Source: Rhodothermus sp. (GTDB taxonomy: Bacteria; Bacteroidota; Rhodothermia; Rhodothermales; Rhodothermaceae). Taken from it: a stretch of DNA of 64,000 nucleotides. This document shows, piece after piece, positions 1 through 64,000 of this stretch. A program made the translations under genes and the position numbers. Positions within the stretch are counted from its first letter, which is position 1, and each line of letters begins with the position of its first letter. The DNA lies in contig JAUZRN010000004.1 of NCBI GenBank assembly GCA_030950375.1, positions 1 through 64,000 of the forward strand. Direction: 5' to 3'. The notes beneath the pieces are model-generated. The model was not told the origin of the DNA. It saw only the letters and a program-made list of their open reading frames with translations, and searched no databases.

Positions 1-170
1 TTCTCCGCCCGACGAGGATTCTCCTCAATGCCTACCACCCGGTAGCCCACCTTGGCCTTCTCCACCGCAAAGGGCAACCCCACATACCCCAGACCTACTA
101 CCCCCACCACCGCCTCCTTCCGACGTATCCGCTCCAATAACGTGGCCTTGTCCACAACCAGTGATTCCAT
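1..170 (-). CDS. Nucleotide-sugar dehydrogenase, N-terminal part (runs off the window)
   Basis: Reading the minus strand from an ATG at 170 gives about 56 residues before the window ends. They contain the Rossmann nucleotide-binding motif GLGYVGLPFA about 27 residues in, followed by a beta-strand ending in VVGIE. This is the signature of the UDP-glucose/GDP-mannose dehydrogenase family, which oxidises a nucleotide sugar to the uronic acid with two NAD molecules. The extra residues before the motif resemble the UDP-N-acetyl-mannosamine or UDP-N-acetyl-glucosamine type, but substrate cannot be decided from this fragment. It is probably an exopolysaccharide gene. A structured element with a terminator in the same direction lies 117 bases upstream. 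Confidence 0.85.
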   Translation of the reverse strand, partial: MESLVVDKATLLERIRRKEAVVGVVGLGYVGLPFAVEKAKVGYRVVGIEENPRRAE

Positions 171-286
171 GCTCGTTTCAGCAAGCTTGTGGTATCGTCA
201 CAGGGCTTATCAGAAGCTGTGCCGAACCCACCCGCGACAGTTAAGATACGACGCTACAGCGTAGCCACATCGCAAGGTGAAACCAT

Positions 287-325
287 AAAAAAAGGGCCCG
301 GTGCCCACCCCAAAAGCACCGGGCC
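287..325 (-). terminator. Intrinsic terminator
   Basis: A 10-base-pair GC-rich stem (GGCCCGGTGC at 295-304 pairing with GCACCGGGCC at 316-325) is followed on the minus strand by seven T residues (287-293). It ends the candidate small RNA upstream and insulates or attenuates the dehydrogenase gene that starts at 170. Confidence 0.85.
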
Positions 326-430
326 TGCGCGCCTCATCCACCGAGGGAACCTGTGTTCAGGGACGGCTGCTGGCACGAACGTCCCCCGTGAACCACCACC
401 CCACAAACCGTGGATGACCCCGTCATTCCA
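287..430 (-). ncRNA. Candidate structured small RNA with its own terminator (6S-like shape)
   Basis: Read on the minus strand, this stretch folds into a long rod. A closing stem pairs 410-416 with 335-341. An inner hairpin pairs 380-393 (CGTCCCCCGTGAAC) with 355-365 (GTTCAGGGACG), leaving an internal bubble between them. It is followed directly by a strong intrinsic terminator at 287-325. No convincing reading frame covers it. A long rod with a central bubble is the shape of 6S RNA, but I could not match the 6S consensus, so that identity is only a suggestion. It might instead be a leader of the dehydrogenase gene starting at 170. The 5' end near 430 is a guess. Confidence 0.45.
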
Positions 431-755
431 GGATATCGGCACTACGTAGAAGAACTTAAGGGAACTTTCAGGCTCCTATAAAAAGGAAGTTTTCTTCAAC
501 CCATTCCTTTGACGCTTTCGCACTTCCTTTCTGGTATCGGAGCCACCATCCTGTCAGCAGCAGCGCACTACCGAGCCACAGCAGCTTGAGCATGGGTTTA
601 TCGCTTTTCGTTAGACGGTCTGTTACTTTTGAACTTTCTTCAAAATGCGTACCATCGACCTCCATCGATGACTTTCACGCTGCGCATTCTCTTTCTGGGA
701 GAACTTTTCCTCATTCTTTTCGTTTGGTGTGCAGAGTTTGCCAACAGGGTTGTTT
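431..755. other. Intergenic stretch without a clear gene
   Basis: About 325 bases lie between the candidate small RNA and the Cys-rich leader. The region should hold the promoters of both. A minus-strand frame from an ATG at 593 to 468 would encode a 41-residue protein with one hydrophobic segment (LLWLGSALLLTGWWL), but it has no visible ribosome binding site and I do not call it a gene. The plus-strand promoter of the cysteine operon probably lies around 690-745, but I cannot place its boxes with confidence. Confidence 0.4.
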
Positions 756-860
756 ATGATGCTTTCGTCTGTGCACCGCTGTTGCTGTTGTTGTTGTCCC
801 CACCCGGTCGGGGGGGTAGCAGGTGCGTGTGCACTGGCGAAAGCAAATGCTGAGACTTAG
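756..860 (+). CDS. Cysteine-rich leader peptide of the cysteine operon
   Basis: A 34-codon frame starts at one of two adjacent ATG codons (756 and 759), 7-8 bases after AGGG, and stops at 858-860. Codons 9 to 14 (780-797) are six consecutive Cys codons, an extremely rare arrangement in a short peptide; a seventh Cys follows at 828. It is followed by a strong terminator and then by a cysteine synthase gene, the arrangement of a transcription-attenuation leader in which ribosome stalling at the Cys codons reports scarcity of Cys-tRNA. The same bases in another frame read as six Leu codons (frame ending at 853), but the downstream gene makes cysteine the sensible effector. The peptide itself probably has no function beyond being translated. 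Confidence 0.75.
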   Translation: MMLSSVHRCCCCCCPHPVGGVAGACALAKANAET

Positions 861-918
861 AAAGACCTCCACGCCACGCACAGGTTACCCCTCCGGAAGC
901 TTCCGTGAGGGGTTTTTT
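798..918 (+). promoter_or_regulatory. Cysteine attenuator: mutually exclusive hairpins
   Basis: Three alternative pairings are visible. First, C-rich bases 798-805 directly after the Cys codons can pair with the G run 810-816. Second, GGGGGGGTA (810-818) is complementary over nine bases, with one G-U pair, to TACCCCTCC (886-894). Third, 888-893 and 894-899 form the 5' arm of the terminator ending at 918. The second pairing would block the terminator. A ribosome stalled on the Cys codons (780-797) would cover the bases just downstream, prevent the first hairpin and free the G run to form the antiterminator. A ribosome that moves on lets the first hairpin form, and transcription stops. The pairings are seen; the mechanism is inferred. 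Confidence 0.7.
888..918 (+). terminator. Intrinsic terminator of the cysteine leader
   Basis: CCCCTC (888-893) pairs with GAGGGG (907-912), enclosing the palindrome CGGAAGCTTCCG (894-905) with one bulged T, and is followed by six T residues (913-918). It ends 22 bases before the cysteine synthase ATG. No promoter can fit comfortably between, so the operon is presumably transcribed through it. Confidence 0.9.
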
Positions 919-940
919 ATTGGGCTAACAGGCTTTGTTT

Positions 941-1894
941 ATGCTTATCGAGTCGATTCGGGAAATAGCTGACACGCGCTCGGACACCAGCACCGAGCTG
1001 ATCCGCGCCATCGGGCACACGCCACTGATTCGGCTGTGGCGGATTACGCGTCACCTTCCAGAAACCGTGGCCGTCTACGTCAAAGCCGAGCACCTGAACC
1101 CTGGTGGCTCGGTGAAAGACCGACCGGCCCTCCGTATGGTGCTCGAAGGCCTGCGAAGCGGCGCCCTCCGTGAAGGACGGGTGCTTGTCGACGCCACCAG
1201 TGGCAATACCGGCATCGCCTATGCCATGTTGGGCGCGGCGCTCGGCTTCCCGGTGATGCTGGCCATGCCAGCAAACGCCTCACCGGAACGTAAGCGTATG
1301 CTGAAAGCCTACGGCGCCGAACTCGTTCTGACAGATCCCATGGAAGGCACCGACGGCGCCCAGCGCTACGTGCGGGAGCTGGTGCAACAGGATCCGGATC
1401 GCTACTTCTACCCCGATCAGTACAACAACGACGCCAACTGGCGGGCTCACTATGAAGGTACCGGTGTGGAGATCCTGGAGCAGACGAGAGGGCGCGTCAC
1501 GCACTTTGTAGCTGGACTGGGCACAACCGGCACATTTGTCGGCGTCAGTCGGCGGCTGAAGACCCACAATCCAGCCATCCGTTGCTATGCGCTCCAGCCC
1601 GACTCGCCACTGCATGGCCTGGAAGGGCTCAAACATCTGGAAACGGCCATCGTCCCGGGCATCTACGATCCTTCGCTGGTTGATGAGCATCTGACCTGCT
1701 CGACTGAAGAGGCCTTTGAGGTGACCCGACGGCTGGCCCGCGAAGAAGGGCTGTTCGTCGGACCTTCATCCGGGGCCAATGTAGCAGCAGCCCTGCGCAT
1801 TGCCGAGCAACTGGAACAGGGCGTGGTGGTCACCATCCTGTGCGATACCGGCGCCCGCTACCTGAGCGAATCATTCTGGGAAGAAACGCTATGA
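941..1894 (+). CDS. cysM: Cysteine synthase, CysM-like (thiocarboxylate-dependent type by context)
   Basis: This 317-residue protein is a fold-type II PLP enzyme. Lys59 in GGSVKDRPA is the expected Schiff-base lysine. TSGNTG binds the substrate carboxylate, GLGTTGTF binds the PLP phosphate, and PSSGAN lies near the PLP ring nitrogen. The C-terminus (DTGARYLSE) matches the CysM group. Such enzymes replace the leaving group of O-acetylserine or O-phosphoserine with a sulfur donor. The next genes encode a JAMM peptidase and a sulfur-carrier protein, so the donor is probably the carrier thiocarboxylate rather than free sulfide, as shown for mycobacterial CysM. The ATG at 941 is preferred to a TTG two codons earlier. 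The stop overlaps the next start by four bases (ATGA). Which serine ester is used cannot be told. Confidence 0.93.
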   Translation: MLIESIREIADTRSDTSTELIRAIGHTPLIRLWRITRHLPETVAVYVKAEHLNPGGSVKDRPALRMVLEGLRSGALREGRVLVDATSGNTGIAYAMLGAALGFPVMLAMPANASPERKRMLKAYGAELVLTDPMEGTDGAQRYVRELVQQDPDRYFYPDQYNNDANWRAHYEGTGVEILEQTRGRVTHFVAGLGTTGTFVGVSRRLKTHNPAIRCYALQPDSPLHGLEGLKHLETAIVPGIYDPSLVDEHLTCSTEEAFEVTRRLAREEGLFVGPSSGANVAAALRIAEQLEQGVVVTILCDTGARYLSESFWEETL

Positions 1895-2337
1895 AAATCA
1901 AAGCTTCCTTACTGGCCCAGATCCGGGCCCATGGTGAGGCCACCTACCCTGAAGAGTGCTGTGGACTGCTGCTGGGCAAAAACGGTCCAGACGGCAATCA
2001 TGTCCTGGCCCTCTATCCGGTAGTTAACCGTCATACCGAACAGCGCGAGCGGCGCTACACGATTGCCCCATCCGATTACCTGGCTGCTGAGCGGGCTGCC
2101 CGCCAGCAGGGACTTGAGGTTGTAGGCTTCTATCATTCCCATCCCGATCATCCAGCCCGGCCCTCGGCCACCGATCTGGCCGAAGCCACTTTTCCGGGCT
2201 ACACCTATGTGATTGTTGCTGTGCATCGGGGCCAGGCCGGCGAACTCACCGCCTGGCATCTGACGCCCGACCGCACCCGATTCGAAGCCGAATCCATTGA
2301 AATAGAACCTGAAACAACCTCCGTCGATCAAACCTGA
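1891..2337 (+). CDS. JAMM/MPN+ metallopeptidase (Mec/QbsD-like)
   Basis: This 148-residue protein carries the complete zinc JAMM motif: an acidic residue in PEECCG (Glu21/Glu22), His82 and His84 in HSHPDHP, Ser92 and Asp95. Bacterial stand-alone proteins of this family work with ThiS/MoaD-like sulfur carriers. Mycobacterial Mec removes cysteine from CysO, and QbsD trims a two-residue tail from QbsE. Here the neighbouring carrier ends in Gly-Gly-His-Phe, so two tasks are plausible: trimming HF to expose Gly-Gly, and releasing the newly made cysteine from the carrier. It starts inside the cysM stop codon, so translation is probably coupled. Family assignment is firm; substrate is inferred from context. 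Confidence 0.92.
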   Translation: MKIKASLLAQIRAHGEATYPEECCGLLLGKNGPDGNHVLALYPVVNRHTEQRERRYTIAPSDYLAAERAARQQGLEVVGFYHSHPDHPARPSATDLAEATFPGYTYVIVAVHRGQAGELTAWHLTPDRTRFEAESIEIEPETTSVDQT

Positions 2338-2345
2338 GCAACAAC

Positions 2346-2642
2346 ATGCGTACGACGACCGCTACCGTGACGATTCGGATTCCCACACCCCTGCGTGGTT
2401 TTACCAACAATCAAGCAGTCGTTGAAGTACAGGGCGCTACGGTGGGCGAAGCGTTGCAGCAATTGGTCGCGCAGTTTCCGCGGCTGAAGCCGCACTTGTT
2501 CAACGAGGAGGGACGCTTGCGTTCGTTTGTCAATATCTATCTGGGTGACGAAGACGTCCGCTATCTGCAACGTGAAGCAACGCCCCTGCAGCCGGGCGCC
2601 GAGCTTTCCATTGTACCTTCGGTTGCCGGTGGACACTTTTAA
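2346..2642 (+). CDS. ThiS/MoaD-family sulfur carrier with GGHF tail (CysO-like)
   Basis: This small 98-residue protein has a ubiquitin-like beta-grasp pattern: strand TVTIRIPTPLR, helix GEALQQLVAQFPRL, and the late segment ELSIVPSVAGG. In this family the C-terminal Gly-Gly is adenylated by a MoeB/ThiF enzyme and converted to a thiocarboxylate. Here two more residues, His97 and Phe98, follow Gly95-Gly96, so the encoded form cannot be activated until they are removed. The JAMM peptidase encoded just upstream is the obvious candidate. Location between cysM, the JAMM gene and a MoeB-rhodanese gene points to a role in cysteine synthesis rather than molybdopterin or thiamine, though a second role cannot be excluded. 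The stop lies 18 bases before the next gene. Confidence 0.9.
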   Translation: MRTTTATVTIRIPTPLRGFTNNQAVVEVQGATVGEALQQLVAQFPRLKPHLFNEEGRLRSFVNIYLGDEDVRYLQREATPLQPGAELSIVPSVAGGHF

Positions 2643-2660
2643 CCAACCGGAAAATCCGCC

Positions 2661-3845
2661 ATGGCTGTAACCACTGCCGATATTACGCTGACGCCCGAGG
2701 AACTCCGGCGCTACAGCCGCCATCTGATCCTGCCCGAAGTGGGCCTGGAAGGCCAGAAAAAGCTAAAGGCCGCTTCGGTGTTGCTGGTCGGTGCTGGTGG
2801 CTTGGGCTCGCCCCTGGCGCTGTATCTGGCAGCCGCGGGCGTAGGCCGTCTGGGGCTTGTCGACTTCGACGTGGTCGATGAAACGAACCTGCAGCGGCAG
2901 GTACTGCACGGCACCAAAGACGTCGGACGGCCCAAGCTGGAATCAGCGCGGGACCGCATCCTCGACATCAACCCCTACGTGCAGGTTGACCTCTACGAAA
3001 CGCGGCTGACCAGCGAAAATGCCTTGGATATTATCAAGGAATACGACCTGGTAGCCGACGGGACCGACAACTTCCCGACGCGTTACCTGGTCAATGATGC
3101 CTGCGTCCTGGCGGGCAAGCCCAACGTTTATGCTTCGATCTTTCGGTTCGAGGGCCAGGTGTCAGTCTTCGGCACACCCGATGGGCCGTGCTACCGATGC
3201 CTTTATCCGGAGCCGCCTCCACCGGGACTGGTTCCTTCTTGCGCCGAAGGGGGCGTGCTGGGCGTGCTACCGGGCCTGGTCGGCACTATTCAGGCTACTG
3301 AGGTTATCAAGATGATCCTTGGGATCGGTACGCCACTTATTGGCCGGCTGCTGCTTATCGATGCACTGCACATGCAGTTCCGCACCCTGAAGGTGCGAAA
3401 GAATCCCGACTGCCCGATCTGCGGTGAACATCGCACAATCCACGAATTGATTGATTATGAACAATTCTGCGGCCTGCCTTCCCGAAATGGTGAAACGGCC
3501 ACCCAGTCGGCCGAAAGTGCAGTGCCTGAGATCACCGTACACGAACTCAAAGCTCGCCTGGAACGCGGCGATCGACCGATCATCCTGGATGTGCGTAAGC
3601 CCTATGAGGTGCAGATTGCCAGCATTGGACACGACGTACTGATTCCGGTTGACGAATTGTCGGAACGGCTTGCCGAACTGGAGCCGTACCGTGATCGGGA
3701 GATCGTCGTCTATTGCCGATCGGGCGCTCGATCGGCTCAGGCCACCAAGCTGCTCCGCGAAGCAGGCTTTCGGGACGTGAAAAACCTGAAAGGTGGTATT
3801 CTGGCCTGGAGTCAGGAAATCGATCCCAGCGTCCCCCAGTACTGA
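2661..3845 (+). CDS. MoeB/ThiF-type adenylyltransferase with rhodanese domain (MoeZ-like)
   Basis: Of 394 residues, the first 270 form an E1-like adenylating domain: ATP-binding GAGGLGSPLALYLA, then DFDVVDETNLQRQ, ADGTDNFPTRY, zinc-binding CYRC and CPIC pairs, and the conserved Cys194 in VPSCAEGG. A linker of about 30 residues leads to a rhodanese domain (about 285-394) with the active loop CRSGAR at Cys352. The N-terminal domain should adenylate the carrier Gly-Gly end, and the rhodanese persulfide should supply the sulfur, so one protein makes the thiocarboxylate. Mycobacterial MoeZ does both steps for CysO. It is the last gene of the cysteine operon and is followed by a terminator. Paralogues elsewhere could share this work for other carriers. 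Confidence 0.93.
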   Translation: MAVTTADITLTPEELRRYSRHLILPEVGLEGQKKLKAASVLLVGAGGLGSPLALYLAAAGVGRLGLVDFDVVDETNLQRQVLHGTKDVGRPKLESARDRILDINPYVQVDLYETRLTSENALDIIKEYDLVADGTDNFPTRYLVNDACVLAGKPNVYASIFRFEGQVSVFGTPDGPCYRCLYPEPPPPGLVPSCAEGGVLGVLPGLVGTIQATEVIKMILGIGTPLIGRLLLIDALHMQFRTLKVRKNPDCPICGEHRTIHELIDYEQFCGLPSRNGETATQSAESAVPEITVHELKARLERGDRPIILDVRKPYEVQIASIGHDVLIPVDELSERLAELEPYRDREIVVYCRSGARSAQATKLLREAGFRDVKNLKGGILAWSQEIDPSVPQY

Positions 3846-3866
3846 GCGTCCTGCCTCCGTGCACTG

Positions 3867-3894
3867 GCCCGGTCGCTCAAGCGGCCGGGCTTTT
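3867..3894 (+). terminator. Intrinsic terminator after the cysteine operon
   Basis: GCCCGG and GCCGGGC arms around a short loop are followed by TTTTCTGTT. The hairpin lies 21 bases after the MoeZ-like stop and overlaps the 3' end of the convergent DCC-family gene. Confidence 0.75.
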
Positions 3895-4350
3895 CTGTTG
3901 CGTTTCGGCGGCAGTCCCTACCGGCGAATCCAGAAAACGAGCCAGCAGGTCCGGTGTAGGCACCCGACACTGCTCCCGACGTCCGAACCAGCGATAGCGA
4001 TTCCGGGCAATCCAGCGATACACGGCATCACGTAACGGTCGCGGCACCACAATCAGTCCATAAAGCAGTGGCCAGGGCCCTTTTAACCGTCGTAAAATGC
4101 GCAGTGCTGCCGTCGAATCCCGGTAGCAACGATCGTTTTCGATCAACACAATGCTGTCCATGTAGTCCGGTTGGAGTCCCAGACGTTCCAGGTACGGCCG
4201 TGCGGCCTCAGACTGCAGGGCCCCAAACTTGAAGTAGCCGGCTGGATCTCGATCCATGATAAAGTTGACAAACCCGTTGCACAGGTTGCACACCCCGTCA
4301 AACAGAACAATGCCATGTCGTGCCTTCTCAGGCGAACGCTGCGCCTTCAT
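3877..4350 (-). CDS. DCC-family thiol-disulfide oxidoreductase-like protein (DUF393)
   Basis: This 157-residue protein has the family signature FDGVCNLCN near residue 18, giving the Asp-x-x-Cys-x-x-Cys arrangement from which the DCC family is named. The later AALRILRRL and YRWIARNRYRWFG segments also fit the family. The CxxC pair suggests a redox role in the cytoplasm, but no substrate is established for the family. The start overlaps the stop of the patatin gene by four bases, so the two are co-translated. The 3' end runs into the terminator of the convergent cysteine operon. Confidence 0.88.
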   Translation of the reverse strand: MKAQRSPEKARHGIVLFDGVCNLCNGFVNFIMDRDPAGYFKFGALQSEAARPYLERLGLQPDYMDSIVLIENDRCYRDSTAALRILRRLKGPWPLLYGLIVVPRPLRDAVYRWIARNRYRWFGRREQCRVPTPDLLARFLDSPVGTAAETQQKSPAA

Positions 4351-5300
4351 ACACCGGTAGCGATGGATGTTGTTGTCACAAGTCGCTGTGCCATGGCCGC
4401 AAGCGCTGCCGCCTGCGCTTCAGCAGCGGCCACGCCCCGCTGAAAGATTTCCTCTTTCTCCTCCCAGAGACTGAGCATGCCGACATGCGACACGTCCGGT
4501 GTGATCAATACGTCCGGGCGACAGGTCTGAAGCCGGTAACCTTCCAATTGGGTTACCACGATTTCCATGGCGCGTCCCAGCACGTCAAACCCGTTGGGCT
4601 GCCGCCCGCTCCCCTCACGCCGGAACGTACGGGACAGCCGTTCGCTCCACATGCCCAGACTGATTCGTCGGCCTTCCCCTTCTGCCTCCCCATTCCGGCG
4701 ACGTTTAACCGGAGAAGGCTCCAGAGCGGTGCGTTCCCGGTGCAGCCGAACGGCTATCGTGTAACGGGCGCCGTGATGCACCAGCGGACTGACCGGTACA
4801 TTGTTACAGAGGCCTCCGTCAACCAGCAATCGTCCGTTGAGCTCCACCGGCGCAAAAATACCCGGAATGGCCGAAGAGGCCAACACGGCATCCACCACAG
4901 GTCCCCGACTGAAAATCACCTCTTTGCCACTTTCCAGGTCAGTCGCTACCACATAAAACGGCACGGGCAGATCCTCAAAGTGACAATCCTGAAGATGAAC
5001 CCGGAGATATTCTCGGAGCGGTTCGCTTGAAATCAGCCCCTGGCCATCGAAACGCAGGGCAAAGAGCGTTCGTGTGCGCTGCTCCCGCATGAGCTGTTTC
5101 ATCTGCGCTACCGAATAGCCAAAGGCATAAAAGGCCCCGATCAGGGCACCCGCACTACATCCGGCCACTACGCCCGGTCGCAATCCGTAACGCTCCAGCA
5201 CGGAAAGCACACCGATATGCGCCCATCCACGCATGCCGCCACCCCCCAGCGCAAGCCCCAGCGCTGGCTGTACCGTTCGGGTGCGATCTTTTGCTTGCAT
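4347..5300 (-). CDS. Patatin-like phospholipase (RssA/YchK-like)
   Basis: This 317-residue protein has the full patatin catalytic set near its N-terminus and middle: the oxyanion loop GGGGMRGWAHIG, the nucleophile motif GCSAG, and the Asp partner in VDGGLCNNVPVSP. Such proteins hydrolyse acyl esters of phospholipids or other lipids through a Ser-Asp dyad. There is no signal peptide, so it is probably cytoplasmic or loosely bound to the inner membrane. It is the first gene of a two-gene unit with the DCC-family protein and is divergent from the GH31 gene, with a 118-base promoter region between. The physiological substrate cannot be told. Confidence 0.9.
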   Translation of the reverse strand: MQAKDRTRTVQPALGLALGGGGMRGWAHIGVLSVLERYGLRPGVVAGCSAGALIGAFYAFGYSVAQMKQLMREQRTRTLFALRFDGQGLISSEPLREYLRVHLQDCHFEDLPVPFYVVATDLESGKEVIFSRGPVVDAVLASSAIPGIFAPVELNGRLLVDGGLCNNVPVSPLVHHGARYTIAVRLHRERTALEPSPVKRRRNGEAEGEGRRISLGMWSERLSRTFRREGSGRQPNGFDVLGRAMEIVVTQLEGYRLQTCRPDVLITPDVSHVGMLSLWEEKEEIFQRGVAAAEAQAAALAAMAQRLVTTTSIATGV

Positions 5301-5418
5301 AAATTCTGACGCACTGATTCAATTTGCGGACGTGTACCGCTAACCCTGATGAAAGATTCGCTGCACCCTATCTGCTTTGTTCGTATTTTAAGGGCCAGCA
5401 TCATCTGGCCATTTTCTC

Positions 5419-7764
5419 ATGGAGTTTCTCGGAGCGCTTACAGCAAGTCAGCCCATTCCAGGCGGCCTGGAGCTGCAGGCCGGTCCGGCGCGGCTGCGAA
5501 TTCAGGCACTGCATGATGGCCTCTTCCGCATCTGGTTGCATCCGGACGGCCAGCCTTTTTCCACCCATCCGTTTTCCTATGCGGTACGGTCGGAGTGCTT
5601 TGCAGCTGCTCCTCCTTCCGTAACGTTCCACAGTAGCGGAGACCATCTGGTATTGACCCAGGGCGCCTGGCGTGTAGTGGTACAGCGCAATCCGGTGCGG
5701 CTCTGGTTCGAAGGCACTTCGGGCACCCCTCTGGCTGCCGACAGTTTCGGCCCAAGCTGGGAGTCCGACCGTATCGCCGTCTGGAAAAAACGCGTCGAAG
5801 GAGAACGCTTCTTTGGATTGGGCGAAAAAACCGGACCGCTTGCGCGCACCGGCCGCGCCTATGAAAACTGGAATACGGACGACTCGGGCTACAACACCCG
5901 GGACGATCCCCTCTACAAAACGATTCCGTTTTACCTGGCTCTCTGCCCGACCGCCGACCAGCATTTCGAAGCCTACGGCATCTTTTTCGACAATACGTTT
6001 CGTTCGTGGTTCGACTTTGGGGGTCGGGCCCCGGAGCATGTAAGCTTCGGAGCCGACGGAGGCGAGCTGGTTTATTACTTTCTGGCAGGCCCCACCCCGG
6101 CCGAGGTGTTGGCCCGCTATACGTGGCTGACCGGACGGTTTCCGCTCCCCCCTCGATGGGCCCTGGGCTATCACCAGAGCCGCTGGAGCTACTACCCGGA
6201 AGCAGTCGTAAAGGCACTGGTTGCGGAATTTCGAGCACGCCACCTGCCCCTCGACGTCGTGCACCTCGATATTCATTACATGGACGGCTACCGCATCTTT
6301 ACCTGGGACCCGGCGCGTTTTCCCGATCCACACCGACTGGCCCGAGAGTTACGTCAACAGGGGGTTCGGCTGGTAACCATTGTAGATCCCGGCGTCAAGG
6401 TAGATCCGGGCTATCGTGTGCATGACGAAGGACTGGCTGAAAATGCATTTGTACGTTACCCGGATGGCCGTCCGTACGCAGGCAACGTCTGGCCAGGACG
6501 GTGTTACTTTCCAGACTTTACCGATCCAAAGGCACGGGCCTGGTTTGGACGATATGTAGGCGAATTCCTTCAGACAGGCATCGCGGGCTTCTGGTGCGAC
6601 ATGAACGAACCCGCTATATTCGGTGGCGGCACGATGCCCGACCTGGTCATGCACCAACTCGAAGGACGTGGCGGCACCCACCGGCAGGCGCACAACGTCT
6701 ACGGCCTGCTTATGGCCCGTGCCGTGTGGGAAGGCTGTCGGCAGCATGCCCCCGATTTGCGGCCGTTTGTGATCACGCGAGCGGCCTATGCCGGCGTCCA
6801 ACGCTACGCATGCGTCTGGACCGGTGACAATGTAGCGGACTGGTCACATCTACGTCAGGCGCTCATCATGATGCTTTCGTTGGGACTCAGCGGCCAGCCC
6901 TTTTCCGGAAGTGACATCGGCGGCTTTATCGGTACCCCTTCGCCGGAGCTGTATGCCCGCTGGATTCAGCTGGGTGCCTGTTCTCCCCTATTCCGCACCC
7001 ATACTGCCCATGACACACCGGCTCAGGAACCCTGGAGCTTTGGCGAAGAAGTCGAAGCAATTGCCCGTAAATACCTGAAGTGGCGCTACCAGCTGCTCCC
7101 GTACCTCTACACCTGCTTTGAAGAACACCTGCGCACCGGTATGCCCGTGCTACGCCCCCTCTGGCTGCATGACTTTGAGGATCCGCGTACGCATGACATC
7201 GACGATGCCTTCTTGCTGGGCTCCCAGATACTGGTAGCGCCCGTCTTGGAGCCAGGCGCCCGTAACCGCCACGTCTATCTACCGAGCGGTCGCTGGTATG
7301 ACTTCTGGAGCGACCGTTGCTACGAAGGCCCTGCCGAAATCCTCGTTGAAGCGCCACTGGCCCTCATGCCGGTCTTCGTCCGAGCCGGCACCGTCCTGCC
7401 CCTGGGGCCGGCCCTTCAGCATACCGACGAACCCTACGAGATGCTGGAGCTACATGTTTATCCCGGCCAGGGCGGTGGTATGCTCTATGAAGACGATGGG
7501 CACTCATGGGCTTACGAAGCGGGCATTTTCCGCCGCACGACGTTCACGTTGGAAGCCACTTCCTCCCGGCTATCGCTAAAGGCCCACACCGAAGGCCCCT
7601 ACCGTTCGTCAATCACCCGCCTTCGCCTTTACTGGCATGGGTGTCAAGCGCTCCAGCCCTTACAGGTGGACGGGCAGACTGTCACGCCCCACTATGATCC
7701 CGTTCGTCGCTATCTGATCGCAGACCTGCCTGCACATTTTATCCACGTGCATACCGAAGCCTGA
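5419..7764 (+). CDS. Glycoside hydrolase family 31 alpha-glucosidase
   Basis: This 781-residue protein has the GH31 layout: an N-terminal beta-sandwich, a TIM barrel, and C-terminal beta domains. The nucleophile is Asp394 in WCDMNEP, and the acid/base is Asp470 in WTGDNVADW. The substrate-binding segments DIHYMDGYR, HQSRWSYY and GSDIGGF are all present. No signal peptide is visible, so it probably acts in the cytoplasm on maltose or maltooligosaccharides taken up from starch or released from glycogen. GH31 also includes alpha-xylosidases and related activities, so specificity remains open. It is monocistronic and divergent from the patatin gene. The ATG at 5419 gives the start expected for the N-terminal domain. 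Confidence 0.93.
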   Translation: MEFLGALTASQPIPGGLELQAGPARLRIQALHDGLFRIWLHPDGQPFSTHPFSYAVRSECFAAAPPSVTFHSSGDHLVLTQGAWRVVVQRNPVRLWFEGTSGTPLAADSFGPSWESDRIAVWKKRVEGERFFGLGEKTGPLARTGRAYENWNTDDSGYNTRDDPLYKTIPFYLALCPTADQHFEAYGIFFDNTFRSWFDFGGRAPEHVSFGADGGELVYYFLAGPTPAEVLARYTWLTGRFPLPPRWALGYHQSRWSYYPEAVVKALVAEFRARHLPLDVVHLDIHYMDGYRIFTWDPARFPDPHRLARELRQQGVRLVTIVDPGVKVDPGYRVHDEGLAENAFVRYPDGRPYAGNVWPGRCYFPDFTDPKARAWFGRYVGEFLQTGIAGFWCDMNEPAIFGGGTMPDLVMHQLEGRGGTHRQAHNVYGLLMARAVWEGCRQHAPDLRPFVITRAAYAGVQRYACVWTGDNVADWSHLRQALIMMLSLGLSGQPFSGSDIGGFIGTPSPELYARWIQLGACSPLFRTHTAHDTPAQEPWSFGEEVEAIARKYLKWRYQLLPYLYTCFEEHLRTGMPVLRPLWLHDFEDPRTHDIDDAFLLGSQILVAPVLEPGARNRHVYLPSGRWYDFWSDRCYEGPAEILVEAPLALMPVFVRAGTVLPLGPALQHTDEPYEMLELHVYPGQGGGMLYEDDGHSWAYEAGIFRRTTFTLEATSSRLSLKAHTEGPYRSSITRLRLYWHGCQALQPLQVDGQTVTPHYDPVRRYLIADLPAHFIHVHTEA

Positions 7765-7966
7765 CGCCCACCCGTCTGACAACAGCGGCCGGCTCGCTTG
7801 CGTCGGCTCACCCATGCATCATGAAAACGGTTCCAGAAAGGACAACCATCACCGGTCGTTCAAACAGCTATCTTGAATATCCGTTATGATTTTCGTAAAT
7901 TATTGCATTATAGCACCCCACCGATCGACGGTTGCCATCCTGCCTACCAATCCGAACAAAAGAGAC

Positions 7967-8737
7967 ATGCCAATGCGCGTTCTATTTGTTTCCAGTGAAA
8001 TTATCCCCTTTGTGCAGGTGAGCGAGGTTGCGGAACTGGTCCGCCTGCTCCCGGAACGGCTACAGGAGGCCGGCGTGGTAGAGCCGCGCATCATGATGCC
8101 GCGCTATGGAGTCATTAGCGAACGTCGAAACCGCTTACATGAGGTTATTCGTCTTTCGGGCACCCACATACCCCTCGGAAAAGACCAGGAGACGCTCAAG
8201 GTCAAGGTAGCCGCCATTCCCGGCATTCGGTTGCAGGTCTACTTTATGGACAACACCCGCTATTTCAAACGTAAGGGCGTCTATGCCGATAAAGAGGGGA
8301 CGGAGTTTCCGGACAACGCAGCGCGGGCGCTGTTTTTCGGTCGGGCCGTTCTGGAAACTGTGCGGAAACTGGGCTGGGCGCCGGACATTGTACACGCGTT
8401 TGGTAGTCTGGCAGGTCTGGTGCCGTTTCTGCTCACCACCGAATATGCGCAGGATCCGCTCTTTGCACGCGCACGGCGGGTCTACACTCCGGATGGCCTT
8501 GCGTTAAAAGCCCGTCTGCGCGCTGTGGTGTTGGAGAAGTTACGGCTCCCCAAAGACGAGCTCCTGGTGGACCGCTCGCTGGATGAAGCAGGCCGTGCCC
8601 GGGCCGAAGTGGTGGCTTATCCCGCTTCGCTGCAGCCGCTTGAGAGCGAAGCGATGCAGTTTGCGGTGGAACCTGATGCTATTGTGGAGCAGGCAGCTGC
8701 ACTTTATGAACAGCTACTCAGTAGTGTGCCGGCCTGA
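7967..8737 (+). CDS. Short GT5-like protein (glycogen synthase N-terminal domain only)
   Basis: The protein has about 256 residues and matches only the N-terminal half of glycogen/starch synthase: MRVLFVSSEIIPF at the start, then MPRYG and DIVHAFG. The ADP-glucose-binding KTGGL motif is replaced by QVSEV, and the whole C-terminal nucleotide-binding domain is missing, so it cannot be a normal glycogen synthase. The last 40 residues are unlike GT5. It is followed by a DUF4270-like lipoprotein, an association I recall from other Bacteroidota, which hints at an envelope role. The start is ATG 7967 or 7973; an in-frame start at 7886 would add residues unlike the family. Its function is unknown. 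Confidence 0.8.
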   Translation: MPMRVLFVSSEIIPFVQVSEVAELVRLLPERLQEAGVVEPRIMMPRYGVISERRNRLHEVIRLSGTHIPLGKDQETLKVKVAAIPGIRLQVYFMDNTRYFKRKGVYADKEGTEFPDNAARALFFGRAVLETVRKLGWAPDIVHAFGSLAGLVPFLLTTEYAQDPLFARARRVYTPDGLALKARLRAVVLEKLRLPKDELLVDRSLDEAGRARAEVVAYPASLQPLESEAMQFAVEPDAIVEQAAALYEQLLSSVPA

Positions 8738-8803
8738 ACACGCCGGTCGGGGAAAACTTGCACGTAGCTCCTGCGTTAATCGAACCGTTCCAAAGCACAG
8801 GCA

Positions 8804-8833
8804 AGCCCCTCGACACCGTCGAGAGGGCTTTTG
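8804..8833 (+). terminator. Intrinsic terminator
   Basis: AGCCCCTCGAC and GTCGAGAGGGCT form a near-perfect stem with a three-base loop, followed by a short T run. It separates the short GT5-like gene from the lipoprotein gene, so the latter probably has its own promoter in 8834-8906. Confidence 0.8.
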
Positions 8834-8906
8834 CCTTTCTCGAACACGAAACGACGGCCGGATATCGTTCTTTAGGCGCGGCCCCACGGGTCAGTTGAAG
8901 ACATCC

Positions 8907-10058
8907 ATGCAACGTTTGTCTATCTGGAGTCTCGGCGTATTGCTTTTGCTGTTCACGGCAGGCTGCGACGATCCGTCAGCCGTGGGCCTTGGACTCATCG
9001 GCGAAGAAGGAATACCTCAGACTGTGCGGCTGCCGGTTGATTCCGTGCTGACGGCTTCGCAGCGGGATCGTACCGGGAACACCTCACAGGTGCTGGCCGG
9101 TCGCGTGGCCGATCCGCTGTTCGGTACCCTGGCCGCCACGGGCTATCTGGACTTCATTAGAAGTCCGGGGACCCGTGTAGACACCACCATCGTCAGTGTA
9201 CGCCTGGAGCTCAGGCGGAGTTACCTCTACGGCGACACACTCGCTCCAGTAACGCTGGCACTGCACGACATGCTGGAAGACTGGCCCTTCAGTGGGGTTG
9301 CGTCCGACACCACGCTAAGCGCCGGCCCTCAGGTACGTACCTTTACGTTTGCGCCCACCGACACGCTTGTACAGGTTGAACTGCCTGCCGACTGGATTGC
9401 TGTACACGACACTACGCTGCGCAGCAATACGTTTTCCACCAGCTTTCACGGGTTTCAGCTAACGCCGGTAGCCGGTAATGCGGTGGTAGGCTTTCGGTTC
9501 GCAACAGCCCGGATGGTTATCATAACCGCGACCGATACACTCACCTTTACAGCCTCCAAGGCTCTGACCACCGTGGTGCAGGAACGCACGGCGTCGCTAC
9601 CCGATGGACGCGCATTGTTACAGGATGGCACTGGCAGCATTGTACGTTTGCGTTTCAACTTCTTAGCTGACAGCGTCTACGAGGCCGGCCTGCATGCGGC
9701 CGTGCTGGAGGTGCCGCTGGATTCTGTACGGTTGCAACAGCAACCTGCAGGTTTTGTGCGACCACTTCCCCCCACTATCCGTCTGATCGGCGTTGATGCA
9801 GATGGCAACGTTCCGATCACTTCTCTGGGTACCCCTGTGGTCCTGGCTACGGCTACACCCGCCGACGGACGACTACGGTTTCGGCTTACCGGAACCGCTC
9901 TTCAGACCCTGCAACGGCTGATGCTCGGCGAAACGCCTATCCAGTATCTGCAGTTGGAGTTTCCCACGGAAGATAATACGCTCAGTCCCCTGTTGTTGTA
10001 CGCTGAGCCTTCCCAGGGTCCTATCCTGATTCTGATACTTACGCCGCCTTCGTCATGA
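8907..10058 (+). CDS. Outer-envelope lipoprotein, DUF4270-like
   Basis: The 383-residue protein starts with a lipoprotein signal (hydrophobic stretch ending LLFTAGC). The mature part begins DDPSAVGLGLIG, followed by beta-rich sequence with repeated segments such as VSVRLELR and LRFNFLAD. This start and the gene order after a short GT5-like gene fit the DUF4270 family of Bacteroidota, whose function is unknown. The ATG at 8907 is chosen because it gives the signal peptide; the longer frame from 8583 overlaps the previous gene. The stop overlaps the next start by four bases, so it is co-translated with the outer-membrane protein. Confidence 0.7.
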   Translation: MQRLSIWSLGVLLLLFTAGCDDPSAVGLGLIGEEGIPQTVRLPVDSVLTASQRDRTGNTSQVLAGRVADPLFGTLAATGYLDFIRSPGTRVDTTIVSVRLELRRSYLYGDTLAPVTLALHDMLEDWPFSGVASDTTLSAGPQVRTFTFAPTDTLVQVELPADWIAVHDTTLRSNTFSTSFHGFQLTPVAGNAVVGFRFATARMVIITATDTLTFTASKALTTVVQERTASLPDGRALLQDGTGSIVRLRFNFLADSVYEAGLHAAVLEVPLDSVRLQQQPAGFVRPLPPTIRLIGVDADGNVPITSLGTPVVLATATPADGRLRFRLTGTALQTLQRLMLGETPIQYLQLEFPTEDNTLSPLLLYAEPSQGPILILILTPPSS

Positions 10059-11386
10059 ATACACCTGCCTTCCAACGACTTGCGAGTCTGGTTCTGCTGC
10101 TCGGGCTGGTCCTTCCGGCCGCTGCCCAGCAGACAGGAGAAGGTTCTGTATACTCACGCTTCGGCCTGGGGAGCCGTATGCTTTACGCCTCGTCCCAGCA
10201 GCAGGCCATGGGCGGCGGAGGCGTAGCCCTGTCCAATCTGAACTACCTGAACCTGAGCAATCCGGCCACCTGGTCGGCGCAGGTACTGACCCGCGCCAGT
10301 GGTAGCGTGCTCTTTCAGCGCCTCTGGGCCACTGATGCTTCAGGAAACACCTCGCGTCTGGGCTCTGGAGCCCTACAGGCCGTGCATCTGAGCTTTCCGC
10401 TTCGAACGCGCCGGATTGGCCTGGGGTTGGGTTTTCGACCGTACACTCGGGCTAATTACCTGGTACGAACCAATGCCTTGCTGGCACATCCCGATCTGGG
10501 AGATACCGTCCGCTATCAGATAGATTATGCCGGGGAAGGCGGCCTGCAGCAGCTAAACGTCGGCGTGGGGGTTTATGTGCATCCGCAACTCAGCGTGGGC
10601 CTGCGGGCCGATCTGATTTTCGGTATCATTGAGCACACACAGCGCACGCGTTTTTTTGACCCGGATCTTCCGAGCCTCATTCCTACGGAATACGCTCCGA
10701 CCCTGTTTGCGACTTCCACGCGTCTGGCCGGCGTGCGAGCTACAGCAGGGTTGCTCTTTCGACTGCCGCTCGGCGACCAACAAACTTCGAACGCCCTGGC
10801 GCTGGGGGTGACGTTTTCGACCCCGACCACGCTGCGCGCCACCCGCGTGTACACCCTGGGCGAAAGCCTGGACCGAGATACCCTGAAAACTGCTCTCCAT
10901 GGAGACGTCTACCTCCCGCTCTCGGTCGCCTGGGGGGTGTCCTATCAGCAGGACAGTCGCTGGACGTTCGTGTTAGATGGACTATACGAACCCTGGTCTC
11001 GCTTCCGCAGTGATCTGCCTTTTGCCGGCTATATTCCGAATGGCGAAAATCTTTTTAAGGACTTTGTACGGCTATCGGCCGGTCTTGAATACCTGCCGGC
11101 TGGAACCGATTATTCTGCTCCGTATTTTCACCAGGTAGCGTACCGTCTCGGAATTTACTGGGAGCGAGCTTACGTCGATCCGAGACCAGAAGTCTCCCTG
11201 CGCACGCTGGCTGTAACGGCCGGGCTAAGCTTTCCGACGTTGTTTCCTGGCACGCGCCTTGACGTTAACCTGACCGCAGGCGTACGCGGAACGACCGCCT
11301 ACAACCTTGTACGCGATGTATATTACCGTATCGGAGTAAGTCTCAACGTGGGCGAACGCTGGTTCCTGCAGCGACGCTTTAACTGA
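10055..11386 (+). CDS. Outer-membrane beta-barrel protein
   Basis: The 443-residue protein has a clear signal peptide (LVLLLGLVLPAAAQQ), then YSRFGLGSRM and alternating amphipathic strands typical of a FadL-like barrel found in many Bacteroidota. It ends with an aromatic residue close to the C-terminus (RWFLQRRFN). It overlaps the lipoprotein stop by four bases, which suggests the two form a complex at the outer membrane. No transport substrate can be assigned. Confidence 0.75.
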   Translation: MNTPAFQRLASLVLLLGLVLPAAAQQTGEGSVYSRFGLGSRMLYASSQQQAMGGGGVALSNLNYLNLSNPATWSAQVLTRASGSVLFQRLWATDASGNTSRLGSGALQAVHLSFPLRTRRIGLGLGFRPYTRANYLVRTNALLAHPDLGDTVRYQIDYAGEGGLQQLNVGVGVYVHPQLSVGLRADLIFGIIEHTQRTRFFDPDLPSLIPTEYAPTLFATSTRLAGVRATAGLLFRLPLGDQQTSNALALGVTFSTPTTLRATRVYTLGESLDRDTLKTALHGDVYLPLSVAWGVSYQQDSRWTFVLDGLYEPWSRFRSDLPFAGYIPNGENLFKDFVRLSAGLEYLPAGTDYSAPYFHQVAYRLGIYWERAYVDPRPEVSLRTLAVTAGLSFPTLFPGTRLDVNLTAGVRGTTAYNLVRDVYYRIGVSLNVGERWFLQRRFN

Positions 11387-11420
11387 ATGCGATATCTGCC
11401 AACCAGTCGATAAACAGACG

Positions 11421-12806
11421 ATGATCCGGGCTACAGAGACTTTTGCAGGGCAAGCTCCCCACAACAGGGGCCTCTGGAGCGGCCTCCTTGGACTGCTCCT
11501 GATGGTCTTCAGCGCCCAGGCTCAGCCGGTTGCCGCCCAGCATCCTGAGCATCATGAAGTCGATGAGCATACCAAGGCAGTGAACTACAGCCTCTATTAT
11601 GAATACTTCAAAAACAGAGACTACGCAGCGGCCCTGCCCTATCTACGTTGGATGATCCAGCATGCGCCCGAGTATGCGGGCCCCGGACGCAAAGACGATC
11701 GCAATTTTGAACGCATTATCAAAATTCACGAAGAGCTGGCCAAAGCGAGCGACGATCCGGAAATCGCCCGGGTTCATCTGGACTCTGCGCTGGCCTATTT
11801 TGACCTGGCGCTGGAAGTATTGCCGGAACGGGGGGTTGACCTGGACACGGTTACCTGGTACATCCGCCGAGGTCGGCTTATCCAGCGCTTTCCGGAATTG
11901 TTGGCCGATCGTCAGCAAGAAGCCGCTGCCTACTACCGCAAGGCATTTGAGCTGGAGCCAGAACGCGTAGACGACTACTCCATCCAGGTCGTCATCGCAG
12001 AGCTGGTCCAGGAAGGCCGAAAAGAAGAAGCCGTTGCGTTCATGGATCAAGTGGAAGCTGCACTGGGCGACGATCCAGAGCGGACCTCATTGATGGAATA
12101 CATTACCACGGTCCGGGATAATCTCTTCCAGACGCCCGAAGAGCGCATGGCTTTCCTGGAGGATCGACTGGCCAAAGACTCCACAAATCTGGAGCTCATC
12201 TCGGAGCTATTCGACATCTATCGCCAGTTGGGCGAACGCGAAAAAATGTACCAGTTGGCTGAGCGACTCCTTGCCCTGAAGCAAGACGCGCACACCTATC
12301 ACATGGTCGGGAAGCTTTACCTGGACGACGGCGAACCCGCCAGAGCACTGGAGTACTTCCGCCAGGCAATGAAGGCCCCAGGCTTAGACGAAGTTGCCCG
12401 CGAGCTCTACTTCAATGCCGGCGTAGCCGAACAGCAGCTCGGACGTCTGGCCAACGCCCGCACCTATTTCCGGCGTGCCCTGCAGGTTGATCCCCAGTTT
12501 GGCAGAGCCTACCTTGCTATTGGTGACCTGTATGCCCAGGCGGTCGCCGAGTGTGGCAGCCAGCTGGAACGTGAAGATCGCGCGGTCTACTGGCTGGCAG
12601 TTGACTACTATGAACGGGCCAAACGCGTAGATCCTTCGGTAGCCAACGAAGCCAATCGCAAAATCAACACGTACCGCAAGTATTTCCCGGATCAGGAAGC
12701 CCTCTTTTTCAAAGGATGGAAAGTCGGTCAGCCCTATAAGATCGATTATGGCTGCTACGCCTGGATCAACGAAGAAACCACCGTCAAACCACCTCCTTCT
12801 TCCTAA
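11421..12806 (+). CDS. Secreted or periplasmic TPR-repeat protein
   Basis: The 461-residue protein begins with a likely signal segment (LLGLLLMVFSAQAQP) and then carries several tetratricopeptide repeats, such as AALPYLRWMIQHAPEY, AAAYYRKAFELEPER, ALEYFRQAMKAPG and ARTYFRRALQVDPQFGRAYLAIGDLY. TPR proteins act as scaffolds. Many Bacteroidota carry such periplasmic TPR proteins of unknown partner. It lies 34 bases after the outer-membrane protein in the same direction, probably in one transcript with it, and is followed by a strong terminator. Confidence 0.8.
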   Translation: MIRATETFAGQAPHNRGLWSGLLGLLLMVFSAQAQPVAAQHPEHHEVDEHTKAVNYSLYYEYFKNRDYAAALPYLRWMIQHAPEYAGPGRKDDRNFERIIKIHEELAKASDDPEIARVHLDSALAYFDLALEVLPERGVDLDTVTWYIRRGRLIQRFPELLADRQQEAAAYYRKAFELEPERVDDYSIQVVIAELVQEGRKEEAVAFMDQVEAALGDDPERTSLMEYITTVRDNLFQTPEERMAFLEDRLAKDSTNLELISELFDIYRQLGEREKMYQLAERLLALKQDAHTYHMVGKLYLDDGEPARALEYFRQAMKAPGLDEVARELYFNAGVAEQQLGRLANARTYFRRALQVDPQFGRAYLAIGDLYAQAVAECGSQLEREDRAVYWLAVDYYERAKRVDPSVANEANRKINTYRKYFPDQEALFFKGWKVGQPYKIDYGCYAWINEETTVKPPPSS

Positions 12807-12822
12807 AGGAAGATTCCATCCC

Positions 12823-12860
12823 AAGAAGGCCGGTCCCCACAGCCGGCCTTCTTCTTTTTA
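12823..12860 (+). terminator. Intrinsic terminator after the TPR gene
   Basis: A perfect 11-base-pair stem AAGAAGGCCGG/CCGGCCTTCTT with a nine-base loop is followed by a T-rich tract. It closes the lipoprotein-barrel-TPR unit ahead of enolase. Confidence 0.9.
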
Positions 12861-12952
12861 CGCAAAGCGCTTTCCTTCCCCGGTATTTCGCTTGAGCTTT
12901 GGCAGAAAGATCGCGAACTTCCTCCTGAGTTTTTAGCAAACCAAAGGGATGA

Positions 12953-14245
<1,293 letters not shown>

Positions 14246-14248
14246 CCG

Positions 14249-14554
14249 ATGCCCGTGTCTCGCTACACCGACTTGTCCCGACAGAGCAGACGGCGTCGCC
14301 GCCTGTTCGCGCTGGTGATGTTGTTGCTGCTGGTATGGATCGCCTTTTTCGACAGCCATAGCCTCTACCGGCGCCTCCGGTGGAGCTATGAGGCGGCTCG
14401 CCTGCGGGTCCAGAACGAAGCGCTCCGTCAGGCGATCGATTCGCTTCAGCAACAGCTGAAACACGGGATATCTGACGAGATGGTTGAGCGCATCGCCCGC
14501 GAGCAATACGGCATGCGCCGTCCGGGTGAAACGGTATACCGCGTCGAAGAATAA
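14249..14554 (+). CDS. Septum formation initiator protein, DivIC/FtsB-like
   Basis: The 101-residue protein has an arginine-rich cytoplasmic start (RQSRRRRR), one membrane segment (LFALVMLLLLVWIAFF), a coiled coil (RVQNEALRQAIDSLQQQL) and the conserved C-terminal part ERIAREQYGMRRPGE. This is the architecture of DivIC/FtsB, which joins FtsL and FtsQ/DivIB in the divisome. The location directly after eno is common for this family in many bacteria, which supports the call. Confidence 0.92.
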   Translation: MPVSRYTDLSRQSRRRRRLFALVMLLLLVWIAFFDSHSLYRRLRWSYEAARLRVQNEALRQAIDSLQQQLKHGISDEMVERIAREQYGMRRPGETVYRVEE

Positions 14555-14566
14555 CGCTGCACGTTG

Positions 14567-15568
14567 ATGAGCGCTTCGGTTCCTGCCTTTGCCATTGGCA
14601 TTGATCTGGGAGGTACCACCATCAAGGCCGCGTTGGTAGAACGCGGCGTGGGTATCCAGCACGAGATGAGTCGTCCCACAGAAGCCGAGGAGGGCCCGCC
14701 CCATGTCATCCGTCGAATTGTCGAGATGATTCAGTCACTTATTGAGCGGGCCCCTAACCGAGAAATTGCCGGCATTGGCATCGGAGCACCGGGTACCGTC
14801 AACTGGGAGCGCACAGCGGTCATCTATCCGCCTAATTTGCCGGGCTGGGGCATCGTCGATCTACGTCAGGAACTTCAGAAAGCGCTGGGCCGCTCTTTAC
14901 CAGTCTTTGTCGAGAACGATGCCAATCTGGCTGGTCTGGGCTCAGCGCACTATGGGGCCGGACGACCGTTCGACTCGTTTATTATGGTAACGCTGGGAAC
15001 CGGCGTAGGCGGTGCCATCATCTACCGAAATCGCATCTTTCGAGGCACAACCGGCGGTGCTGGCGAAATTGGCCACATGAGTATCGACTATGAAGGACCG
15101 CTCGATCGTTACGGCATTGCCGGTTCTATCGAAGCCTATATCGGCCAGCGTTTTCTGTCGCGCTATGCCCGCTACCGGTTACTGACACACCGCGACAGTC
15201 TGGTGCATCAGATGGCCGGCGCAGACCTGCGCAACATCACCCCTCGCATCCTCTACGAAGCCGCTCGTGCCGGGGATGTGCTGGCCCGCGAAGTGTTGGC
15301 CTGGGCCGGACACAAACTGGGCTGTGTGCTGGCCTCAGCGGTCAATCTGCTTGACATTCACAAGATTGTTGTAGGGGGGGGTGTATCTGCTGCCGGCGAA
15401 TTCATCCTGGAGCCGACCCGCCAGACCCTTCGTCGCTACGTGATCCCCGCACTCCGCGACCGCGTAGAGGTTGTTCGCGAAACGCTGGGCAACGAGGCGG
15501 GCATGCTGGGAGCTGCCCAGCTGGTCTTTCAACTGCTGGAGCAGCCTCGGGAAGATCTGGAAGCCTGA
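14567..15568 (+). CDS. ROK-family sugar kinase lacking the zinc cysteines
   Basis: The 333-residue protein has the ROK ATP-binding start AIGIDLGGTTIKAAL, a substrate segment ENDANLAGLG, and TLGTGVGGAII. The family usually has a zinc loop with the pattern Gly-His ... Cys-x-Cys-Gly-x-x-Gly-Cys-x-Glu. Here Gly-His is kept (GEIGHMSI) but the cysteines are replaced (GPLDRYGIAGSIEAYIG). It probably phosphorylates glucose or another hexose, and the position after enolase suits glucokinase. The enzyme is either stabilised without zinc or has a different specificity. The ATG at 14567 is preferred to the TTG one codon before. Confidence 0.88.
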   Translation: MSASVPAFAIGIDLGGTTIKAALVERGVGIQHEMSRPTEAEEGPPHVIRRIVEMIQSLIERAPNREIAGIGIGAPGTVNWERTAVIYPPNLPGWGIVDLRQELQKALGRSLPVFVENDANLAGLGSAHYGAGRPFDSFIMVTLGTGVGGAIIYRNRIFRGTTGGAGEIGHMSIDYEGPLDRYGIAGSIEAYIGQRFLSRYARYRLLTHRDSLVHQMAGADLRNITPRILYEAARAGDVLAREVLAWAGHKLGCVLASAVNLLDIHKIVVGGGVSAAGEFILEPTRQTLRRYVIPALRDRVEVVRETLGNEAGMLGAAQLVFQLLEQPREDLEA

Positions 15569-15637
15569 GCTGGGAACCCCCTGTCCCTTGTCCGGTGCAT
15601 TTTTTATTACCCATGAGAGCATAGCTACGCGGATCCG

Positions 15638-18250
15638 ATGCGCTATGGGTGGGGATGGCTGCTGTTCGCCCTGTACCTGAGTCTCCCGGCTCAGACCCAG
15701 CCAGTAAGTACACCCGCCCGTACGTCCGGTACCGATGGCGTGCACTTCAGCGCACGCGACTCGCTGGTTCTGTTGCTCGACACCCCGGAAGGCGACCGGG
15801 GACACCTGGTAGGCGATGCCCGTGTTCAGTATCGCGACCTGGAACTGACTGCCTACCGGATCGACCTGCTCTTTGATCAGGAAGAGTTACGAGCCACCGG
15901 ACTTCCCGTCGATACAGGCGTCGTAGGCCTTCCCCGATTTCGTCAGGGCAACGACACTTTCACCGGACGTGAACTCCGGTACAACCTGCGTACCGAACGC
16001 GGACGCGTTGTCAAGGCCCAGACCCGCCTCGAAGACGGCTACCTGCAAGCGCAGGTGGTAAAGGTTACCGAAGACAGCGTCCTGTACGTACAGGACGGTA
16101 CCTACTCCACCTGTCCCTGCACCGACGGTCGGGCCCCTTCCTATTCACTGCGGACCCGCAAAATGAAGGTCGAAGGGCGCTGGATCTACACCGGCCCCAT
16201 CCAGCTCTATCTGTTTAATATCCCTACACCGATATGGCTGCCCTTTGGCTTTTTGCCGGCCATCGAAGGCCGCCGAAGCGGTCCACTACCCGTACAGTAC
16301 GGCGAGGACGAACGCGGCTTTTACCTGCGCGGCTGGGGATGGTACTGGGCCATCAGCGACTATATGGATCTGCAGATTCGTGGCGGCATCTGGACAAAAG
16401 GAAGCTGGCAGATCAGTCCACTGTTTCGTTATGCCAAACGCTATGCCTTCAGTGGCCAACTCATGCTCGACTATTTGCATAACCGAAATGGCGAAAAAGG
16501 CGACCCAGACTTCAGCATCACCAATACGGCTTCTTTTCGCTGGACCCACAATCAGACGCTGGGGCCGTCAGCCAACTTCTCAGCGAACGTCAATCTGACT
16601 ACCTCCAACTACCTGCGCGCTATTTCTGAGCGCTACGATGATCGCGTGCGGCAGACCCTCTCGTCCAGCATTCGCTACAGTAAAAACTGGTCGCAGGCCG
16701 GCCGTGCACTCAATCTGTCGCTTTCGCATCAGGAAGTGCTGACGACCGGCGCCGTACAACTTGCTTTTCCTCAGCTCTCCTTTTCCCAGCGTGCTTTTAA
16801 GCCGTTCCGGCGCAGTACCGGCTCTCGGGAACGCTGGTATGAACGTATTACGGTCAGCTACAGTGGAACGCTCAACAACCTGTTCAGCTTTACGCCACTT
16901 CCGGACGAAACACTGCTGGCCCGAGGCGACACCAGCGCCCTGGACATTACCTGGTACGATGCGCTCTTTTCCCCCAGCGCCTACCGACGGGCTACGGGAC
17001 AGGAAGTCCCTTTTCAGTTTCGGGCAACCCATCGAGTCCCGGTATCCGCCAGCTTTTCAATGCGCCGCCTGCCGCTCCTTAACCGTCCCTTCCCCGTCAC
17101 TTTCTCGACCAGCCTGAACTATCAGGAAGACTGGTTCATCCGTACCGAACGACGAAGGGTCGACAGCACAGGCCGCGTCATCACACGTTCCGTCCCCGGC
17201 TTTTTTGCTCTGCGTCAGTTCTCAACCGGCATTTCGGCATCTACCACAATTTATGGACTGTTCCCTGTCCGCCTCGGTCCCTTCGAAGGCCTGCGGCATA
17301 CCGTGCGGCCCAGCCTGAGCTTTGCCTATCGCCCGGACTTCTCCACAGACTTCTGGGGCTATATGCGCACCTACCAGGACACCACCGGCCGGATCGTACG
17401 CTACCCGATTGTCTCCGGCGTACCGGTAGGACGCACGCAGAGCCTGTCGTTTACGCTGGGCAACGTGTTTGAAACGAAACGCGTACGCACCGACACCTCC
17501 GGCAATGTCCAGCGTCAAACACTACAATTGCTCATCGTCGATCTGTCGACCAGCTATAACTTTGCAGCCGATTCATTACGGCTGTCCACGATCAATATCA
17601 GTGCACGCACTTCAGCCCTGGGCCCCCTGCGCCTGACCTCCTCCCTGGTACTGTCGCCCTATGCCCTGACCCCCGATGGCCGCCTGATCAACCGATATGT
17701 GTTGGATCTGCGCCGAGGCCGTCTGGCCCGCATAACCAGCTTCCGGCTCAGCGCTTCACTCAGCCTTCGTAGTCGCACGCGTCAACCCCTTGGAGAAGCT
17801 GCGACACCACCCCGTGCCCGATTTGGCGATCCCTTCACGCCGGATCTGATCACCAGTCCGATCCCTTCGCTACTGGATCCAACGCTGCACTATGCCGACT
17901 TCTCCATCCCCTGGTCACTCAATGTAAACTTCAGCTACAGCATGAATCGGCCAGCCCAGCGCCTGACGCGAAGTGCCATTCTGAACCTGTCGTTTGATTT
18001 CAACCTGACGCCCAAATGGAAAATTCAGGGACGCAGCGGCTATGACTTTGTCCGGCAAGAACTGGCCACAACCAGTCTGTTCATTGTGCGCGATCTGGGT
18101 TGCTGGCAGATGAGTCTCTCCTGGATTCCCTTCGGTCGCTACCAGTCCTACGCCTTTGAACTGTACGTTAAAAGCGGCCGGCTACGCGATCTACTGCGCC
18201 TGCGCCAACCACGATCGGATATCCGGGGACGCTTCCGGCAATTGCGCTAA
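15638..18250 (+). CDS. lptD: LptD-like LPS assembly outer-membrane protein
   Basis: The 870-residue protein has a signal peptide (LLFALYLSLPAQTQP) and an OstA-type beta-taco domain (about 40-180, with DARVQYRDLELTAYRIDLLFD and LYVQDGTYSTCP). A long C-terminal beta-barrel follows, including LPFGFLP and repeated aromatic strands. This matches LptD as found in Bacteroidota, which inserts lipopolysaccharide into the outer leaflet with LptE. A Cys pair (TCPC) lies where LptD often has disulfide cysteines. An LptF/LptG-type permease follows at 20.4 kb. Length is typical. Confidence 0.88.
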   Translation: MRYGWGWLLFALYLSLPAQTQPVSTPARTSGTDGVHFSARDSLVLLLDTPEGDRGHLVGDARVQYRDLELTAYRIDLLFDQEELRATGLPVDTGVVGLPRFRQGNDTFTGRELRYNLRTERGRVVKAQTRLEDGYLQAQVVKVTEDSVLYVQDGTYSTCPCTDGRAPSYSLRTRKMKVEGRWIYTGPIQLYLFNIPTPIWLPFGFLPAIEGRRSGPLPVQYGEDERGFYLRGWGWYWAISDYMDLQIRGGIWTKGSWQISPLFRYAKRYAFSGQLMLDYLHNRNGEKGDPDFSITNTASFRWTHNQTLGPSANFSANVNLTTSNYLRAISERYDDRVRQTLSSSIRYSKNWSQAGRALNLSLSHQEVLTTGAVQLAFPQLSFSQRAFKPFRRSTGSRERWYERITVSYSGTLNNLFSFTPLPDETLLARGDTSALDITWYDALFSPSAYRRATGQEVPFQFRATHRVPVSASFSMRRLPLLNRPFPVTFSTSLNYQEDWFIRTERRRVDSTGRVITRSVPGFFALRQFSTGISASTTIYGLFPVRLGPFEGLRHTVRPSLSFAYRPDFSTDFWGYMRTYQDTTGRIVRYPIVSGVPVGRTQSLSFTLGNVFETKRVRTDTSGNVQRQTLQLLIVDLSTSYNFAADSLRLSTINISARTSALGPLRLTSSLVLSPYALTPDGRLINRYVLDLRRGRLARITSFRLSASLSLRSRTRQPLGEAATPPRARFGDPFTPDLITSPIPSLLDPTLHYADFSIPWSLNVNFSYSMNRPAQRLTRSAILNLSFDFNLTPKWKIQGRSGYDFVRQELATTSLFIVRDLGCWQMSLSWIPFGRYQSYAFELYVKSGRLRDLLRLRQPRSDIRGRFRQLR

Positions 18251-18399
18251 CCCTTTCAATTATCCACATTTTTTGCACAAACCTTTTCTTCACCTGCTGG
18301 ATTTACTATCCTTTAACACAAAGGGTTACGTCGTTCAGGAACTCCTGTAGTCTGAGCGATTTAGGAGCTGCTCCTGAAAGCTGTTCTTTTCACCAAAGG

Positions 18400-18419
18400 G
18401 ACGGACGCAGGCGTCCGTC
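18400..18419 (+). promoter_or_regulatory. Hairpin at the ribosome-binding position of the BON gene
   Basis: GACGGACGC (18400-18408) and GCGTCCGTC (18411-18419) form a perfect nine-base-pair stem with a two-base loop, ending nine bases before the ATG at 18429. It lies where a ribosome binding site would be, and none is otherwise visible. It may modulate translation, possibly with temperature. The 180-base stretch before it also holds weaker inverted repeats (around 18336-18375). It has no T run, so it is not a terminator. Confidence 0.4.
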
Positions 18420-18428
18420 TCGTGGCGT

Positions 18429-18713
18429 ATGATTCGATTCGCTTTCTGGCATCGTTTTTCCCGCGCCACTCGCGCCGACCGTAAGCTGACCCGCCGGCTG
18501 GCCCGTCGCATTGAGGCGGACCGGGAACTGGCTGAAATGACCAGTGTGCACGTCTATGTTCTGGCAGGCCATGTGACACTTTACGGTTTCGTACGGGGCT
18601 ATCGTACCCGCGATCGTCTATTGGATGTGGTGTGCTCGGTGCCAGGCGTGCGCTCGGTGGAGGCCAGCCTGCAGGTGCTGCCCGTGGACGAAATAGAGCT
18701 GGTTGACGCCTGA
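18429..18713 (+). CDS. Small BON-domain protein
   Basis: The 94-residue protein has a basic start (FWHRFSRATRADRKLTRRLARR) and then one BON domain with the typical pattern VHVYVLAGHVTLYGFVRG ... VPGVRSVEASLQVLP. BON domains bind phospholipid or other ligands and often occur in periplasmic or membrane-associated proteins. No signal peptide is seen here, so a cytoplasmic role near the membrane is possible. It stands alone between lptD and a convergent acetyltransferase gene, with a stable hairpin just before its start. Confidence 0.85.
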   Translation: MIRFAFWHRFSRATRADRKLTRRLARRIEADRELAEMTSVHVYVLAGHVTLYGFVRGYRTRDRLLDVVCSVPGVRSVEASLQVLPVDEIELVDA

Positions 18714-18720
18714 GGTTGGT

Positions 18721-19137
18721 TCAGGCACGGCGCATCCAGGCGTTGCGGACACGCTCGAAGCCCAGCCGGGCGTAGAAGCCGGCGGACAGATCCGAATCGC
18801 GCAGGACCAACTCGGTCCCCCTACAACGTTCCAGCACTGCCTCAATGAGTCGGCGTCCGATACCTAACCCCTGCACGTCCGGTTCAACGGCCAGATCACA
18901 TAGATAACTGTAAAGCACGCCGTCAGTCAGCACGCGGGCAATACCTACCAGCCGGCCTTCGTGCCAGGCGGTCAATACCAGCGAGGCGTTTTCGAACATC
19001 TGCCAGACCCGCTGGGGATCGTCGACCGGGCGTAACAGAGGAGCGCGTCGGTAGAGCGTCATGATACGCCCGGGAGTCAGTCCCTCCAATCCCTCTCGGA
19101 TTTCCAGGGTACTGGTCAGGTGTGTACGGGCAGGCAT
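18721..19137 (-). CDS. GNAT-family N-acetyltransferase
   Basis: The 138-residue protein contains the acetyl-CoA-binding motif A (DLAVEPDVQGLGIGRRLIEAVL) with the expected Q-x-x-G-x-G/A pattern, followed by the C-terminal FYARLGFERV segment. The family transfers acetyl groups to amines on proteins, peptides, polyamines or antibiotics; no substrate can be inferred. It is the second gene after sucC in the minus direction, 11 bases downstream of its stop, and probably co-transcribed with it. Confidence 0.88.
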   Translation of the reverse strand: MPARTHLTSTLEIREGLEGLTPGRIMTLYRRAPLLRPVDDPQRVWQMFENASLVLTAWHEGRLVGIARVLTDGVLYSYLCDLAVEPDVQGLGIGRRLIEAVLERCRGTELVLRDSDLSAGFYARLGFERVRNAWMRRA

Positions 19138-19148
19138 AGCACAGGGCT

Positions 19149-20336
19149 TCAGGTTGCGGTCACGCGGCGCAGCGCCTGATTTACTTTCTCGGCGACTTCT
19201 TTAAAGAGCGTGGCCGTTTCGATCTCCAGGCCACTGGCCTCCAGAATAGCACGCGCCTCTTCGGCATTGGTGCCCTGAAGACGCACAATCAGGGGCACAT
19301 TGATCTGTACCTTACGGGCAGCTTCCACAATACCACGAGCGACGCGGTCACAGCGCACAATGCCTCCAAAGATATTGACTAAAACAACCTTGACGTTTGG
19401 ATCTTTCAAAATAATGCGGAAGCCTGCCTCTACTGTTTCCGGACTGGCGCCCCCTCCCACATCCAGAAAGTTGGCCGGCTCGCCACCGGCCAGCTTGATC
19501 AGGTCCATCGTGGCCATGGCCAGTCCGGCGCCGTTCACCATACAGCCCACATTTCCGTTCAGCCGCACGTAGTTCAATCGGTACGTGCTGGCTTCCACCT
19601 CCAGTGGATCCTCCTCATGAATGTCGCGCAACTCAGCCAGATCGGGGTGCCGGAAGAGGGCGTTATCATCCAGATTGATCTTGGCATCAACCGCCACCAC
19701 GTCGCCCTGCTGGGTCAGCACAAGCGGGTTGATTTCGGCCAGCGAACTATCTGTCTCCTCATAGGCCCGGTAGAGCGCCTGAATAAACTGCACGGCCTGC
19801 TTAAACGCGTTACCTTCAAAGCCCAACCCGAAGGCCAGCCGTCGCGCCTGAAATGGCCGTAGCCCGATGGCAGGATCCACCCAGACCTTCAGAATCTTTT
19901 CGGGCGCGCGGGCAGCCACTTCTTCAATCTCCACCCCACCCTCGCTCGAGGCCATGATCACATGCTGGCTGCGCTGGCGGTCCAGCGTAATGCCCAGATA
20001 GTACTCTTTTGCAATATCGACAGCACCGGCCACCAGTACAGCGCGCACTTTCTGCCCTTCGGGACCTGTCTGCGGCGTGACCAGATTCATGCCCAAAATG
20101 GCATTCGCCTTCTCCCGCACCGCGTCGATGCCTTTTGCCAGTTTGACGCCACCACCCTTGCCGCGTCCACCGGCATGAATCTGCGCTTTTACCACAAACA
20201 GCTCATACCCATGCTCCTGCTGCAAGCGTCGAGCAGCTTCGACCGCTTCTTCCACGCTACGCGCGACGTAGCCGGGTTGCGTGGCTACACCATAGCGTTG
20301 CAGAATCTCTTTGGCCTGATACTCGTGCAGTTTCAT
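19149..20336 (-). CDS. sucC: Succinate-CoA ligase (ADP-forming) beta subunit
   Basis: The 395-residue protein has the complete SucC layout: MKLHEYQAKEIL at the start, the ATP-grasp segment KAQIHAGGRGKGGGVKLA, the helix NPLVLTQQGDVVAVDAKINLDD, GCMVNGAGLAMATMD, and the C-terminal CoA-ligase part FLDVGGGAS ... VNIFGGIVRCDRVA. With SucD it converts succinyl-CoA to succinate while making ATP in the citric acid cycle. SucD is not adjacent, so it must be elsewhere. The gene is divergent from the LptF/LptG-like gene. Confidence 0.97.
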   Translation of the reverse strand: MKLHEYQAKEILQRYGVATQPGYVARSVEEAVEAARRLQQEHGYELFVVKAQIHAGGRGKGGGVKLAKGIDAVREKANAILGMNLVTPQTGPEGQKVRAVLVAGAVDIAKEYYLGITLDRQRSQHVIMASSEGGVEIEEVAARAPEKILKVWVDPAIGLRPFQARRLAFGLGFEGNAFKQAVQFIQALYRAYEETDSSLAEINPLVLTQQGDVVAVDAKINLDDNALFRHPDLAELRDIHEEDPLEVEASTYRLNYVRLNGNVGCMVNGAGLAMATMDLIKLAGGEPANFLDVGGGASPETVEAGFRIILKDPNVKVVLVNIFGGIVRCDRVARGIVEAARKVQINVPLIVRLQGTNAEEARAILEASGLEIETATLFKEVAEKVNQALRRVTAT

Positions 20337-20447
20337 CGATCTTGTGGACTGGGGTGAACAGATTCGTGTGCTTAAAGGTACATTGCGTTGGGGGAAAGAA
20401 TCTACCCTGCCTCAAGCGAAATTCGTTTTTTTGCGGGTTGTTCGCGC

Positions 20448-21533
20448 ATGTCGTTGATTGATCGCCATATCGTTCGCCGCCTGTTACGTGGTTACCTGTT
20501 TTTTACAGGGGCGCTGGTTGTCTTCTTCATTGTGCTGCATTATGTGGAGTACATTGATGATTTTATGGATCGGGGCGCCTCGATGCGTGAAGTCTTTCTG
20601 ATTTACTACCCCAGCTACATCCCAGAAATTGTACGACTCACTTCGCCCCTGGCGCTCTTCCTGGCCTGCCTGTATGTGACGGGACGCATGGCTCAGGGAC
20701 TGGAAATCGTCGCCCTACAGATGAGTGGCGTGTCGCTCTACCGTCTGCTGCGTCCGTATGTGCTGGTGGCATTGGGACTAACGGGCTTCATGTTCTGGTT
20801 CAACGGCTGGGTAGTGCCGGTTACTAACCGAACCGTTGTAGCCTTCGATGAAAAATACCTGTCAAAGACACCGCGTCAGTTCGATCTAAGCCATCTGCAC
20901 CGGCAGGCACGCCCCGGTCAGCTGCTTTCGGTGGGCTATTATGACCGGGAGCGACGCATAGCCTACCGTATCTCCTTGCAGCAGTTCGCAGAGGCCCACC
21001 GTCTTGTCTATCGCCTGGATGCTCCCCGCATGGAATGGCGTGATTCGCTGCAGGCCTGGATAGTACCGGAGGGCATTGAGCGGCATTTTGAGCCAGATGG
21101 CCGTGAAGTACGTCGTCCGGTGCGCCATCGGCTTCTGGCGCTTCCACTCTATCCACGTGATCTGGCACGTACCGAGCGGGACGTCGAAGCCATGACGCTT
21201 CCGGATGCAGCTGCCCATCTGGCCACGTTGCGCCGCTCTGGCGTTGGCCATCTGGGTCGTCCGCTGGTGGCTTATTACAGTAAGTTTGCCTATCCCTTCG
21301 CTAACCTGATCCTGGTACTCATTGGCGTCCCCCTGGCTTCGGTACGCCGCCGGGGAGGCCAGGCCGTCCAGATTGGTATCGGATTGGGTGTGGCCTTTGC
21401 CTACCTGGCCCTCCAGAAATTGATCGAGCCGTTTGGCTATGCCGAAACCCTCGCGCCATGGCTGGCGGCCTGGCTTCCACATCTGCTATTTTTCGCAGGT
21501 GCGCTCGGGCTTATCGCACAGACGCGCACCTGA
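20448..21533 (+). CDS. LptF/LptG-family permease of the LPS exporter
   Basis: The 361-residue protein belongs to the YjgP/YjgQ family. Its N-terminus (SLIDRHIVRRLLRGYLFFTGALVVFF) and membrane segments near residues 15-38, 60-85 and 100-125, and three at the C-terminus after 275, flank a periplasmic beta-jellyroll region (about 135-265). This is the usual layout of the subunits that extract lipopolysaccharide from the inner membrane with LptB. I cannot tell F from G. The ATG at 20448 is chosen because it begins the conserved MSLIDRHI start. The stop abuts the convergent DUF3467 gene with no spacer. Confidence 0.88.
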   Translation: MSLIDRHIVRRLLRGYLFFTGALVVFFIVLHYVEYIDDFMDRGASMREVFLIYYPSYIPEIVRLTSPLALFLACLYVTGRMAQGLEIVALQMSGVSLYRLLRPYVLVALGLTGFMFWFNGWVVPVTNRTVVAFDEKYLSKTPRQFDLSHLHRQARPGQLLSVGYYDRERRIAYRISLQQFAEAHRLVYRLDAPRMEWRDSLQAWIVPEGIERHFEPDGREVRRPVRHRLLALPLYPRDLARTERDVEAMTLPDAAAHLATLRRSGVGHLGRPLVAYYSKFAYPFANLILVLIGVPLASVRRRGGQAVQIGIGLGVAFAYLALQKLIEPFGYAETLAPWLAAWLPHLLFFAGALGLIAQTRT

Positions 21534-21857
21534 TCAGGCTTCCCCTTCGGGGCCGCCAAAATGAATAGGTGGGCCGGGTTCAGGCACTTCAATCTCACCG
21601 TAAGTGGCCTCGTAACGGCTGATGTTATCGGCCAGCGCCCGCAGCAGGCGCTTGGCGTGAGACGGGGTGATGATGATGCGACTCTGCACGCGCGCCTTGG
21701 GTAGTCCCGGCATGATCCGAATAAAGTCCAGAATAAACTCCTCGGCCGAATGAGCAATCATCACCAGATTGGCATAGCGCCCTTCGGCCACTTCTTCGGT
21801 CAATTCGATGTCGATGCGTTGCGGATCGTTTCCTGGAAAGTTCGGATGGCCAGCCAT
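21534..21857 (-). CDS. DUF3467 family protein
   Basis: The protein of about 107 residues has the features of this small conserved family of unknown function: RIDIELTEEVAEGRYANLVMIAHSAEEF, a DFIRIMPGLPKARV segment, and SRIIITPSHAKRLLRALADNI. It is predicted to be cytoplasmic. The ATG at 21857 is chosen over a TTG five codons upstream. It is alone on the minus strand between a convergent permease gene and a divergent histidine kinase gene. Confidence 0.85.
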   Translation of the reverse strand: MAGHPNFPGNDPQRIDIELTEEVAEGRYANLVMIAHSAEEFILDFIRIMPGLPKARVQSRIIITPSHAKRLLRALADNISRYEATYGEIEVPEPGPPIHFGGPEGEA

Positions 21858-22004
21858 AGGTCGTCTGTTCAAGGTTCACAGGGCGGGCAAGCTACGCCCG
21901 GTACACCCATAAAGTTGCGGGGTGGTGCTCTTGTATCCTGTCCTCCAATCCGCTAACTTGTTATAAATGCCTGACGCGTACTTTCCCATGGGGGCATCCC
22001 GGCC

Positions 22005-23498
22005 ATGCCACCTTCCCACCCACATTCGCAGATAACCCACGGTTACGCCTCCGGCTTTGGATCGGAGCCCACGCTGTTTATCGCCACACTATCGCCAGAA
22101 GGCATCTGCTACGAATCCAATCCAGCCTGGGAAGAACTGTTCGGCCGGCTGGCTGCTCCCTGGCAGCGTCTGTCGGAAGAGGACCAGCTGCGCTTCCGAG
22201 AGCTACTTGTACGGGCTGCTCAGGGACAACGCATCCTGCATGAAGTGCTGATGCTTCAGCTTCCTGGCCGGGATGAACCGGTTCCTGCGCTATTCAACCT
22301 GATCCCGGTACGCCTGCCCACGCAGGGAGATGAACCGGTAGCACTGGTTGCCATCGCCGAGCTGCTGGTTGAACCCTCCAGTCTGACCTACAGCCAGAGT
22401 CAACGGCATCGCCTGGAAACCCTGGGACGCATGGCGTTGGGCATTGCGCACGATTTTAACAACCTGCTGACCACGCTGCTGGGCCATCTGGAACTCCTGC
22501 GGCGGTCGCTGGAAGCTGTGGCTACGCCTGAAGAAGCAACGCATCATCTGCAGGCCCTGGAGCGCGTCGCCCTGGATGGTGCAGCACTGATGCGTAAACT
22601 GCAGGAATACGTGCGTCAGGAAAAGCCAACAACACAGGAGGTGATCGATCTGCCGGCCCTGCTGGAAGAATGCCTCATGCTTACCCGTCCTTACTGGTAC
22701 AATGAGCCGCGCCGTCAGGGGATTGACATTCGTGTAGAAACGCATCTGGAGCCAGTACCTCCCATTCAGGGGATAGCCACAGAGCTCCGCCAGGTGTTTA
22801 CCAACCTGATTCTCAATGCCGTCCAGGCCATGCCGCAGGGGGGCACGCTTCGGATAGAGACCGCTTTCGATGCTACGCAGGGCGTGATGGTCCACGTGTC
22901 CGACACCGGCATCGGCATGTCCGAATCCGTTCGACGTCGTATTTTCGAGCCGCTCTTTACGACCAAGCCTGAAGGGTCGGGCATGGGGCTGGCGATCGTG
23001 GCCGGTATTGTACGCGCCCATGAGGGGCGCATTGAGGTAGCCAGCGAGCCAGGTGTGGGCACTACGTTCACCCTGTACTTTCCGCCGGCCGAAGCGCCAC
23101 GGCATCCTTCGGTGTCGGTCCAAGAAGAATCTCCCGTAGCTCCCGTACGTGTGCTGCTGGTCGACGATGAAGCTGGCGTGCGCAATGTGCTTGCACGTCT
23201 GCTGGCACTGCGCGGGCACACCGTCGTCCAGGCTGCCTCCGCTCAAGAAGCGTTGGAACAGCTACAGCGGGAGCGCTTCGACATCGTTTTTACAGACCAG
23301 GGCATGCCCGAAATCAGCGGCCTGGAACTGGCCCGCCACATTCGAAGGCAGCACGCCGGGTTACCTATTGTGCTGATTACGGGCGATACCGAAGTGCCTG
23401 CTCGCCATGGCCTGATTGATGCTGTCCTTCAAAAACCCTTTCGGCTTGAAATGCTTGAGCAGCTTATTCGTCAGCTCTGTCGTCGAGGTGCGTCATAA
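22005..23498 (+). CDS. Soluble hybrid histidine kinase with receiver domain
   Basis: The 497-residue protein has an N-terminal PAS-like region (about 25-125, with ATLSPEGICYESNPAWEELFG). A HisKA domain follows with His149 in GIAHDFNNLLTTLLGHLELL. The ATPase domain carries NLILNAVQAMPQGG, DTGIGM and GSGMGLAI, and a C-terminal receiver has Asp431 in FTDQGMP and Lys near 478. The NtrB-like HDFNN motif places it in the family of cytosolic PAS kinases. No membrane segment or DNA-binding domain is present, so its output partner must be elsewhere. It is followed by a weak terminator and lon. The signal sensed cannot be inferred. Confidence 0.92.
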   Translation: MPPSHPHSQITHGYASGFGSEPTLFIATLSPEGICYESNPAWEELFGRLAAPWQRLSEEDQLRFRELLVRAAQGQRILHEVLMLQLPGRDEPVPALFNLIPVRLPTQGDEPVALVAIAELLVEPSSLTYSQSQRHRLETLGRMALGIAHDFNNLLTTLLGHLELLRRSLEAVATPEEATHHLQALERVALDGAALMRKLQEYVRQEKPTTQEVIDLPALLEECLMLTRPYWYNEPRRQGIDIRVETHLEPVPPIQGIATELRQVFTNLILNAVQAMPQGGTLRIETAFDATQGVMVHVSDTGIGMSESVRRRIFEPLFTTKPEGSGMGLAIVAGIVRAHEGRIEVASEPGVGTTFTLYFPPAEAPRHPSVSVQEESPVAPVRVLLVDDEAGVRNVLARLLALRGHTVVQAASAQEALEQLQRERFDIVFTDQGMPEISGLELARHIRRQHAGLPIVLITGDTEVPARHGLIDAVLQKPFRLEMLEQLIRQLCRRGAS

Positions 23499-23499
23499 T

Positions 23500-23528
23500 G
23501 ACAGGCTTCGCCTGTCGGCCTGGTTTTT
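23500..23528 (+). terminator. Probable intrinsic terminator before lon
   Basis: GACAGGC (23500-23506) and GCCTGTC (23510-23516) form a seven-base-pair stem with a TTC loop, but the T run (23524-23528) starts seven bases after the stem, so termination may be partial. It separates the kinase gene from lon. Confidence 0.5.
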
Positions 23529-23566
23529 GACCCGTCCGGGTATAGCCCGCTATGGGGAGAGGAATC

Positions 23567-23734
23567 ATGCAAGTTGTCAGCAGCATAGACCCTGACAGGC
23601 GGGTTGTCAGTATTCAGGACCTTACGGTTAAGGGGGGAGAAGCACAATGCGTTACGGAGACCTGCTGTACCTGCTGGATGAAGACCCGGAGCAGAGCATT
23701 CCGCTGCCCACGCCGGATGAGCAGCGGGCCATGA
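23567..23734 (+). CDS. Possible upstream reading frame overlapping the lon start
   Basis: An ATG at 23567 stands six bases after a strong GGGGAGAGG ribosome binding site and opens a 55-codon frame that ends inside lon at 23734, overlapping it by 88 bases in another frame. The peptide has no recognisable domain, and its 3' part is dictated by the overlap with lon. It may be a translated leader that lowers or couples Lon synthesis, or the ribosome binding site may be a coincidence. An inverted repeat CTGACA ... TGTCAG lies at 23592-23610, and TTGTCAG also occurs at 23574-23580. Confidence 0.3.
   Translation: MQVVSSIDPDRRVVSIQDLTVKGGEAQCVTETCCTCWMKTRSRAFRCPRRMSSGP
23592..23610. promoter_or_regulatory. 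Inverted repeat upstream of lon
   Basis: CTGACA (23592-23597) and TGTCAG (23605-23610) are perfect arms seven bases apart, 37 bases before the lon ATG; TTGTCAG appears once more at 23574-23580. It could be an operator or a weak hairpin in the lon leader. I recognise no known heat-shock element such as CIRCE here. Confidence 0.35.
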
Positions 23735-26151
23735 GTGCTGAGGAGGTACCGGAGACGCTGCCTATCCTGGCCCTTCGTAATACGGTGCTCTATCCAGGCG
23801 TGGTGCTGCCGATTACAATCGGTCGGGATGCCTCGCTGAAGCTGGTGCGGGACGCGTTTGCAGGAGATCGGCTGATCGGAGTAGTTGCCCAGCGGAGCAG
23901 CGAAATTGAAAACCCGACGCCGGACGATCTATACCGTGTGGGCACGGTTGCTTCGATCCTCAAGCTGATCAAAATGCCTGACGGCTCAAAGTCGATTGTC
24001 ATCCAGGGACGGCGTCGGTTTGAGATAGACGAATACGTACAGACGGATCCCTACTTTGTGGCCCGCGTGCATCCGCTCGACGACAGCCTGGAAGGCGTAG
24101 ACGAGGTTGAGCTGCAGGCCCGTGTCCGCTCCATCAAGGAGCTTGCTGTCCAGATCGTCAATCTGTCGCCAAATCTGCCCAGCGAAGCGGCCTATGCGAT
24201 CCAGAACATTGAGTCCCCGTCATTTTTGATTTATTTCATTGGCTCGAACCTGCCAATCGACGTAGCCGCCAAGCAGGAATTACTGGAAGCGCACTCCATC
24301 CTGGAACAGGCCGATCTGCTCATGCAGCATCTGTCGCGAGAGCTCCAGGTGCTGCAACTCTCGCAGGAGATCCGTTCGCGGGTCAAAAGCGATGTCGATC
24401 GGCAACAGCGGGAATACTTGCTGCGGCAACAGCTGAAGGCCATCCAGGAAGAGCTGGGCGAGGCAGACGAAACGGCCGAAATTGAGGAGCTGCGGAAGCG
24501 GGCGGAAGAAAAACCACTGCCCGAACATGCCCGCAAAGCCGTGCTGAAGGAAATCGAGCGGCTTTCTCGGATGAATCCAGCCTCGCCCGACTACGCGGTC
24601 ACCCGTAACTATATCGACTGGATCCTGGAGCTACCCTGGCAGGAGTACTCGGAAGATCATCTGGATCTACAGGAAGCCCAGCGCATCCTCGACGAGGACC
24701 ATTACGGGCTGGAGCAGGTCAAAAAGCGGATTCTGGAGTACCTGGCCGTGCTCAAACTCAAGGGCGACATGAAGGCACCCATCCTGTGCTTCGTCGGACC
24801 ACCGGGCGTGGGGAAGACCAGCCTGGGTAAGAGCATTGCACGGGCACTGGGCCGGAAGTTCGTCCGTGTCAGCCTCGGCGGCGTGCGCGACGAAGCCGAA
24901 ATTCGCGGCCACCGCCGCACCTACGTGGGCGCCCTGCCCGGCCGCATCATTCAGGGCATGAAAAAGGCGGGCACGGCCAATCCGGTCTTTATGCTTGACG
25001 AAATCGACAAGCTGGGCGCCGACTTTCGAGGGGATCCATCCAGTGCGCTCCTGGAAGTGCTCGACCCTGAGCAGAACTACGCCTTCAGTGACCACTACCT
25101 GGAGCTGGAGTACGACCTGTCACGCGTGCTGTTTATCGCAACCGCCAACTACCTGGATCTGATCCCGGCGCCGCTGCGGGACCGCATGGAAATAATCGAA
25201 ATCAGCGGCTACACGCAGGACGAAAAGCTTGAGATTGCCAAACGCTATCTGGTACCACGGCAGATCGAACAGCACGGACTTCAGCCCGAACAGTTCAGCA
25301 TTACCGATAAAGCGCTCCGGGCGATCATCGAGGGCTACACGCGAGAATCGGGCGTGCGTCAGCTGGAACGCACCATTGCCTCGGTCATCCGTGGAGTGGC
25401 GAAAAAGATTGCTATGGACGAAATTGAATCGGCCCATGTCGATGTAGACGATCTCAAGGAATACCTGGGAGCCCGAAAGTACTTCTCCGAAGTGGCGGAG
25501 CGCACCGAAGAGCCCGGTGTGGCAACCGGTCTGGCCTGGACACCTGCCGGGGGCGACATTCTCTTCATCGAGGCATCGGCTGCACGGGGCAACGGCCGGC
25601 TGATCCTCACCGGCCAGCTGGGCGATGTCATGAAAGAGTCAGCCCAACTGGCCTACTCTTATGTGAAAGCACATGCCGATACCCTGGGCATCCCACTTGA
25701 TGCCTTCCGCTACTGGGATGTGCACGTGCATGTGCCAGCAGGCGCCGTACCCAAAGACGGTCCCTCGGCTGGTGTAGCCCTCCTGACAGCACTGGCTTCG
25801 CTTTTCACGCAGCGACGCGTGCGGCATACGGTGGCCATGACGGGCGAGATTACACTCCGGGGGCTGGTATTGCCCGTAGGCGGCATCAAAGAAAAGGTAC
25901 TGGCAGCCAAGCGAGCCGGCATTCAGACGGTACTGTTGCCGGAAAAAAACCAGAAGGACGTTGAAGAAATCAAGCCCGAATCACTCGAAGGGCTGGAGAT
26001 CGTCTACGTTCGACGTGTGCATGACGTGCTGGCGCGAGCGCTGGAACCCGAAGCCGTGCGCGACCCACAGGAGCTCTATCACGTGCCGGAAGCCGAACGC
26101 ACGCCGGCTCCAGCCAACGGGGCAGTGTCCGATACTGTCATCAACGAATAG
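23647..26151 (+). CDS. lon: ATP-dependent protease Lon
   Basis: The 834-residue protein is a full-length LonA. It has an N-terminal substrate-binding domain (about 45-245), a coiled-coil linker (around 260-300), and an AAA+ module with Walker [14 protein letters not shown] (Lys390) and Walker [11 protein letters not shown]. The C-terminal protease has the dyad Ser707 ([15 protein letters not shown]) and Lys750 ([15 protein letters not shown]). It degrades damaged and regulatory proteins. The start has a strong AGGGGGGAG binding site. The C-terminal extension after residue 815 is short and variable. It lies alone in its transcript, with an odd leader described separately. Confidence 0.98.
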
Positions 26152-26155
26152 CTAT

Positions 26156-26677
26156 TCAACGAACTTGATGAGACGCTGCGGTCAGGTGTCCGTCTTCCTC
26201 TGGCTGCCGCGTCAATTCATAGCGCCCCGTTTGCTGCAACATTGGGGCATAACGGGCGATCGCTTCCAGAAAAGCCACAGGATCTTCTGGGGCAATGACC
26301 AGCCAGTTAGGACGAGGTGTCCGGCCATATTCAATACGCAGGGCCTCCCGCAGCGAAAGGCTGAATCCTATCGCCCGTAGGGAAAAATCTCGCCAGGGAT
26401 GATGGCGGGTTATACGTTGGATCCGCGCGTAAGGCACACGGAGCTGGATCATTCCTGAATGAACCACCAGGGCTTCGGGACGTACCTCATAGTACATGGG
26501 CCATACGAGCACCCGCATCAAGAAAAGGTCCAGGCTCCCGATCATCAGCAAAATCAATCCAGCCGCCGTTTCTCCACGGACGATCAACCATACCCCCACG
26601 CCCAAAGGCAACAGCAACCCCACTACCAGCAATCCCACAAGTCCACGGTCTATGCGGGGTCGGAAAAGGAAGACCAT
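26156..26677 (-). CDS. Membrane protein with bacterial PH-like domain
   Basis: The 173-residue protein has two hydrophobic segments (LLVVGLLLPLGVGVWLIV and LILLMIGSLDLFLMRVLVW). They are followed by a PH-like domain with YEVRPEALVVHSGMIQLRVPYARIQRI, the pattern of the YdbS/YyaB-type bacterial PH family. The function of this family is unknown; it usually sits in the inner membrane. Its ATG lies inside the 3' end of the upstream gene (28-base overlap), so it is probably translated by coupling. The C-terminus is convergent with lon, with four bases between. Confidence 0.75.
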   Translation of the reverse strand: MVFLFRPRIDRGLVGLLVVGLLLPLGVGVWLIVRGETAAGLILLMIGSLDLFLMRVLVWPMYYEVRPEALVVHSGMIQLRVPYARIQRITRHHPWRDFSLRAIGFSLSLREALRIEYGRTPRPNWLVIAPEDPVAFLEAIARYAPMLQQTGRYELTRQPEEDGHLTAASHQVR

Positions 26678-26934
26678 GCTGCAGCGTCCGTATTGGACTT
26701 TCGAGACGGTTCGTTCGGAGGGCGTGGCGTTTCTTCAATCACCCGCCCCTCCTCAATGTTGGGATCCATACCTTCCTGGAAAGCACGCTTGCTCTCGACC
26801 GCAATGCGGGCCACATGCCGAACCAACTTCTTCAGCAATCCCTTACCGGCATGGACTGCTATACCCGCCACAAAAACGGTCTTACCCAGCGCATTCAACT
26901 GCTCGAACTCAACAAGGCGACGAGGACGTTCCAT
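26650..26934 (-). CDS. Small protein of unknown function
   Basis: The 94-residue protein starts at ATG 26934 (MERPRRLVEFEQLNALGK) and has a weakly hydrophobic middle (TVFVAGIAVHAGKGLLKKLVRHVARIAV) and a hydrophilic, proline-rich tail. I recognise no family. It lies seven bases after the stop of the upstream small gene and overlaps the PH-domain gene by 28 bases, so the three form a unit. The codon pattern and tight packing support it as real, but the tail may be poorly conserved. Confidence 0.6.
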   Translation of the reverse strand: MERPRRLVEFEQLNALGKTVFVAGIAVHAGKGLLKKLVRHVARIAVESKRAFQEGMDPNIEEGRVIEETPRPPNEPSRKSNTDAAAWSSFSDPA

Positions 26935-26941
26935 GGCCCGT

Positions 26942-27160
26942 TCAGGATTCGGCCGTTGTACCCGTTCCGGAAGGCTCGGGACGGGTCTTTTGCTGACAGA
27001 CCTCCAGGCAGCGCTCCAATCCACGCGCCAGCAATGTACCAGCCGCCTCAATACCATCAGCCAGGGTGGCGGCCGTGGCTTCAATCAGAAAACGCGCCTT
27101 CTCTTCCAGACGAAGCCGGGCAAAAGCCTTCCGGACCTCTTCATACCGCGGAGCTTCCAT
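26942..27160 (-). CDS. Small helical protein of unknown function
   Basis: The 72-residue protein is predicted to be mostly helical: EVRKAFARLRLEEKARFLIEA, then TLADGIEAAGTLLARGLERCLEV, with a short polar tail. I recognise no family. It is the first gene of a three-gene minus-strand unit ending with the PH-domain membrane protein, and it is divergent from rsgA with an 82-base AT-rich gap that should hold both promoters. Confidence 0.6.
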   Translation of the reverse strand: MEAPRYEEVRKAFARLRLEEKARFLIEATAATLADGIEAAGTLLARGLERCLEVCQQKTRPEPSGTGTTAES

Positions 27161-27242
27161 AACCCACCCTTTGTGTGGTGTATTTTATCTTGAATCTGAC
27201 CAATAGACGTGAAGTTCATCATTCAAGTTTCAGAGAAACTTT

Positions 27243-28202
27243 ATGCCAACGCAAAAAAACTCCCAGCATCTGGAAGGAGTCGTTATCCGGGCAACCGGGA
27301 GCTGGTTTGATGTACAGGCTGACGGTCATGTGATTCCCTCACGCGTCCGGGGTAAGTTTCGCCTGAGCGGCCTGAACACCACCAGTCCGGTAGTGGTAGG
27401 CGATCGGGTGACGGTCCGCCTGAATCCGGACGGCACCGGATTGATCGTCGAGGTGCATCCACGCCGCAATGAACTCTCCCGTCGTGCGGCTGGCCGTCGA
27501 CACAGCCTGCGTCATGTGATTGCCGCCAATATCGATTTCGTATGGATCGTACAGGCCGTACAGCTCCCGGAACCTAATCCCGGCTTTATAGATCGCGTAC
27601 TGGTAGCTGCTGAGCGCTATGCCATTCCCGCGGGCCTGATCATCAACAAAATCGACCTGATGGCTGAGACCCATCGTCCGGCTATTGACGCACTGGAGCG
27701 CCTGTACGCCGGACTGGGCTATCGGGTGCTCCGCACCAGCACAGTAACTGGTGAAGGCTTAGAAGCCTTCCGGGAAGCGTTGCGTGGCCAGACCAGTGTG
27801 GTAACTGGCCCTTCGGGCGTGGGCAAATCGTCGCTGCTAAACGCTATTGAACCAGAGCTGAATATCCGCACGGCACCCGTCAGCGAAAAAACCGGTAAAG
27901 GACGCCATACCACAACCTACGTGGCGCTTTATCCCCTCTCAATGGGTGGGTTTGTAGTCGACACGCCAGGTCTGCGCGAATTCGGCGTAACCGATCTGGA
28001 ACCACCCGAACTGTCCCACTATTTCGTGGAATTCCGTCCTTACCTTGCTGCCTGTCGTTTTCCCGATTGCACGCACGAGCATGAGCCAGACTGCGCCGTG
28101 AAGGCGGCGGTCGAAACTGGCGAAATCTCCGAGGAACGCTATCTCAGCTATCTCAACATCCTGCACAGTCTGAAGCTCGGAGAAAAAAACGTCGGCCTTT
28201 GA
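27243..28202 (+). CDS. rsgA: Ribosome small subunit GTPase RsgA (YjeQ)
   Basis: The 319-residue protein has an N-terminal OB domain (about 10-75, with VVGDRVTVRL). A circularly permuted GTPase follows, with motif order G4 (NKID), G1 (GPSGVGKSSLLN) and G3 (DTPGLREFG). The C-terminal zinc region has the pattern Cys-x4-Cys-x-His-x5-Cys (CRFPDCTHEHEPDC). RsgA checks maturation of the 30S subunit and is activated by it. Length and all motifs are normal. The gene is divergent from the small-protein unit. Confidence 0.96.
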   Translation: MPTQKNSQHLEGVVIRATGSWFDVQADGHVIPSRVRGKFRLSGLNTTSPVVVGDRVTVRLNPDGTGLIVEVHPRRNELSRRAAGRRHSLRHVIAANIDFVWIVQAVQLPEPNPGFIDRVLVAAERYAIPAGLIINKIDLMAETHRPAIDALERLYAGLGYRVLRTSTVTGEGLEAFREALRGQTSVVTGPSGVGKSSLLNAIEPELNIRTAPVSEKTGKGRHTTTYVALYPLSMGGFVVDTPGLREFGVTDLEPPELSHYFVEFRPYLAACRFPDCTHEHEPDCAVKAAVETGEISEERYLSYLNILHSLKLGEKNVGL

Positions 28203-28333
28203 GTAGCGACCGGTTATTTTTTCCTGACTTCTCCCTTCTTTTTATAGCGCAAATCCAGTTCACAAAACAGGTACATCTTTTGCAAAAGAGCAGATGGCTT
28301 TCCTTTACTGAACTCATCTGATTTTAAGAATAT

Positions 28334-31300
28334 ATGAAGCCTCGTATCTATTTCCGACTTGGCGGCGTCCTGCTCTGGCTGCTGGCCCTACCAGCGCTTG
28401 CGCAGCGCCATTATTTCCATACCTATACCAGTGCGGATGGCTTATCGCAGCTGGTTGTGCAGACACTGTTGCAGGATCGGCAGGGATATGTATGGATCGG
28501 CACACAGGCAGGCCTCAATCGCTTCGACGGCTTTGGTTTTGAAACGTTCGGCCTTCGGGATGGCCTTGCTGGCGACTTTATCTGGGCACTGGCTGAAGGG
28601 CCGGATGGCTCCCTCTGGATCGGAACGCGCACCGGCCTCAGTCGCCGAGATCCAAACGGTCGCTTTACCAGCTTTGGCCTGGACGATGGCCTGCCCTCAC
28701 CAGAAGTGCGCGTGCTCACTATCACTCCGGACAGCACCGTCTGGCTCGGCACACCCAGTGGTCTGGCCTATCTGAAAGCAGGCAAAATTTATCCGGTAGA
28801 GGCACTGGATCAGCAGTTTATCTTTGATCTTTTTGTTAGCAGCAATAAGCAACTCTACGTTGCCACGCAGCGTGGTCTGTATCGCTGGGCGCCGCCCCGC
28901 TGGGTTCCCGTACCATTGTTTGCGGACCAACCCGTTCATCAATTGCTCGAAGACCTGGAAGGTCGTCTCTGGGTAGCCACAGCTGATGCCCTCGTTGTGC
29001 TGGCCAACGGCCGGCCGGTCGCCCGCTACACCGAAGCCGACGGAATACGCGGCCTACCGGTCCAAGATCTGGCGGTCGACTCGTTGGGAGTAGTCTGGGT
29101 AGCTACAGTGGAAGGACTGGGGCGCATCGATGCCGCTGGCGTCCGCTGGCTTACCGAAGCCAACGGCCTGCCTACCTCGGTCATCACCGATTTGATGGTT
29201 GATCGCGAAGGTATGCTCTGGCTGGGCACCCTGAAGGGCGTTGCGCAATTTCGGGGCAGAGCTTTTACCAATTACACCGTCCAGGATGGATTGGCCGATA
29301 ATGTGGTACGCCCTATCGTACGCGATGCTCATGGTTACCTGTGGGTAGGGACACGTCGGGGGCTTAACCGTTTCGACGGACGCCGCTGGACGGTCTATAC
29401 CGAAAAGGATGGGTTGCCCAGTGAGTATGTGCGCTCCCTGTTCCTGGATCGAAAAGGACGCCTCTGGATCGGGACCATTCGAGGACTGGCCCTGTATGAG
29501 GGCGGCCGCTTTTATCGTGCCCCCGGATTCCCCTACGAGGCCAGCGTCATGTCCATCGTGGAAGACCGACAGGGACGTATCTGGGTCGCCGCCCAGCGAC
29601 TGGGCATTTTTCGCCAGCATGGCACACGCTTCATTAAGGTGGAAGTGCCCGGGCAGACCTTCTCCGATGCCCGACTGCTGGTGGACCGACAGGGGCACGT
29701 ATGGGTCTCCGGTGATAGGGGACTTTCGCGCTGGGACGGAAACCACTGGCGTACCTTTACGACTAAGGATGGGCTGGTCGGCAACAATCCCTACTTTCTG
29801 GCCGAGGACCTCACCGGGCGCATCTGGTTCGGGTATCATGCGGCCCTCGGGATTACTGTTTACGATCCCGAACAGCATCGCTTTCTTACCTACACAACAG
29901 CCGACGGTTTACACAACAACGCCGTCTATTCGATCGGGGTCGATCATCAGAACAACATCTGGATCGGTACAGCCCGTGGCGTCGATCGCTTCGATGGGAA
30001 ACGCTTTGTCAACTACAGTCCTCTGGAAGGGTATGCCAGCTACGAGTCAAATGCCGGAGGCTTCTTTGCCGATGTAGACGGCACGCTCTGGTTTGGCACC
30101 ATGGACGGGCTGAGCCACTATAATCCTCGTGAGGACCTGTGGAACGCCCGACCACCATACATCCGCATTCACACCTTACAACTGGGCGACCGGCACGTCA
30201 ATCCGGATTCTATCATTCGGGTTTCGCACCAAGCGAACACTCTGACCGCCCATATCGCGCTGCTTTCTTTCTTTGGCGCCCAACAGATCCAATTACGCTA
30301 TCGATTACGTACCGCAGACGCAGATTGGAGCCTGACAGTTCGCCACCATCGATCGTGGCTGAATAGACCGGCCAAAAACGAAGACAAATGGCGTCCGCTG
30401 ACGTCGCCCACCCTTTTTCTGCCCAACCTTCCGGCCGGCTTCTATGTGCTGGAAGTGCAGGCCCGCAAGCCCACCTCCGACTGGTCCTCCCCGGTAGTAG
30501 CTCGTTTTGAAATTACCCCGCCTTTCTGGCAGACCGCCTGGTTTGCCACATTGATTGTAACCCTTCTGGGATTGGCAATAGGCGGCCTTCACCGCTATCG
30601 GGTCCACCGGATTGCCAAACAGAAAGAACAGCTCGAAGCGCTCGTTCAAGAGCGCACAGCCGAGCTGCAAGCGCAGAAACGCCAGCTTGAAGCCACGTTG
30701 GAAGATCTACGTCGGACCAAGGAGGAGCTTGAGCGGGCTAACGAAGAGCTGGTGCGGGCCAGCCGGCTCAAAAGTGAATTTCTGGCCAATATGAGCCATG
30801 AGATCCGCACGCCGATGAATGGCGTGCTGGGCATGACCGAATTGCTGCTCGAAATGGATCTAACCAAAGAGCAGCGAGAATGCGTGGAAATCATTCATCG
30901 TAGTGGCGAAACGCTGCTGAACATTTTGAATGATATCCTGGACTTTTCGAAAATCGAAGCTGGCCAGTTGAAGCTGGAAAATATTGACTTCAACCTACAG
31001 GAAACCATCGAGGATGTCATCACGCTATTTGCACCGCGGGCAGCAGCCAAACAGCTCGAACTGGCCTGTTTTATTGAAGAACGTGCCCTGGATGTTCAGG
31101 GAGATCCCCATCGGCTTCGTCAGATACTCTCGAACCTGATTGGCAACGCGATCAAGTTTACGGAGCGCGGCGCAGTTGTTGTCGAAGCCGAACTGGAGCA
31201 GCTGAAGGCGCGTCGGGCCTACTGGCGTATTTCGGTGCGGGATACCGGCATCGGTATTCCACCCGACCGTCTTCCCCACCTCTTCCAGCCCTTCACGCAA

Positions 31301-32362
31301 CTGGACGGCTCGACGACCCGTCGCTACGGCGGCACCGGGCTGGGATTGGCCATCTCCAAGCAGCTCGTTGAAATGATGGGAGGCACCATTAGCGTCGAAA
31401 GCGAGGTAGGACGGGGCTCCACCTTTACCATACGCATCCCTTTCCGTCTGTCGCCGCAGCATAAGCTGAACGGAAACGGGCGTCGTGCCCTCCTCAAAGG
31501 CGTCCGGGTGTTAATCGCGGACGACAACGAGGCCAATCGGGAAATTCTACGGCGTCAGACGCTGGGCTGGAATATGTTGCCCACGTTGGCCCGCAATGCA
31601 GAAGAGGCGCTGGAGTTGATGCGGGCCGCTGCCCGGCAGGGTCATCCTTTCAGACTGGCCATTCTGGACATGATGATGCCCGAAATAGACGGTATCATGC
31701 TGGCTCAGGCGATCAAGCGCGAAGCGTCCATCGCGGCCACTCCGCTGATTCTGCTTACCTCTTACCTTTTCACCCGTGAAGACTACAGGGCGGTAGATGA
31801 GCGGCTCTTTGCGGCCGTGCTCTCTAAACCAACCCGCCAGTCCTATCTCTTCAACACGCTGGCCCGCGTGCTTCAGCACACCCGCTCAATGCCTACCCGC
31901 CAGGATCAGTCGGATCCCTCCTCGGTATCTTCGGCTGTTGCAACAACCACGCCGTCATCTGGATCACCTTCTTCCACAAGTCGTGGCCACCTGCTGCTGG
32001 CCGAAGACAATCCGGTTAACCAGAAGGTAGCACTTTATCACCTGGAACGGCTGGGCTACACGTGCGATGTCGTAAACGATGGCAAACAGGCCGTCGAGGC
32101 AGCCCTGCGGGGCAACTACGACGCCATCCTGATGGACGTGCACATGCCGGTAATGGATGGGTTTGAGGCGACGGCGCAGATTCGGGCACGCGAAGCCAGC
32201 CTGGGACGCCACATCCCCATCATTGCCATGACGGCCAATGCGCTACGAGGCGAGCGTGAACGCTGTCTGGCGGCCGGCATGGACGACTATATTGCCAAGC
32301 CCTTCAAAAAGGACGAGCTCAAAGCCCTATTGGAACGCTGGATTCAACAGCCGAAAACCTGA
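28334..32362 (+). CDS. Hybrid two-component sensor with propeller sensor domain and two receivers
   Basis: The 1342-residue protein has a signal peptide ([12 protein letters not shown]). About 14 two-component propeller repeats of the type DxxGxLWIGTxxGLxRxDG follow to about residue 600, then a Y_Y_Y domain (about 650-730) and one membrane segment ([20 protein letters not shown]). After a coiled coil come a HisKA domain with His822 ([15 protein letters not shown]), an ATPase domain ([16 protein letters not shown]), and two receivers with Asp1112 and Asp1268. It differs from classical HTCS proteins in lacking the C-terminal AraC domain. The periplasmic double propeller normally senses glycans or other polymers, but no polysaccharide-use locus is adjacent. 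It is monocistronic. Confidence 0.93.
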
Positions 32363-32407
32363 TTTCAAGTCTGCTCCAGCGTACGACGTTTCCCAGGGAC
32401 CTCCCTG

Positions 32408-32435
32408 CCCCCGATCATCAGGTATACTCCGGGGG
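32408..32435. other. Inverted repeat between convergent genes
   Basis: CCCCCG (32408-32413) and CGGGGG (32430-32435) with a 16-base loop lie between the 3' ends of the hybrid sensor gene and topA. There is no T run on either side, so it may act as a weak bidirectional terminator or only as a 3'-end stabiliser. Confidence 0.35.
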
Positions 32436-32456
32436 TGGTCATTTCGTCATCATGAT

Positions 32457-35033
32457 TCACTTCGAGCGGCGCTGGCGGCTACGTCTGTGACCTTTACGAA
32501 CGGCCTTCTCTTGCAAGAGCTGCAGGGCCCTCTCCAGGGTGATGGTTTCGGGTACACATCCTTCAGGCAGCGACACATTGGTGCGTCCGTGCTTCACATA
32601 GGGACCATAACGTCCCTCCCAGATCTCCACCGGTTCGCCCGTTTCAGGATGCGTGCCCAGTGTGCGCAGCGGACGACTCCGCCTTTCTTTTTCGGCCAGC
32701 AGCTCCAGCGCGCGCTCCAGATCGATCGAAAAAACGTCGTCCTCTTCTTTGAGCGACGCAAATGTCTGTCCGTGTTGCACATAGGGCCCGTACCGACCGA
32801 TACCGACCAGCACCGGCTGGCCGGTCTCTGGATGCGTACCCAGCGTGCGCGGAAGCTGCAGAAGTTTCCGCGCCATTTCCAGATCTACGGCCGCCGGTTC
32901 CATACCCGGCGGTAACGCCATTCGCCTGGGCTTGCCAGCATGCTCATCGTCCCCAAGCTGCACGTAGTATCCATACGGTCCACGCCGGAGCAAAACCGGC
33001 AGACTGGTTTTTGGATCAATCCCCAGTATTCGGTCTTCAATCTGTCCTTCCCGAAGGATTTGCTCCAGTGTTTCGCGCGTTACATCTCCAGGAGGCAGGT
33101 CAGGTGGCAGGGAGGCCGTTGCGAGCTGTCCGTCCAGAGGCCCTTCCACGTATGGCCCGTACTTGCCTACACGTACGACATACGGTTCCCATTGCGGGAA
33201 GCGAATGGTCGAAACCTCACGGGGATTCACCCGACGCAGCGCCTCATTGATCATGCGCTCCAAGCCATCTTTGCCCTGATAGAACTGACGTAGATAAGGG
33301 ACAGTCTTTTGCCGACCGGCCGCGATTTCGTCGAGCGCTTCTTCCATCTGCGCCGTAAAGCCCAGATCGACGAGCTTTTCGAAGTAGGCTTCCAGCAGGT
33401 TGTTGGTGGCAAACGCCGTAAAGGTGGGCACCAGCTGATTGCCTCGTCGCACGGCATAACCACGCTGCAGGATGGTGTCGATAATGGTTGCGTACGTGCT
33501 CGGCCGGCCAATGCCTTCCTGTTCAAGGGTTTTAATCAGCGTCGCTTCGGTGTATCGGGCAGGTGGACGGGTCTCATGCCGCTGTGGCTCAAGCCGCAGG
33601 CAATGCGGTTGGTCCCCCTGCTTCAGAGGGGGTAGCGGCTGATCCCGATCTTCCAGGGCTGCTTCGGGATCGTCGCTCCCTTCGACGTAGGCTCGGAAAA
33701 AACCTGGAAATTCGATGGTTCGTCCCGAAGCGCGAAAGCGTGCAATCGGCGGTCGATCGCCGGCCTCCAGATGTACCGTCAGTAGGCGCACGCGCGCGTC
33801 GGCCATCTGTGAGGCCACCGTACGCTTCCAGATCAGGTCGTACAGGGCCGCATCGATCCCCGTTAGCCCCAGCTCTTCGGCCGTTTTCATTTCACGACCG
33901 GCGGGACGGATGGCTTCGTGTGCTTCCTGCGCGTTACGGACCTGACGCTGATACTGGCGCGGCTGTGGACTCAGATACTCCGGGCCATAACGCTCAACGA
34001 TGGTACGTCGGCTGGCTTCGATCGCCTCCTGCGACAGATGTGTCGAATCGGTACGCATGTACGTGATATAGCCCTGCTCATAGAGACGCTGAGCGATCTG
34101 CATGGTCTGGCGCGCCGACAATCCCAGCTTGCGGCTGGCCTCCTGCTGGAGCGTGGACGTGATAAACGGGGGTGCAGGTGTACGTGTTACGATCCGCTCC
34201 TCCACCTCGGCCACTACCCAGCGTTCGTGACGAAGCCGTTCGGCCAGTGCGTGCGCCTGTGCCTCGTCGAGCAGCATCACGTCACGCCCGGCCACCAGCC
34301 CTTCCTTAAGCCGTCCGGTGCGTTCGTCAAAGTCCTTCCCCCCAACGACCCGGATGCCGTCCACATGCGTCAGCACCGCCTCGAACGTCTGCCCCTCCTG
34401 CTCCAGGAGCGCCTTCAGATCCCAGTAGGTGGCCGGAACAAAAGCGATGCGTTCCTTCTCCCGCAACACGAGCAACCGCACAGCCGCACTCTGTACACGT
34501 CCAGCCGACAGCCGCGGGGCGATCTTGCGCCACAATACAGGCGAAACCAGATAACCGACCAGCCGATCCAGAATACGCCGGGCCTCCTGGGCTTCGACCA
34601 GGTTATAGTCAATATCCCGCGGATTACGCAGGGCCTGCTCGATCGCTTCCCGCGTGATTTCGTGGAAAACCATGCGGCGAACCGGCACCTTCGGCTTGAG
34701 TACCTCGACCAGGTGCCAGCCAATGGATTCTCCTTCGCGGTCTTCGTCGGTCGCGATATACAGCGCGTCGGCTTCTTTCAGGGCTTCTTTAAGCTGCTTT
34801 ACCACCTTGCGTTTGTCACGCGGAATCACGTAGAGTGGCTCAAAGTCGCGATCGATGCGGACGCCCAGCCGAGCCCATTCCTCATGTTTCAGGTTCGACG
34901 GCACTTCGGCAGCCGAGGCGGGCAAGTCGCGGATATGTCCCATGCTGGCCTCGACGCGAAAGCCATCTTTGGGGAGAAAATTGCGAATCGTACGTGCTTT
35001 CGTTGGCGATTCAACAACAACCAGGCGCTTCAT
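32457..35033 (-). CDS. topA: DNA topoisomerase I
   Basis: The 858-residue type IA enzyme begins [16 protein letters not shown] (Toprim) and has the acidic [15 protein letters not shown] motif. The catalytic Tyr325 is in [12 protein letters not shown]. The C-terminus (about 590-850) has four repeats of the GxYGPYV type instead of zinc-finger cysteines, as in other Bacteroidota and cyanobacteria, and a basic tail. It relaxes negative supercoils. An intrinsic terminator in the same direction ends only 23 bases before the ATG, and a 67-codon frame ends in a four-base overlap with the topA ATG; both are described separately. Confidence 0.97.
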
Positions 35034-35325
35034 AGGCGATCGGGCTGCTTCTGTACAAAAAACCGCCCGGCCATGAATACCGGGCGGGCAGTCTCACGCC
35101 TACCGAACGGCAACGTTCCGCCCCACGGATAGGGACAAACTATGGGGCCCATACGGAAGGCTGTCGCTACCACTCCCGATAGACCTGATCCCCCAGAAGC
35201 CTGCCGTAGCTGTACAATACAATCGGCCTGCACAATCCGGATAATGCTTGATCATCATTCAAGCTATTTCTGACGGAGTACGTACCGGCATCCACGGAAC
35301 TGCTTCAGGGGATGTGCTACATAGA
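35034..35325 (-). promoter_or_regulatory. Long leader of topA with possible structured element
   Basis: On the minus strand, roughly 290 bases between the fad operon and topA hold no clear gene but several inverted repeats. CATCC/GGATG and GCTTGA/TCAAGC lie in the upstream half. A longer arm ACGG-GGCT pairs with AGCC-CCGT around 35150-35210 and encloses GTCTATC/GGTAGCGAC. All lead to a terminator 23 bases before topA. A frame starting with GTG near 35233 runs through the terminator to a four-base overlap with the topA start. It could be an attenuation leader, a riboswitch, or a separate small RNA followed by a promoter I do not see. I could not match a known riboswitch. Confidence 0.4.
35057..35087 (-). 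terminator. Intrinsic terminator just before topA
   Basis: On the minus strand CCGCCCGG (complement of 35080-35087) pairs with CCGGGCGG, with a nine-base loop, followed by six T residues (complement of 35057-35062). Only 23 bases separate it from the topA ATG, leaving no room for a full promoter and ribosome binding site. Confidence 0.88.
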
Positions 35326-35329
35326 GAAA

Positions 35330-35358
35330 GGGGGAGCTGACCTTTCGGCCGCTCCCCC
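35330..35358 (-). terminator. Probable terminator after the fad operon
   Basis: An eight-base-pair stem (GGGGGAGC at 35330-35337 with GCTCCCCC at 35351-35358) stands 24 bases after the FadE-like stop. It is followed on the minus strand by CTTTCTCTAT, a weak T tract. Confidence 0.6.
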
Positions 35359-35382
35359 CTCACCTGCGGCTACTGCCTGCAT

Positions 35383-37887
35383 TTACGATTCGGCCGACAC
35401 TGCTTCGTGGCTGCCATCGCCGGCCGTTTCAATACCGGCCGGGGGCGCATTATAGTAATGCCGATACGCTTCGAGCGTAAAGGCATCGACCTGGATGGCA
35501 TCCCAGCGTGCCGCCTCAGCCTCCTGAATGAGGCGCGCTTCGTCGTCCGTGAGGATGCCTTTTTCGACCGCCTGCCGCACCAGTCGATCCGGCCGCGCTC
35601 TGGGCAATTCGCCTCGTTTGACCGCTGCATACACCTTTTTAAGCAGCTCATCTTCCTGATAGGCCAGCTGGAAAGCACGTTCCAGACGCCCAAGCGCTTC
35701 GTTCGGATCGGAGGGTACATACATACCGGCTGTCATCCGTTCCCGCTGCTCACCCGGCTTTAGCATGAGCTGAACAACCCGATGGCCCAGCGCGTCTGAA
35801 GGCAGCGCACTCAGACGATTCAAGCGCGACCACCAGGCAGCGGGTCCGCGCAAAAACCAGGTCAATCCTGGAATGCGCAGGTTATCAAAGAGGCCGTCGA
35901 AGGCCTGCTGCATGCGTGCAAAAGCATACTGCATGGCCCAGTCGAAGAATGGCCGATCTTCCTCGCGACGGCCTTCGGCCTCGAAACGCCGCATGGTGGC
36001 CGCTGCCAGGTACATCCAGGAGAAAATGTCGGCAAAACGGCCGGTGAGTTTTTCTTTGCGCTTCAGGTTGCCGCCCAGCGCAGCCATGGCCAGGTCGGCC
36101 AGGAACGCGAACGATGCCGATGCCCAGGCCAGCTTCTGGGCATAGCGAGCCGCCGGCCCCGAAACGCCGGTCCGGGCCAGACGCCCCCGAGACAGGCTCA
36201 GCAACAGAGCACGCGCTCCGTTGCGCACCACCAGTCCAACATGCTTCCAGAATGCCTCGTCAAACGCCTGTACATCGCCCTGCGCCAGGGCCGATATTTC
36301 TTTGTAGGCATAAGGATGACAACGGACGGCGCCTTGTCCGAAGATCATCAGCGTGCGGGTCAGGATATTGGCCCCTTCAACGGTGATACCGATGGGCGCT
36401 GCGATGTACCCGTGCGCCAGCAGGTTACGTGGTCCACGCGAGATACCGTTCCCGCCGAGGATATCCATGCCGTCGTTGATAACCTTTCGTCCCAGCTCGG
36501 TGGTGTTATACTTCATGATGGCCGAGACGACGGCCGGCTTGGCACCCCGATCCAGTCCGCCACAGGTATAGACACGGCCAGCTTCAATCAGGTAATTGAA
36601 GCCGCCAATGCGGGCCAGGGGCTCCTCAATACCCTCAAACTGTCCGATGGGCAACCCGAACTGACGCCGTATCTTGGCATGCGCCGAAGCGACCCGATAG
36701 ACCAGCTTGACGCCGCCTGCCGAGGAGGCCGGCAGCGAAATGCCACGGCCGGCTGCCAGTGACTCCATGAGCATCCGCCATCCCTTACCGGCCCATTCCG
36801 GACCACCGATGATCGCATCGATGGGAACCACCACGTCGTGCCCTTCAACAGGACAGTTGTAGAAGGGCACGCCCAGTGGGTCATGCCGCATGCCCAACTT
36901 GACGCCCGGAGTATTGGTGGGGATCAATGCGCAGGTAATGCCCAGGTCCTCGCCTTTGCCCAGCAGATTGTCCGGGTCTCGCAGCTTGAAAGCCAGCCCC
37001 AGCACCGTAGCAACCGCGGCCAGCGTAATGTAACGCTTCTGGAAGTTCAGCCGGATGTAGAGCTGCCCATCTTCACCCCGAAACACAACGCCACTGGCCT
37101 GAATGGCCCCTGCATCGGATCCAGCACCTGGTTCAGTCAGCGCAAACGCTGGAATTTCTTCCCCGCGGGCCAGCCGGGGCAGGTAATAGTCGCGCTGCTC
37201 CTGAGTGCCGTAATGAATGAGCAGCTCGGCCGGCCCCAGCGAGTTGGGGACCATCACGGTCGTAGCCAGTGGACCGCAGTGTGAGGCCAGTTTTTGCACG
37301 ACCGCACTATTGGCCAGGGCTGAAAAACCCAGCCCTCCATACTCTTTGGGGATGATGATCCCCAGAAAGCCTTTTTCGCGGATAAACTGCCAGACCTCTG
37401 GTGGCAGATCGCGTCGGCGCCATACGTCCCAGTCATTCACCATCCGACAGAGCTCCTCAACAGGCCCCTCCAGAAACGCCCGCTCCTCGTCGGTGAGCGA
37501 TGGATAAGCCGTTTCGTGAAGCAACCGTCGGAAATTAGGCTTTCCGGCAAACAGCTCACCCTCGACCCAGACGGTGCCGGCTTCAATGGCCGTGCGCTCG
37601 GTGTCGGAGATTTTCGGGAGAAAGCCGGCTGCCCGCATCAGGCGCATGAGCGGCCTTGAGACAAGCGTGCGCCGCAGCGGCTTCAGATTAAACACAACAG
37701 CCAGCACCCCGAAGACCACCCAGAGCCAGAGCGGTGCGCCTACCCCGTAAAGCACCACCGCCGTTGCCAGCGTCCAGAGTCCGAGGGACGCGCCCGTAAA
37801 GGCCAGGCCCAGTGCCACCACCAGCACACCAAGCACGACCCAGCCGGTACTTACGGGTTCCAGAAAGTGATAGAACGGCAGATTCAT
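35383..37887 (-). CDS. Membrane-associated acyl-CoA dehydrogenase (FadE-like)
   Basis: The 834-residue protein is close to FadE in length and layout. Two membrane segments at the N-terminus (GWVVLGVLVVALGLAFTG and LWLWVVFGVLAVVF) precede an acyl-CoA dehydrogenase core from about residue 130. The core contains FALTEPGAGSDAG (FAD and substrate binding) and RISLPASSAGG and GNGISRGPRNLL segments; the last 280 residues are specific to FadE. It performs the first, FAD-dependent step of fatty-acid beta-oxidation. It is the last gene of a co-directional unit with thiolase, FadN-like protein and acyl-CoA ligase. Confidence 0.9.
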   Translation of the reverse strand: MNLPFYHFLEPVSTGWVVLGVLVVALGLAFTGASLGLWTLATAVVLYGVGAPLWLWVVFGVLAVVFNLKPLRRTLVSRPLMRLMRAAGFLPKISDTERTAIEAGTVWVEGELFAGKPNFRRLLHETAYPSLTDEERAFLEGPVEELCRMVNDWDVWRRRDLPPEVWQFIREKGFLGIIIPKEYGGLGFSALANSAVVQKLASHCGPLATTVMVPNSLGPAELLIHYGTQEQRDYYLPRLARGEEIPAFALTEPGAGSDAGAIQASGVVFRGEDGQLYIRLNFQKRYITLAAVATVLGLAFKLRDPDNLLGKGEDLGITCALIPTNTPGVKLGMRHDPLGVPFYNCPVEGHDVVVPIDAIIGGPEWAGKGWRMLMESLAAGRGISLPASSAGGVKLVYRVASAHAKIRRQFGLPIGQFEGIEEPLARIGGFNYLIEAGRVYTCGGLDRGAKPAVVSAIMKYNTTELGRKVINDGMDILGGNGISRGPRNLLAHGYIAAPIGITVEGANILTRTLMIFGQGAVRCHPYAYKEISALAQGDVQAFDEAFWKHVGLVVRNGARALLLSLSRGRLARTGVSGPAARYAQKLAWASASFAFLADLAMAALGGNLKRKEKLTGRFADIFSWMYLAAATMRRFEAEGRREEDRPFFDWAMQYAFARMQQAFDGLFDNLRIPGLTWFLRGPAAWWSRLNRLSALPSDALGHRVVQLMLKPGEQRERMTAGMYVPSDPNEALGRLERAFQLAYQEDELLKKVYAAVKRGELPRARPDRLVRQAVEKGILTDDEARLIQEAEAARWDAIQVDAFTLEAYRHYYNAPPAGIETAGDGSHEAVSAES

Positions 37888-37919
37888 GATCCCTCTGTTG
37901 TATGGTTGGGGTTAATGCC

Positions 37920-39107
<1,188 letters not shown>

Positions 39108-39134
39108 GGCGTCTCAGTTTTCAGTTTTAAGGGA

Positions 39135-41546
39135 TTAATTACGCAACGGTTTGTTGGTCTGTAGCAGGTGCATGATGCGCTCCTGCGTCTTGGGCTGCCC
39201 CAGCAGATGCAGGAAGACCTCGCGTTCCAGTGCCAGCAGATAGTCCTCGGAGACCTCCTGCGGATGGGTCAGGTTACCGCCAGTCATGACATAAGCGAGC
39301 CGGGAAGCCAGATACTGATCGTACTCTGTAATGAAGCCGCCTTTGCGGTACTGGTCGACGCCCACCATGAGCGCCGCGTAGCCGGGCTTCCCCAGCACCT
39401 TGACGCGTGTGGGCTTGGTTGGGGGCAGGTACCCCTGCTCAGAAAGCCGCAGCACTTCCTGCTTGGCCACGTAAAGTCGCCGGTCCTCGTGCATGACGAT
39501 GCGGGCATGGGGCGGCAGGAAGCCCATGGCCTGTGCCTGCCGGGCACTGGTGGCCACCTGGGCCATCGCAACCGTCTCGAAGTATTTCTGAATCCAGGGC
39601 AGTAGCTCACTGGGATGACCATGGGGTACCTGTTCGGCCGCTTTCACCACCAGGCGCGTGGTGCCTGTACCGGCCGGAATCAATCCTACACCCAGCTCTA
39701 CCAGTCCCAGATAGCTTTCGGCCGCAGCGACCGGATGGGGACAGGCCATGACCATTTCGCAGCCGCCCCCCAGCGCCCGCTGATGCACAGCCACGACAAT
39801 GGGCTTCGTGGCATAGCGGATGCGCTGCATCACCTCCTGAAACTTCTCCAGGAACGTCTCCAGCAACTTGAATTCCTGTTGGGCTACGGCCATGACGGCT
39901 TCTCCCAGGTTAGCCCCTACGGAGAAGTGCCGCCCTTCATTGCCGATGACCATGCCCCGTATGTTCGGGTCGCTTTCGACCCGGTCGATAACCTCCAGCA
40001 ACCCCTCCATCACCCACTGCCCCAGCGCATTCGCCTTCGAACGAAACTCGTAGAGCACCACACCGTCGCCCAGATCAAGCAGCGCGGCCTCAGCATTCTG
40101 CCAGAGCGTACGTTTGGCGTCGGCCTTGATCACGGCCAACCGGATCTCATCGGCTGGAATCGGATCGTCTACATAGCGTCCCTCAACGGGATGATAGACC
40201 TGCTGACGGCCGTTCTCCTGCCGATAGAAGGACGTCGCCCCTTTCGCAGGCATCTCTGTAACCCAGGCTGGCAGCGCATAGCCCAGCTGACGACAGCCTT
40301 CTACCACTTGCTCGAAGCCCAGAGCATCCCAGATCTCGAAGGGTCCCAGCTCCCAGCCAAACCCCCAGCGCATTGCCCGATCTACATTGGCCGGGTTGTC
40401 GGTAATTTCGGGGATGCGACGGGCTGCATAGGCCAGCAGATCAAGCATCGTGGTACGGAAGAATTCACCGGCCCGTCCTTCATCAGCAAAAAGCGCCCGC
40501 AGCCGTTCTCGCAGGTCCGGGATTGACTTGATTCGGTCCAGGTCGCCCAGGTTAAGCGGACGCGGCGGTTCATATTGGCCGGTTTCCGGGTTGATCGACT
40601 TGATAACTCCATCTTCTTTTTTGTAGAAGCCGGCCTTTGTTTTCTGACCGAGCGCACCTTTTTCGACCAGCGTCTTCAGGATTTTCGGGGGGCGAAAGGC
40701 TTCCCGACTTTCATCCTCCGTAGCCTTTTCGTACAGGTTGCGGGCGACATCAAGCATTACGTCGAGCCCCACCACATCGGCGGTTCGGAAAGTAGCCGAC
40801 TTTGGCCGGCCCACGAGCGTACCTGTAAGGGCATCAATTTCTTCAATCGTGTAACGTCCCGCTTCGAACAGGGCAATCACCCGCATCATCCCGTACACGC
40901 CAATGCGGTTGCCGATGAAATACGGCACGTCGTTGGCTACCACGATCCCTTTGCCCAGATAAAAGCGACCAAACCAGGCCACCCGAGCCAACACCTCGGC
41001 ATCGGTATCCACAGTCGGGATGAGCTCCAGCAGCTTGAGATAGCGCGGTGGATTGAAAAAGTGCGTGCCCAGAAAACGGCGGCGGAACGCCTCCGAGCGC
41101 CCCTCAGCAATCTCCCGGATGGGCAACCCGCTGGTATTGGTCGAAATAACAGCGTCTTTGCGGGCCACAGCCTCTATACGTGCCATCACCTGGCGCTTGA
41201 TATCAAGCCGCTCCACCACGGCTTCGATAATCCAGTCAGCCTCCCCCACCCGATCGAAATGTTCGTCAAAGTTACCCAGCGTGATACGCTGCTTCGCGGC
41301 CTCATCGAAAAACGGATCAGGCTTCATCTTGAGCGCCTTCTGGAATTGCTGCTCGACAATTGCATTTTTGGGGCCTTCTTTCGCAGCGATGTCGAGCAGC
41401 AACACTTCGACGCCTGCGTTAGCCAGATGCGCCGCGATCTGCGCCCCCATGGTGCCGGCACCCAGCACCGCCGCTTTACGAAACGGCCGGAAGTGCCAGG
41501 GACGCAGCTCCAGCAGGTTTGTAGGAGTTATCGTTGTTGCTTCCAT
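39135..41546 (-). CDS. Bifunctional 3-hydroxyacyl-CoA dehydrogenase/enoyl-CoA hydratase (FadN-like)
   Basis: The 803-residue protein has the dehydrogenase first: Rossmann AAVLGAGTMGAQIAAHLA near residue 27, then STNTSGLPI and GTHFFNPPRYLKLLELI. The crotonase/hydratase domain comes late (about 490-700; EFRSKANALGQWVMEGL, GGGCEMVMACP). This order is opposite to E. coli FadB and matches FadN of Bacillus. It carries out steps two and three of beta-oxidation. The partner thiolase is the next gene. Confidence 0.92.
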   Translation of the reverse strand: MEATTITPTNLLELRPWHFRPFRKAAVLGAGTMGAQIAAHLANAGVEVLLLDIAAKEGPKNAIVEQQFQKALKMKPDPFFDEAAKQRITLGNFDEHFDRVGEADWIIEAVVERLDIKRQVMARIEAVARKDAVISTNTSGLPIREIAEGRSEAFRRRFLGTHFFNPPRYLKLLELIPTVDTDAEVLARVAWFGRFYLGKGIVVANDVPYFIGNRIGVYGMMRVIALFEAGRYTIEEIDALTGTLVGRPKSATFRTADVVGLDVMLDVARNLYEKATEDESREAFRPPKILKTLVEKGALGQKTKAGFYKKEDGVIKSINPETGQYEPPRPLNLGDLDRIKSIPDLRERLRALFADEGRAGEFFRTTMLDLLAYAARRIPEITDNPANVDRAMRWGFGWELGPFEIWDALGFEQVVEGCRQLGYALPAWVTEMPAKGATSFYRQENGRQQVYHPVEGRYVDDPIPADEIRLAVIKADAKRTLWQNAEAALLDLGDGVVLYEFRSKANALGQWVMEGLLEVIDRVESDPNIRGMVIGNEGRHFSVGANLGEAVMAVAQQEFKLLETFLEKFQEVMQRIRYATKPIVVAVHQRALGGGCEMVMACPHPVAAAESYLGLVELGVGLIPAGTGTTRLVVKAAEQVPHGHPSELLPWIQKYFETVAMAQVATSARQAQAMGFLPPHARIVMHEDRRLYVAKQEVLRLSEQGYLPPTKPTRVKVLGKPGYAALMVGVDQYRKGGFITEYDQYLASRLAYVMTGGNLTHPQEVSEDYLLALEREVFLHLLGQPKTQERIMHLLQTNKPLRN

Positions 41547-41581
41547 GATGCTTTTGGGTTGCTTTTTTATCGGGATGATTT

Positions 41582-43474
41582 TTATGGGGTTGTCCTGTGC
41601 ATTTCCGTTGTAGCCTCGGCGCCTTCATAGAGCGCCCGAATCTGCGCTTCGTATTTTTTATAGAGCACCGAGCGCCGCACTTTAAGGGTAGGCGTCAGCG
41701 TGCCTGCTGCAATGGAGAGTTGCTCAGGAACCAGCAGAAAGCGTTTGATCGTGGCCCAGGCGTCCATACCCGCATTGGCCCGATCGACTATCTGCTGGTA
41801 AACCTCCAGGATCCTGGGCTCGCGCACGAGGGCTTCAAGTGGCCGATTGGCGTCAAGGCCCAGACGAGCCGCCAGTCGTCGAAGCGCTTCCTCATCGGGG
41901 AAAATAAGCGCCGCGGTAAACTTGTAGCCTGGCCCCACTACCAGCGCCTGCTCGATGAGCGGATCGGCGGTCAGACGCTGCTCTAACGGCTGCGGCGTTA
42001 CGTACTTGCCGGTGGAGAGTTTGAACAGATCTTTTTTGCGGTCGGTGATCACCAGAAAACCCTCTTCGGTGAAGTAGCCAATATCGCCGGTGTAAAACCA
42101 CCCCTCCTCGTCGAGAACCTGGCGGGTACGCTCTGGATCTTTGTAGTAACCCAGCATGACATGTGGACCGCGGGTCAGGATCTCGCCATCCTCGGCAATC
42201 TTGACCTCCACCCCGGGGATCGGCACGCCTACCGTACCGGCCCGATTCAACTCCGGGCGGTTGTAAGTGATGACCGGACTTGTCTCGGTCAGGCCGTAGC
42301 CCTGGAGAATTGGGATGCCAGCCGCTGCAAAAATGTTGGCCAGCTCGGCCGCAAGGGCCGCACCTCCGGCAATGATGAAAGCGATGCGTCCGCCCATAGC
42401 CTCCCGCCATTTCCGATAGACCAGCCGATCGGCCACGACCAGTTGCAGTCGGTAGCCTCCCCGCGGCTCGCGTCCCAGCTCGTAACGCCGCGCCACCTTC
42501 AGGGCCCATCGGAAAATCTGTCCTTTCAGCCCGGCCATCGTGGCTGCCCGTTCCACCAGCGCGCCGTAAATCTTCTCAAGCACCCGCGGCACAGTGGCAA
42601 ACGTGGTAGGCCGCACCTGCTGCAGCGCCTCCCGCAATGCATCGGGCGTGGTGAAATAGACACTGGTGGCATGGTACAGATAACCATAAAAGAGCGTCCG
42701 GGCAAAAACATGCGTCAGCGGCAGAAACGACAGAGCTACCTCACCCTCTGGCCCCGGACGGTAGTGCTTGATGCCACTGAAGGAAGTCAGCGCATTGAAC
42801 GAAATGTTCTCGTGCGAGAGCATCACCCCCTTCGGACGCCCCGTCGTACCACTGGTGTAGATGATGGTGGCCAGGTCACCCGGACGAAGCTGTGCCCGCA
42901 GCCGCGTAATCGCCTCGGGATCAGCCGCACGCTGACGGCGCCCCGCTTCCATCAGCTGATCAAACGTGTAGAGCGGTCGCCCTTCCAACTGGTCTGTCTG
43001 CGCTATCCCTTCGGCCTGGGCCACCACGATAAACTGCACGCCGGATAGATCCCGCAACAGAGGGGCGATGCGCGCCAGCAACTCGCGGTTCGATACCACA
43101 AGTACCCGGGCCTCGGCGTGCGCTATGATGTAATGGGTAGCTTCGGGCGCATGGGTCAGATAGATCGGTACGTCGATAAACCCGCCGAGCAGACAGGCCA
43201 TGTCGGCCAGACAGAAGTAGGCATCGCTCTCCATGTAGAAGGCCACACGCGCACCGCGCTCCAACCCTATCGCATGAAACCCCAACGCCAACGCTTCAGC
43301 CTGTTCGGCAAAGTCACGCAGTGAAATCGGCTTCCAGCGACCCGGCGCTACCGGCTGATTCAGAAAGGCAGGATTGTCATAGCGCGCCAGCGCTTCATAG
43401 AGCACGTCCGGCAAGGTTTTGCCAAGTACCGGTGTACCTGTGTCGGGCGGTGCCGTGTAGATACGTTCAGCCAT
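41582..43474 (-). CDS. Long-chain fatty-acid-CoA ligase (AMP-forming)
   Basis: The 630-residue protein belongs to the ANL superfamily. It has the phosphate loop YTSGTTGRPKGVMLSH, A5-type QGYGLTETSP, the A7 motif WFYTGDIG, and the A8 hinge ITDRKKDLFKLSTGKYV. Length and motif spelling fit the long-chain acyl-CoA synthetases that lack a membrane anchor (FadD15/FAA1 type). It activates fatty acids for the downstream beta-oxidation enzymes, encoded directly after it on the minus strand. The TetR gene lies 30 bases upstream. Confidence 0.93.
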   Translation of the reverse strand: MAERIYTAPPDTGTPVLGKTLPDVLYEALARYDNPAFLNQPVAPGRWKPISLRDFAEQAEALALGFHAIGLERGARVAFYMESDAYFCLADMACLLGGFIDVPIYLTHAPEATHYIIAHAEARVLVVSNRELLARIAPLLRDLSGVQFIVVAQAEGIAQTDQLEGRPLYTFDQLMEAGRRQRAADPEAITRLRAQLRPGDLATIIYTSGTTGRPKGVMLSHENISFNALTSFSGIKHYRPGPEGEVALSFLPLTHVFARTLFYGYLYHATSVYFTTPDALREALQQVRPTTFATVPRVLEKIYGALVERAATMAGLKGQIFRWALKVARRYELGREPRGGYRLQLVVADRLVYRKWREAMGGRIAFIIAGGAALAAELANIFAAAGIPILQGYGLTETSPVITYNRPELNRAGTVGVPIPGVEVKIAEDGEILTRGPHVMLGYYKDPERTRQVLDEEGWFYTGDIGYFTEEGFLVITDRKKDLFKLSTGKYVTPQPLEQRLTADPLIEQALVVGPGYKFTAALIFPDEEALRRLAARLGLDANRPLEALVREPRILEVYQQIVDRANAGMDAWATIKRFLLVPEQLSIAAGTLTPTLKVRRSVLYKKYEAQIRALYEGAEATTEMHRTTP

Positions 43475-43504
43475 AACCCCCTAAAAAAGCGCTTGCTCTC
43501 CGGG

Positions 43505-44128
43505 TTATTTTGAAGCGAGCTGTAGCGACACGTCGGGCGCCAGTACACCACGGAGCAACGTCCGAATCGTTGTCTCAATGAAGGCTTCCGGGTCGATCCG
43601 GATGTCCAGACGTCGGGCCAGTAAAAGCGCCACTGCTCCGTGCAGGGCGGCCCAGGCCGCGCTGGCCGTCACCCGTGCGTCTTCTATGGCAAAAACTCCC
43701 TGCTTCCGTCCTTCCTCCAGCGTCTGAATAGCCAGCTCCAACCCCCGACGAGCTCGGCGGTACTTTTCCGGTGGATATCGCTCCATGCGCTCCGGATGCA
43801 GCATGAACATGATCTCATAATACTCCGGATTACAGCGTCCGAAGCTCACATAACGCCGCCAGAGCGCCTCCAGCCGGGTTACCGGATCGTCGTGACGAAC
43901 GGCCTCGTCGCGTAGCTCCTCGTACAACAACCCAAAACCCTCATCGATCAACGTATGTACCAGCGCATCTTTGTTCTGGAAATACAGGTAGATAGCTGTC
44001 GGACTGCAGCCAATGGCCCGCGCAATTTTTCGCATCGACAGGCTATGATAGCCTTCCGCGACCAGCAAATGGCGGGCAGCATCCAGAATACGTCGTCGCA
44101 GCGTCCCGTCCGATCCAACGTTCGTCAT
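43505..44128 (-). CDS. TetR-family regulator of the fatty-acid genes
   Basis: The 207-residue protein has an N-terminal TetR helix-turn-helix (RRRILDAARHLLVAEGYHSLSMRKIARAIGCSPTAIYLYFQNKDAL) and a helical ligand domain. ATG 44128 is preferred to a GTG two codons earlier. It heads the acyl-CoA ligase/FadN/thiolase/FadE unit, so it is very likely the acyl-CoA-responsive repressor of that operon, comparable to FadR of Bacillus or Thermus. A palindrome TTAACACTGTTAA lies 17 bases upstream of its start. Confidence 0.9.
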   Translation of the reverse strand: MTNVGSDGTLRRRILDAARHLLVAEGYHSLSMRKIARAIGCSPTAIYLYFQNKDALVHTLIDEGFGLLYEELRDEAVRHDDPVTRLEALWRRYVSFGRCNPEYYEIMFMLHPERMERYPPEKYRRARRGLELAIQTLEEGRKQGVFAIEDARVTASAAWAALHGAVALLLARRLDIRIDPEAFIETTIRTLLRGVLAPDVSLQLASK

Positions 44129-44144
44129 GTACACAGCTTGATGG

Positions 44145-44157
44145 TTAACACTGTTAA
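44145..44157. promoter_or_regulatory. Palindromic operator candidate upstream of the TetR gene
   Basis: TTAACACTGTTAA is a perfect palindrome of 6+1+6 bases in the only promoter region of the fatty-acid operon. TetR repressors usually bind such sites in their own promoters. An extra TTAAGTTAA half-site partly overlaps it (44154-44162). Confidence 0.6.
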
Positions 44158-44212
44158 GTTAAACACAACATGCATTCGCTGTCAAGTTTTTTCCAAGAAA
44201 GTCGCTCTTGAC

Positions 44213-45205
44213 TTATTGAATAAGCACGTTGTAATAGCGAAGCGCTGGGGGAATAACGACCACGTCTCGTATGAGGAGGCCCTCGGGCAGATGAATCAGA
44301 GGCCGCACACGGCCGGTGGTATCGGCACGGATCACCTCATAGGGTACCGTCGCGAAAAAGTCGGGGGCAACCATGGCGGTTTCATACTGCGAAAGGGGTA
44401 CGCGAAAACGCACGCGCACAGTTGCCGGCTCCAGCGTCACCATGCGCTCGTTCGATGGGACCCCGGTGACCCGCACCGGCAGTTCGCGCACGCCTTCGGT
44501 GAAGGGCGCCACACGCGCGCGAAGCCATACGGCATCGGGTCTCACGGTTACCAGTGGCTGCAGGGTGTCGGAAAGTGGTATCCGGAGTGCAATCGAATCG
44601 CGTACGTCACGCAGATGCATCGCTACGGTTGGCCACGCAGGCAGTCCCTCCACAATAGAGACCGCGCCCGAAACCAGTACGCTATCGGGATCCACCCGGG
44701 GAGGCACAAGCAAATCGTGCGTCGGTGCGGTTTCGATCGTCACGCGCAGATCGACCGGTAGACGACGCGTCACGCGTGGCTCTTTGCGCAGTTCGACGAC
44801 CTGTGGAACCACGCCCTCTACGACCACCCCACGCGGCAGATTCAGATCTACCCCGGTCAGATCAATGGCATCCTGCCGGGCATCCAGCGTCACCGTGGGC
44901 GGATTGAAGTAAAGCTGTACCAGGGGATACCCTTCTCCCCGCAGTTGCACGCGAACCACACTGGGAGGCGGTACGGCCAGCGCCTGATCGGGCGGCAGAT
45001 TAACCACACGGACTGGCAGGTCCAGCGTCGTGGTGTAGGTTTCTTGCAGCGTAAACGTGAACCAGAGGAGGGTGGAAATCAGGATGCAAATGGTAATGAC
45101 GGTCCCTTTCGAAGGCCCTCCGTCCGGACGACGGCCATCGCCCCCTACCGGGCGACTGAAAAGGTTCTGAAGCAGCGGAAAACGTTGTGTGATTTCGCTC
45201 CACAC
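44213..45205 (-). CDS. YbbR/CdaR-like domain protein
   Basis: The 330-residue protein has one N-terminal membrane segment (TVITICILISTLLWFTF) and then several YbbR-type repeats, such as DLPVRVVNLPPDQAL and LPVRVTGVPSNERM. The typical outside domain consists of extended beta-repeats. CdaR of Firmicutes binds the diadenylate cyclase CdaA, but no cyclase is encoded here, so that function cannot be assumed. It stands alone between the flippase and TetR genes, all on the minus strand. Confidence 0.8.
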   Translation of the reverse strand: MWSEITQRFPLLQNLFSRPVGGDGRRPDGGPSKGTVITICILISTLLWFTFTLQETYTTTLDLPVRVVNLPPDQALAVPPPSVVRVQLRGEGYPLVQLYFNPPTVTLDARQDAIDLTGVDLNLPRGVVVEGVVPQVVELRKEPRVTRRLPVDLRVTIETAPTHDLLVPPRVDPDSVLVSGAVSIVEGLPAWPTVAMHLRDVRDSIALRIPLSDTLQPLVTVRPDAVWLRARVAPFTEGVRELPVRVTGVPSNERMVTLEPATVRVRFRVPLSQYETAMVAPDFFATVPYEVIRADTTGRVRPLIHLPEGLLIRDVVVIPPALRYYNVLIQ

Positions 45206-45273
45206 AGTTGATCACCTTCGTTCAGAGACGTCTCGGCATCGCAATATAGAATACGTGCCCGACGCTTTGCAAT

Positions 45274-46764
45274 TCACTCGGTAATGGAGCGTATGGTCTG
45301 CAGTCGCTGACGCAGCCACTGCCAGCCTTCCCGCAATTCGTCATATCGATAAACGCGGAAGACGACGATCAGCAGTCCGTAGAGCAACACCAGCAGGACT
45401 CGTCCGGCCAGACGGGCTGCAATCGGCCAGGTTGCCGTCTCATACCCTACCAGACCCAGGCCCACGGTCAGGGCTACAACAATCGCCAACACCCGCCATG
45501 GATAGGTCGTGGGACGCACGTGCAACGCTCGCCAGGCAGCGCCTCCGGCCAGTACTCCGTAAGCCACGACAGTGGCCAGAGCAGCACCCATCGCACCCAT
45601 CTGAGGGATCCACCACAGATTGAGCCCAATGTTCAGCAGGCCGGCACCCACCACATTCCAGGCGATAAACCGACTTTCGCCGGCTGCATACAGCACATTC
45701 ACAAAGATGTTGTACAGCCCGAACAGCAGGTAGCCCAGGCTTAGCGGCAACACCAGCGGATCGGCCTTCAGGTAAACCGAATCAGAGGCCAGCAATGCCG
45801 TTATATCATAAGCTCCCAGCGACAATACCAGCGCCATCCAGCCACCCCAGGTGGCGTAATGCCGGAAAGTGCGACGATGCAATACCGCTTCGCCCTCTGG
45901 CTGCTCGCCCAGCGTCTTCAGGCCGATTACGGCGAATGCAAGCTGAAAACTCTGGACGAGCAACATGTTGAGCACGCCACTCAATCGCGCCGCCCAGCCA
46001 TAGATCGCAACTGTCTCTGAGCCAGTAAGCCAGTCCAGCAGGTAACGATCTCCCACATGCAGTATGGGCAGGGCGACTCCGGCCAGTGCCAACGGCATAC
46101 CGAAACGTATAAGCTGGCCTACCAGATGGTAGTCCCAACGCCTGGGAATGGTGCGCAACATAGCTCCTACAAGCACCAGCGCGCTACTTCCGGAAGCGAC
46201 CGCCATGGCCTGCACGACACCTCGAAGTCCCAGATGGGCGTGCGCCAGGAAGTAGTACACACCACCGATCAGCAAGGCCGCCTCCAGCAGGATGGCGGCG
46301 GTATACAGAGCGGCCCGCTCACGCAGACGCAGAAACGCCAGCGGAACGCTACTCAGCATTTTGGCCGCCAGGTAACATCCAAACAGCCGTAAAATCAATA
46401 CGCCATCGGGCCAGTCAAGCTGCTGATTGAGCCAGGGCGCTCCTATCCAGCTTCCGATACCCACCAGCAACGCTCCTCCCAGCATGATCCCCAACACCGT
46501 GAACGGCACAGCCTCTCGTCGATCCTGTTGCATGACATCGGTGGCGAACCTGAGCAATCCGGTGGTCATGCCCAGCCCCAACAATGGGAGCAACAACTGG
46601 GCAGTCGCTTCCAGCAGTACCAGATAGCCGTAGGCTGCTTGTGGCAACAGGACAGTGTTCAGATAGAGCGGAGCCAGGAGCAGTCCGCTGGCTTTTAGCA
46701 GCAGATTGCCCAGGGCATAGATGCTCCCCTGTCGGAGCAGACGGGCCAGCACATGTTGCGACAT
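45274..46764 (-). CDS. Polysaccharide flippase (Wzx-like, MATE/MVF superfamily)
   Basis: The 496-residue protein has twelve or more predicted membrane segments, starting RQGSIYALGNLLLKASGLLLAPLYL, as in O-antigen translocases. It would flip undecaprenyl-linked oligosaccharide across the inner membrane. It is the last gene of the surface polysaccharide unit (54.4 to 45.3 kb, minus), eight bases after the methyltransferase. Confidence 0.88.
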   Translation of the reverse strand: MSQHVLARLLRQGSIYALGNLLLKASGLLLAPLYLNTVLLPQAAYGYLVLLEATAQLLLPLLGLGMTTGLLRFATDVMQQDRREAVPFTVLGIMLGGALLVGIGSWIGAPWLNQQLDWPDGVLILRLFGCYLAAKMLSSVPLAFLRLRERAALYTAAILLEAALLIGGVYYFLAHAHLGLRGVVQAMAVASGSSALVLVGAMLRTIPRRWDYHLVGQLIRFGMPLALAGVALPILHVGDRYLLDWLTGSETVAIYGWAARLSGVLNMLLVQSFQLAFAVIGLKTLGEQPEGEAVLHRRTFRHYATWGGWMALVLSLGAYDITALLASDSVYLKADPLVLPLSLGYLLFGLYNIFVNVLYAAGESRFIAWNVVGAGLLNIGLNLWWIPQMGAMGAALATVVAYGVLAGGAAWRALHVRPTTYPWRVLAIVVALTVGLGLVGYETATWPIAARLAGRVLLVLLYGLLIVVFRVYRYDELREGWQWLRQRLQTIRSITE

Positions 46765-46771
46765 GCGTTAT

Positions 46772-47473
46772 CTATTCGGCGCTTACAATCCGTGCATAGC
46801 CCTTATGAACGCCTTCAAAAGAAAGCGTGCCACGCAGTTGCGCGGCCCATTGTTGCGCGATGGTACGCTCTGCGGGACGATCCGTATCATCCAGCAATAT
46901 CACAACCTGCGGCTGTAACCGGCTTCCCATAACAGGCAATAGCCCCTGCCGACCACCTGGCATATTTCCCGGCGGGCCATCGCAGATCACCAAGGTAAAC
47001 GAAGCGGGAAAGGCCTCGGGCTGTACGGCATACCAGTGAAAATCGCCATAATCCCGAAGGGGTACATGCATAAGATGCACATTCGCCACCTTAAATCGTT
47101 GGAGCATTCGACGCATATGGGCAACCCACCAGGCATCATGTTCCAGCGTCCACACTTCCCAGCCAACACGCTCGCCAATAAGCCCCAGCAGCAGGGTGCT
47201 CAATCCGGAACCGCACTCCAGCACTGGCCCCGTTGTTTTCCAGGCCTCCTGAATGATACCCTGCAAGAAATCCTCGCTGGCCGCCCACTCCTCGTTGCCC
47301 CACCCCCTGCGCAAGCAACGCAACAATAGCCGCGAAGGCATCTGCTGGAAAGGCAGTCGTCGAAAAGCCCACACGCCGATAGCCAGTAAACCGTTTCGAT
47401 ACAGCCGGACTACAGCATGATACAGCCATCGAATCAGCCTGTGCAGCCATTGCGGTAGGGATTGTGTATTCAT
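46772..47473 (-). CDS. Class I SAM-dependent methyltransferase-like protein
   Basis: The protein has about 233 residues from ATG 47473, which overlaps the stop of the glycosyltransferase upstream by four bases. A SAM-binding motif (GPVLECGSGLSTLLLGLIG) and an acidic strand end (VWTLEHD), then FTLVICDGPPG, suggest a Rossmann methyltransferase fold. It may methylate a sugar of the polysaccharide, a role often seen in such clusters, but the target is not known. The frame extends farther upstream, but the extra part is unlikely to be translated. Confidence 0.7.
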   Translation of the reverse strand: MNTQSLPQWLHRLIRWLYHAVVRLYRNGLLAIGVWAFRRLPFQQMPSRLLLRCLRRGWGNEEWAASEDFLQGIIQEAWKTTGPVLECGSGLSTLLLGLIGERVGWEVWTLEHDAWWVAHMRRMLQRFKVANVHLMHVPLRDYGDFHWYAVQPEAFPASFTLVICDGPPGNMPGGRQGLLPVMGSRLQPQVVILLDDTDRPAERTIAQQWAAQLRGTLSFEGVHKGYARIVSAE

Positions 47474-48435
47474 GGCCGATGTCGCTCCGTCTGTTTCCAC
47501 CACTGCGCACGGAGCCATCCCAGCATCCGACGTACCGACCCGGGGAGCCATCCGGCCAGCCAGTATCCCCATCGCTTTAGCACCCACGGATGCAACTGCA
47601 ATGCCTGCCCCAGCAAATCACGTGCTTCCGCACGTTGATTCTGAGCCAATGCTTTACGACCAGCCCCTTCATAGATTCCAGCCAGGGCGATTCGACGCAG
47701 CGGCTCCAACGCAGGATGGCGGGCTACGGCTTCCTCAACAATGCGCACCCGAGCGCGCACCAGCTCCTGCAGGGCCACCGTACCGGTCTTTCGGTCGGGA
47801 TGATCCCGAATCAACACCAGCGGTCGCGCCACATAGCATACAGCATGATGCGCTGCCACCCGCAGCCAGAGATCCCAGTCCTCGCTAATGCGGCGATCGG
47901 GCCCTTCCCGAAAACCTCCCACAGCAGTAAGCACCTCGCGGCGTACCAGCGCACTGGAAAACGGCACAAAGTTCCCTAACAGCAGCGATTGTAGTACCAG
48001 ACCTTCCTGCATGGAGACCAGCCGACTCAGTTGTACCCGACGCTCCCGCGCCCTTTCATCGGTAAGCCAGGCATCAGTGTAACACCAGCTACACTCCGGA
48101 TGCGCCTGCAAACAGGCAATCTGGGCCGATAGTTTACCGGGCAACCATAGATCGTCGGCATCCAGAAAAGCTACGTACGTGCCACGCGCCAGTCGAATGC
48201 CCGCATTACGAGCCGCTGCGGAACCGGCATTTTCCTGATACACATAGCGCACCGGTGGGTCGAATGCTGTCACAATATCCCGGGTGGCATCGGTTGAGCC
48301 GTCATCCACCACAATCACTTCCGCTACCGGATAATCCTGCATCAGCACACTCCGAATCGTGTCGCCAATCCAGCGGGCCGCATTGTACGCGGCAATTACC
48401 ACACTGACCGAAGGTGTAGGACCTCGCATAGGCAT
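47470..48435 (-). CDS. Glycosyltransferase family 2
   Basis: The 321-residue protein has the GT2 A-fold: SVVIAAYNAARWIGDTI, IVVDDGSTDAT, NAGSAAARNAG and the metal-binding DADD motif. It should transfer a nucleotide-sugar residue to the growing oligosaccharide. It lies 12 bases after a GT4-like gene and overlaps the methyltransferase start. The C-terminal 100 residues are helical and basic, possibly for membrane contact. Acceptor and sugar are unknown. Confidence 0.9.
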   Translation of the reverse strand: MPMRGPTPSVSVVIAAYNAARWIGDTIRSVLMQDYPVAEVIVVDDGSTDATRDIVTAFDPPVRYVYQENAGSAAARNAGIRLARGTYVAFLDADDLWLPGKLSAQIACLQAHPECSWCYTDAWLTDERARERRVQLSRLVSMQEGLVLQSLLLGNFVPFSSALVRREVLTAVGGFREGPDRRISEDWDLWLRVAAHHAVCYVARPLVLIRDHPDRKTGTVALQELVRARVRIVEEAVARHPALEPLRRIALAGIYEGAGRKALAQNQRAEARDLLGQALQLHPWVLKRWGYWLAGWLPGSVRRMLGWLRAQWWKQTERHRP

Positions 48436-48447
48436 TCACAGCAGAAG

Positions 48448-49518
48448 CTAAGAGCGACGCAACGCTTCCAGCGTGGAGATCAGTTCGCGGGCACGTCGCT
48501 CTCGGGAAAACAGCTGTACAATACGGTTGCGAGCCTGATGCCGTCGGGCCGGTTCACAGGCCAGGGCGGCCCGGATGGCTGCAGCAACTGCCTCGGCGTC
48601 TGGCTTTTCCACAACAAATCCGACCTCACCGATTGCCTCCGGAATACCAAAGACCGGGCTTCCTACCGGAATACATCCGCACAGCATCGCTTCACACAGC
48701 GCATTGGGTAGCCCTTCGGCCCGGGAAAGCTGCGCATATACCGAAGTTTCCGCATAAATAGCCGGTAGCGCATCCCGTGACACCGGAGAGCGCAGGTGCA
48801 CGTTTGGCGATAGCGTGTATTGTTCTCGGATCACCCGCTGCATTTCGGACGTCACGCCCACCACCTCAAACCGAACGTCCGGGAGCCGTGCAGCAGCCGC
48901 CAGCAACAGATCAATCCCCTTGCATCGGAACACCCGTAAGGAATCTATGAAGGCCACCGTGCGCACCATCGGAGCGCGCTGTGCCGGACCCAGCGGCCAC
49001 TGCTCCGGGTCATATCCTGTTGGAATCACTCGAAAGGGCGTGGTTAATGCCGGGACCCAGACACGCACCCCCTGCGCGCGGTTTTCGGTCCAGGCGGTTG
49101 CCGGCATTTCTATCAGGGAAGCCGTAACCGGCAACAGCAGTGTGGTGTGGCGGTATACGTAGCGTGCCATTGACGCCCGCCAGGGACTACAGAACACGCC
49201 ATCCTTCAGGGTGCGCAGACAACGGCAATCAAAGCCTCCCAGCATAAGCGCTACTGGCCTCCCTCGTTGCCGGGCCATACGCACCGGCAACACCATGTGA
49301 TAGTCGGCAAACCAACCCAGGATCAGCGTGGCTTCTTCCAGCTCGCGCTGAAGCCATCGGTATTGCTGCCAGAGAAGTTGTAGCATGCCTCGGGGCGCGC
49401 GGGCCCGACGGGCATCGAAATGGAACGTACGCACCTCATAATCTGCCGTCAACAGAGCCAGATCATCCTGCACAAACGGGCTGGGATGTAGATAGATAAA
49501 GAGCAGACGCGGTTTCAT
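48448..49518 (-). CDS. Glycosyltransferase, GT4-like
   Basis: The protein of about 356 residues from ATG 49518 (MKPRLLFIYLHPSPFV) has a GT-B layout. Its C-terminal half shows VAFIDSLRVFRCKGIDLLL and the SRAEGLPNALCEAMLCG motif of GT4 enzymes. The ATG overlaps the WecB stop by four bases, which fixes the start despite a longer frame. It works in polysaccharide assembly, but donor and acceptor are unknown. Confidence 0.88.
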   Translation of the reverse strand: MKPRLLFIYLHPSPFVQDDLALLTADYEVRTFHFDARRARAPRGMLQLLWQQYRWLQRELEEATLILGWFADYHMVLPVRMARQRGRPVALMLGGFDCRCLRTLKDGVFCSPWRASMARYVYRHTTLLLPVTASLIEMPATAWTENRAQGVRVWVPALTTPFRVIPTGYDPEQWPLGPAQRAPMVRTVAFIDSLRVFRCKGIDLLLAAAARLPDVRFEVVGVTSEMQRVIREQYTLSPNVHLRSPVSRDALPAIYAETSVYAQLSRAEGLPNALCEAMLCGCIPVGSPVFGIPEAIGEVGFVVEKPDAEAVAAAIRAALACEPARRHQARNRIVQLFSRERRARELISTLEALRRS

Positions 49519-50573
49519 CGGGACGACTGCAACAGTTCGGCAATGCGGCGGCTGGCGGCCTGTCCCCGGGCAAAGGATGCAGGTGCTTCGGGTCGGCGGT
49601 TGACGGCCGCTACGATGCGCTCCGGATCTGCGCCTGCTAACTGATTCCAACCGCCTTCCAGCGTCTCCACCCACTCGGTTTCTTCTCGCAATGTAATGCA
49701 GGGCACGCCCAGCCAGACGGCCTCTTTCTGGAGTCCCCCTGAGTCGGTCAGTACGGCACGGGCATGCTGCACCAGCGTCAGCATAGCCAGATACCCCACA
49801 GGATCACGCAGTTCGACGTTGGGCGGTACCCGAAAGCCTTCCCCCAGACGCTTCCGAGTGCGTGGATGTAGCGGCAGGATAACCGGCAGGTCCAGCCGGC
49901 CCAGCCCATCAAAGATACCCTGCAGCCGCACCGGATCGTCCGTGTTTTCGGCGCGGTGCACAGTCGCCAGGTAGTAGCCGCCCGGATCGTGGGAGGTCAG
50001 CGAGGCCAATGGCACCCGCCGACGGGCAACCTCTGCATAACAACGAACGGCCTCCTGCATTACGTCGCCCGTCAGATACACGCCCTGTGTAATCCCCTCA
50101 CGCTGCAGATTCTCGACAGCAGTAGGTGTCGGCGCGAACAATAGCTGCGACAGGTGATCGGTTACGACCCGATTAATTTCTTCCGGCATGCTCCGATTAA
50201 ACGAGCGCAACCCGGCCTCTACATGGGCCAGCGGAAGCTGCAACTTGGCGGCTACAAGTGCTCCGGCCAGCGTACTGTTTGTGTCACCATAAACCAGTAT
50301 CCAGTCGGGCGCCGGGTGCATGTCGCGCAATGCTGCTTCCAACCGGATCATCATCAGACCGGTCTGTTCGGCATGCGTACCAGAACCCACCCCCAGATGC
50401 ACCTGCGGTTCTGGCAGGCCCAGCTCCTCAAAGAAAATGCGGTCCAGATTCACATCGTAATGCTGTCCCGTATGAATCAGAACTTCTTCGATACCGGCTT
50501 CGACCAACGCACGGCTTACCATTGCCGCTTTGACAAATTGCGGGCGAGCACCTACAATACTGCAGACACGCAT
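49515..50573 (-). CDS. wecB: UDP-N-acetylglucosamine 2-epimerase (non-hydrolysing)
   Basis: The 352-residue protein matches WecB: MRVCSIVGARPQFVKAA at the start, HTGQHYD, VYGDTNSTLAG, HVEAGLRS, PEEINR and TDSGGLQKEA motifs. It converts UDP-GlcNAc to UDP-ManNAc, a precursor of ManNAc and ManNAc-uronate in surface polysaccharides. The nucleotide-sugar dehydrogenase at the left edge of the window could be its downstream partner, though they are 49 kb apart. It is transcribed with the surrounding glycosyltransferases. Confidence 0.96.
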   Translation of the reverse strand: MRVCSIVGARPQFVKAAMVSRALVEAGIEEVLIHTGQHYDVNLDRIFFEELGLPEPQVHLGVGSGTHAEQTGLMMIRLEAALRDMHPAPDWILVYGDTNSTLAGALVAAKLQLPLAHVEAGLRSFNRSMPEEINRVVTDHLSQLLFAPTPTAVENLQREGITQGVYLTGDVMQEAVRCYAEVARRRVPLASLTSHDPGGYYLATVHRAENTDDPVRLQGIFDGLGRLDLPVILPLHPRTRKRLGEGFRVPPNVELRDPVGYLAMLTLVQHARAVLTDSGGLQKEAVWLGVPCITLREETEWVETLEGGWNQLAGADPERIVAAVNRRPEAPASFARGQAASRRIAELLQSSR

Positions 50574-50578
50574 AGAGC

Positions 50579-51886
50579 TTACTGGCTGGTTACTTCATCA
50601 AGCAAACGGGCCAGTTTACCGGCCAGATACGGACGACTATAGCGCTGAGCCAGCTCAGGTGGCGATCCCGACAAGGGGCGTCCGGCTGTCCATGCTTCGT
50701 AATGCCGGCGCAGAAAAGCTGCAATACCTTCGACATCGTCGTAGTCGAACATCTGTCCAGCCCCGGTTTCCTGTAATACGGCCGCTGCATCCCCTTCAAC
50801 TGGCCCGATGCCCAGCACAGGTCGTCCGGTTCCCAGATACTCGTACAGCTTGCTTGTGACAATCCAGGCATTACCGTCCACCCGATTGATCACGAGCAAA
50901 AGCAACGCGCTGTCGAGCAGGTACTGCAGGGCCTGACGATGGGGCAGAAATGGCAATACTTCCACTTGATCGGTCAGTCCATAACGGACAAGGGTCTCTT
51001 GAACTGAGGTATCAATCGTCCCGATCAATCGTACCTGGATAGGATGTGTCTTGCGTAGCTGTTGCAGCGCCCGCCAGAGTGCTTCCGGATTGCGAGTTGG
51101 ATTCATGCTGCCGGCATACGTCAGCCAGAAACGATCCGTCGGTCGGGCCTGTAGGCCCTCAAAATCGACCGGATCATAACCATTGGGGATTAAAACGGCC
51201 GACAGCCCCCGAGCTTCGAGCGTCCGTTGCATTGAAGACGTTACCACCACCCGCCGGGTAGCCCGAGTCAGCACGTGCCGTTCCAGGCAGGCATCAATCC
51301 GACGCGCCCAACGCGTCATCGGAAGCATCTCATAGTAGTCAATACCCGTCCAGAGATCCCGCAGGTCAGCCACCCAAGGTAGCTGGTAACGCCGATGGGC
51401 CCTGTAGCCGATCAGATGCGTCGAGTGAGGCGGACCAGTGGTAACGACGGCTTCGATCGCATACTGCTGAAGCAGCCGGGGCAGGGCACGCACCGCAAAG
51501 GGCACCCAGCCCACACGCGCATCCGGCAAAAATAGATTGGCGCGAATCCAGCGGGCCAGCCGTTCTTTTCGGCTCTGATGGGGACGACCGGTAAACCCTA
51601 CACTGACCACCTCTTCTTTGCGTTGCCCCATGAGCCGCGCATAGGCTGCATACGGATCCCAGGCGCCGGTACGGATCACTGGCACACCGTCCGGGATTTC
51701 CGCCAGCAGTTGCGGATCGCGGGTCGGATAGGCTGCATCCTCCGGCCGCACGGTCAACACCACCGGCTGCCAGCCATGGTCAGGCAGATAGCGTGTGAAC
51801 TTTAAAAACCGCTGCACGGCTGCCCCACCGGCCGGTGGGAAGTAATAGGTTACCAGCAACACCCAGTGCTTCTGCTTCCGACTCAT
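50579..51886 (-). CDS. Glycosyltransferase, GT4-like
   Basis: The 435-residue protein has the GT4 layout: an N-terminal TYYFPPAGGAAVQRF start, VVTTGPPHSTHLIGY, then LTYAGSMNPTRNPEAL and KLYEYLGTGRPVLGI in the donor-binding half. It belongs with the polysaccharide genes, and its start overlaps the end of the YfhO-like gene by four bases. Donor sugar and linkage cannot be told. Confidence 0.9.
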   Translation of the reverse strand: MSRKQKHWVLLVTYYFPPAGGAAVQRFLKFTRYLPDHGWQPVVLTVRPEDAAYPTRDPQLLAEIPDGVPVIRTGAWDPYAAYARLMGQRKEEVVSVGFTGRPHQSRKERLARWIRANLFLPDARVGWVPFAVRALPRLLQQYAIEAVVTTGPPHSTHLIGYRAHRRYQLPWVADLRDLWTGIDYYEMLPMTRWARRIDACLERHVLTRATRRVVVTSSMQRTLEARGLSAVLIPNGYDPVDFEGLQARPTDRFWLTYAGSMNPTRNPEALWRALQQLRKTHPIQVRLIGTIDTSVQETLVRYGLTDQVEVLPFLPHRQALQYLLDSALLLLVINRVDGNAWIVTSKLYEYLGTGRPVLGIGPVEGDAAAVLQETGAGQMFDYDDVEGIAAFLRRHYEAWTAGRPLSGSPPELAQRYSRPYLAGKLARLLDEVTSQ

Positions 51887-54384
51887 TCGCCCCGCCTCTG
51901 GCGATACCAGCCCAGCCCCAACCCTATCAGCACGCTGCCGTAGACCAGCAGCGTCGCTATGGCCGTAATACGCAGCCCCCAGACATGGCTGATCGGATCA
52001 AAGCGCATCACTACGGTATGCTCGCCGGCCGGTACTGGCACCGCCCGTAGCAGATAGTTGGCCTGCAGAATCGGAACGGACTGTCCATCAACAACCGCCT
52101 GCCATCCGGCCGGGTAATAAATCTCGTCCACAACCAGCAGCCGTGGGGCATCGGTGGTCACCTGCCAGATGATCTCGCGCGGCCCGAAATGCACCAACTC
52201 TACCGAGACTATACTGGACGAGTCGATGGCGGTGATCTCCATACCGGGCGCTTCACGCAGCAGCACAGTCTCCCGTAGATCCAGCGACGGATCCAGCAAT
52301 CGCTGGCGATGCGCCTCCAGGTCGGACACGACTTCGTACTGCCCTACCAGAAAAGCCCGGGGTAATGCGGCAGGATTTTCTAACACACGCCAGCGTTCAT
52401 CTTCAAACACCACCTGCATACCAGGCAGCACAGTTCCCGCTGGTACGACGACGTACCGCACGCTCAGGAGATCCAGTGCGCGCTGGCGAGGCAATCCGGT
52501 CGCCGGATCAACAAACAGGTGATCGATATAATCCTGAAACAGCCGTAATTTGGCCCCATGATAGCCGCCGATTGATTCGTGATAATAAGAGGGTCGGGCG
52601 TCTGTCATGGGATTACTGCTTTCGAGCGACAGTACCCGGAAACGGCCTGGGCCGCCGGCTTCTCGCTGCCGCTCCAGCAGGAAGCGATCAAATGAATAAG
52701 CAGGGATTAGATCGGAGATTTCTCTGGCTTCCGTCAGCACCTTATCGTTCAAATGGCGCCGTCCTACGTTCCACAGGTCGATCGTAACCAACAGCGTCAA
52801 TCCGGCCACAAGACCCCAGCCGGGCAATCGCTGTCGGTCGTAGAGCCATAGCAGCCCGCCGGCCAGTAGCAGAAACACCAACGTACGCCGGGCATCGCGG
52901 CCAAACAGGTCAGCTCGCTCGGCCCGCTGCTCAGCTACGTACTGCCGCACTACCTGCAGCAGCCGGGGGTCCTGGGGTGACATGTTGTTGGCCGCAGCTA
53001 CCTGCCGGGCGATCTGTTCGACCTCCCCGGGCCGCTCAAAAGTAAACAAACTACCACGCCCCAGCCAGAGCCCGAGCACCAGCGCCATCAACCCCAGCCA
53101 CACCTGATAGGCCGGTCGCAACGACCGGGGCCGGAATGGCTTCTGTTCCACTAACCAGCTTCCCCCCAGCGCCGCCAGTAAAGCCAGCCCCAGGGCCGCC
53201 GTACTCAACCAAGTCTCCGGTACGCGAAAGGCATCAAAGAGCGGAAAGTACGTGAACATGAAGCGATTCAGTAACGGAAAGTAGCTGCCCAGCGAGAACA
53301 GTATCATCAACAACGTGCCGGCGCCCAGAATCCACACGGTACGTTCGCGCCGACGCCATAACGCCAGCAATGCCAGCCAGAGAATGATTCCACCGACGTA
53401 ATGAGGACCTTCCGTAAAAGGTTTGGGCCCCCAGTAAGTCGGACTGCCCCCACCGTAGGCATCAGCAATCAGCAGCGTGATCAGCTCGCCCGGGGCCTGG
53501 CTCCAGCCCATCGCATAGTCCCAGTCCAGCCCGTTACCGCCTCCGGTAGCCTCAGTGCCTCCCCGGATTGTGTATTGCTTGTACTCATAGATCGGCCAGT
53601 AAGGCTGAGCAATCATCAGCAGGGCCAGCATGCTTCCCAGGGCCAGCCAGCCTGTAGCCCGTCCGAACGCGATCAGCCGACGTCCACGCCAGGCCGCCAC
53701 GCCTTCGACCAGCCACCAGAGCCCCAGTAAAAACGTCACATAGTAGGTAATCTGCACATGTCCAGCCCGCAGATTGGCCGCCAGTACAATGGCAAACAAG
53801 AATCCTGCAAGCCAGCGGGGTTGCCGCAGCACATACACAAAAGCCAACGCCAGCCAGGGCGCAAAGCAAAGGGCAATGAACTTCGAATTGTGCCCGGCTT
53901 TCAGGATAATGGGGATATAGGTGGTTAACCCGTACGCTACAGCGGCCAGCATGCCCGCCAATGGACGACGCGTCAGATAAACCACCAGCCCATAAGTACC
54001 GGCCAGTAGAAAAAAGAAATGCGAGGTTGGCCATAAAAAACCCCGCAACCAGTCCAGTAGACTATCGATCTGGGGGACACCAACCGGATAGGAAATCATA
54101 TAGGCTGGCATGCCGGCAAACGCATTCGTGGCCCAGAGCGGCTCGGTTCCTGTCGAATCGCGGTAGGCGATCACCGACTGGGCCATGGCCCGCCAGTTGA
54201 CCGTATCCCCTCCGATCAACCGTTTGCCTCCGAAATGAATGGGCGCAAAAAAAGCCAGCGAGAGCGCCAGCAGTAAAAGCAGGCAGAGTAAATGGCGGGA
54301 ACGTTCCGACAGGCGTCCCCACCAGTCATGCCAGGCTGGCAGATTGGGCGGCGTCTTCCGTGGACGGGAGGAACGGGCAGCCAT
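51883..54384 (-). CDS. YfhO-family membrane protein (GT-C-like)
   Basis: The 833-residue protein has an N-terminal membrane segment, at least ten further segments up to about residue 560, and a soluble beta-rich C-terminal domain ending with a last membrane segment (ITAIATLLVYGSVLIGLGLG). An early acidic GGDTVNW motif sits in the first external loop as in GT-C glycosyltransferases. YfhO proteins are thought to glycosylate lipoteichoic acid or other polymers from lipid-linked sugars. In Bacteroidota, relatives are common near polysaccharide genes. It is first in the polysaccharide unit, 15 bases after gatC. Confidence 0.8.
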   Translation of the reverse strand: MAARSSRPRKTPPNLPAWHDWWGRLSERSRHLLCLLLLLALSLAFFAPIHFGGKRLIGGDTVNWRAMAQSVIAYRDSTGTEPLWATNAFAGMPAYMISYPVGVPQIDSLLDWLRGFLWPTSHFFFLLAGTYGLVVYLTRRPLAGMLAAVAYGLTTYIPIILKAGHNSKFIALCFAPWLALAFVYVLRQPRWLAGFLFAIVLAANLRAGHVQITYYVTFLLGLWWLVEGVAAWRGRRLIAFGRATGWLALGSMLALLMIAQPYWPIYEYKQYTIRGGTEATGGGNGLDWDYAMGWSQAPGELITLLIADAYGGGSPTYWGPKPFTEGPHYVGGIILWLALLALWRRRERTVWILGAGTLLMILFSLGSYFPLLNRFMFTYFPLFDAFRVPETWLSTAALGLALLAALGGSWLVEQKPFRPRSLRPAYQVWLGLMALVLGLWLGRGSLFTFERPGEVEQIARQVAAANNMSPQDPRLLQVVRQYVAEQRAERADLFGRDARRTLVFLLLAGGLLWLYDRQRLPGWGLVAGLTLLVTIDLWNVGRRHLNDKVLTEAREISDLIPAYSFDRFLLERQREAGGPGRFRVLSLESSNPMTDARPSYYHESIGGYHGAKLRLFQDYIDHLFVDPATGLPRQRALDLLSVRYVVVPAGTVLPGMQVVFEDERWRVLENPAALPRAFLVGQYEVVSDLEAHRQRLLDPSLDLRETVLLREAPGMEITAIDSSSIVSVELVHFGPREIIWQVTTDAPRLLVVDEIYYPAGWQAVVDGQSVPILQANYLLRAVPVPAGEHTVVMRFDPISHVWGLRITAIATLLVYGSVLIGLGLGWYRQRRGE

Positions 54385-54399
54385 AAGCGCCTCAGCTTG

Positions 54400-54687
54400 T
54401 TATTCAATAACCTTGGGCACCCGGAAGTAGTCGCTGTCGGCATCGGGTGCGTTGCGTAACGCTGCTTCGTGCGTGATGCGCTGTTCTACCACGTCCTCCC
54501 GAAAAACGTCGTACAGGTCCAGCACGTGAGACATGGGGGGGACGTTGCGGGTGTCCAGTTCGTTCAGCTTGGCCACATAGTCCAGAATTTCGCTCATCTG
54601 CTCGGCCAGCACCTGCTCTTCTTCCTCCGAGAACTCCAGACGGGCCAGCCGGGCAATGTACCGGACTTCATCTACCGAAATCGCCAT
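54400..54687 (-). CDS. gatC: Glutamyl-tRNA(Gln) amidotransferase subunit C
   Basis: The 95-residue protein matches GatC in length and in the segments VDEVRYIARLARLEFSEEEE, LDYVAKLNELDT, VPPMSH and the C-terminal DSDYFRVPKVIE. With GatA and GatB, not in this window, it converts Glu-tRNA(Gln) or Asp-tRNA(Asn) to the amide form. It lies at the head of the polysaccharide genes, so expression may be shared. Confidence 0.95.
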   Translation of the reverse strand: MAISVDEVRYIARLARLEFSEEEEQVLAEQMSEILDYVAKLNELDTRNVPPMSHVLDLYDVFREDVVEQRITHEAALRNAPDADSDYFRVPKVIE

Positions 54688-54762
54688 CGTTGCCGTAGGC
54701 TCAGGTGGGTTGTATATCGGCTCAAATACCAGCTCTTGAGTGCGTCCCGCTACCCCACAGCC

Positions 54763-55584
54763 TTAGTCAGGGTTCCCGGCTGCGCGAAGCAATGCCTGCA
54801 TACGAGCCTGCACCGTATCCATCAGCGTGGGTAGATGGCGCCGTCGAAGACCTTCCGTCGGGATCGGCTCACCGATCACTATGCGAACCGTTCCCGGACG
54901 GGATACCCTGCGGCGCTCGTCCAGCCGCCGGTAGCTATCGCAGATAACGACCGGCACCAGAGGCACCCCGGCCTCCACCGCCAGCAGAAAGGCCCCTTTC
55001 TTGAAAGGCCGCAGCTCGGGCCGATAGCCGCGTGTGCCTTCCGGGAAGAGTAGCACAGGATGTCCCTGCCGAATGCGTTCACCGGCCAGTTGCAGGCTTT
55101 TGAGCGACCGCCGTGGATTGTTTCGATCAATAAACAGCGAAGCAGAATGGCGCATAGCCCACCCCATCACCGGCACGCGCTCAAGCTCTGCCTTGGCCAC
55201 AAATCCAAAAGGATACGGCAAGGCATAGGCCAGTACCAGAATATCCAGGGCACACTGGTGATTGGACACAAACAGGCAGGGCTGTCCTTCCGGCAGGCGA
55301 GCCCGGTCTTGACAAACCACACGCCAGCCGCAGGCTTTCAAGATGAGCCCTGCCCAACGTCGGGCCCACTTTTTAAAGTTGGCGGCCGTCGGACGCAACC
55401 GATGGGTGAACACTTGGCAAGGCGCAATAAGCAACGTGCTAAAAATACCTACGAGGACGAACCAGAAGAAATGCAGTCGGGTCCACAGCGTTACGGGTGG
55501 CGCCCCCTCAACGGGAGCTTCAACCGGTGCCGGCCCCAGCAACGGAGCCACAGGGGATGTTTCCCGGATCTCTTCGGCAGCCAT
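54763..55584 (-). CDS. 1-acyl-sn-glycerol-3-phosphate acyltransferase (PlsC family)
   Basis: The 273-residue protein has a membrane segment (LHFFWFVLVGIFSTLLI) and the four acyltransferase blocks: NHQCALDILVLA (His-x4-Asp), FIDRNNPRRS, FPEGTRGYR and VPLVPVVICDS. It should add the second acyl chain to make phosphatidic acid, the step common to all phospholipids. It follows a TIM-barrel protein gene with a six-base gap. Confidence 0.93.
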   Translation of the reverse strand: MAAEEIRETSPVAPLLGPAPVEAPVEGAPPVTLWTRLHFFWFVLVGIFSTLLIAPCQVFTHRLRPTAANFKKWARRWAGLILKACGWRVVCQDRARLPEGQPCLFVSNHQCALDILVLAYALPYPFGFVAKAELERVPVMGWAMRHSASLFIDRNNPRRSLKSLQLAGERIRQGHPVLLFPEGTRGYRPELRPFKKGAFLLAVEAGVPLVPVVICDSYRRLDERRRVSRPGTVRIVIGEPIPTEGLRRRHLPTLMDTVQARMQALLRAAGNPD

Positions 55585-55590
55585 GAAGCA

Positions 55591-56409
55591 CTATGATTGG
55601 GCGATTGCCTCGGACGCTTTTCGTATCTGGCGAAGCAACTGGAGCAGGCGCGTAGCGTCGTGCAGGCCGCGCTTCGTCCGTGGTTCGGCGTGCACTTCAA
55701 GGCTCAGCGGTCCATCAAATCCCCGGGTGCGCAACATCTGAAGTTGCGTATGCCAGTGCACAGCGCCTTCGCCAAGGGGTGCCGGCTCCCAGACGCCTCG
55801 GTCCGGGTCGATGCGCCAGTCGCTGCAACGCACCAGCCAGATCCGCGCTGGCAACGCCTGCAAGCCCTCTGCCGGGTTTTCACCGGCCTGTAGCGCAGCG
55901 CCAGGATTCCAGGCAGCCCCTACAGCCGGGTGATCGACAGCTTTCAGTAACGTCGCCAGTGCCCGACCCGTTGGGAAAGCACCCTCGGGTTCGTTCAGTA
56001 CGGCCACACGCACTCCGTAGTCGGCGGCCTTGTCGCCGGCCATCCGAAGCGCGCGGGCGGCTTCCTCGACTGGCACCTCCGCCTGCTCAGCCGCAAAAGC
56101 CGACACCACCACACAGGAACAGTCAATCCGCCGACAAAAGCTCAATACTTCGTCAAACGCCGCGATTTCGTTCAGCCAGGTACGTCGGTCGCGCACCGAT
56201 CCTTCAAACATACCGGGCACAATGGCTACAGCCGGTAGCTCGTGCTCCAGCAGACGACGGCGCAGTTTTTCTTCATTGACAAAGGGCACGCGGTCTGCAG
56301 GTCCCCCGATCGTGCGCAACTCTACCCCTTCCAACCCCCAGAGCAACGTCAGATAAAGCGCACGCTCCAGATTTAGCGTTACCGTATCGGTCAGGAGTAC
56401 CGGAATCAT
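55591..56409 (-). CDS. Sugar phosphate isomerase/epimerase-like TIM-barrel protein
   Basis: The 272-residue protein resembles the xylose isomerase-like TIM-barrel family. It has GLEGVELRTIGG and an early PGMFEG strand end, VAVLNEPEGAFPTG with a Glu expected as metal ligand, GAAWNPGAAL, and FDGPLSLEVHAEP with the last Glu. The family includes sugar epimerases and inositol catabolic enzymes; substrate cannot be told. It lies between a lipoprotein gene and plsC on the minus strand. Confidence 0.8.
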   Translation of the reverse strand: MIPVLLTDTVTLNLERALYLTLLWGLEGVELRTIGGPADRVPFVNEEKLRRRLLEHELPAVAIVPGMFEGSVRDRRTWLNEIAAFDEVLSFCRRIDCSCVVVSAFAAEQAEVPVEEAARALRMAGDKAADYGVRVAVLNEPEGAFPTGRALATLLKAVDHPAVGAAWNPGAALQAGENPAEGLQALPARIWLVRCSDWRIDPDRGVWEPAPLGEGAVHWHTQLQMLRTRGFDGPLSLEVHAEPRTKRGLHDATRLLQLLRQIRKASEAIAQS

Positions 56410-56420
56410 AGGGAGCGATG

Positions 56421-57788
56421 CTACTGGCCTGATGGTGGTATCAACGTGTCGTCCTGTACGGGGGCCCAGGGATCCGGTGTAATCACCTCACGCAGCAGGA
56501 TGGTCTGAGCCGTCTGCACCAGCATACGGGCTCGTTGCAGGGCACGCACACGAAGCCGCTCTGGTTCGGGTGTTGAAACCTCGGGGGGCACCTGATAGAT
56601 CCGACGGTACGCCTGTTGCCAGGCATCCGGCACATTGACAAACACCTGACGGTCGGCCTGCAGCGAATCGGGCAGCAGGATCGGTTGTAGGATCAGTCCA
56701 TGACGGGCCACCAACTGTTGCAACCGGGGCAAGGCTTCAGGATCCGGATCCAGATAAACAAGACGACGGGTAGCAGCCGGATCCCAGAGCGGCTGCTGCA
56801 AATAGGCCCGCAACCCCTGATTCCCCTGACGTGCTCCCGACCATACAGCGAAGAGCAGGCTGCGCCGAGGAAGCGGCCAGTAAGTGGCCAGCGTGCTGTA
56901 CAAACGTGCCAGCTCCAGCAATGCAGCTACGCCTTCCCCCAGGTGCATCCCGTCAAACAACAGGGAGCGTCCCGGTAGCGCAATCACGTCCAGATCTGCA
57001 CACACGATCACCAGTTCAGTTCGCAATACCGGATCTTTCCCCGCCACAAACCCCAGCACATTCAGGGCACCGACCTGTCTTTCCCCCAGTTGTCCGATCC
57101 GCAACTGTATCGGTCGGCTGAGCGGAAGGCTTACAGCCGTCGCATCGTTCAGGTATGACGTCAGCGCATTCGTAGAGAGTCCCAGTAGCCGTTCGACCGC
57201 TATCGGCGTTATCTGTAGGATGCGCAGACCGACAACCGGCCTGTAGGTCAGCCACGGCCGCAACGATCCGATTATCAGGAGGGCCTGGACCTTCCGCGCA
57301 CGCGCTACCCTCAGCGCCTCTTCAGCAGAGGTGTCCGGCACCAACCAGACCCCGGCAGGTGGACAGACAGCCGGTTGAGCACAGAGCACCACGCGGTCTG
57401 CCACCACACGCCCGGTATCGCTTTGCGCATCGGGCCAGAATTCCAGCCCTGGAAAAAAGGCAGCCGTATCCTGATCAGCCCAACCCAGCGTGGCTGGCCA
57501 GGGTAGCGCCACCTGTGCCTCATAGATGAGCCGATAATGCCTACCCAGGACAGGCTGTAACCGAAATTCCCGCATGCGGTCTTCCACATACTGGGCCGCC
57601 AGCACAAAGCTACGCGATCCGGTCACCCGGCCCCGCATTTCCGGCCGCATCAGCACCTCCAGATGCTCGGCCAACAGCGAACGGTCCGGCGCATATAGCC
57701 AGACCGGCGTCTCCTGAGACGGCCGCAGCGCTGGCGCACAGGCCGCTAACCAACAGGCCATGCCCCCGATGAGCAGAGACCGATCCAT
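56421..57788 (-). CDS. Lipoprotein with degenerate M28-type peptidase fold
   Basis: The 455-residue protein has a lipobox-like signal (GGMACWLAAC). Its order of segments matches M28 aminopeptidases: an N-terminal LMRPEMRGRVTGSRS, an inserted domain (about 110-230), and then NVLGFVAGKDPVLRTELVIVC. The usual zinc motifs are altered: the His-x-Asp-His of the family reads ADLDV here, and the Asp-Asp-Asn-Ala-Ser-Gly segment reads GMHLGEG. It therefore looks like a non-catalytic relative, perhaps binding a peptide or glycan in the periplasm. It is followed by the TIM-barrel and plsC genes and preceded by the secretin gene's terminator. Confidence 0.65.
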   Translation of the reverse strand: MDRSLLIGGMACWLAACAPALRPSQETPVWLYAPDRSLLAEHLEVLMRPEMRGRVTGSRSFVLAAQYVEDRMREFRLQPVLGRHYRLIYEAQVALPWPATLGWADQDTAAFFPGLEFWPDAQSDTGRVVADRVVLCAQPAVCPPAGVWLVPDTSAEEALRVARARKVQALLIIGSLRPWLTYRPVVGLRILQITPIAVERLLGLSTNALTSYLNDATAVSLPLSRPIQLRIGQLGERQVGALNVLGFVAGKDPVLRTELVIVCADLDVIALPGRSLLFDGMHLGEGVAALLELARLYSTLATYWPLPRRSLLFAVWSGARQGNQGLRAYLQQPLWDPAATRRLVYLDPDPEALPRLQQLVARHGLILQPILLPDSLQADRQVFVNVPDAWQQAYRRIYQVPPEVSTPEPERLRVRALQRARMLVQTAQTILLREVITPDPWAPVQDDTLIPPSGQ

Positions 57789-57863
57789 GCGGACCTATAG
57801 CATGCGTACAATGTCCTGGCCTAAACCCCGGAGCGATTCCTGACGTTTCGCGCCCCCGCAGAC

Positions 57864-57895
57864 AAAAAAGCGGGAAGCCGTCGAGAGCTTCCCGC
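57864..57895 (-). terminator. Intrinsic terminator after the secretin gene
   Basis: GCGGGAAGC/GCTTCCCGC stems (57870-57878 and 57887-57895) with an eight-base loop are followed on the minus strand by six T residues. They end the pilus-like operon 26 bases after the secretin stop. Confidence 0.9.
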
Positions 57896-57920
57896 TGCTG
57901 GATCCTGCCATCTTCCGTGA

Positions 57921-59285
57921 TCAGTTCCGCGGCATGTACATCTGACGCATCGTGTGTTGACCAAACCGTTCCAACCGTTCCCGGAGTTCACGCCGACTAC
58001 GCTCCAGCAGATTACGTTCCAGGGGCCGGCGTGCCCGCGCTGTCAGCGGATCCAGAATCCTTACCTGAAGCACAATCAGCAGTTCAGTCTGCGTAATCGT
58101 GCGTTGCGTACGTCCAAAAATATACCGCAGACCAAAGAACCACCAGGGCAGATCTTTCAACAACGGAATGCCTTTGCGTGCAATGGATTCTCGTGTTGAA
58201 TAAAGCCCTCCGATAATCGTCTGCTCGCCATCAAGTAAAAGTACCTGGGTATCAGCAGTATTCCGTTCGATAATCGGACCGGAAGGCGAAGGCGTCGCAC
58301 TGGAGTTTTCAACCAGAACGTCCAGGTGCACAAACTCAATAAGAGGGGCACCGGCCGTATCGGCTGTCGGGGCAACAATAAGCGTGGGCGTCACGTCGAT
58401 AATGATTCCAGTCGACACAAACTGGGTAATGGTATTACCTGCAAAGTCGCGGGTCTGGATGGGCACATCTGAGCCGATCTGAATACGTCCCTGCTCCCCA
58501 CTCTGTACCGTAATCTGCGGACTGGCGATCGTTTCACCTATTCCTTCGGTTTCCAGAAAGCGCAAGAAATTGGTCAACTGGCGGAAGTTGATGCGCTCAG
58601 GCGCTTCAATAAGGGGCTGCAATGGATCAAATAATTCGTCGGTTTTCAAATAAAACTGGACATTATCCTGACCCGCTACGCCTCCCACTCCTCCGACACC
58701 TCCCCCTGCTCCCTGACCAGCCGCCGCTCCCACATTGAGGCCAAAGAACTGATCCCAGTTGATCCCGATATCACGTGCTTTGGTCAGGTTGACACTGAAT
58801 AGAATGGCATTGATCTGGATTTCGCGTGTATCGGCAGTAGCCGGCAAAAGGGCATCGGTCTGCTCCGTTTCAGTACCTTCGGTAATCCGACGCGGTCCCA
58901 GCACCACCTCAGGCTGCTCCGGTGCTTTTTCAATAATGAAAAACCTGTCGGTCTCCCGGTAGGTCAATCCCTTGGTCTGCAGTACCAGCTCAAAGGCATC
59001 GAAGAAATGCATACCTGAGATGGCGATCCCGATCGGATCGGTGCGCTCTTCCGGATCCACAAGCTGTTTGCCGGTTACCCGCTGAAAGATCGGGTTGAGT
59101 AGCTCGAAGAACTGATTCAGGGGCGTGGTTGGCAGAAACGACACCAGTTGATCGGGCGGCACGTAGGTGCGCATGACCCGCTGCGGAGGCCGATCCTGTG
59201 CCTGGCTGGGCCAGGCCAGTAATATGCCGATCAACAGTAGCCCCAGCACTGTGGCAATCCAGGTTTTTGTCTCCATATGCTCCAT
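57921..59285 (-). CDS. Secretin (PilQ/GspD-like), short form
   Basis: The 454-residue protein has a signal peptide (VLGLLLIGILLAWPSQAQ), an STN-like segment (about 85-115: ISGMHFFDAFELVLQTKGL) and a secretin core. The core contains IQINAILFSVNL, a Gly-rich loop (AAGQGAGGGVGGVGG), TIASPQITVQSG, GIIIDVTPTLI, and the late DGEQTIIGGLYS motif. It lacks the AMIN domains of long PilQ proteins and would form the outer-membrane pore. It is last in the operon after the PilT-like, PilM-PilN and PilO-PilP genes. Starts at 59285 or 59276 are equally possible. Confidence 0.9.
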   Translation of the reverse strand: MEHMETKTWIATVLGLLLIGILLAWPSQAQDRPPQRVMRTYVPPDQLVSFLPTTPLNQFFELLNPIFQRVTGKQLVDPEERTDPIGIAISGMHFFDAFELVLQTKGLTYRETDRFFIIEKAPEQPEVVLGPRRITEGTETEQTDALLPATADTREIQINAILFSVNLTKARDIGINWDQFFGLNVGAAAGQGAGGGVGGVGGVAGQDNVQFYLKTDELFDPLQPLIEAPERINFRQLTNFLRFLETEGIGETIASPQITVQSGEQGRIQIGSDVPIQTRDFAGNTITQFVSTGIIIDVTPTLIVAPTADTAGAPLIEFVHLDVLVENSSATPSPSGPIIERNTADTQVLLLDGEQTIIGGLYSTRESIARKGIPLLKDLPWWFFGLRYIFGRTQRTITQTELLIVLQVRILDPLTARARRPLERNLLERSRRELRERLERFGQHTMRQMYMPRN

Positions 59286-59317
59286 GGGTGATGTTTCTGG
59301 TCTTCAGGTTGGTGATG

Positions 59318-60274
59318 CTACTGATTGAGTGGCGTAAGCTGTACAGGTCCCAGGGCCTGCCGGTAGCGTTCGCCGGTTTCCAGATACAGGACTACTTCAT
59401 CGAGAATACCGCCGCGATTCAGACGGGCGACCACACGGCCTTCAATGGGATCAATCTCGGTAATCTGTCCCAAGTACACCTTTTCTCCCACGCCTACCGT
59501 ACGTAAGCCGGAAGCATCCTGAAAGACCGCGCGATTGCCCACAATAGATACCAGCTTTGCCTGTTCTATATCGATCAGGTTGTCCGAGTTGGGCGGAAGC
59601 TGTTCCAGAATCCCCGGATAGAAGGGATTGACCGGTGGATTTTTTTCGGGAAAGACCGCCCGTGGAAGTTGCCGGTAGAGGCTATCGGCCATGTGAGCTA
59701 CTTGCAGGTCAGGCAATCCGCCATAGTAAGCTTCCAGTTGCATGTTGAATGAAACCATAATCATCATGCGCTCGCGGCCGCTCACGCGATCGGCCTTGAC
59801 CAGGTCGATGTGGTCCAGCGCGAGATTACGAATACGGTATAACTCCGGACTGTTTTCGATCTCCCAGACAAAACGGTACAGATGATGGAAATAGCCGCGT
59901 CCTTCAATGCGGAAGCTGTAGTAGTTGACGTTATCCGTCTGCCCGCTTCCCAGGAACTGCACGTTGAAGGTTTCAAAACCGCGTCGCGACAGTTCATTCA
60001 GGCGGGCAACTACCTCGGGGGTGCTCAGTGAGTCCGGAATGTAGCGGTAGCGAGAGCGCCACCGGCTTTCGACCTCACGCGCCTTTGCTTCCGAGGCGCT
60101 GTATTCGGCCAGCAAAGCCCCCATCTCGGTCTCCCGCATACGCGCCAGCTGTTCCAGCTTTTCATAGTGCGCAATGGCTCGTGGTAGTTTGTAGTACGTC
60201 AGATAGACGCCAGCGCCAGTAAGCAGCAGCCAGCCGATAAATAACAGCAGGGCATTGCCGTATTTCTCCCACAT
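59318..60274 (-). CDS. PilO-PilP-like fusion protein
   Basis: The 318-residue protein has a short cytoplasmic start, one membrane segment (ALLLFIGWLLLTGAGVYLTYY), a coiled coil (about 40-75) and a PilO-like ferredoxin fold (about 85-190). After a linker it ends in a PilP/GspC-like beta-domain (about 245-310: LVSIVGNRAVFQDASG, VGVGEKVYLGQITEI). In most pili PilO and PilP are separate; here they appear fused, so one chain would link the inner-membrane ring to the secretin. The relation is by pattern, not strong identity. It lies six bases after the PilM-PilN-like gene. Confidence 0.65.
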   Translation of the reverse strand: MWEKYGNALLLFIGWLLLTGAGVYLTYYKLPRAIAHYEKLEQLARMRETEMGALLAEYSASEAKAREVESRWRSRYRYIPDSLSTPEVVARLNELSRRGFETFNVQFLGSGQTDNVNYYSFRIEGRGYFHHLYRFVWEIENSPELYRIRNLALDHIDLVKADRVSGRERMMIMVSFNMQLEAYYGGLPDLQVAHMADSLYRQLPRAVFPEKNPPVNPFYPGILEQLPPNSDNLIDIEQAKLVSIVGNRAVFQDASGLRTVGVGEKVYLGQITEIDPIEGRVVARLNRGGILDEVVLYLETGERYRQALGPVQLTPLNQ

Positions 60275-60280
60275 GGCGAC

Positions 60281-62017
60281 TCAGGGGTTCGAGGGTTTGG
60301 ATTGGATAGGCTGCGCGTTGGCTGCAAATTGCTCACGCAGGTAGCGTGCCGGTTCGGGTAATTCGTTAGGCAACGGGACTTCAATGACGAAATCATACAC
60401 GGGCCATCCACGAATTTCCGAGAAGGTCAGCGCCCGAATGACGCCCTTGAGACGACGGGCCAGCTCGACGACCCGGTCGCGTGCGATGGCACTGCCCTGT
60501 AGCGTAACGTTATGGGTGCGTGGATGCCAGCTATCGACCCAGATCCCCCGAATATCCGCGACTTCACGCGAGAGCTGAGCCAGTGCCCGACTCCAGCGAT
60601 CGCTTCCGACCAGCAGGGAGTCGAGAATGTCAAGTGCCCGCAGTGCCTGTCGGGTACGTGCGTTCAGACTATCGATCCGGGCCTGCAGCGCCTGAGCATC
60701 TGTTGCGGCAATAGCAGGCGGCAGCTGGCGCAGTCGTTCTCGACGGGCATTTAATTCGGCCTCCAGCGTCAAATAACGCCACACAAAAAAGAGCGTTGTT
60801 ACGAAAAGCAACGCATAAAGCGCCCATACCTGCCAACCGAAGGGTAACTCCCAGCGTCGCCGCAGGCTTGAAGGGAACAGATTGACCGGCTCAAACGCTT
60901 TTAAAAACGCCGGATCCCCCACCAGTCGCAGCGCAGCCAGCTGTGCCGCCAGCGAGCCTGGCCCGATCTCCTGGTCGTTCAAGGGTAGATAAACGCGCAG
61001 ATTTTCAATCCGGGCATTCGGGAAAAAGACGGACAGGCTCCGCGGCAACTCTGTCTCTCCATGTTCGCTGACCAGGAAAACACGGGAAATCTCTCCGATA
61101 CCATACTCGTCCTGCAACAGCAAAATGCGGCTGCAGATCGTATCGGCGGTATCGTGGACGGTGAGTGAGCGCAGACTTTCAGCATGCTGGAGTGTCTCGC
61201 CCTGCAGAAAAAGCACCAACGTATCATCGCTGCCCACACGCAATACCAGCGAGCAGGCATCTGATGGCTCCGATGTAAGCTGACGAAGCGCCGTGCGTGC
61301 CAGCCCCAGATACAGCGACACTTCCGCCTCAAACAGCCGCGTGCGCGGCAACCGTCGATTCGATTCGGCTTTAAGGGCCTGCAGGGTAGCCGTTACCGGC
61401 TCACTGGGACGCGGGTAGATGGCCAGAAATCGATGTGTTTCTTTATCAACCGGCGTCATAGGCAGGAAGGCCACCTGCTCTTCTTCCAGAGGGGTCCCTA
61501 CCTGCTGCTCCAGCAATTCCAGCAAAGCTTTGCGATCGACCGGCCCGGTATCCTGCTCGCTGACCTGGGCCTGCCGCGGCAAGCGGACTTCGACGTAAGA
61601 GAGATCGACCGAAGGCAAGCAGAAAGCCACTTCCGGATCCCCATAGCCTGCTTCCTTGCATTCCGCCAGGATATCGGAAAGCTCCATCACAAACAGCGTG
61701 GCCGGGGGAACCTGCTCGCTCCCAGCGCCGTCGCCGCTCAGGTCAAACTCTGCTTTCAGAAACGGTGTAGCCGCTCCACTACCGCCAAACTGTATGGAAA
61801 AGTCACCGCCAGCTTCCTGGCCTTTGACTTCTGGAACGCCCTGCTGCATGCTGGCAAAACGGGCCACCCGCTGCCGCGTAAACCGCCGCACTACCTCCAC
61901 GCCATCGGCTTCCCGCTTCAAAAGCACGGCATAAATCGTACGGCCCGCCACTGTAACGCCCAGCACGTAAGGGGCCCGGGTACGCGTAAGCTTTTGCCGT
62001 CTGGTTTTCATGATCAT
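60281..62017 (-). CDS. PilM-PilN-like fusion protein (GspL-like)
   Basis: The 578-residue protein has an actin-like N-terminal part (APYVLGVTVAGRTIYAVLL; later ACSLVLRVGSDDTLVLFLQG) resembling PilM. Near residue 377 it has the VNLFPSSL motif that in PilN binds PilM. Next come a membrane segment (VWALYALLFVTTLFFVW), a coiled coil (EAELNARRERLRQLPP onward) and a PilN-like ferredoxin domain (about 470-560). PilM and PilN are usually two proteins, and GspL of type II secretion is the fused analogue. Starts at 62017 or 62011 are both possible. It lies between the PilT-like ATPase and the PilO-PilP fusion. Confidence 0.75.
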   Translation of the reverse strand: MIMKTRRQKLTRTRAPYVLGVTVAGRTIYAVLLKREADGVEVVRRFTRQRVARFASMQQGVPEVKGQEAGGDFSIQFGGSGAATPFLKAEFDLSGDGAGSEQVPPATLFVMELSDILAECKEAGYGDPEVAFCLPSVDLSYVEVRLPRQAQVSEQDTGPVDRKALLELLEQQVGTPLEEEQVAFLPMTPVDKETHRFLAIYPRPSEPVTATLQALKAESNRRLPRTRLFEAEVSLYLGLARTALRQLTSEPSDACSLVLRVGSDDTLVLFLQGETLQHAESLRSLTVHDTADTICSRILLLQDEYGIGEISRVFLVSEHGETELPRSLSVFFPNARIENLRVYLPLNDQEIGPGSLAAQLAALRLVGDPAFLKAFEPVNLFPSSLRRRWELPFGWQVWALYALLFVTTLFFVWRYLTLEAELNARRERLRQLPPAIAATDAQALQARIDSLNARTRQALRALDILDSLLVGSDRWSRALAQLSREVADIRGIWVDSWHPRTHNVTLQGSAIARDRVVELARRLKGVIRALTFSEIRGWPVYDFVIEVPLPNELPEPARYLREQFAANAQPIQSKPSNP

Positions 62018-62065
62018 TACAAAATCGTCTCAGGCGTAACGTTCAGAAACGCAGGGCTTTCGTTT

Positions 62066-63364
62066 TTACTGAAGCAATTGCTGCAATCGGCGCTTGTTAT
62101 TAGCAAAATCGAAGGCAACCTCCGGTGTGATCAGCTGCTGCCGGACCAGACGGAACAAATCCTGTTCCATGGTAATCATGCCCATTGCGCCCCCTTCCCA
62201 CATCATCTGGTAGATTTCGCTGGTATTCTTGTTTTTGATTGCAGCCCGTGCGGATGGTGTCATCCAGAGCACTTCTTTGGCCAGAATGCGTCCTCCTCCG
62301 ATCTTGGGCACCAGTTTCTGTGAGATCACGCAACGCAACACGTCGGCCAGTCGGTTACGTACGCGTTCCTGTTCATCGGGCGGATATTCGGCCACGATAC
62401 GGTCGATCGTCTCCACAGCCGAGCTGGTATGCAGCGTAGAAAAGACCTTGTGGCCGGAATCGGTGATCTCCAGCGCTGCCGAGATTGTCTCAGGATCCCG
62501 CATCTCGCCAATGACGATGATATCGGGGTCCTGACGCAGTGCCTGCACGATGCCATCCTTGAAGGATCGGACGTCGCGTCCCACTTCGCGATGGCGGATC
62601 AGACACTTGCGAGAGCGATGCACATACTCGATCGGCCGGGCGATGATGACCACATGCGCATAGACGTCGTCGTTGTTCGCGTCAATGATCGCATCCAGCG
62701 TTGTGCTCTTACCGGAACCTGTCACACCGGTCACCAGCGTCAGTCCGTCGCGTACATGCCGGAACATGAGGCCACGCTCAATCAACGGATGGAACCCCAG
62801 GCTTTTAAGTGGACGGATCTCGTCGGTGATGGCGCGCATGTTCAGCGCCACATGATCCATGTCGAAGTAGACGGTAGCCCGAAAGCGTCGCGGCATTCCG
62901 TTACGCCCTTCGAGGGGCAGTGCATAGGAGAAGTCCAGGGCACACTCTTCAAAAAAGAGCTGGAGCTGTCGCTCGGTGAGCAGATTCAGGATGAGCAGTG
63001 CGGCCTCGTCACACGAGTAGGTGCCCATTTCCTTGTAGGGTCGCTTGTCGCCGTGCACTCGATACCAGACGTAGCCATTTGAGGCTGGCCCGCCGATGTC
63101 CATATCGCTGGCATTGAGCTCCAGCATGCGTTTGACCAACAGCTGCATGTGCTCACGCAGCAGCGTTCGGTCTTTGTCCAGCAGTGCATTTACCTGTTCA
63201 GCCAGGTAACGCGCACGGTCCTCCCCAACCAAGGAAGGGGGTACCGAATCAAGTACCGTTTTGCAAATCTTCGGCAGGGGCGGTACAGGCCGCACCCGAG
63301 GGCGCTGTGCTGCCGAGGCGTGCTGTGCCAGCACTTCCGCCAGCGCAGGATTTCCGTTCGACAT
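62066..63364 (-). CDS. PilT-like retraction ATPase
   Basis: The 432-residue protein has an unusually long N-terminal extension (about 70 residues). It then has the secretion-ATPase core: ASDMDIGG, Walker A GVTGSGKSTT (Lys219), Asp box IVIGEMRDPETISAALE, His box FSTLHTSSAVETIDRI, and the C-terminal IYQMMWEGGAMGMITMEQDL corresponding to the PilT helix region. It would power retraction of a type IV pilus. PilB and PilC are not in the window. It is first in the pilus-like operon. Confidence 0.88.
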   Translation of the reverse strand: MSNGNPALAEVLAQHASAAQRPRVRPVPPLPKICKTVLDSVPPSLVGEDRARYLAEQVNALLDKDRTLLREHMQLLVKRMLELNASDMDIGGPASNGYVWYRVHGDKRPYKEMGTYSCDEAALLILNLLTERQLQLFFEECALDFSYALPLEGRNGMPRRFRATVYFDMDHVALNMRAITDEIRPLKSLGFHPLIERGLMFRHVRDGLTLVTGVTGSGKSTTLDAIIDANNDDVYAHVVIIARPIEYVHRSRKCLIRHREVGRDVRSFKDGIVQALRQDPDIIVIGEMRDPETISAALEITDSGHKVFSTLHTSSAVETIDRIVAEYPPDEQERVRNRLADVLRCVISQKLVPKIGGGRILAKEVLWMTPSARAAIKNKNTSEIYQMMWEGGAMGMITMEQDLFRLVRQQLITPEVAFDFANNKRRLQQLLQ

Positions 63365-63431
63365 GACTGGCCTTCAGGATTGGTTTGCCTTTACAGTATC
63401 GCGCTACTTGCCGGTCGCTTAAGCAACCAGC

Positions 63432-63481
63432 AAAAAAAGACGGCGCTACAGCAGAAGCTTACGCACCGCTGCAACGCCGTC
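63432..63481 (-). terminator. Intrinsic terminator
   Basis: GACGGCG and CGCCGTC arms, with an inner CAGC/GCTG stem and a large loop (63439-63481), are followed on the minus strand by seven T residues. They separate the unknown gene at the right edge from the PilT-like gene, which should then have its own promoter in 63365-63431. Confidence 0.85.
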
Positions 63482-63502
63482 CTGGGTCAACACAACGGGC
63501 AA

Positions 63503-64000
63503 TCAAGAAGCCGGAACCGGGATGAATTCGATCTCAATAACCTGGTCGCTGAAATCCGGCATGTGTCCGAAATCCCTTAGCGGATAGTATCCATAGTTAT
63601 CCTGCCCACTCCAACCCCAGCCTCCATAGCTGTACTTGCCATTACGCTCGCCCCACTGTGGCCCCCGACGCCGTCTCCACCGCGTATCACCATATCCCCA
63701 GCGCTTCACATCGTCAAGCTTCTTTTTCGGAAAAATCAGATCCTCAAAGGCGATACGCCATACATTGGGCCGCGTCGGATGGGGCTGAATCATGGCATAC
63801 CGGCCTTCCTGCATTTCGTTAAAATCATCAACACTTTCCAACAGCGCCGGTCGTGTGTACTCATAGAAGGGATCGTTAATGTCGATGGTGGGATCTCCAC
63901 GGCGCTCGCAGTAAAAGTCAGCATCGACGGCCAGGATAAAGTTGACCCGCTCACCTGGATTCAACACCGTAGTATAGAGTGCTTCGGCACCATCCCGGTT
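63503..64000 (-). CDS. Protein of unknown function, C-terminal part (runs off the window)
   Basis: An open frame enters the window from the right and ends at 63503, giving about 165 residues. The part visible starts RDGAEALYTTVLNPGERVNF. It contains PTIDINDPFYEYTRP and ends with aromatic and glycine-rich sequence (KYSYGGWGWSGQDNYGYYP) and DQVIEIEFIPVPAS. I recognise no family. It lies upstream of the pilus-like genes in the same direction, but a terminator separates them. It may be an envelope protein. Confidence 0.7.
   Translation of the reverse strand, partial: NRDGAEALYTTVLNPGERVNFILAVDADFYCERRGDPTIDINDPFYEYTRPALLESVDDFNEMQEGRYAMIQPHPTRPNVWRIAFEDLIFPKKKLDDVKRWGYGDTRWRRRRGPQWGERNGKYSYGGWGWSGQDNYGYYPLRDFGHMPDFSDQVIEIEFIPVPAS

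Follow-up and report, generated by a model that had tools for sequence, protein, structure and literature searches.

The window, that is, the whole stretch of 64,000 nucleotides analysed, was found to contain a tight operon with the gene order cysM-type PALP enzyme, JAMM, sulfur carrier and E1-rhodanese (Table 1), which probably encodes a cysteine pathway of the CysO type, with a single JAMM that would trim the carrier and later free the cysteine. The carrier ORF was found to be intact from its ATG start to its stop codon, with the C-terminus LSIVPSVAGGHF and SVAGGHF as the C-terminal residues. The Pfam ThiS match spans carrier residues 10-96, and the PDB matches to M. tuberculosis CysO (3dwg_C, 2.5e-14) and to archaeal SAMP1 also stop at residue 96; the HF residues are therefore two residues past the di-glycine. 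Another PDB match was the Thermus 'MoaD related protein' (1v8c, 4e-17), a chain of 168 aa that reads GGGF at the di-glycine site and runs on. The carrier of another genome of the same genus (G006) was 98% identical and was found to contain the GGHF end as well. The sequence-only reading had placed the end of the carrier two residues beyond Gly-Gly, and this was confirmed by the ORF, the ends of the matches and G006. A sequencing slip or artefact was rejected as the source of GGHF, as two genomes contain it and tails recur widely.

Table 1. Features of the operon, with positions in the window
Feature	Position	Strand	Evidence
CysM/CysK-type PLP enzyme (PALP family)	935..1894	+	Pfam PALP 2.5e-76
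JAMM/MPN+ metallopeptidase, 148 aa	1891..2337	+	Pfam Prok-JAB 3.2e-29
JAMM active-site motif HSHPDHPARPSATD (H-x-H-x7-S-x2-D)	2134..2175	+	motif; pattern in 97/97 orthologues
ThiS/MoaD/CysO-like sulfur carrier, 98 aa, C-terminus GGHF	2346..2642	+	Pfam ThiS 3.1e-13
Di-glycine codons Gly95-Gly96, GGT GGA	2628..2633	+	sequence, alignment
Cap codons His97-Phe98, CAC TTT, past the di-glycine	2634..2639	+	sequence; common to G006
Carrier stop codon TAA	2640-2642	+	
MoeB/MoeZ-type E1 adenylyltransferase fused to rhodanese	2661..3845	+	Pfam ThiF 1.6e-87, Rhodanese 9e-18

For the PALP enzyme, the ATG at 941 was considered a likelier start than the TTG at 935, and the protein scored 380.7 bits against TIGR01138 cysM, below the cut-off of 394.2, and 351.7 against TIGR01136 cysKM, above the cut-off of 344.15. 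The ATG of the JAMM overlaps the PALP stop codon (ATGA), followed by a gap of 8 bases between the JAMM stop and the carrier and of 18 bases between the carrier and the E1-rhodanese. The active site of the JAMM was found to be intact, with H-S-H-x7-S-x2-D and Glu22, and its nearest solved relative in the PDB comparison was 2kcq. The E1 contained the motifs GAGGLG and CYRC...CPIC and the rhodanese contained the loop CRSGARS; many orthologues escaped the regular expressions used for the rhodanese loop and for the glutamate motif of the JAMM. A DCC1-like thiol-disulfide oxidoreductase gene (window 3877-4350, - strand) was found to converge on the end of the operon.

All four gene types of the mycobacterial cysteine pathway MoeZR/CysO/CysM/Mec+ (PMC3227635) were found to be present here, namely a CysO-like carrier, which matches CysO 3dwg_C, a cysteine synthase, a JAMM and a MoeZ-type E1. 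CysO ends with GG (PMC3227635), whereas the carrier described here ends with GGHF. For the individual catalytic steps we infer the following order. The carrier would be translated with HF past the di-glycine, and the co-encoded JAMM would cut after Gly96 to expose the GG end. The E1-rhodanese would then adenylate Gly96, and sulfur from the rhodanese persulfide would replace the AMP. The PALP enzyme would join the thiocarboxylate of the carrier to an activated serine, possibly O-phosphoserine, followed by hydrolysis of the carrier-cysteine adduct by the same JAMM, which would free the cysteine and regenerate the GG carrier.

A set of 116 distinct orthologous carriers was assembled from a genome-collection scan, a phylum search and the set of the order. 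The GG was found in 116/116, which is partly built in because one of the two scan patterns demanded AGG; this has no bearing on the residues following GG. Tails of 1-31 residues were found in 66 carriers, in-frame E1-rhodanese fusions in 39, and a bare GG in 11, so that something past GG was contained in 105/116 carriers overall and in 16/25 JAMM partners within the order. All seven genomes of the genus were tailed, with HF (2), RL (3), GL (1) and KSR (1). Elsewhere in the order, this operon was found with R, RG, RA, AVVARF, a bare GG, or an in-frame carrier-E1-rhodanese fusion. In two fusion-bearing genomes (loci L048 and L049), a search beside the carrier revealed no cysM-type gene; at nearly all other loci of the order, and across phyla, such a gene was present in the operon.

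The carrier-E1-rhodanese fusions were found in several phyla with a variable linker after GG (loci L048, L049, L069-L071, L149, L150, L152-L157, L159, L160, L162 and L163 among others). In an uncultured proteobacterium (L108, 3233-4279), the JAMM and the carrier were found in one open frame with no stop between them. The JAMM-carrier frames of L042, L050 and the upstream part of L048 were rejected as fusions, being overlapping open frames. One carrier copy (G010:C78; L014, L043) contained an internal in-frame TAG in a genome that is 77% complete, which may be an assembly error.

ThiS, MoaD and sulfite-reductase-linked carriers of the same order were taken as controls, with rows L225, L235 and L236 left out for offset errors, and 88/88 distinct controls were found to stop exactly at GG. 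Tails or fusions were thus confined to the JAMM partners within the order (16/25, counted by hand, vs 0/88 controls; Fisher 1.8e-13), the controls being of a different subfamily, as essentially no orthologues without a JAMM were found to serve instead; chance was rejected as the source of the tail on this comparison. The carrier and a strong JAMM were found together in 24/25 genomes of the order, and none of the carrier-free genomes contained a strong JAMM. In the remaining genome, G010 (77% complete), the contig starts with the carrier. Tails without a JAMM were likewise rejected: of 22 genomes without a detected neighbouring JAMM, 21 carry one elsewhere, with only a weak match at a contig edge in G330, and the single genome without one elsewhere was G332, which may be incomplete.

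The tails had a median of 2 residues, and 47 distinct tails were found among the 66 tailed carriers, for which reason HF or any other motif was rejected as a conserved signal. Turnover of the tail was fast: at least 56 changes in tail identity were counted on the tree, which has few columns and is poorly resolved, and in 113 close pairs, whose core was 90% identical, the full tail was shared by 16% of the pairs and the first tail residue by 40%. A tail of three residues or fewer was found in 79% of cases, vs 9% for the first stops in the two other frames (median 2 vs 19). Tails are thus far shorter than random stop spacing, and their length is therefore somewhat constrained and not purely neutral.

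The first residue past GG was D, E or P in 0/105 carriers, vs 23/92 one position later; this grouping was post hoc, chosen after the counts at the first position had been seen. With one carrier per 80% cluster the counts were about 0/55 vs 11/47 (p ~1e-4), and in the fusions alone 0/39 vs 18/39 at the next position. Mutated TGA stops could be behind part of the bias towards R/G/S/C. The fusions need not be stop-derived, yet the avoidance of D/E/P is present in them. Such a restriction would be the expected imprint of a protease that cuts after GG with preferences for the first residue.

The neighbouring JAMM had been proposed in the sequence-only reading to unmask the carrier, and the comparison lends support to this: the JAMM is likely the trimming protease because its site is intact, it co-occurs with the carrier, tails are found only on its partner, and in relatives the carrier is fused in frame to E1, which would demand a cut after GG. 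The fusions are the strongest argument for trimming that the sequences offer, since a cut after GG would be needed for a free Gly if the carrier works as the known ones do. The second role of the JAMM, the putative release of cysteine, follows from the CysO/CysM/Mec+ precedent. Because the JAMM would remove any sequence located after GG, there would be little selection on where the stop codon falls, and near-any short tail, even an E1 fusion, would therefore be tolerated. The presence of a JAMM does not force a tail, as the bare GG carriers indicate. Whether JAMM-partnered CysO-like carriers of several phyla are routinely pro-proteins, made either with a short near-sequence-free cap limited by first-residue specificity or as carrier-E1-rhodanese polyproteins, so that JAMM maturation would be obligatory for most of them in parallel to the eukaryotic ubiquitin precursors, was judged to be evenly balanced.

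The same reading had further taken the cap for an extra control step, with the capped carrier as an inactive store and JAMM activity gating entry into the sulfur cycle. The excess of capped or fused carriers over bare GG, the shortness of the tails and the retention of a tail throughout the genus speak for such a control, which is nevertheless unlikely. The tail sequence is unconserved, tails vary freely from HF to KSR within one genus and from 0 to 31 residues in length across the carriers, several lineages with the same operon contain a bare GG, CysO works with a bare GG (PMC3227635), and the JAMM would be needed in every round anyway if cysteine release is its job. Carriers ending in GG had been expected to be missing from close relatives, which stood for the genus and failed elsewhere in the order, where they are present. 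Since almost any short tail appears to work in the relatives, the cap is more probably a tolerated extra than a dedicated switch for control; a regulatory role of the tail is probably absent.

It is improbable that a different, general peptidase removes the cap and the JAMM only releases cysteine. The JAMM is kept with bare GG carriers, and release alone could explain its presence there, but tails are found only on the JAMM partner and on none of the 88 controls, which face the same peptidases, and QbsD (PMC6006322) and DRJAMM (PMC8832034) provide precedents for trimming. There is also little likelihood that the carrier mainly serves another acceptor, such as tRNA thiolation, molybdopterin or protein conjugation, with the JAMM as a deconjugase and the neighbouring cysM not as its partner. 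The carrier scored 59.4 against SAMP1, just under the cut-off of 60, and the JAMM 101 against the desampylase cut-off of 130; several carriers are probably served by one E1, and the cysM-type gene is missing beside the carrier at L048 and L049. However, that gene belongs to the operon at nearly all other loci of the order and across phyla, this genome has distinct genes for MoaD and for ThiS, and CysO is among the closest solved relatives. Trimming and release by one JAMM in a cysteine pathway was hence preferred to these readings.

In Wolinella succinogenes, the JAMM HcyD reportedly removes a C-terminal cap from HcyS-Ala and also releases the amino-acid product (said to be the work of Krishnamoorthy and Begley, 2011), and if so, dual use of one JAMM would not be new. 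HcyS/HcyD is said to make homocysteine with MetY, whereas cysteine would be made here with a CysM-type enzyme. Salinibacter ruber is a relative belonging to the Rhodothermota. It is listed by Iyer, Burroughs and Aravind (2006) under class 4c, with ThiS/MoaD, E1-rhodanese, JAB and cysteine synthase, the same four genes as in this operon (PMC1779556). The class 4c passages of that account mention neither cap residues nor the fusions between carrier and E1-rhodanese seen in the present set, and the account suggests that a JAB could free a fused carrier (PMC1779556). The operon class had accordingly been tabulated in 2006 (PMC1779556), and capped carriers that need a protease were known as well (PMC6006322). 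QbsE/QbsD, rightly cited in the sequence-only reading as a precedent for a capped carrier with a JAMM, and PtmS2 (cap MV) with the JAMM PtmS1 of Streptomyces platensis (PMC6006322) contain residues past GG and an unmasking JAMM; here likewise a carrier with residues past the di-glycine was found with a co-encoded JAMM of intact motif. Those two systems feed thiocarboxylic natural products (thioquinolobactin for QbsE/QbsD), whereas the partner here is a cysteine synthase. DRJAMM of Deinococcus radiodurans cleaves the MoaD-MoaE fusion, leaving a C-terminal Gly (PMC8832034), and so exposes the carrier Gly by removing what follows, as proposed here, with MoaE as the fusion partner and molybdopterin as the product.

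The literature searched, which lay mostly outside subscription journals, was not found to describe short, near-sequence-free tails that occur only on JAMM partners, the restriction at the first residue, or how often the carrier is fused to E1-rhodanese. If the proposal is true, free tail variation on JAMM-partner carriers would be a sequence-only sign of carriers needing proteolytic maturation, the carrier-E1 fusions would be a bacterial counterpart to the processing of ubiquitin precursors, and a thermophilic lineage without detectable CysE would depend on a carrier that resembles ubiquitin and is matured by a JAMM.

The genome (G000, genus Rhodothermus, 3.03 Mb, 99.6% complete) was found to contain six PALP proteins, and only that of the operon was of the cysteine-synthase type; the other five were hydroxyaspartate ammonia-lyase-like (one), threonine synthases (two) and TrpB-type (two), with no CysK, CysM or CBS. 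No CysE above the cut-off was found in the profile search of the genome, where the best match was the truncated end of an apparent other acyltransferase at a contig edge. Within the order, a CysE-like protein was found in 1/25 carrier genomes vs 7/35 others, which was not significant (p=0.12). The PALP enzyme contains Lys233 at the position of Arg220 of M. tuberculosis CysM, where E. coli CysM also contains Arg; Lys233 would be compatible with O-phosphoserine and is not diagnostic. The missing CysE and this Lys are the two observations that faintly hint at O-phosphoserine as the substrate. Two MetY-type OAH/OAS sulfhydrylases and two cystathionine-synthase/lyase-type proteins were also found, so the operon is the likely, not proven, main route to cysteine, another being possible via the MetY-type enzymes.

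Five ThiS-family carriers, one E1 and one clear JAMM were found in this genome. The tail was present only on the JAMM-partner carrier, and the other four carriers end exactly with GG. The E1-rhodanese of the operon is the only ThiF/MoeB-family protein of the genome and therefore probably serves all five carriers. ThiS adjoins a ThiG-like gene and ends with RQGG, whereas MoaD adjoins a MoaE-like gene and ends with VSGG. A lone carrier of 88 aa ending with PPQAGG (G000:C1 23383-23559; L005 1498-1764, - strand) adjoins an acetamidase/formamidase-like gene and has no obvious partner. A C-terminal carrier domain ending with MAMSGG was found on a 678-aa sulfite/nitrite reductase-like protein (G000:C10 ~76546-78582; L055 747-2783), followed by a CysH-like reductase (L055 2804-3616). 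This arrangement suggests that sulfide may be handed straight to the carrier end, and a similar fusion in actinobacteria is noted in a passage of PMC1779556. A similar long-frame carrier was found in 7/7 genomes of the genus.
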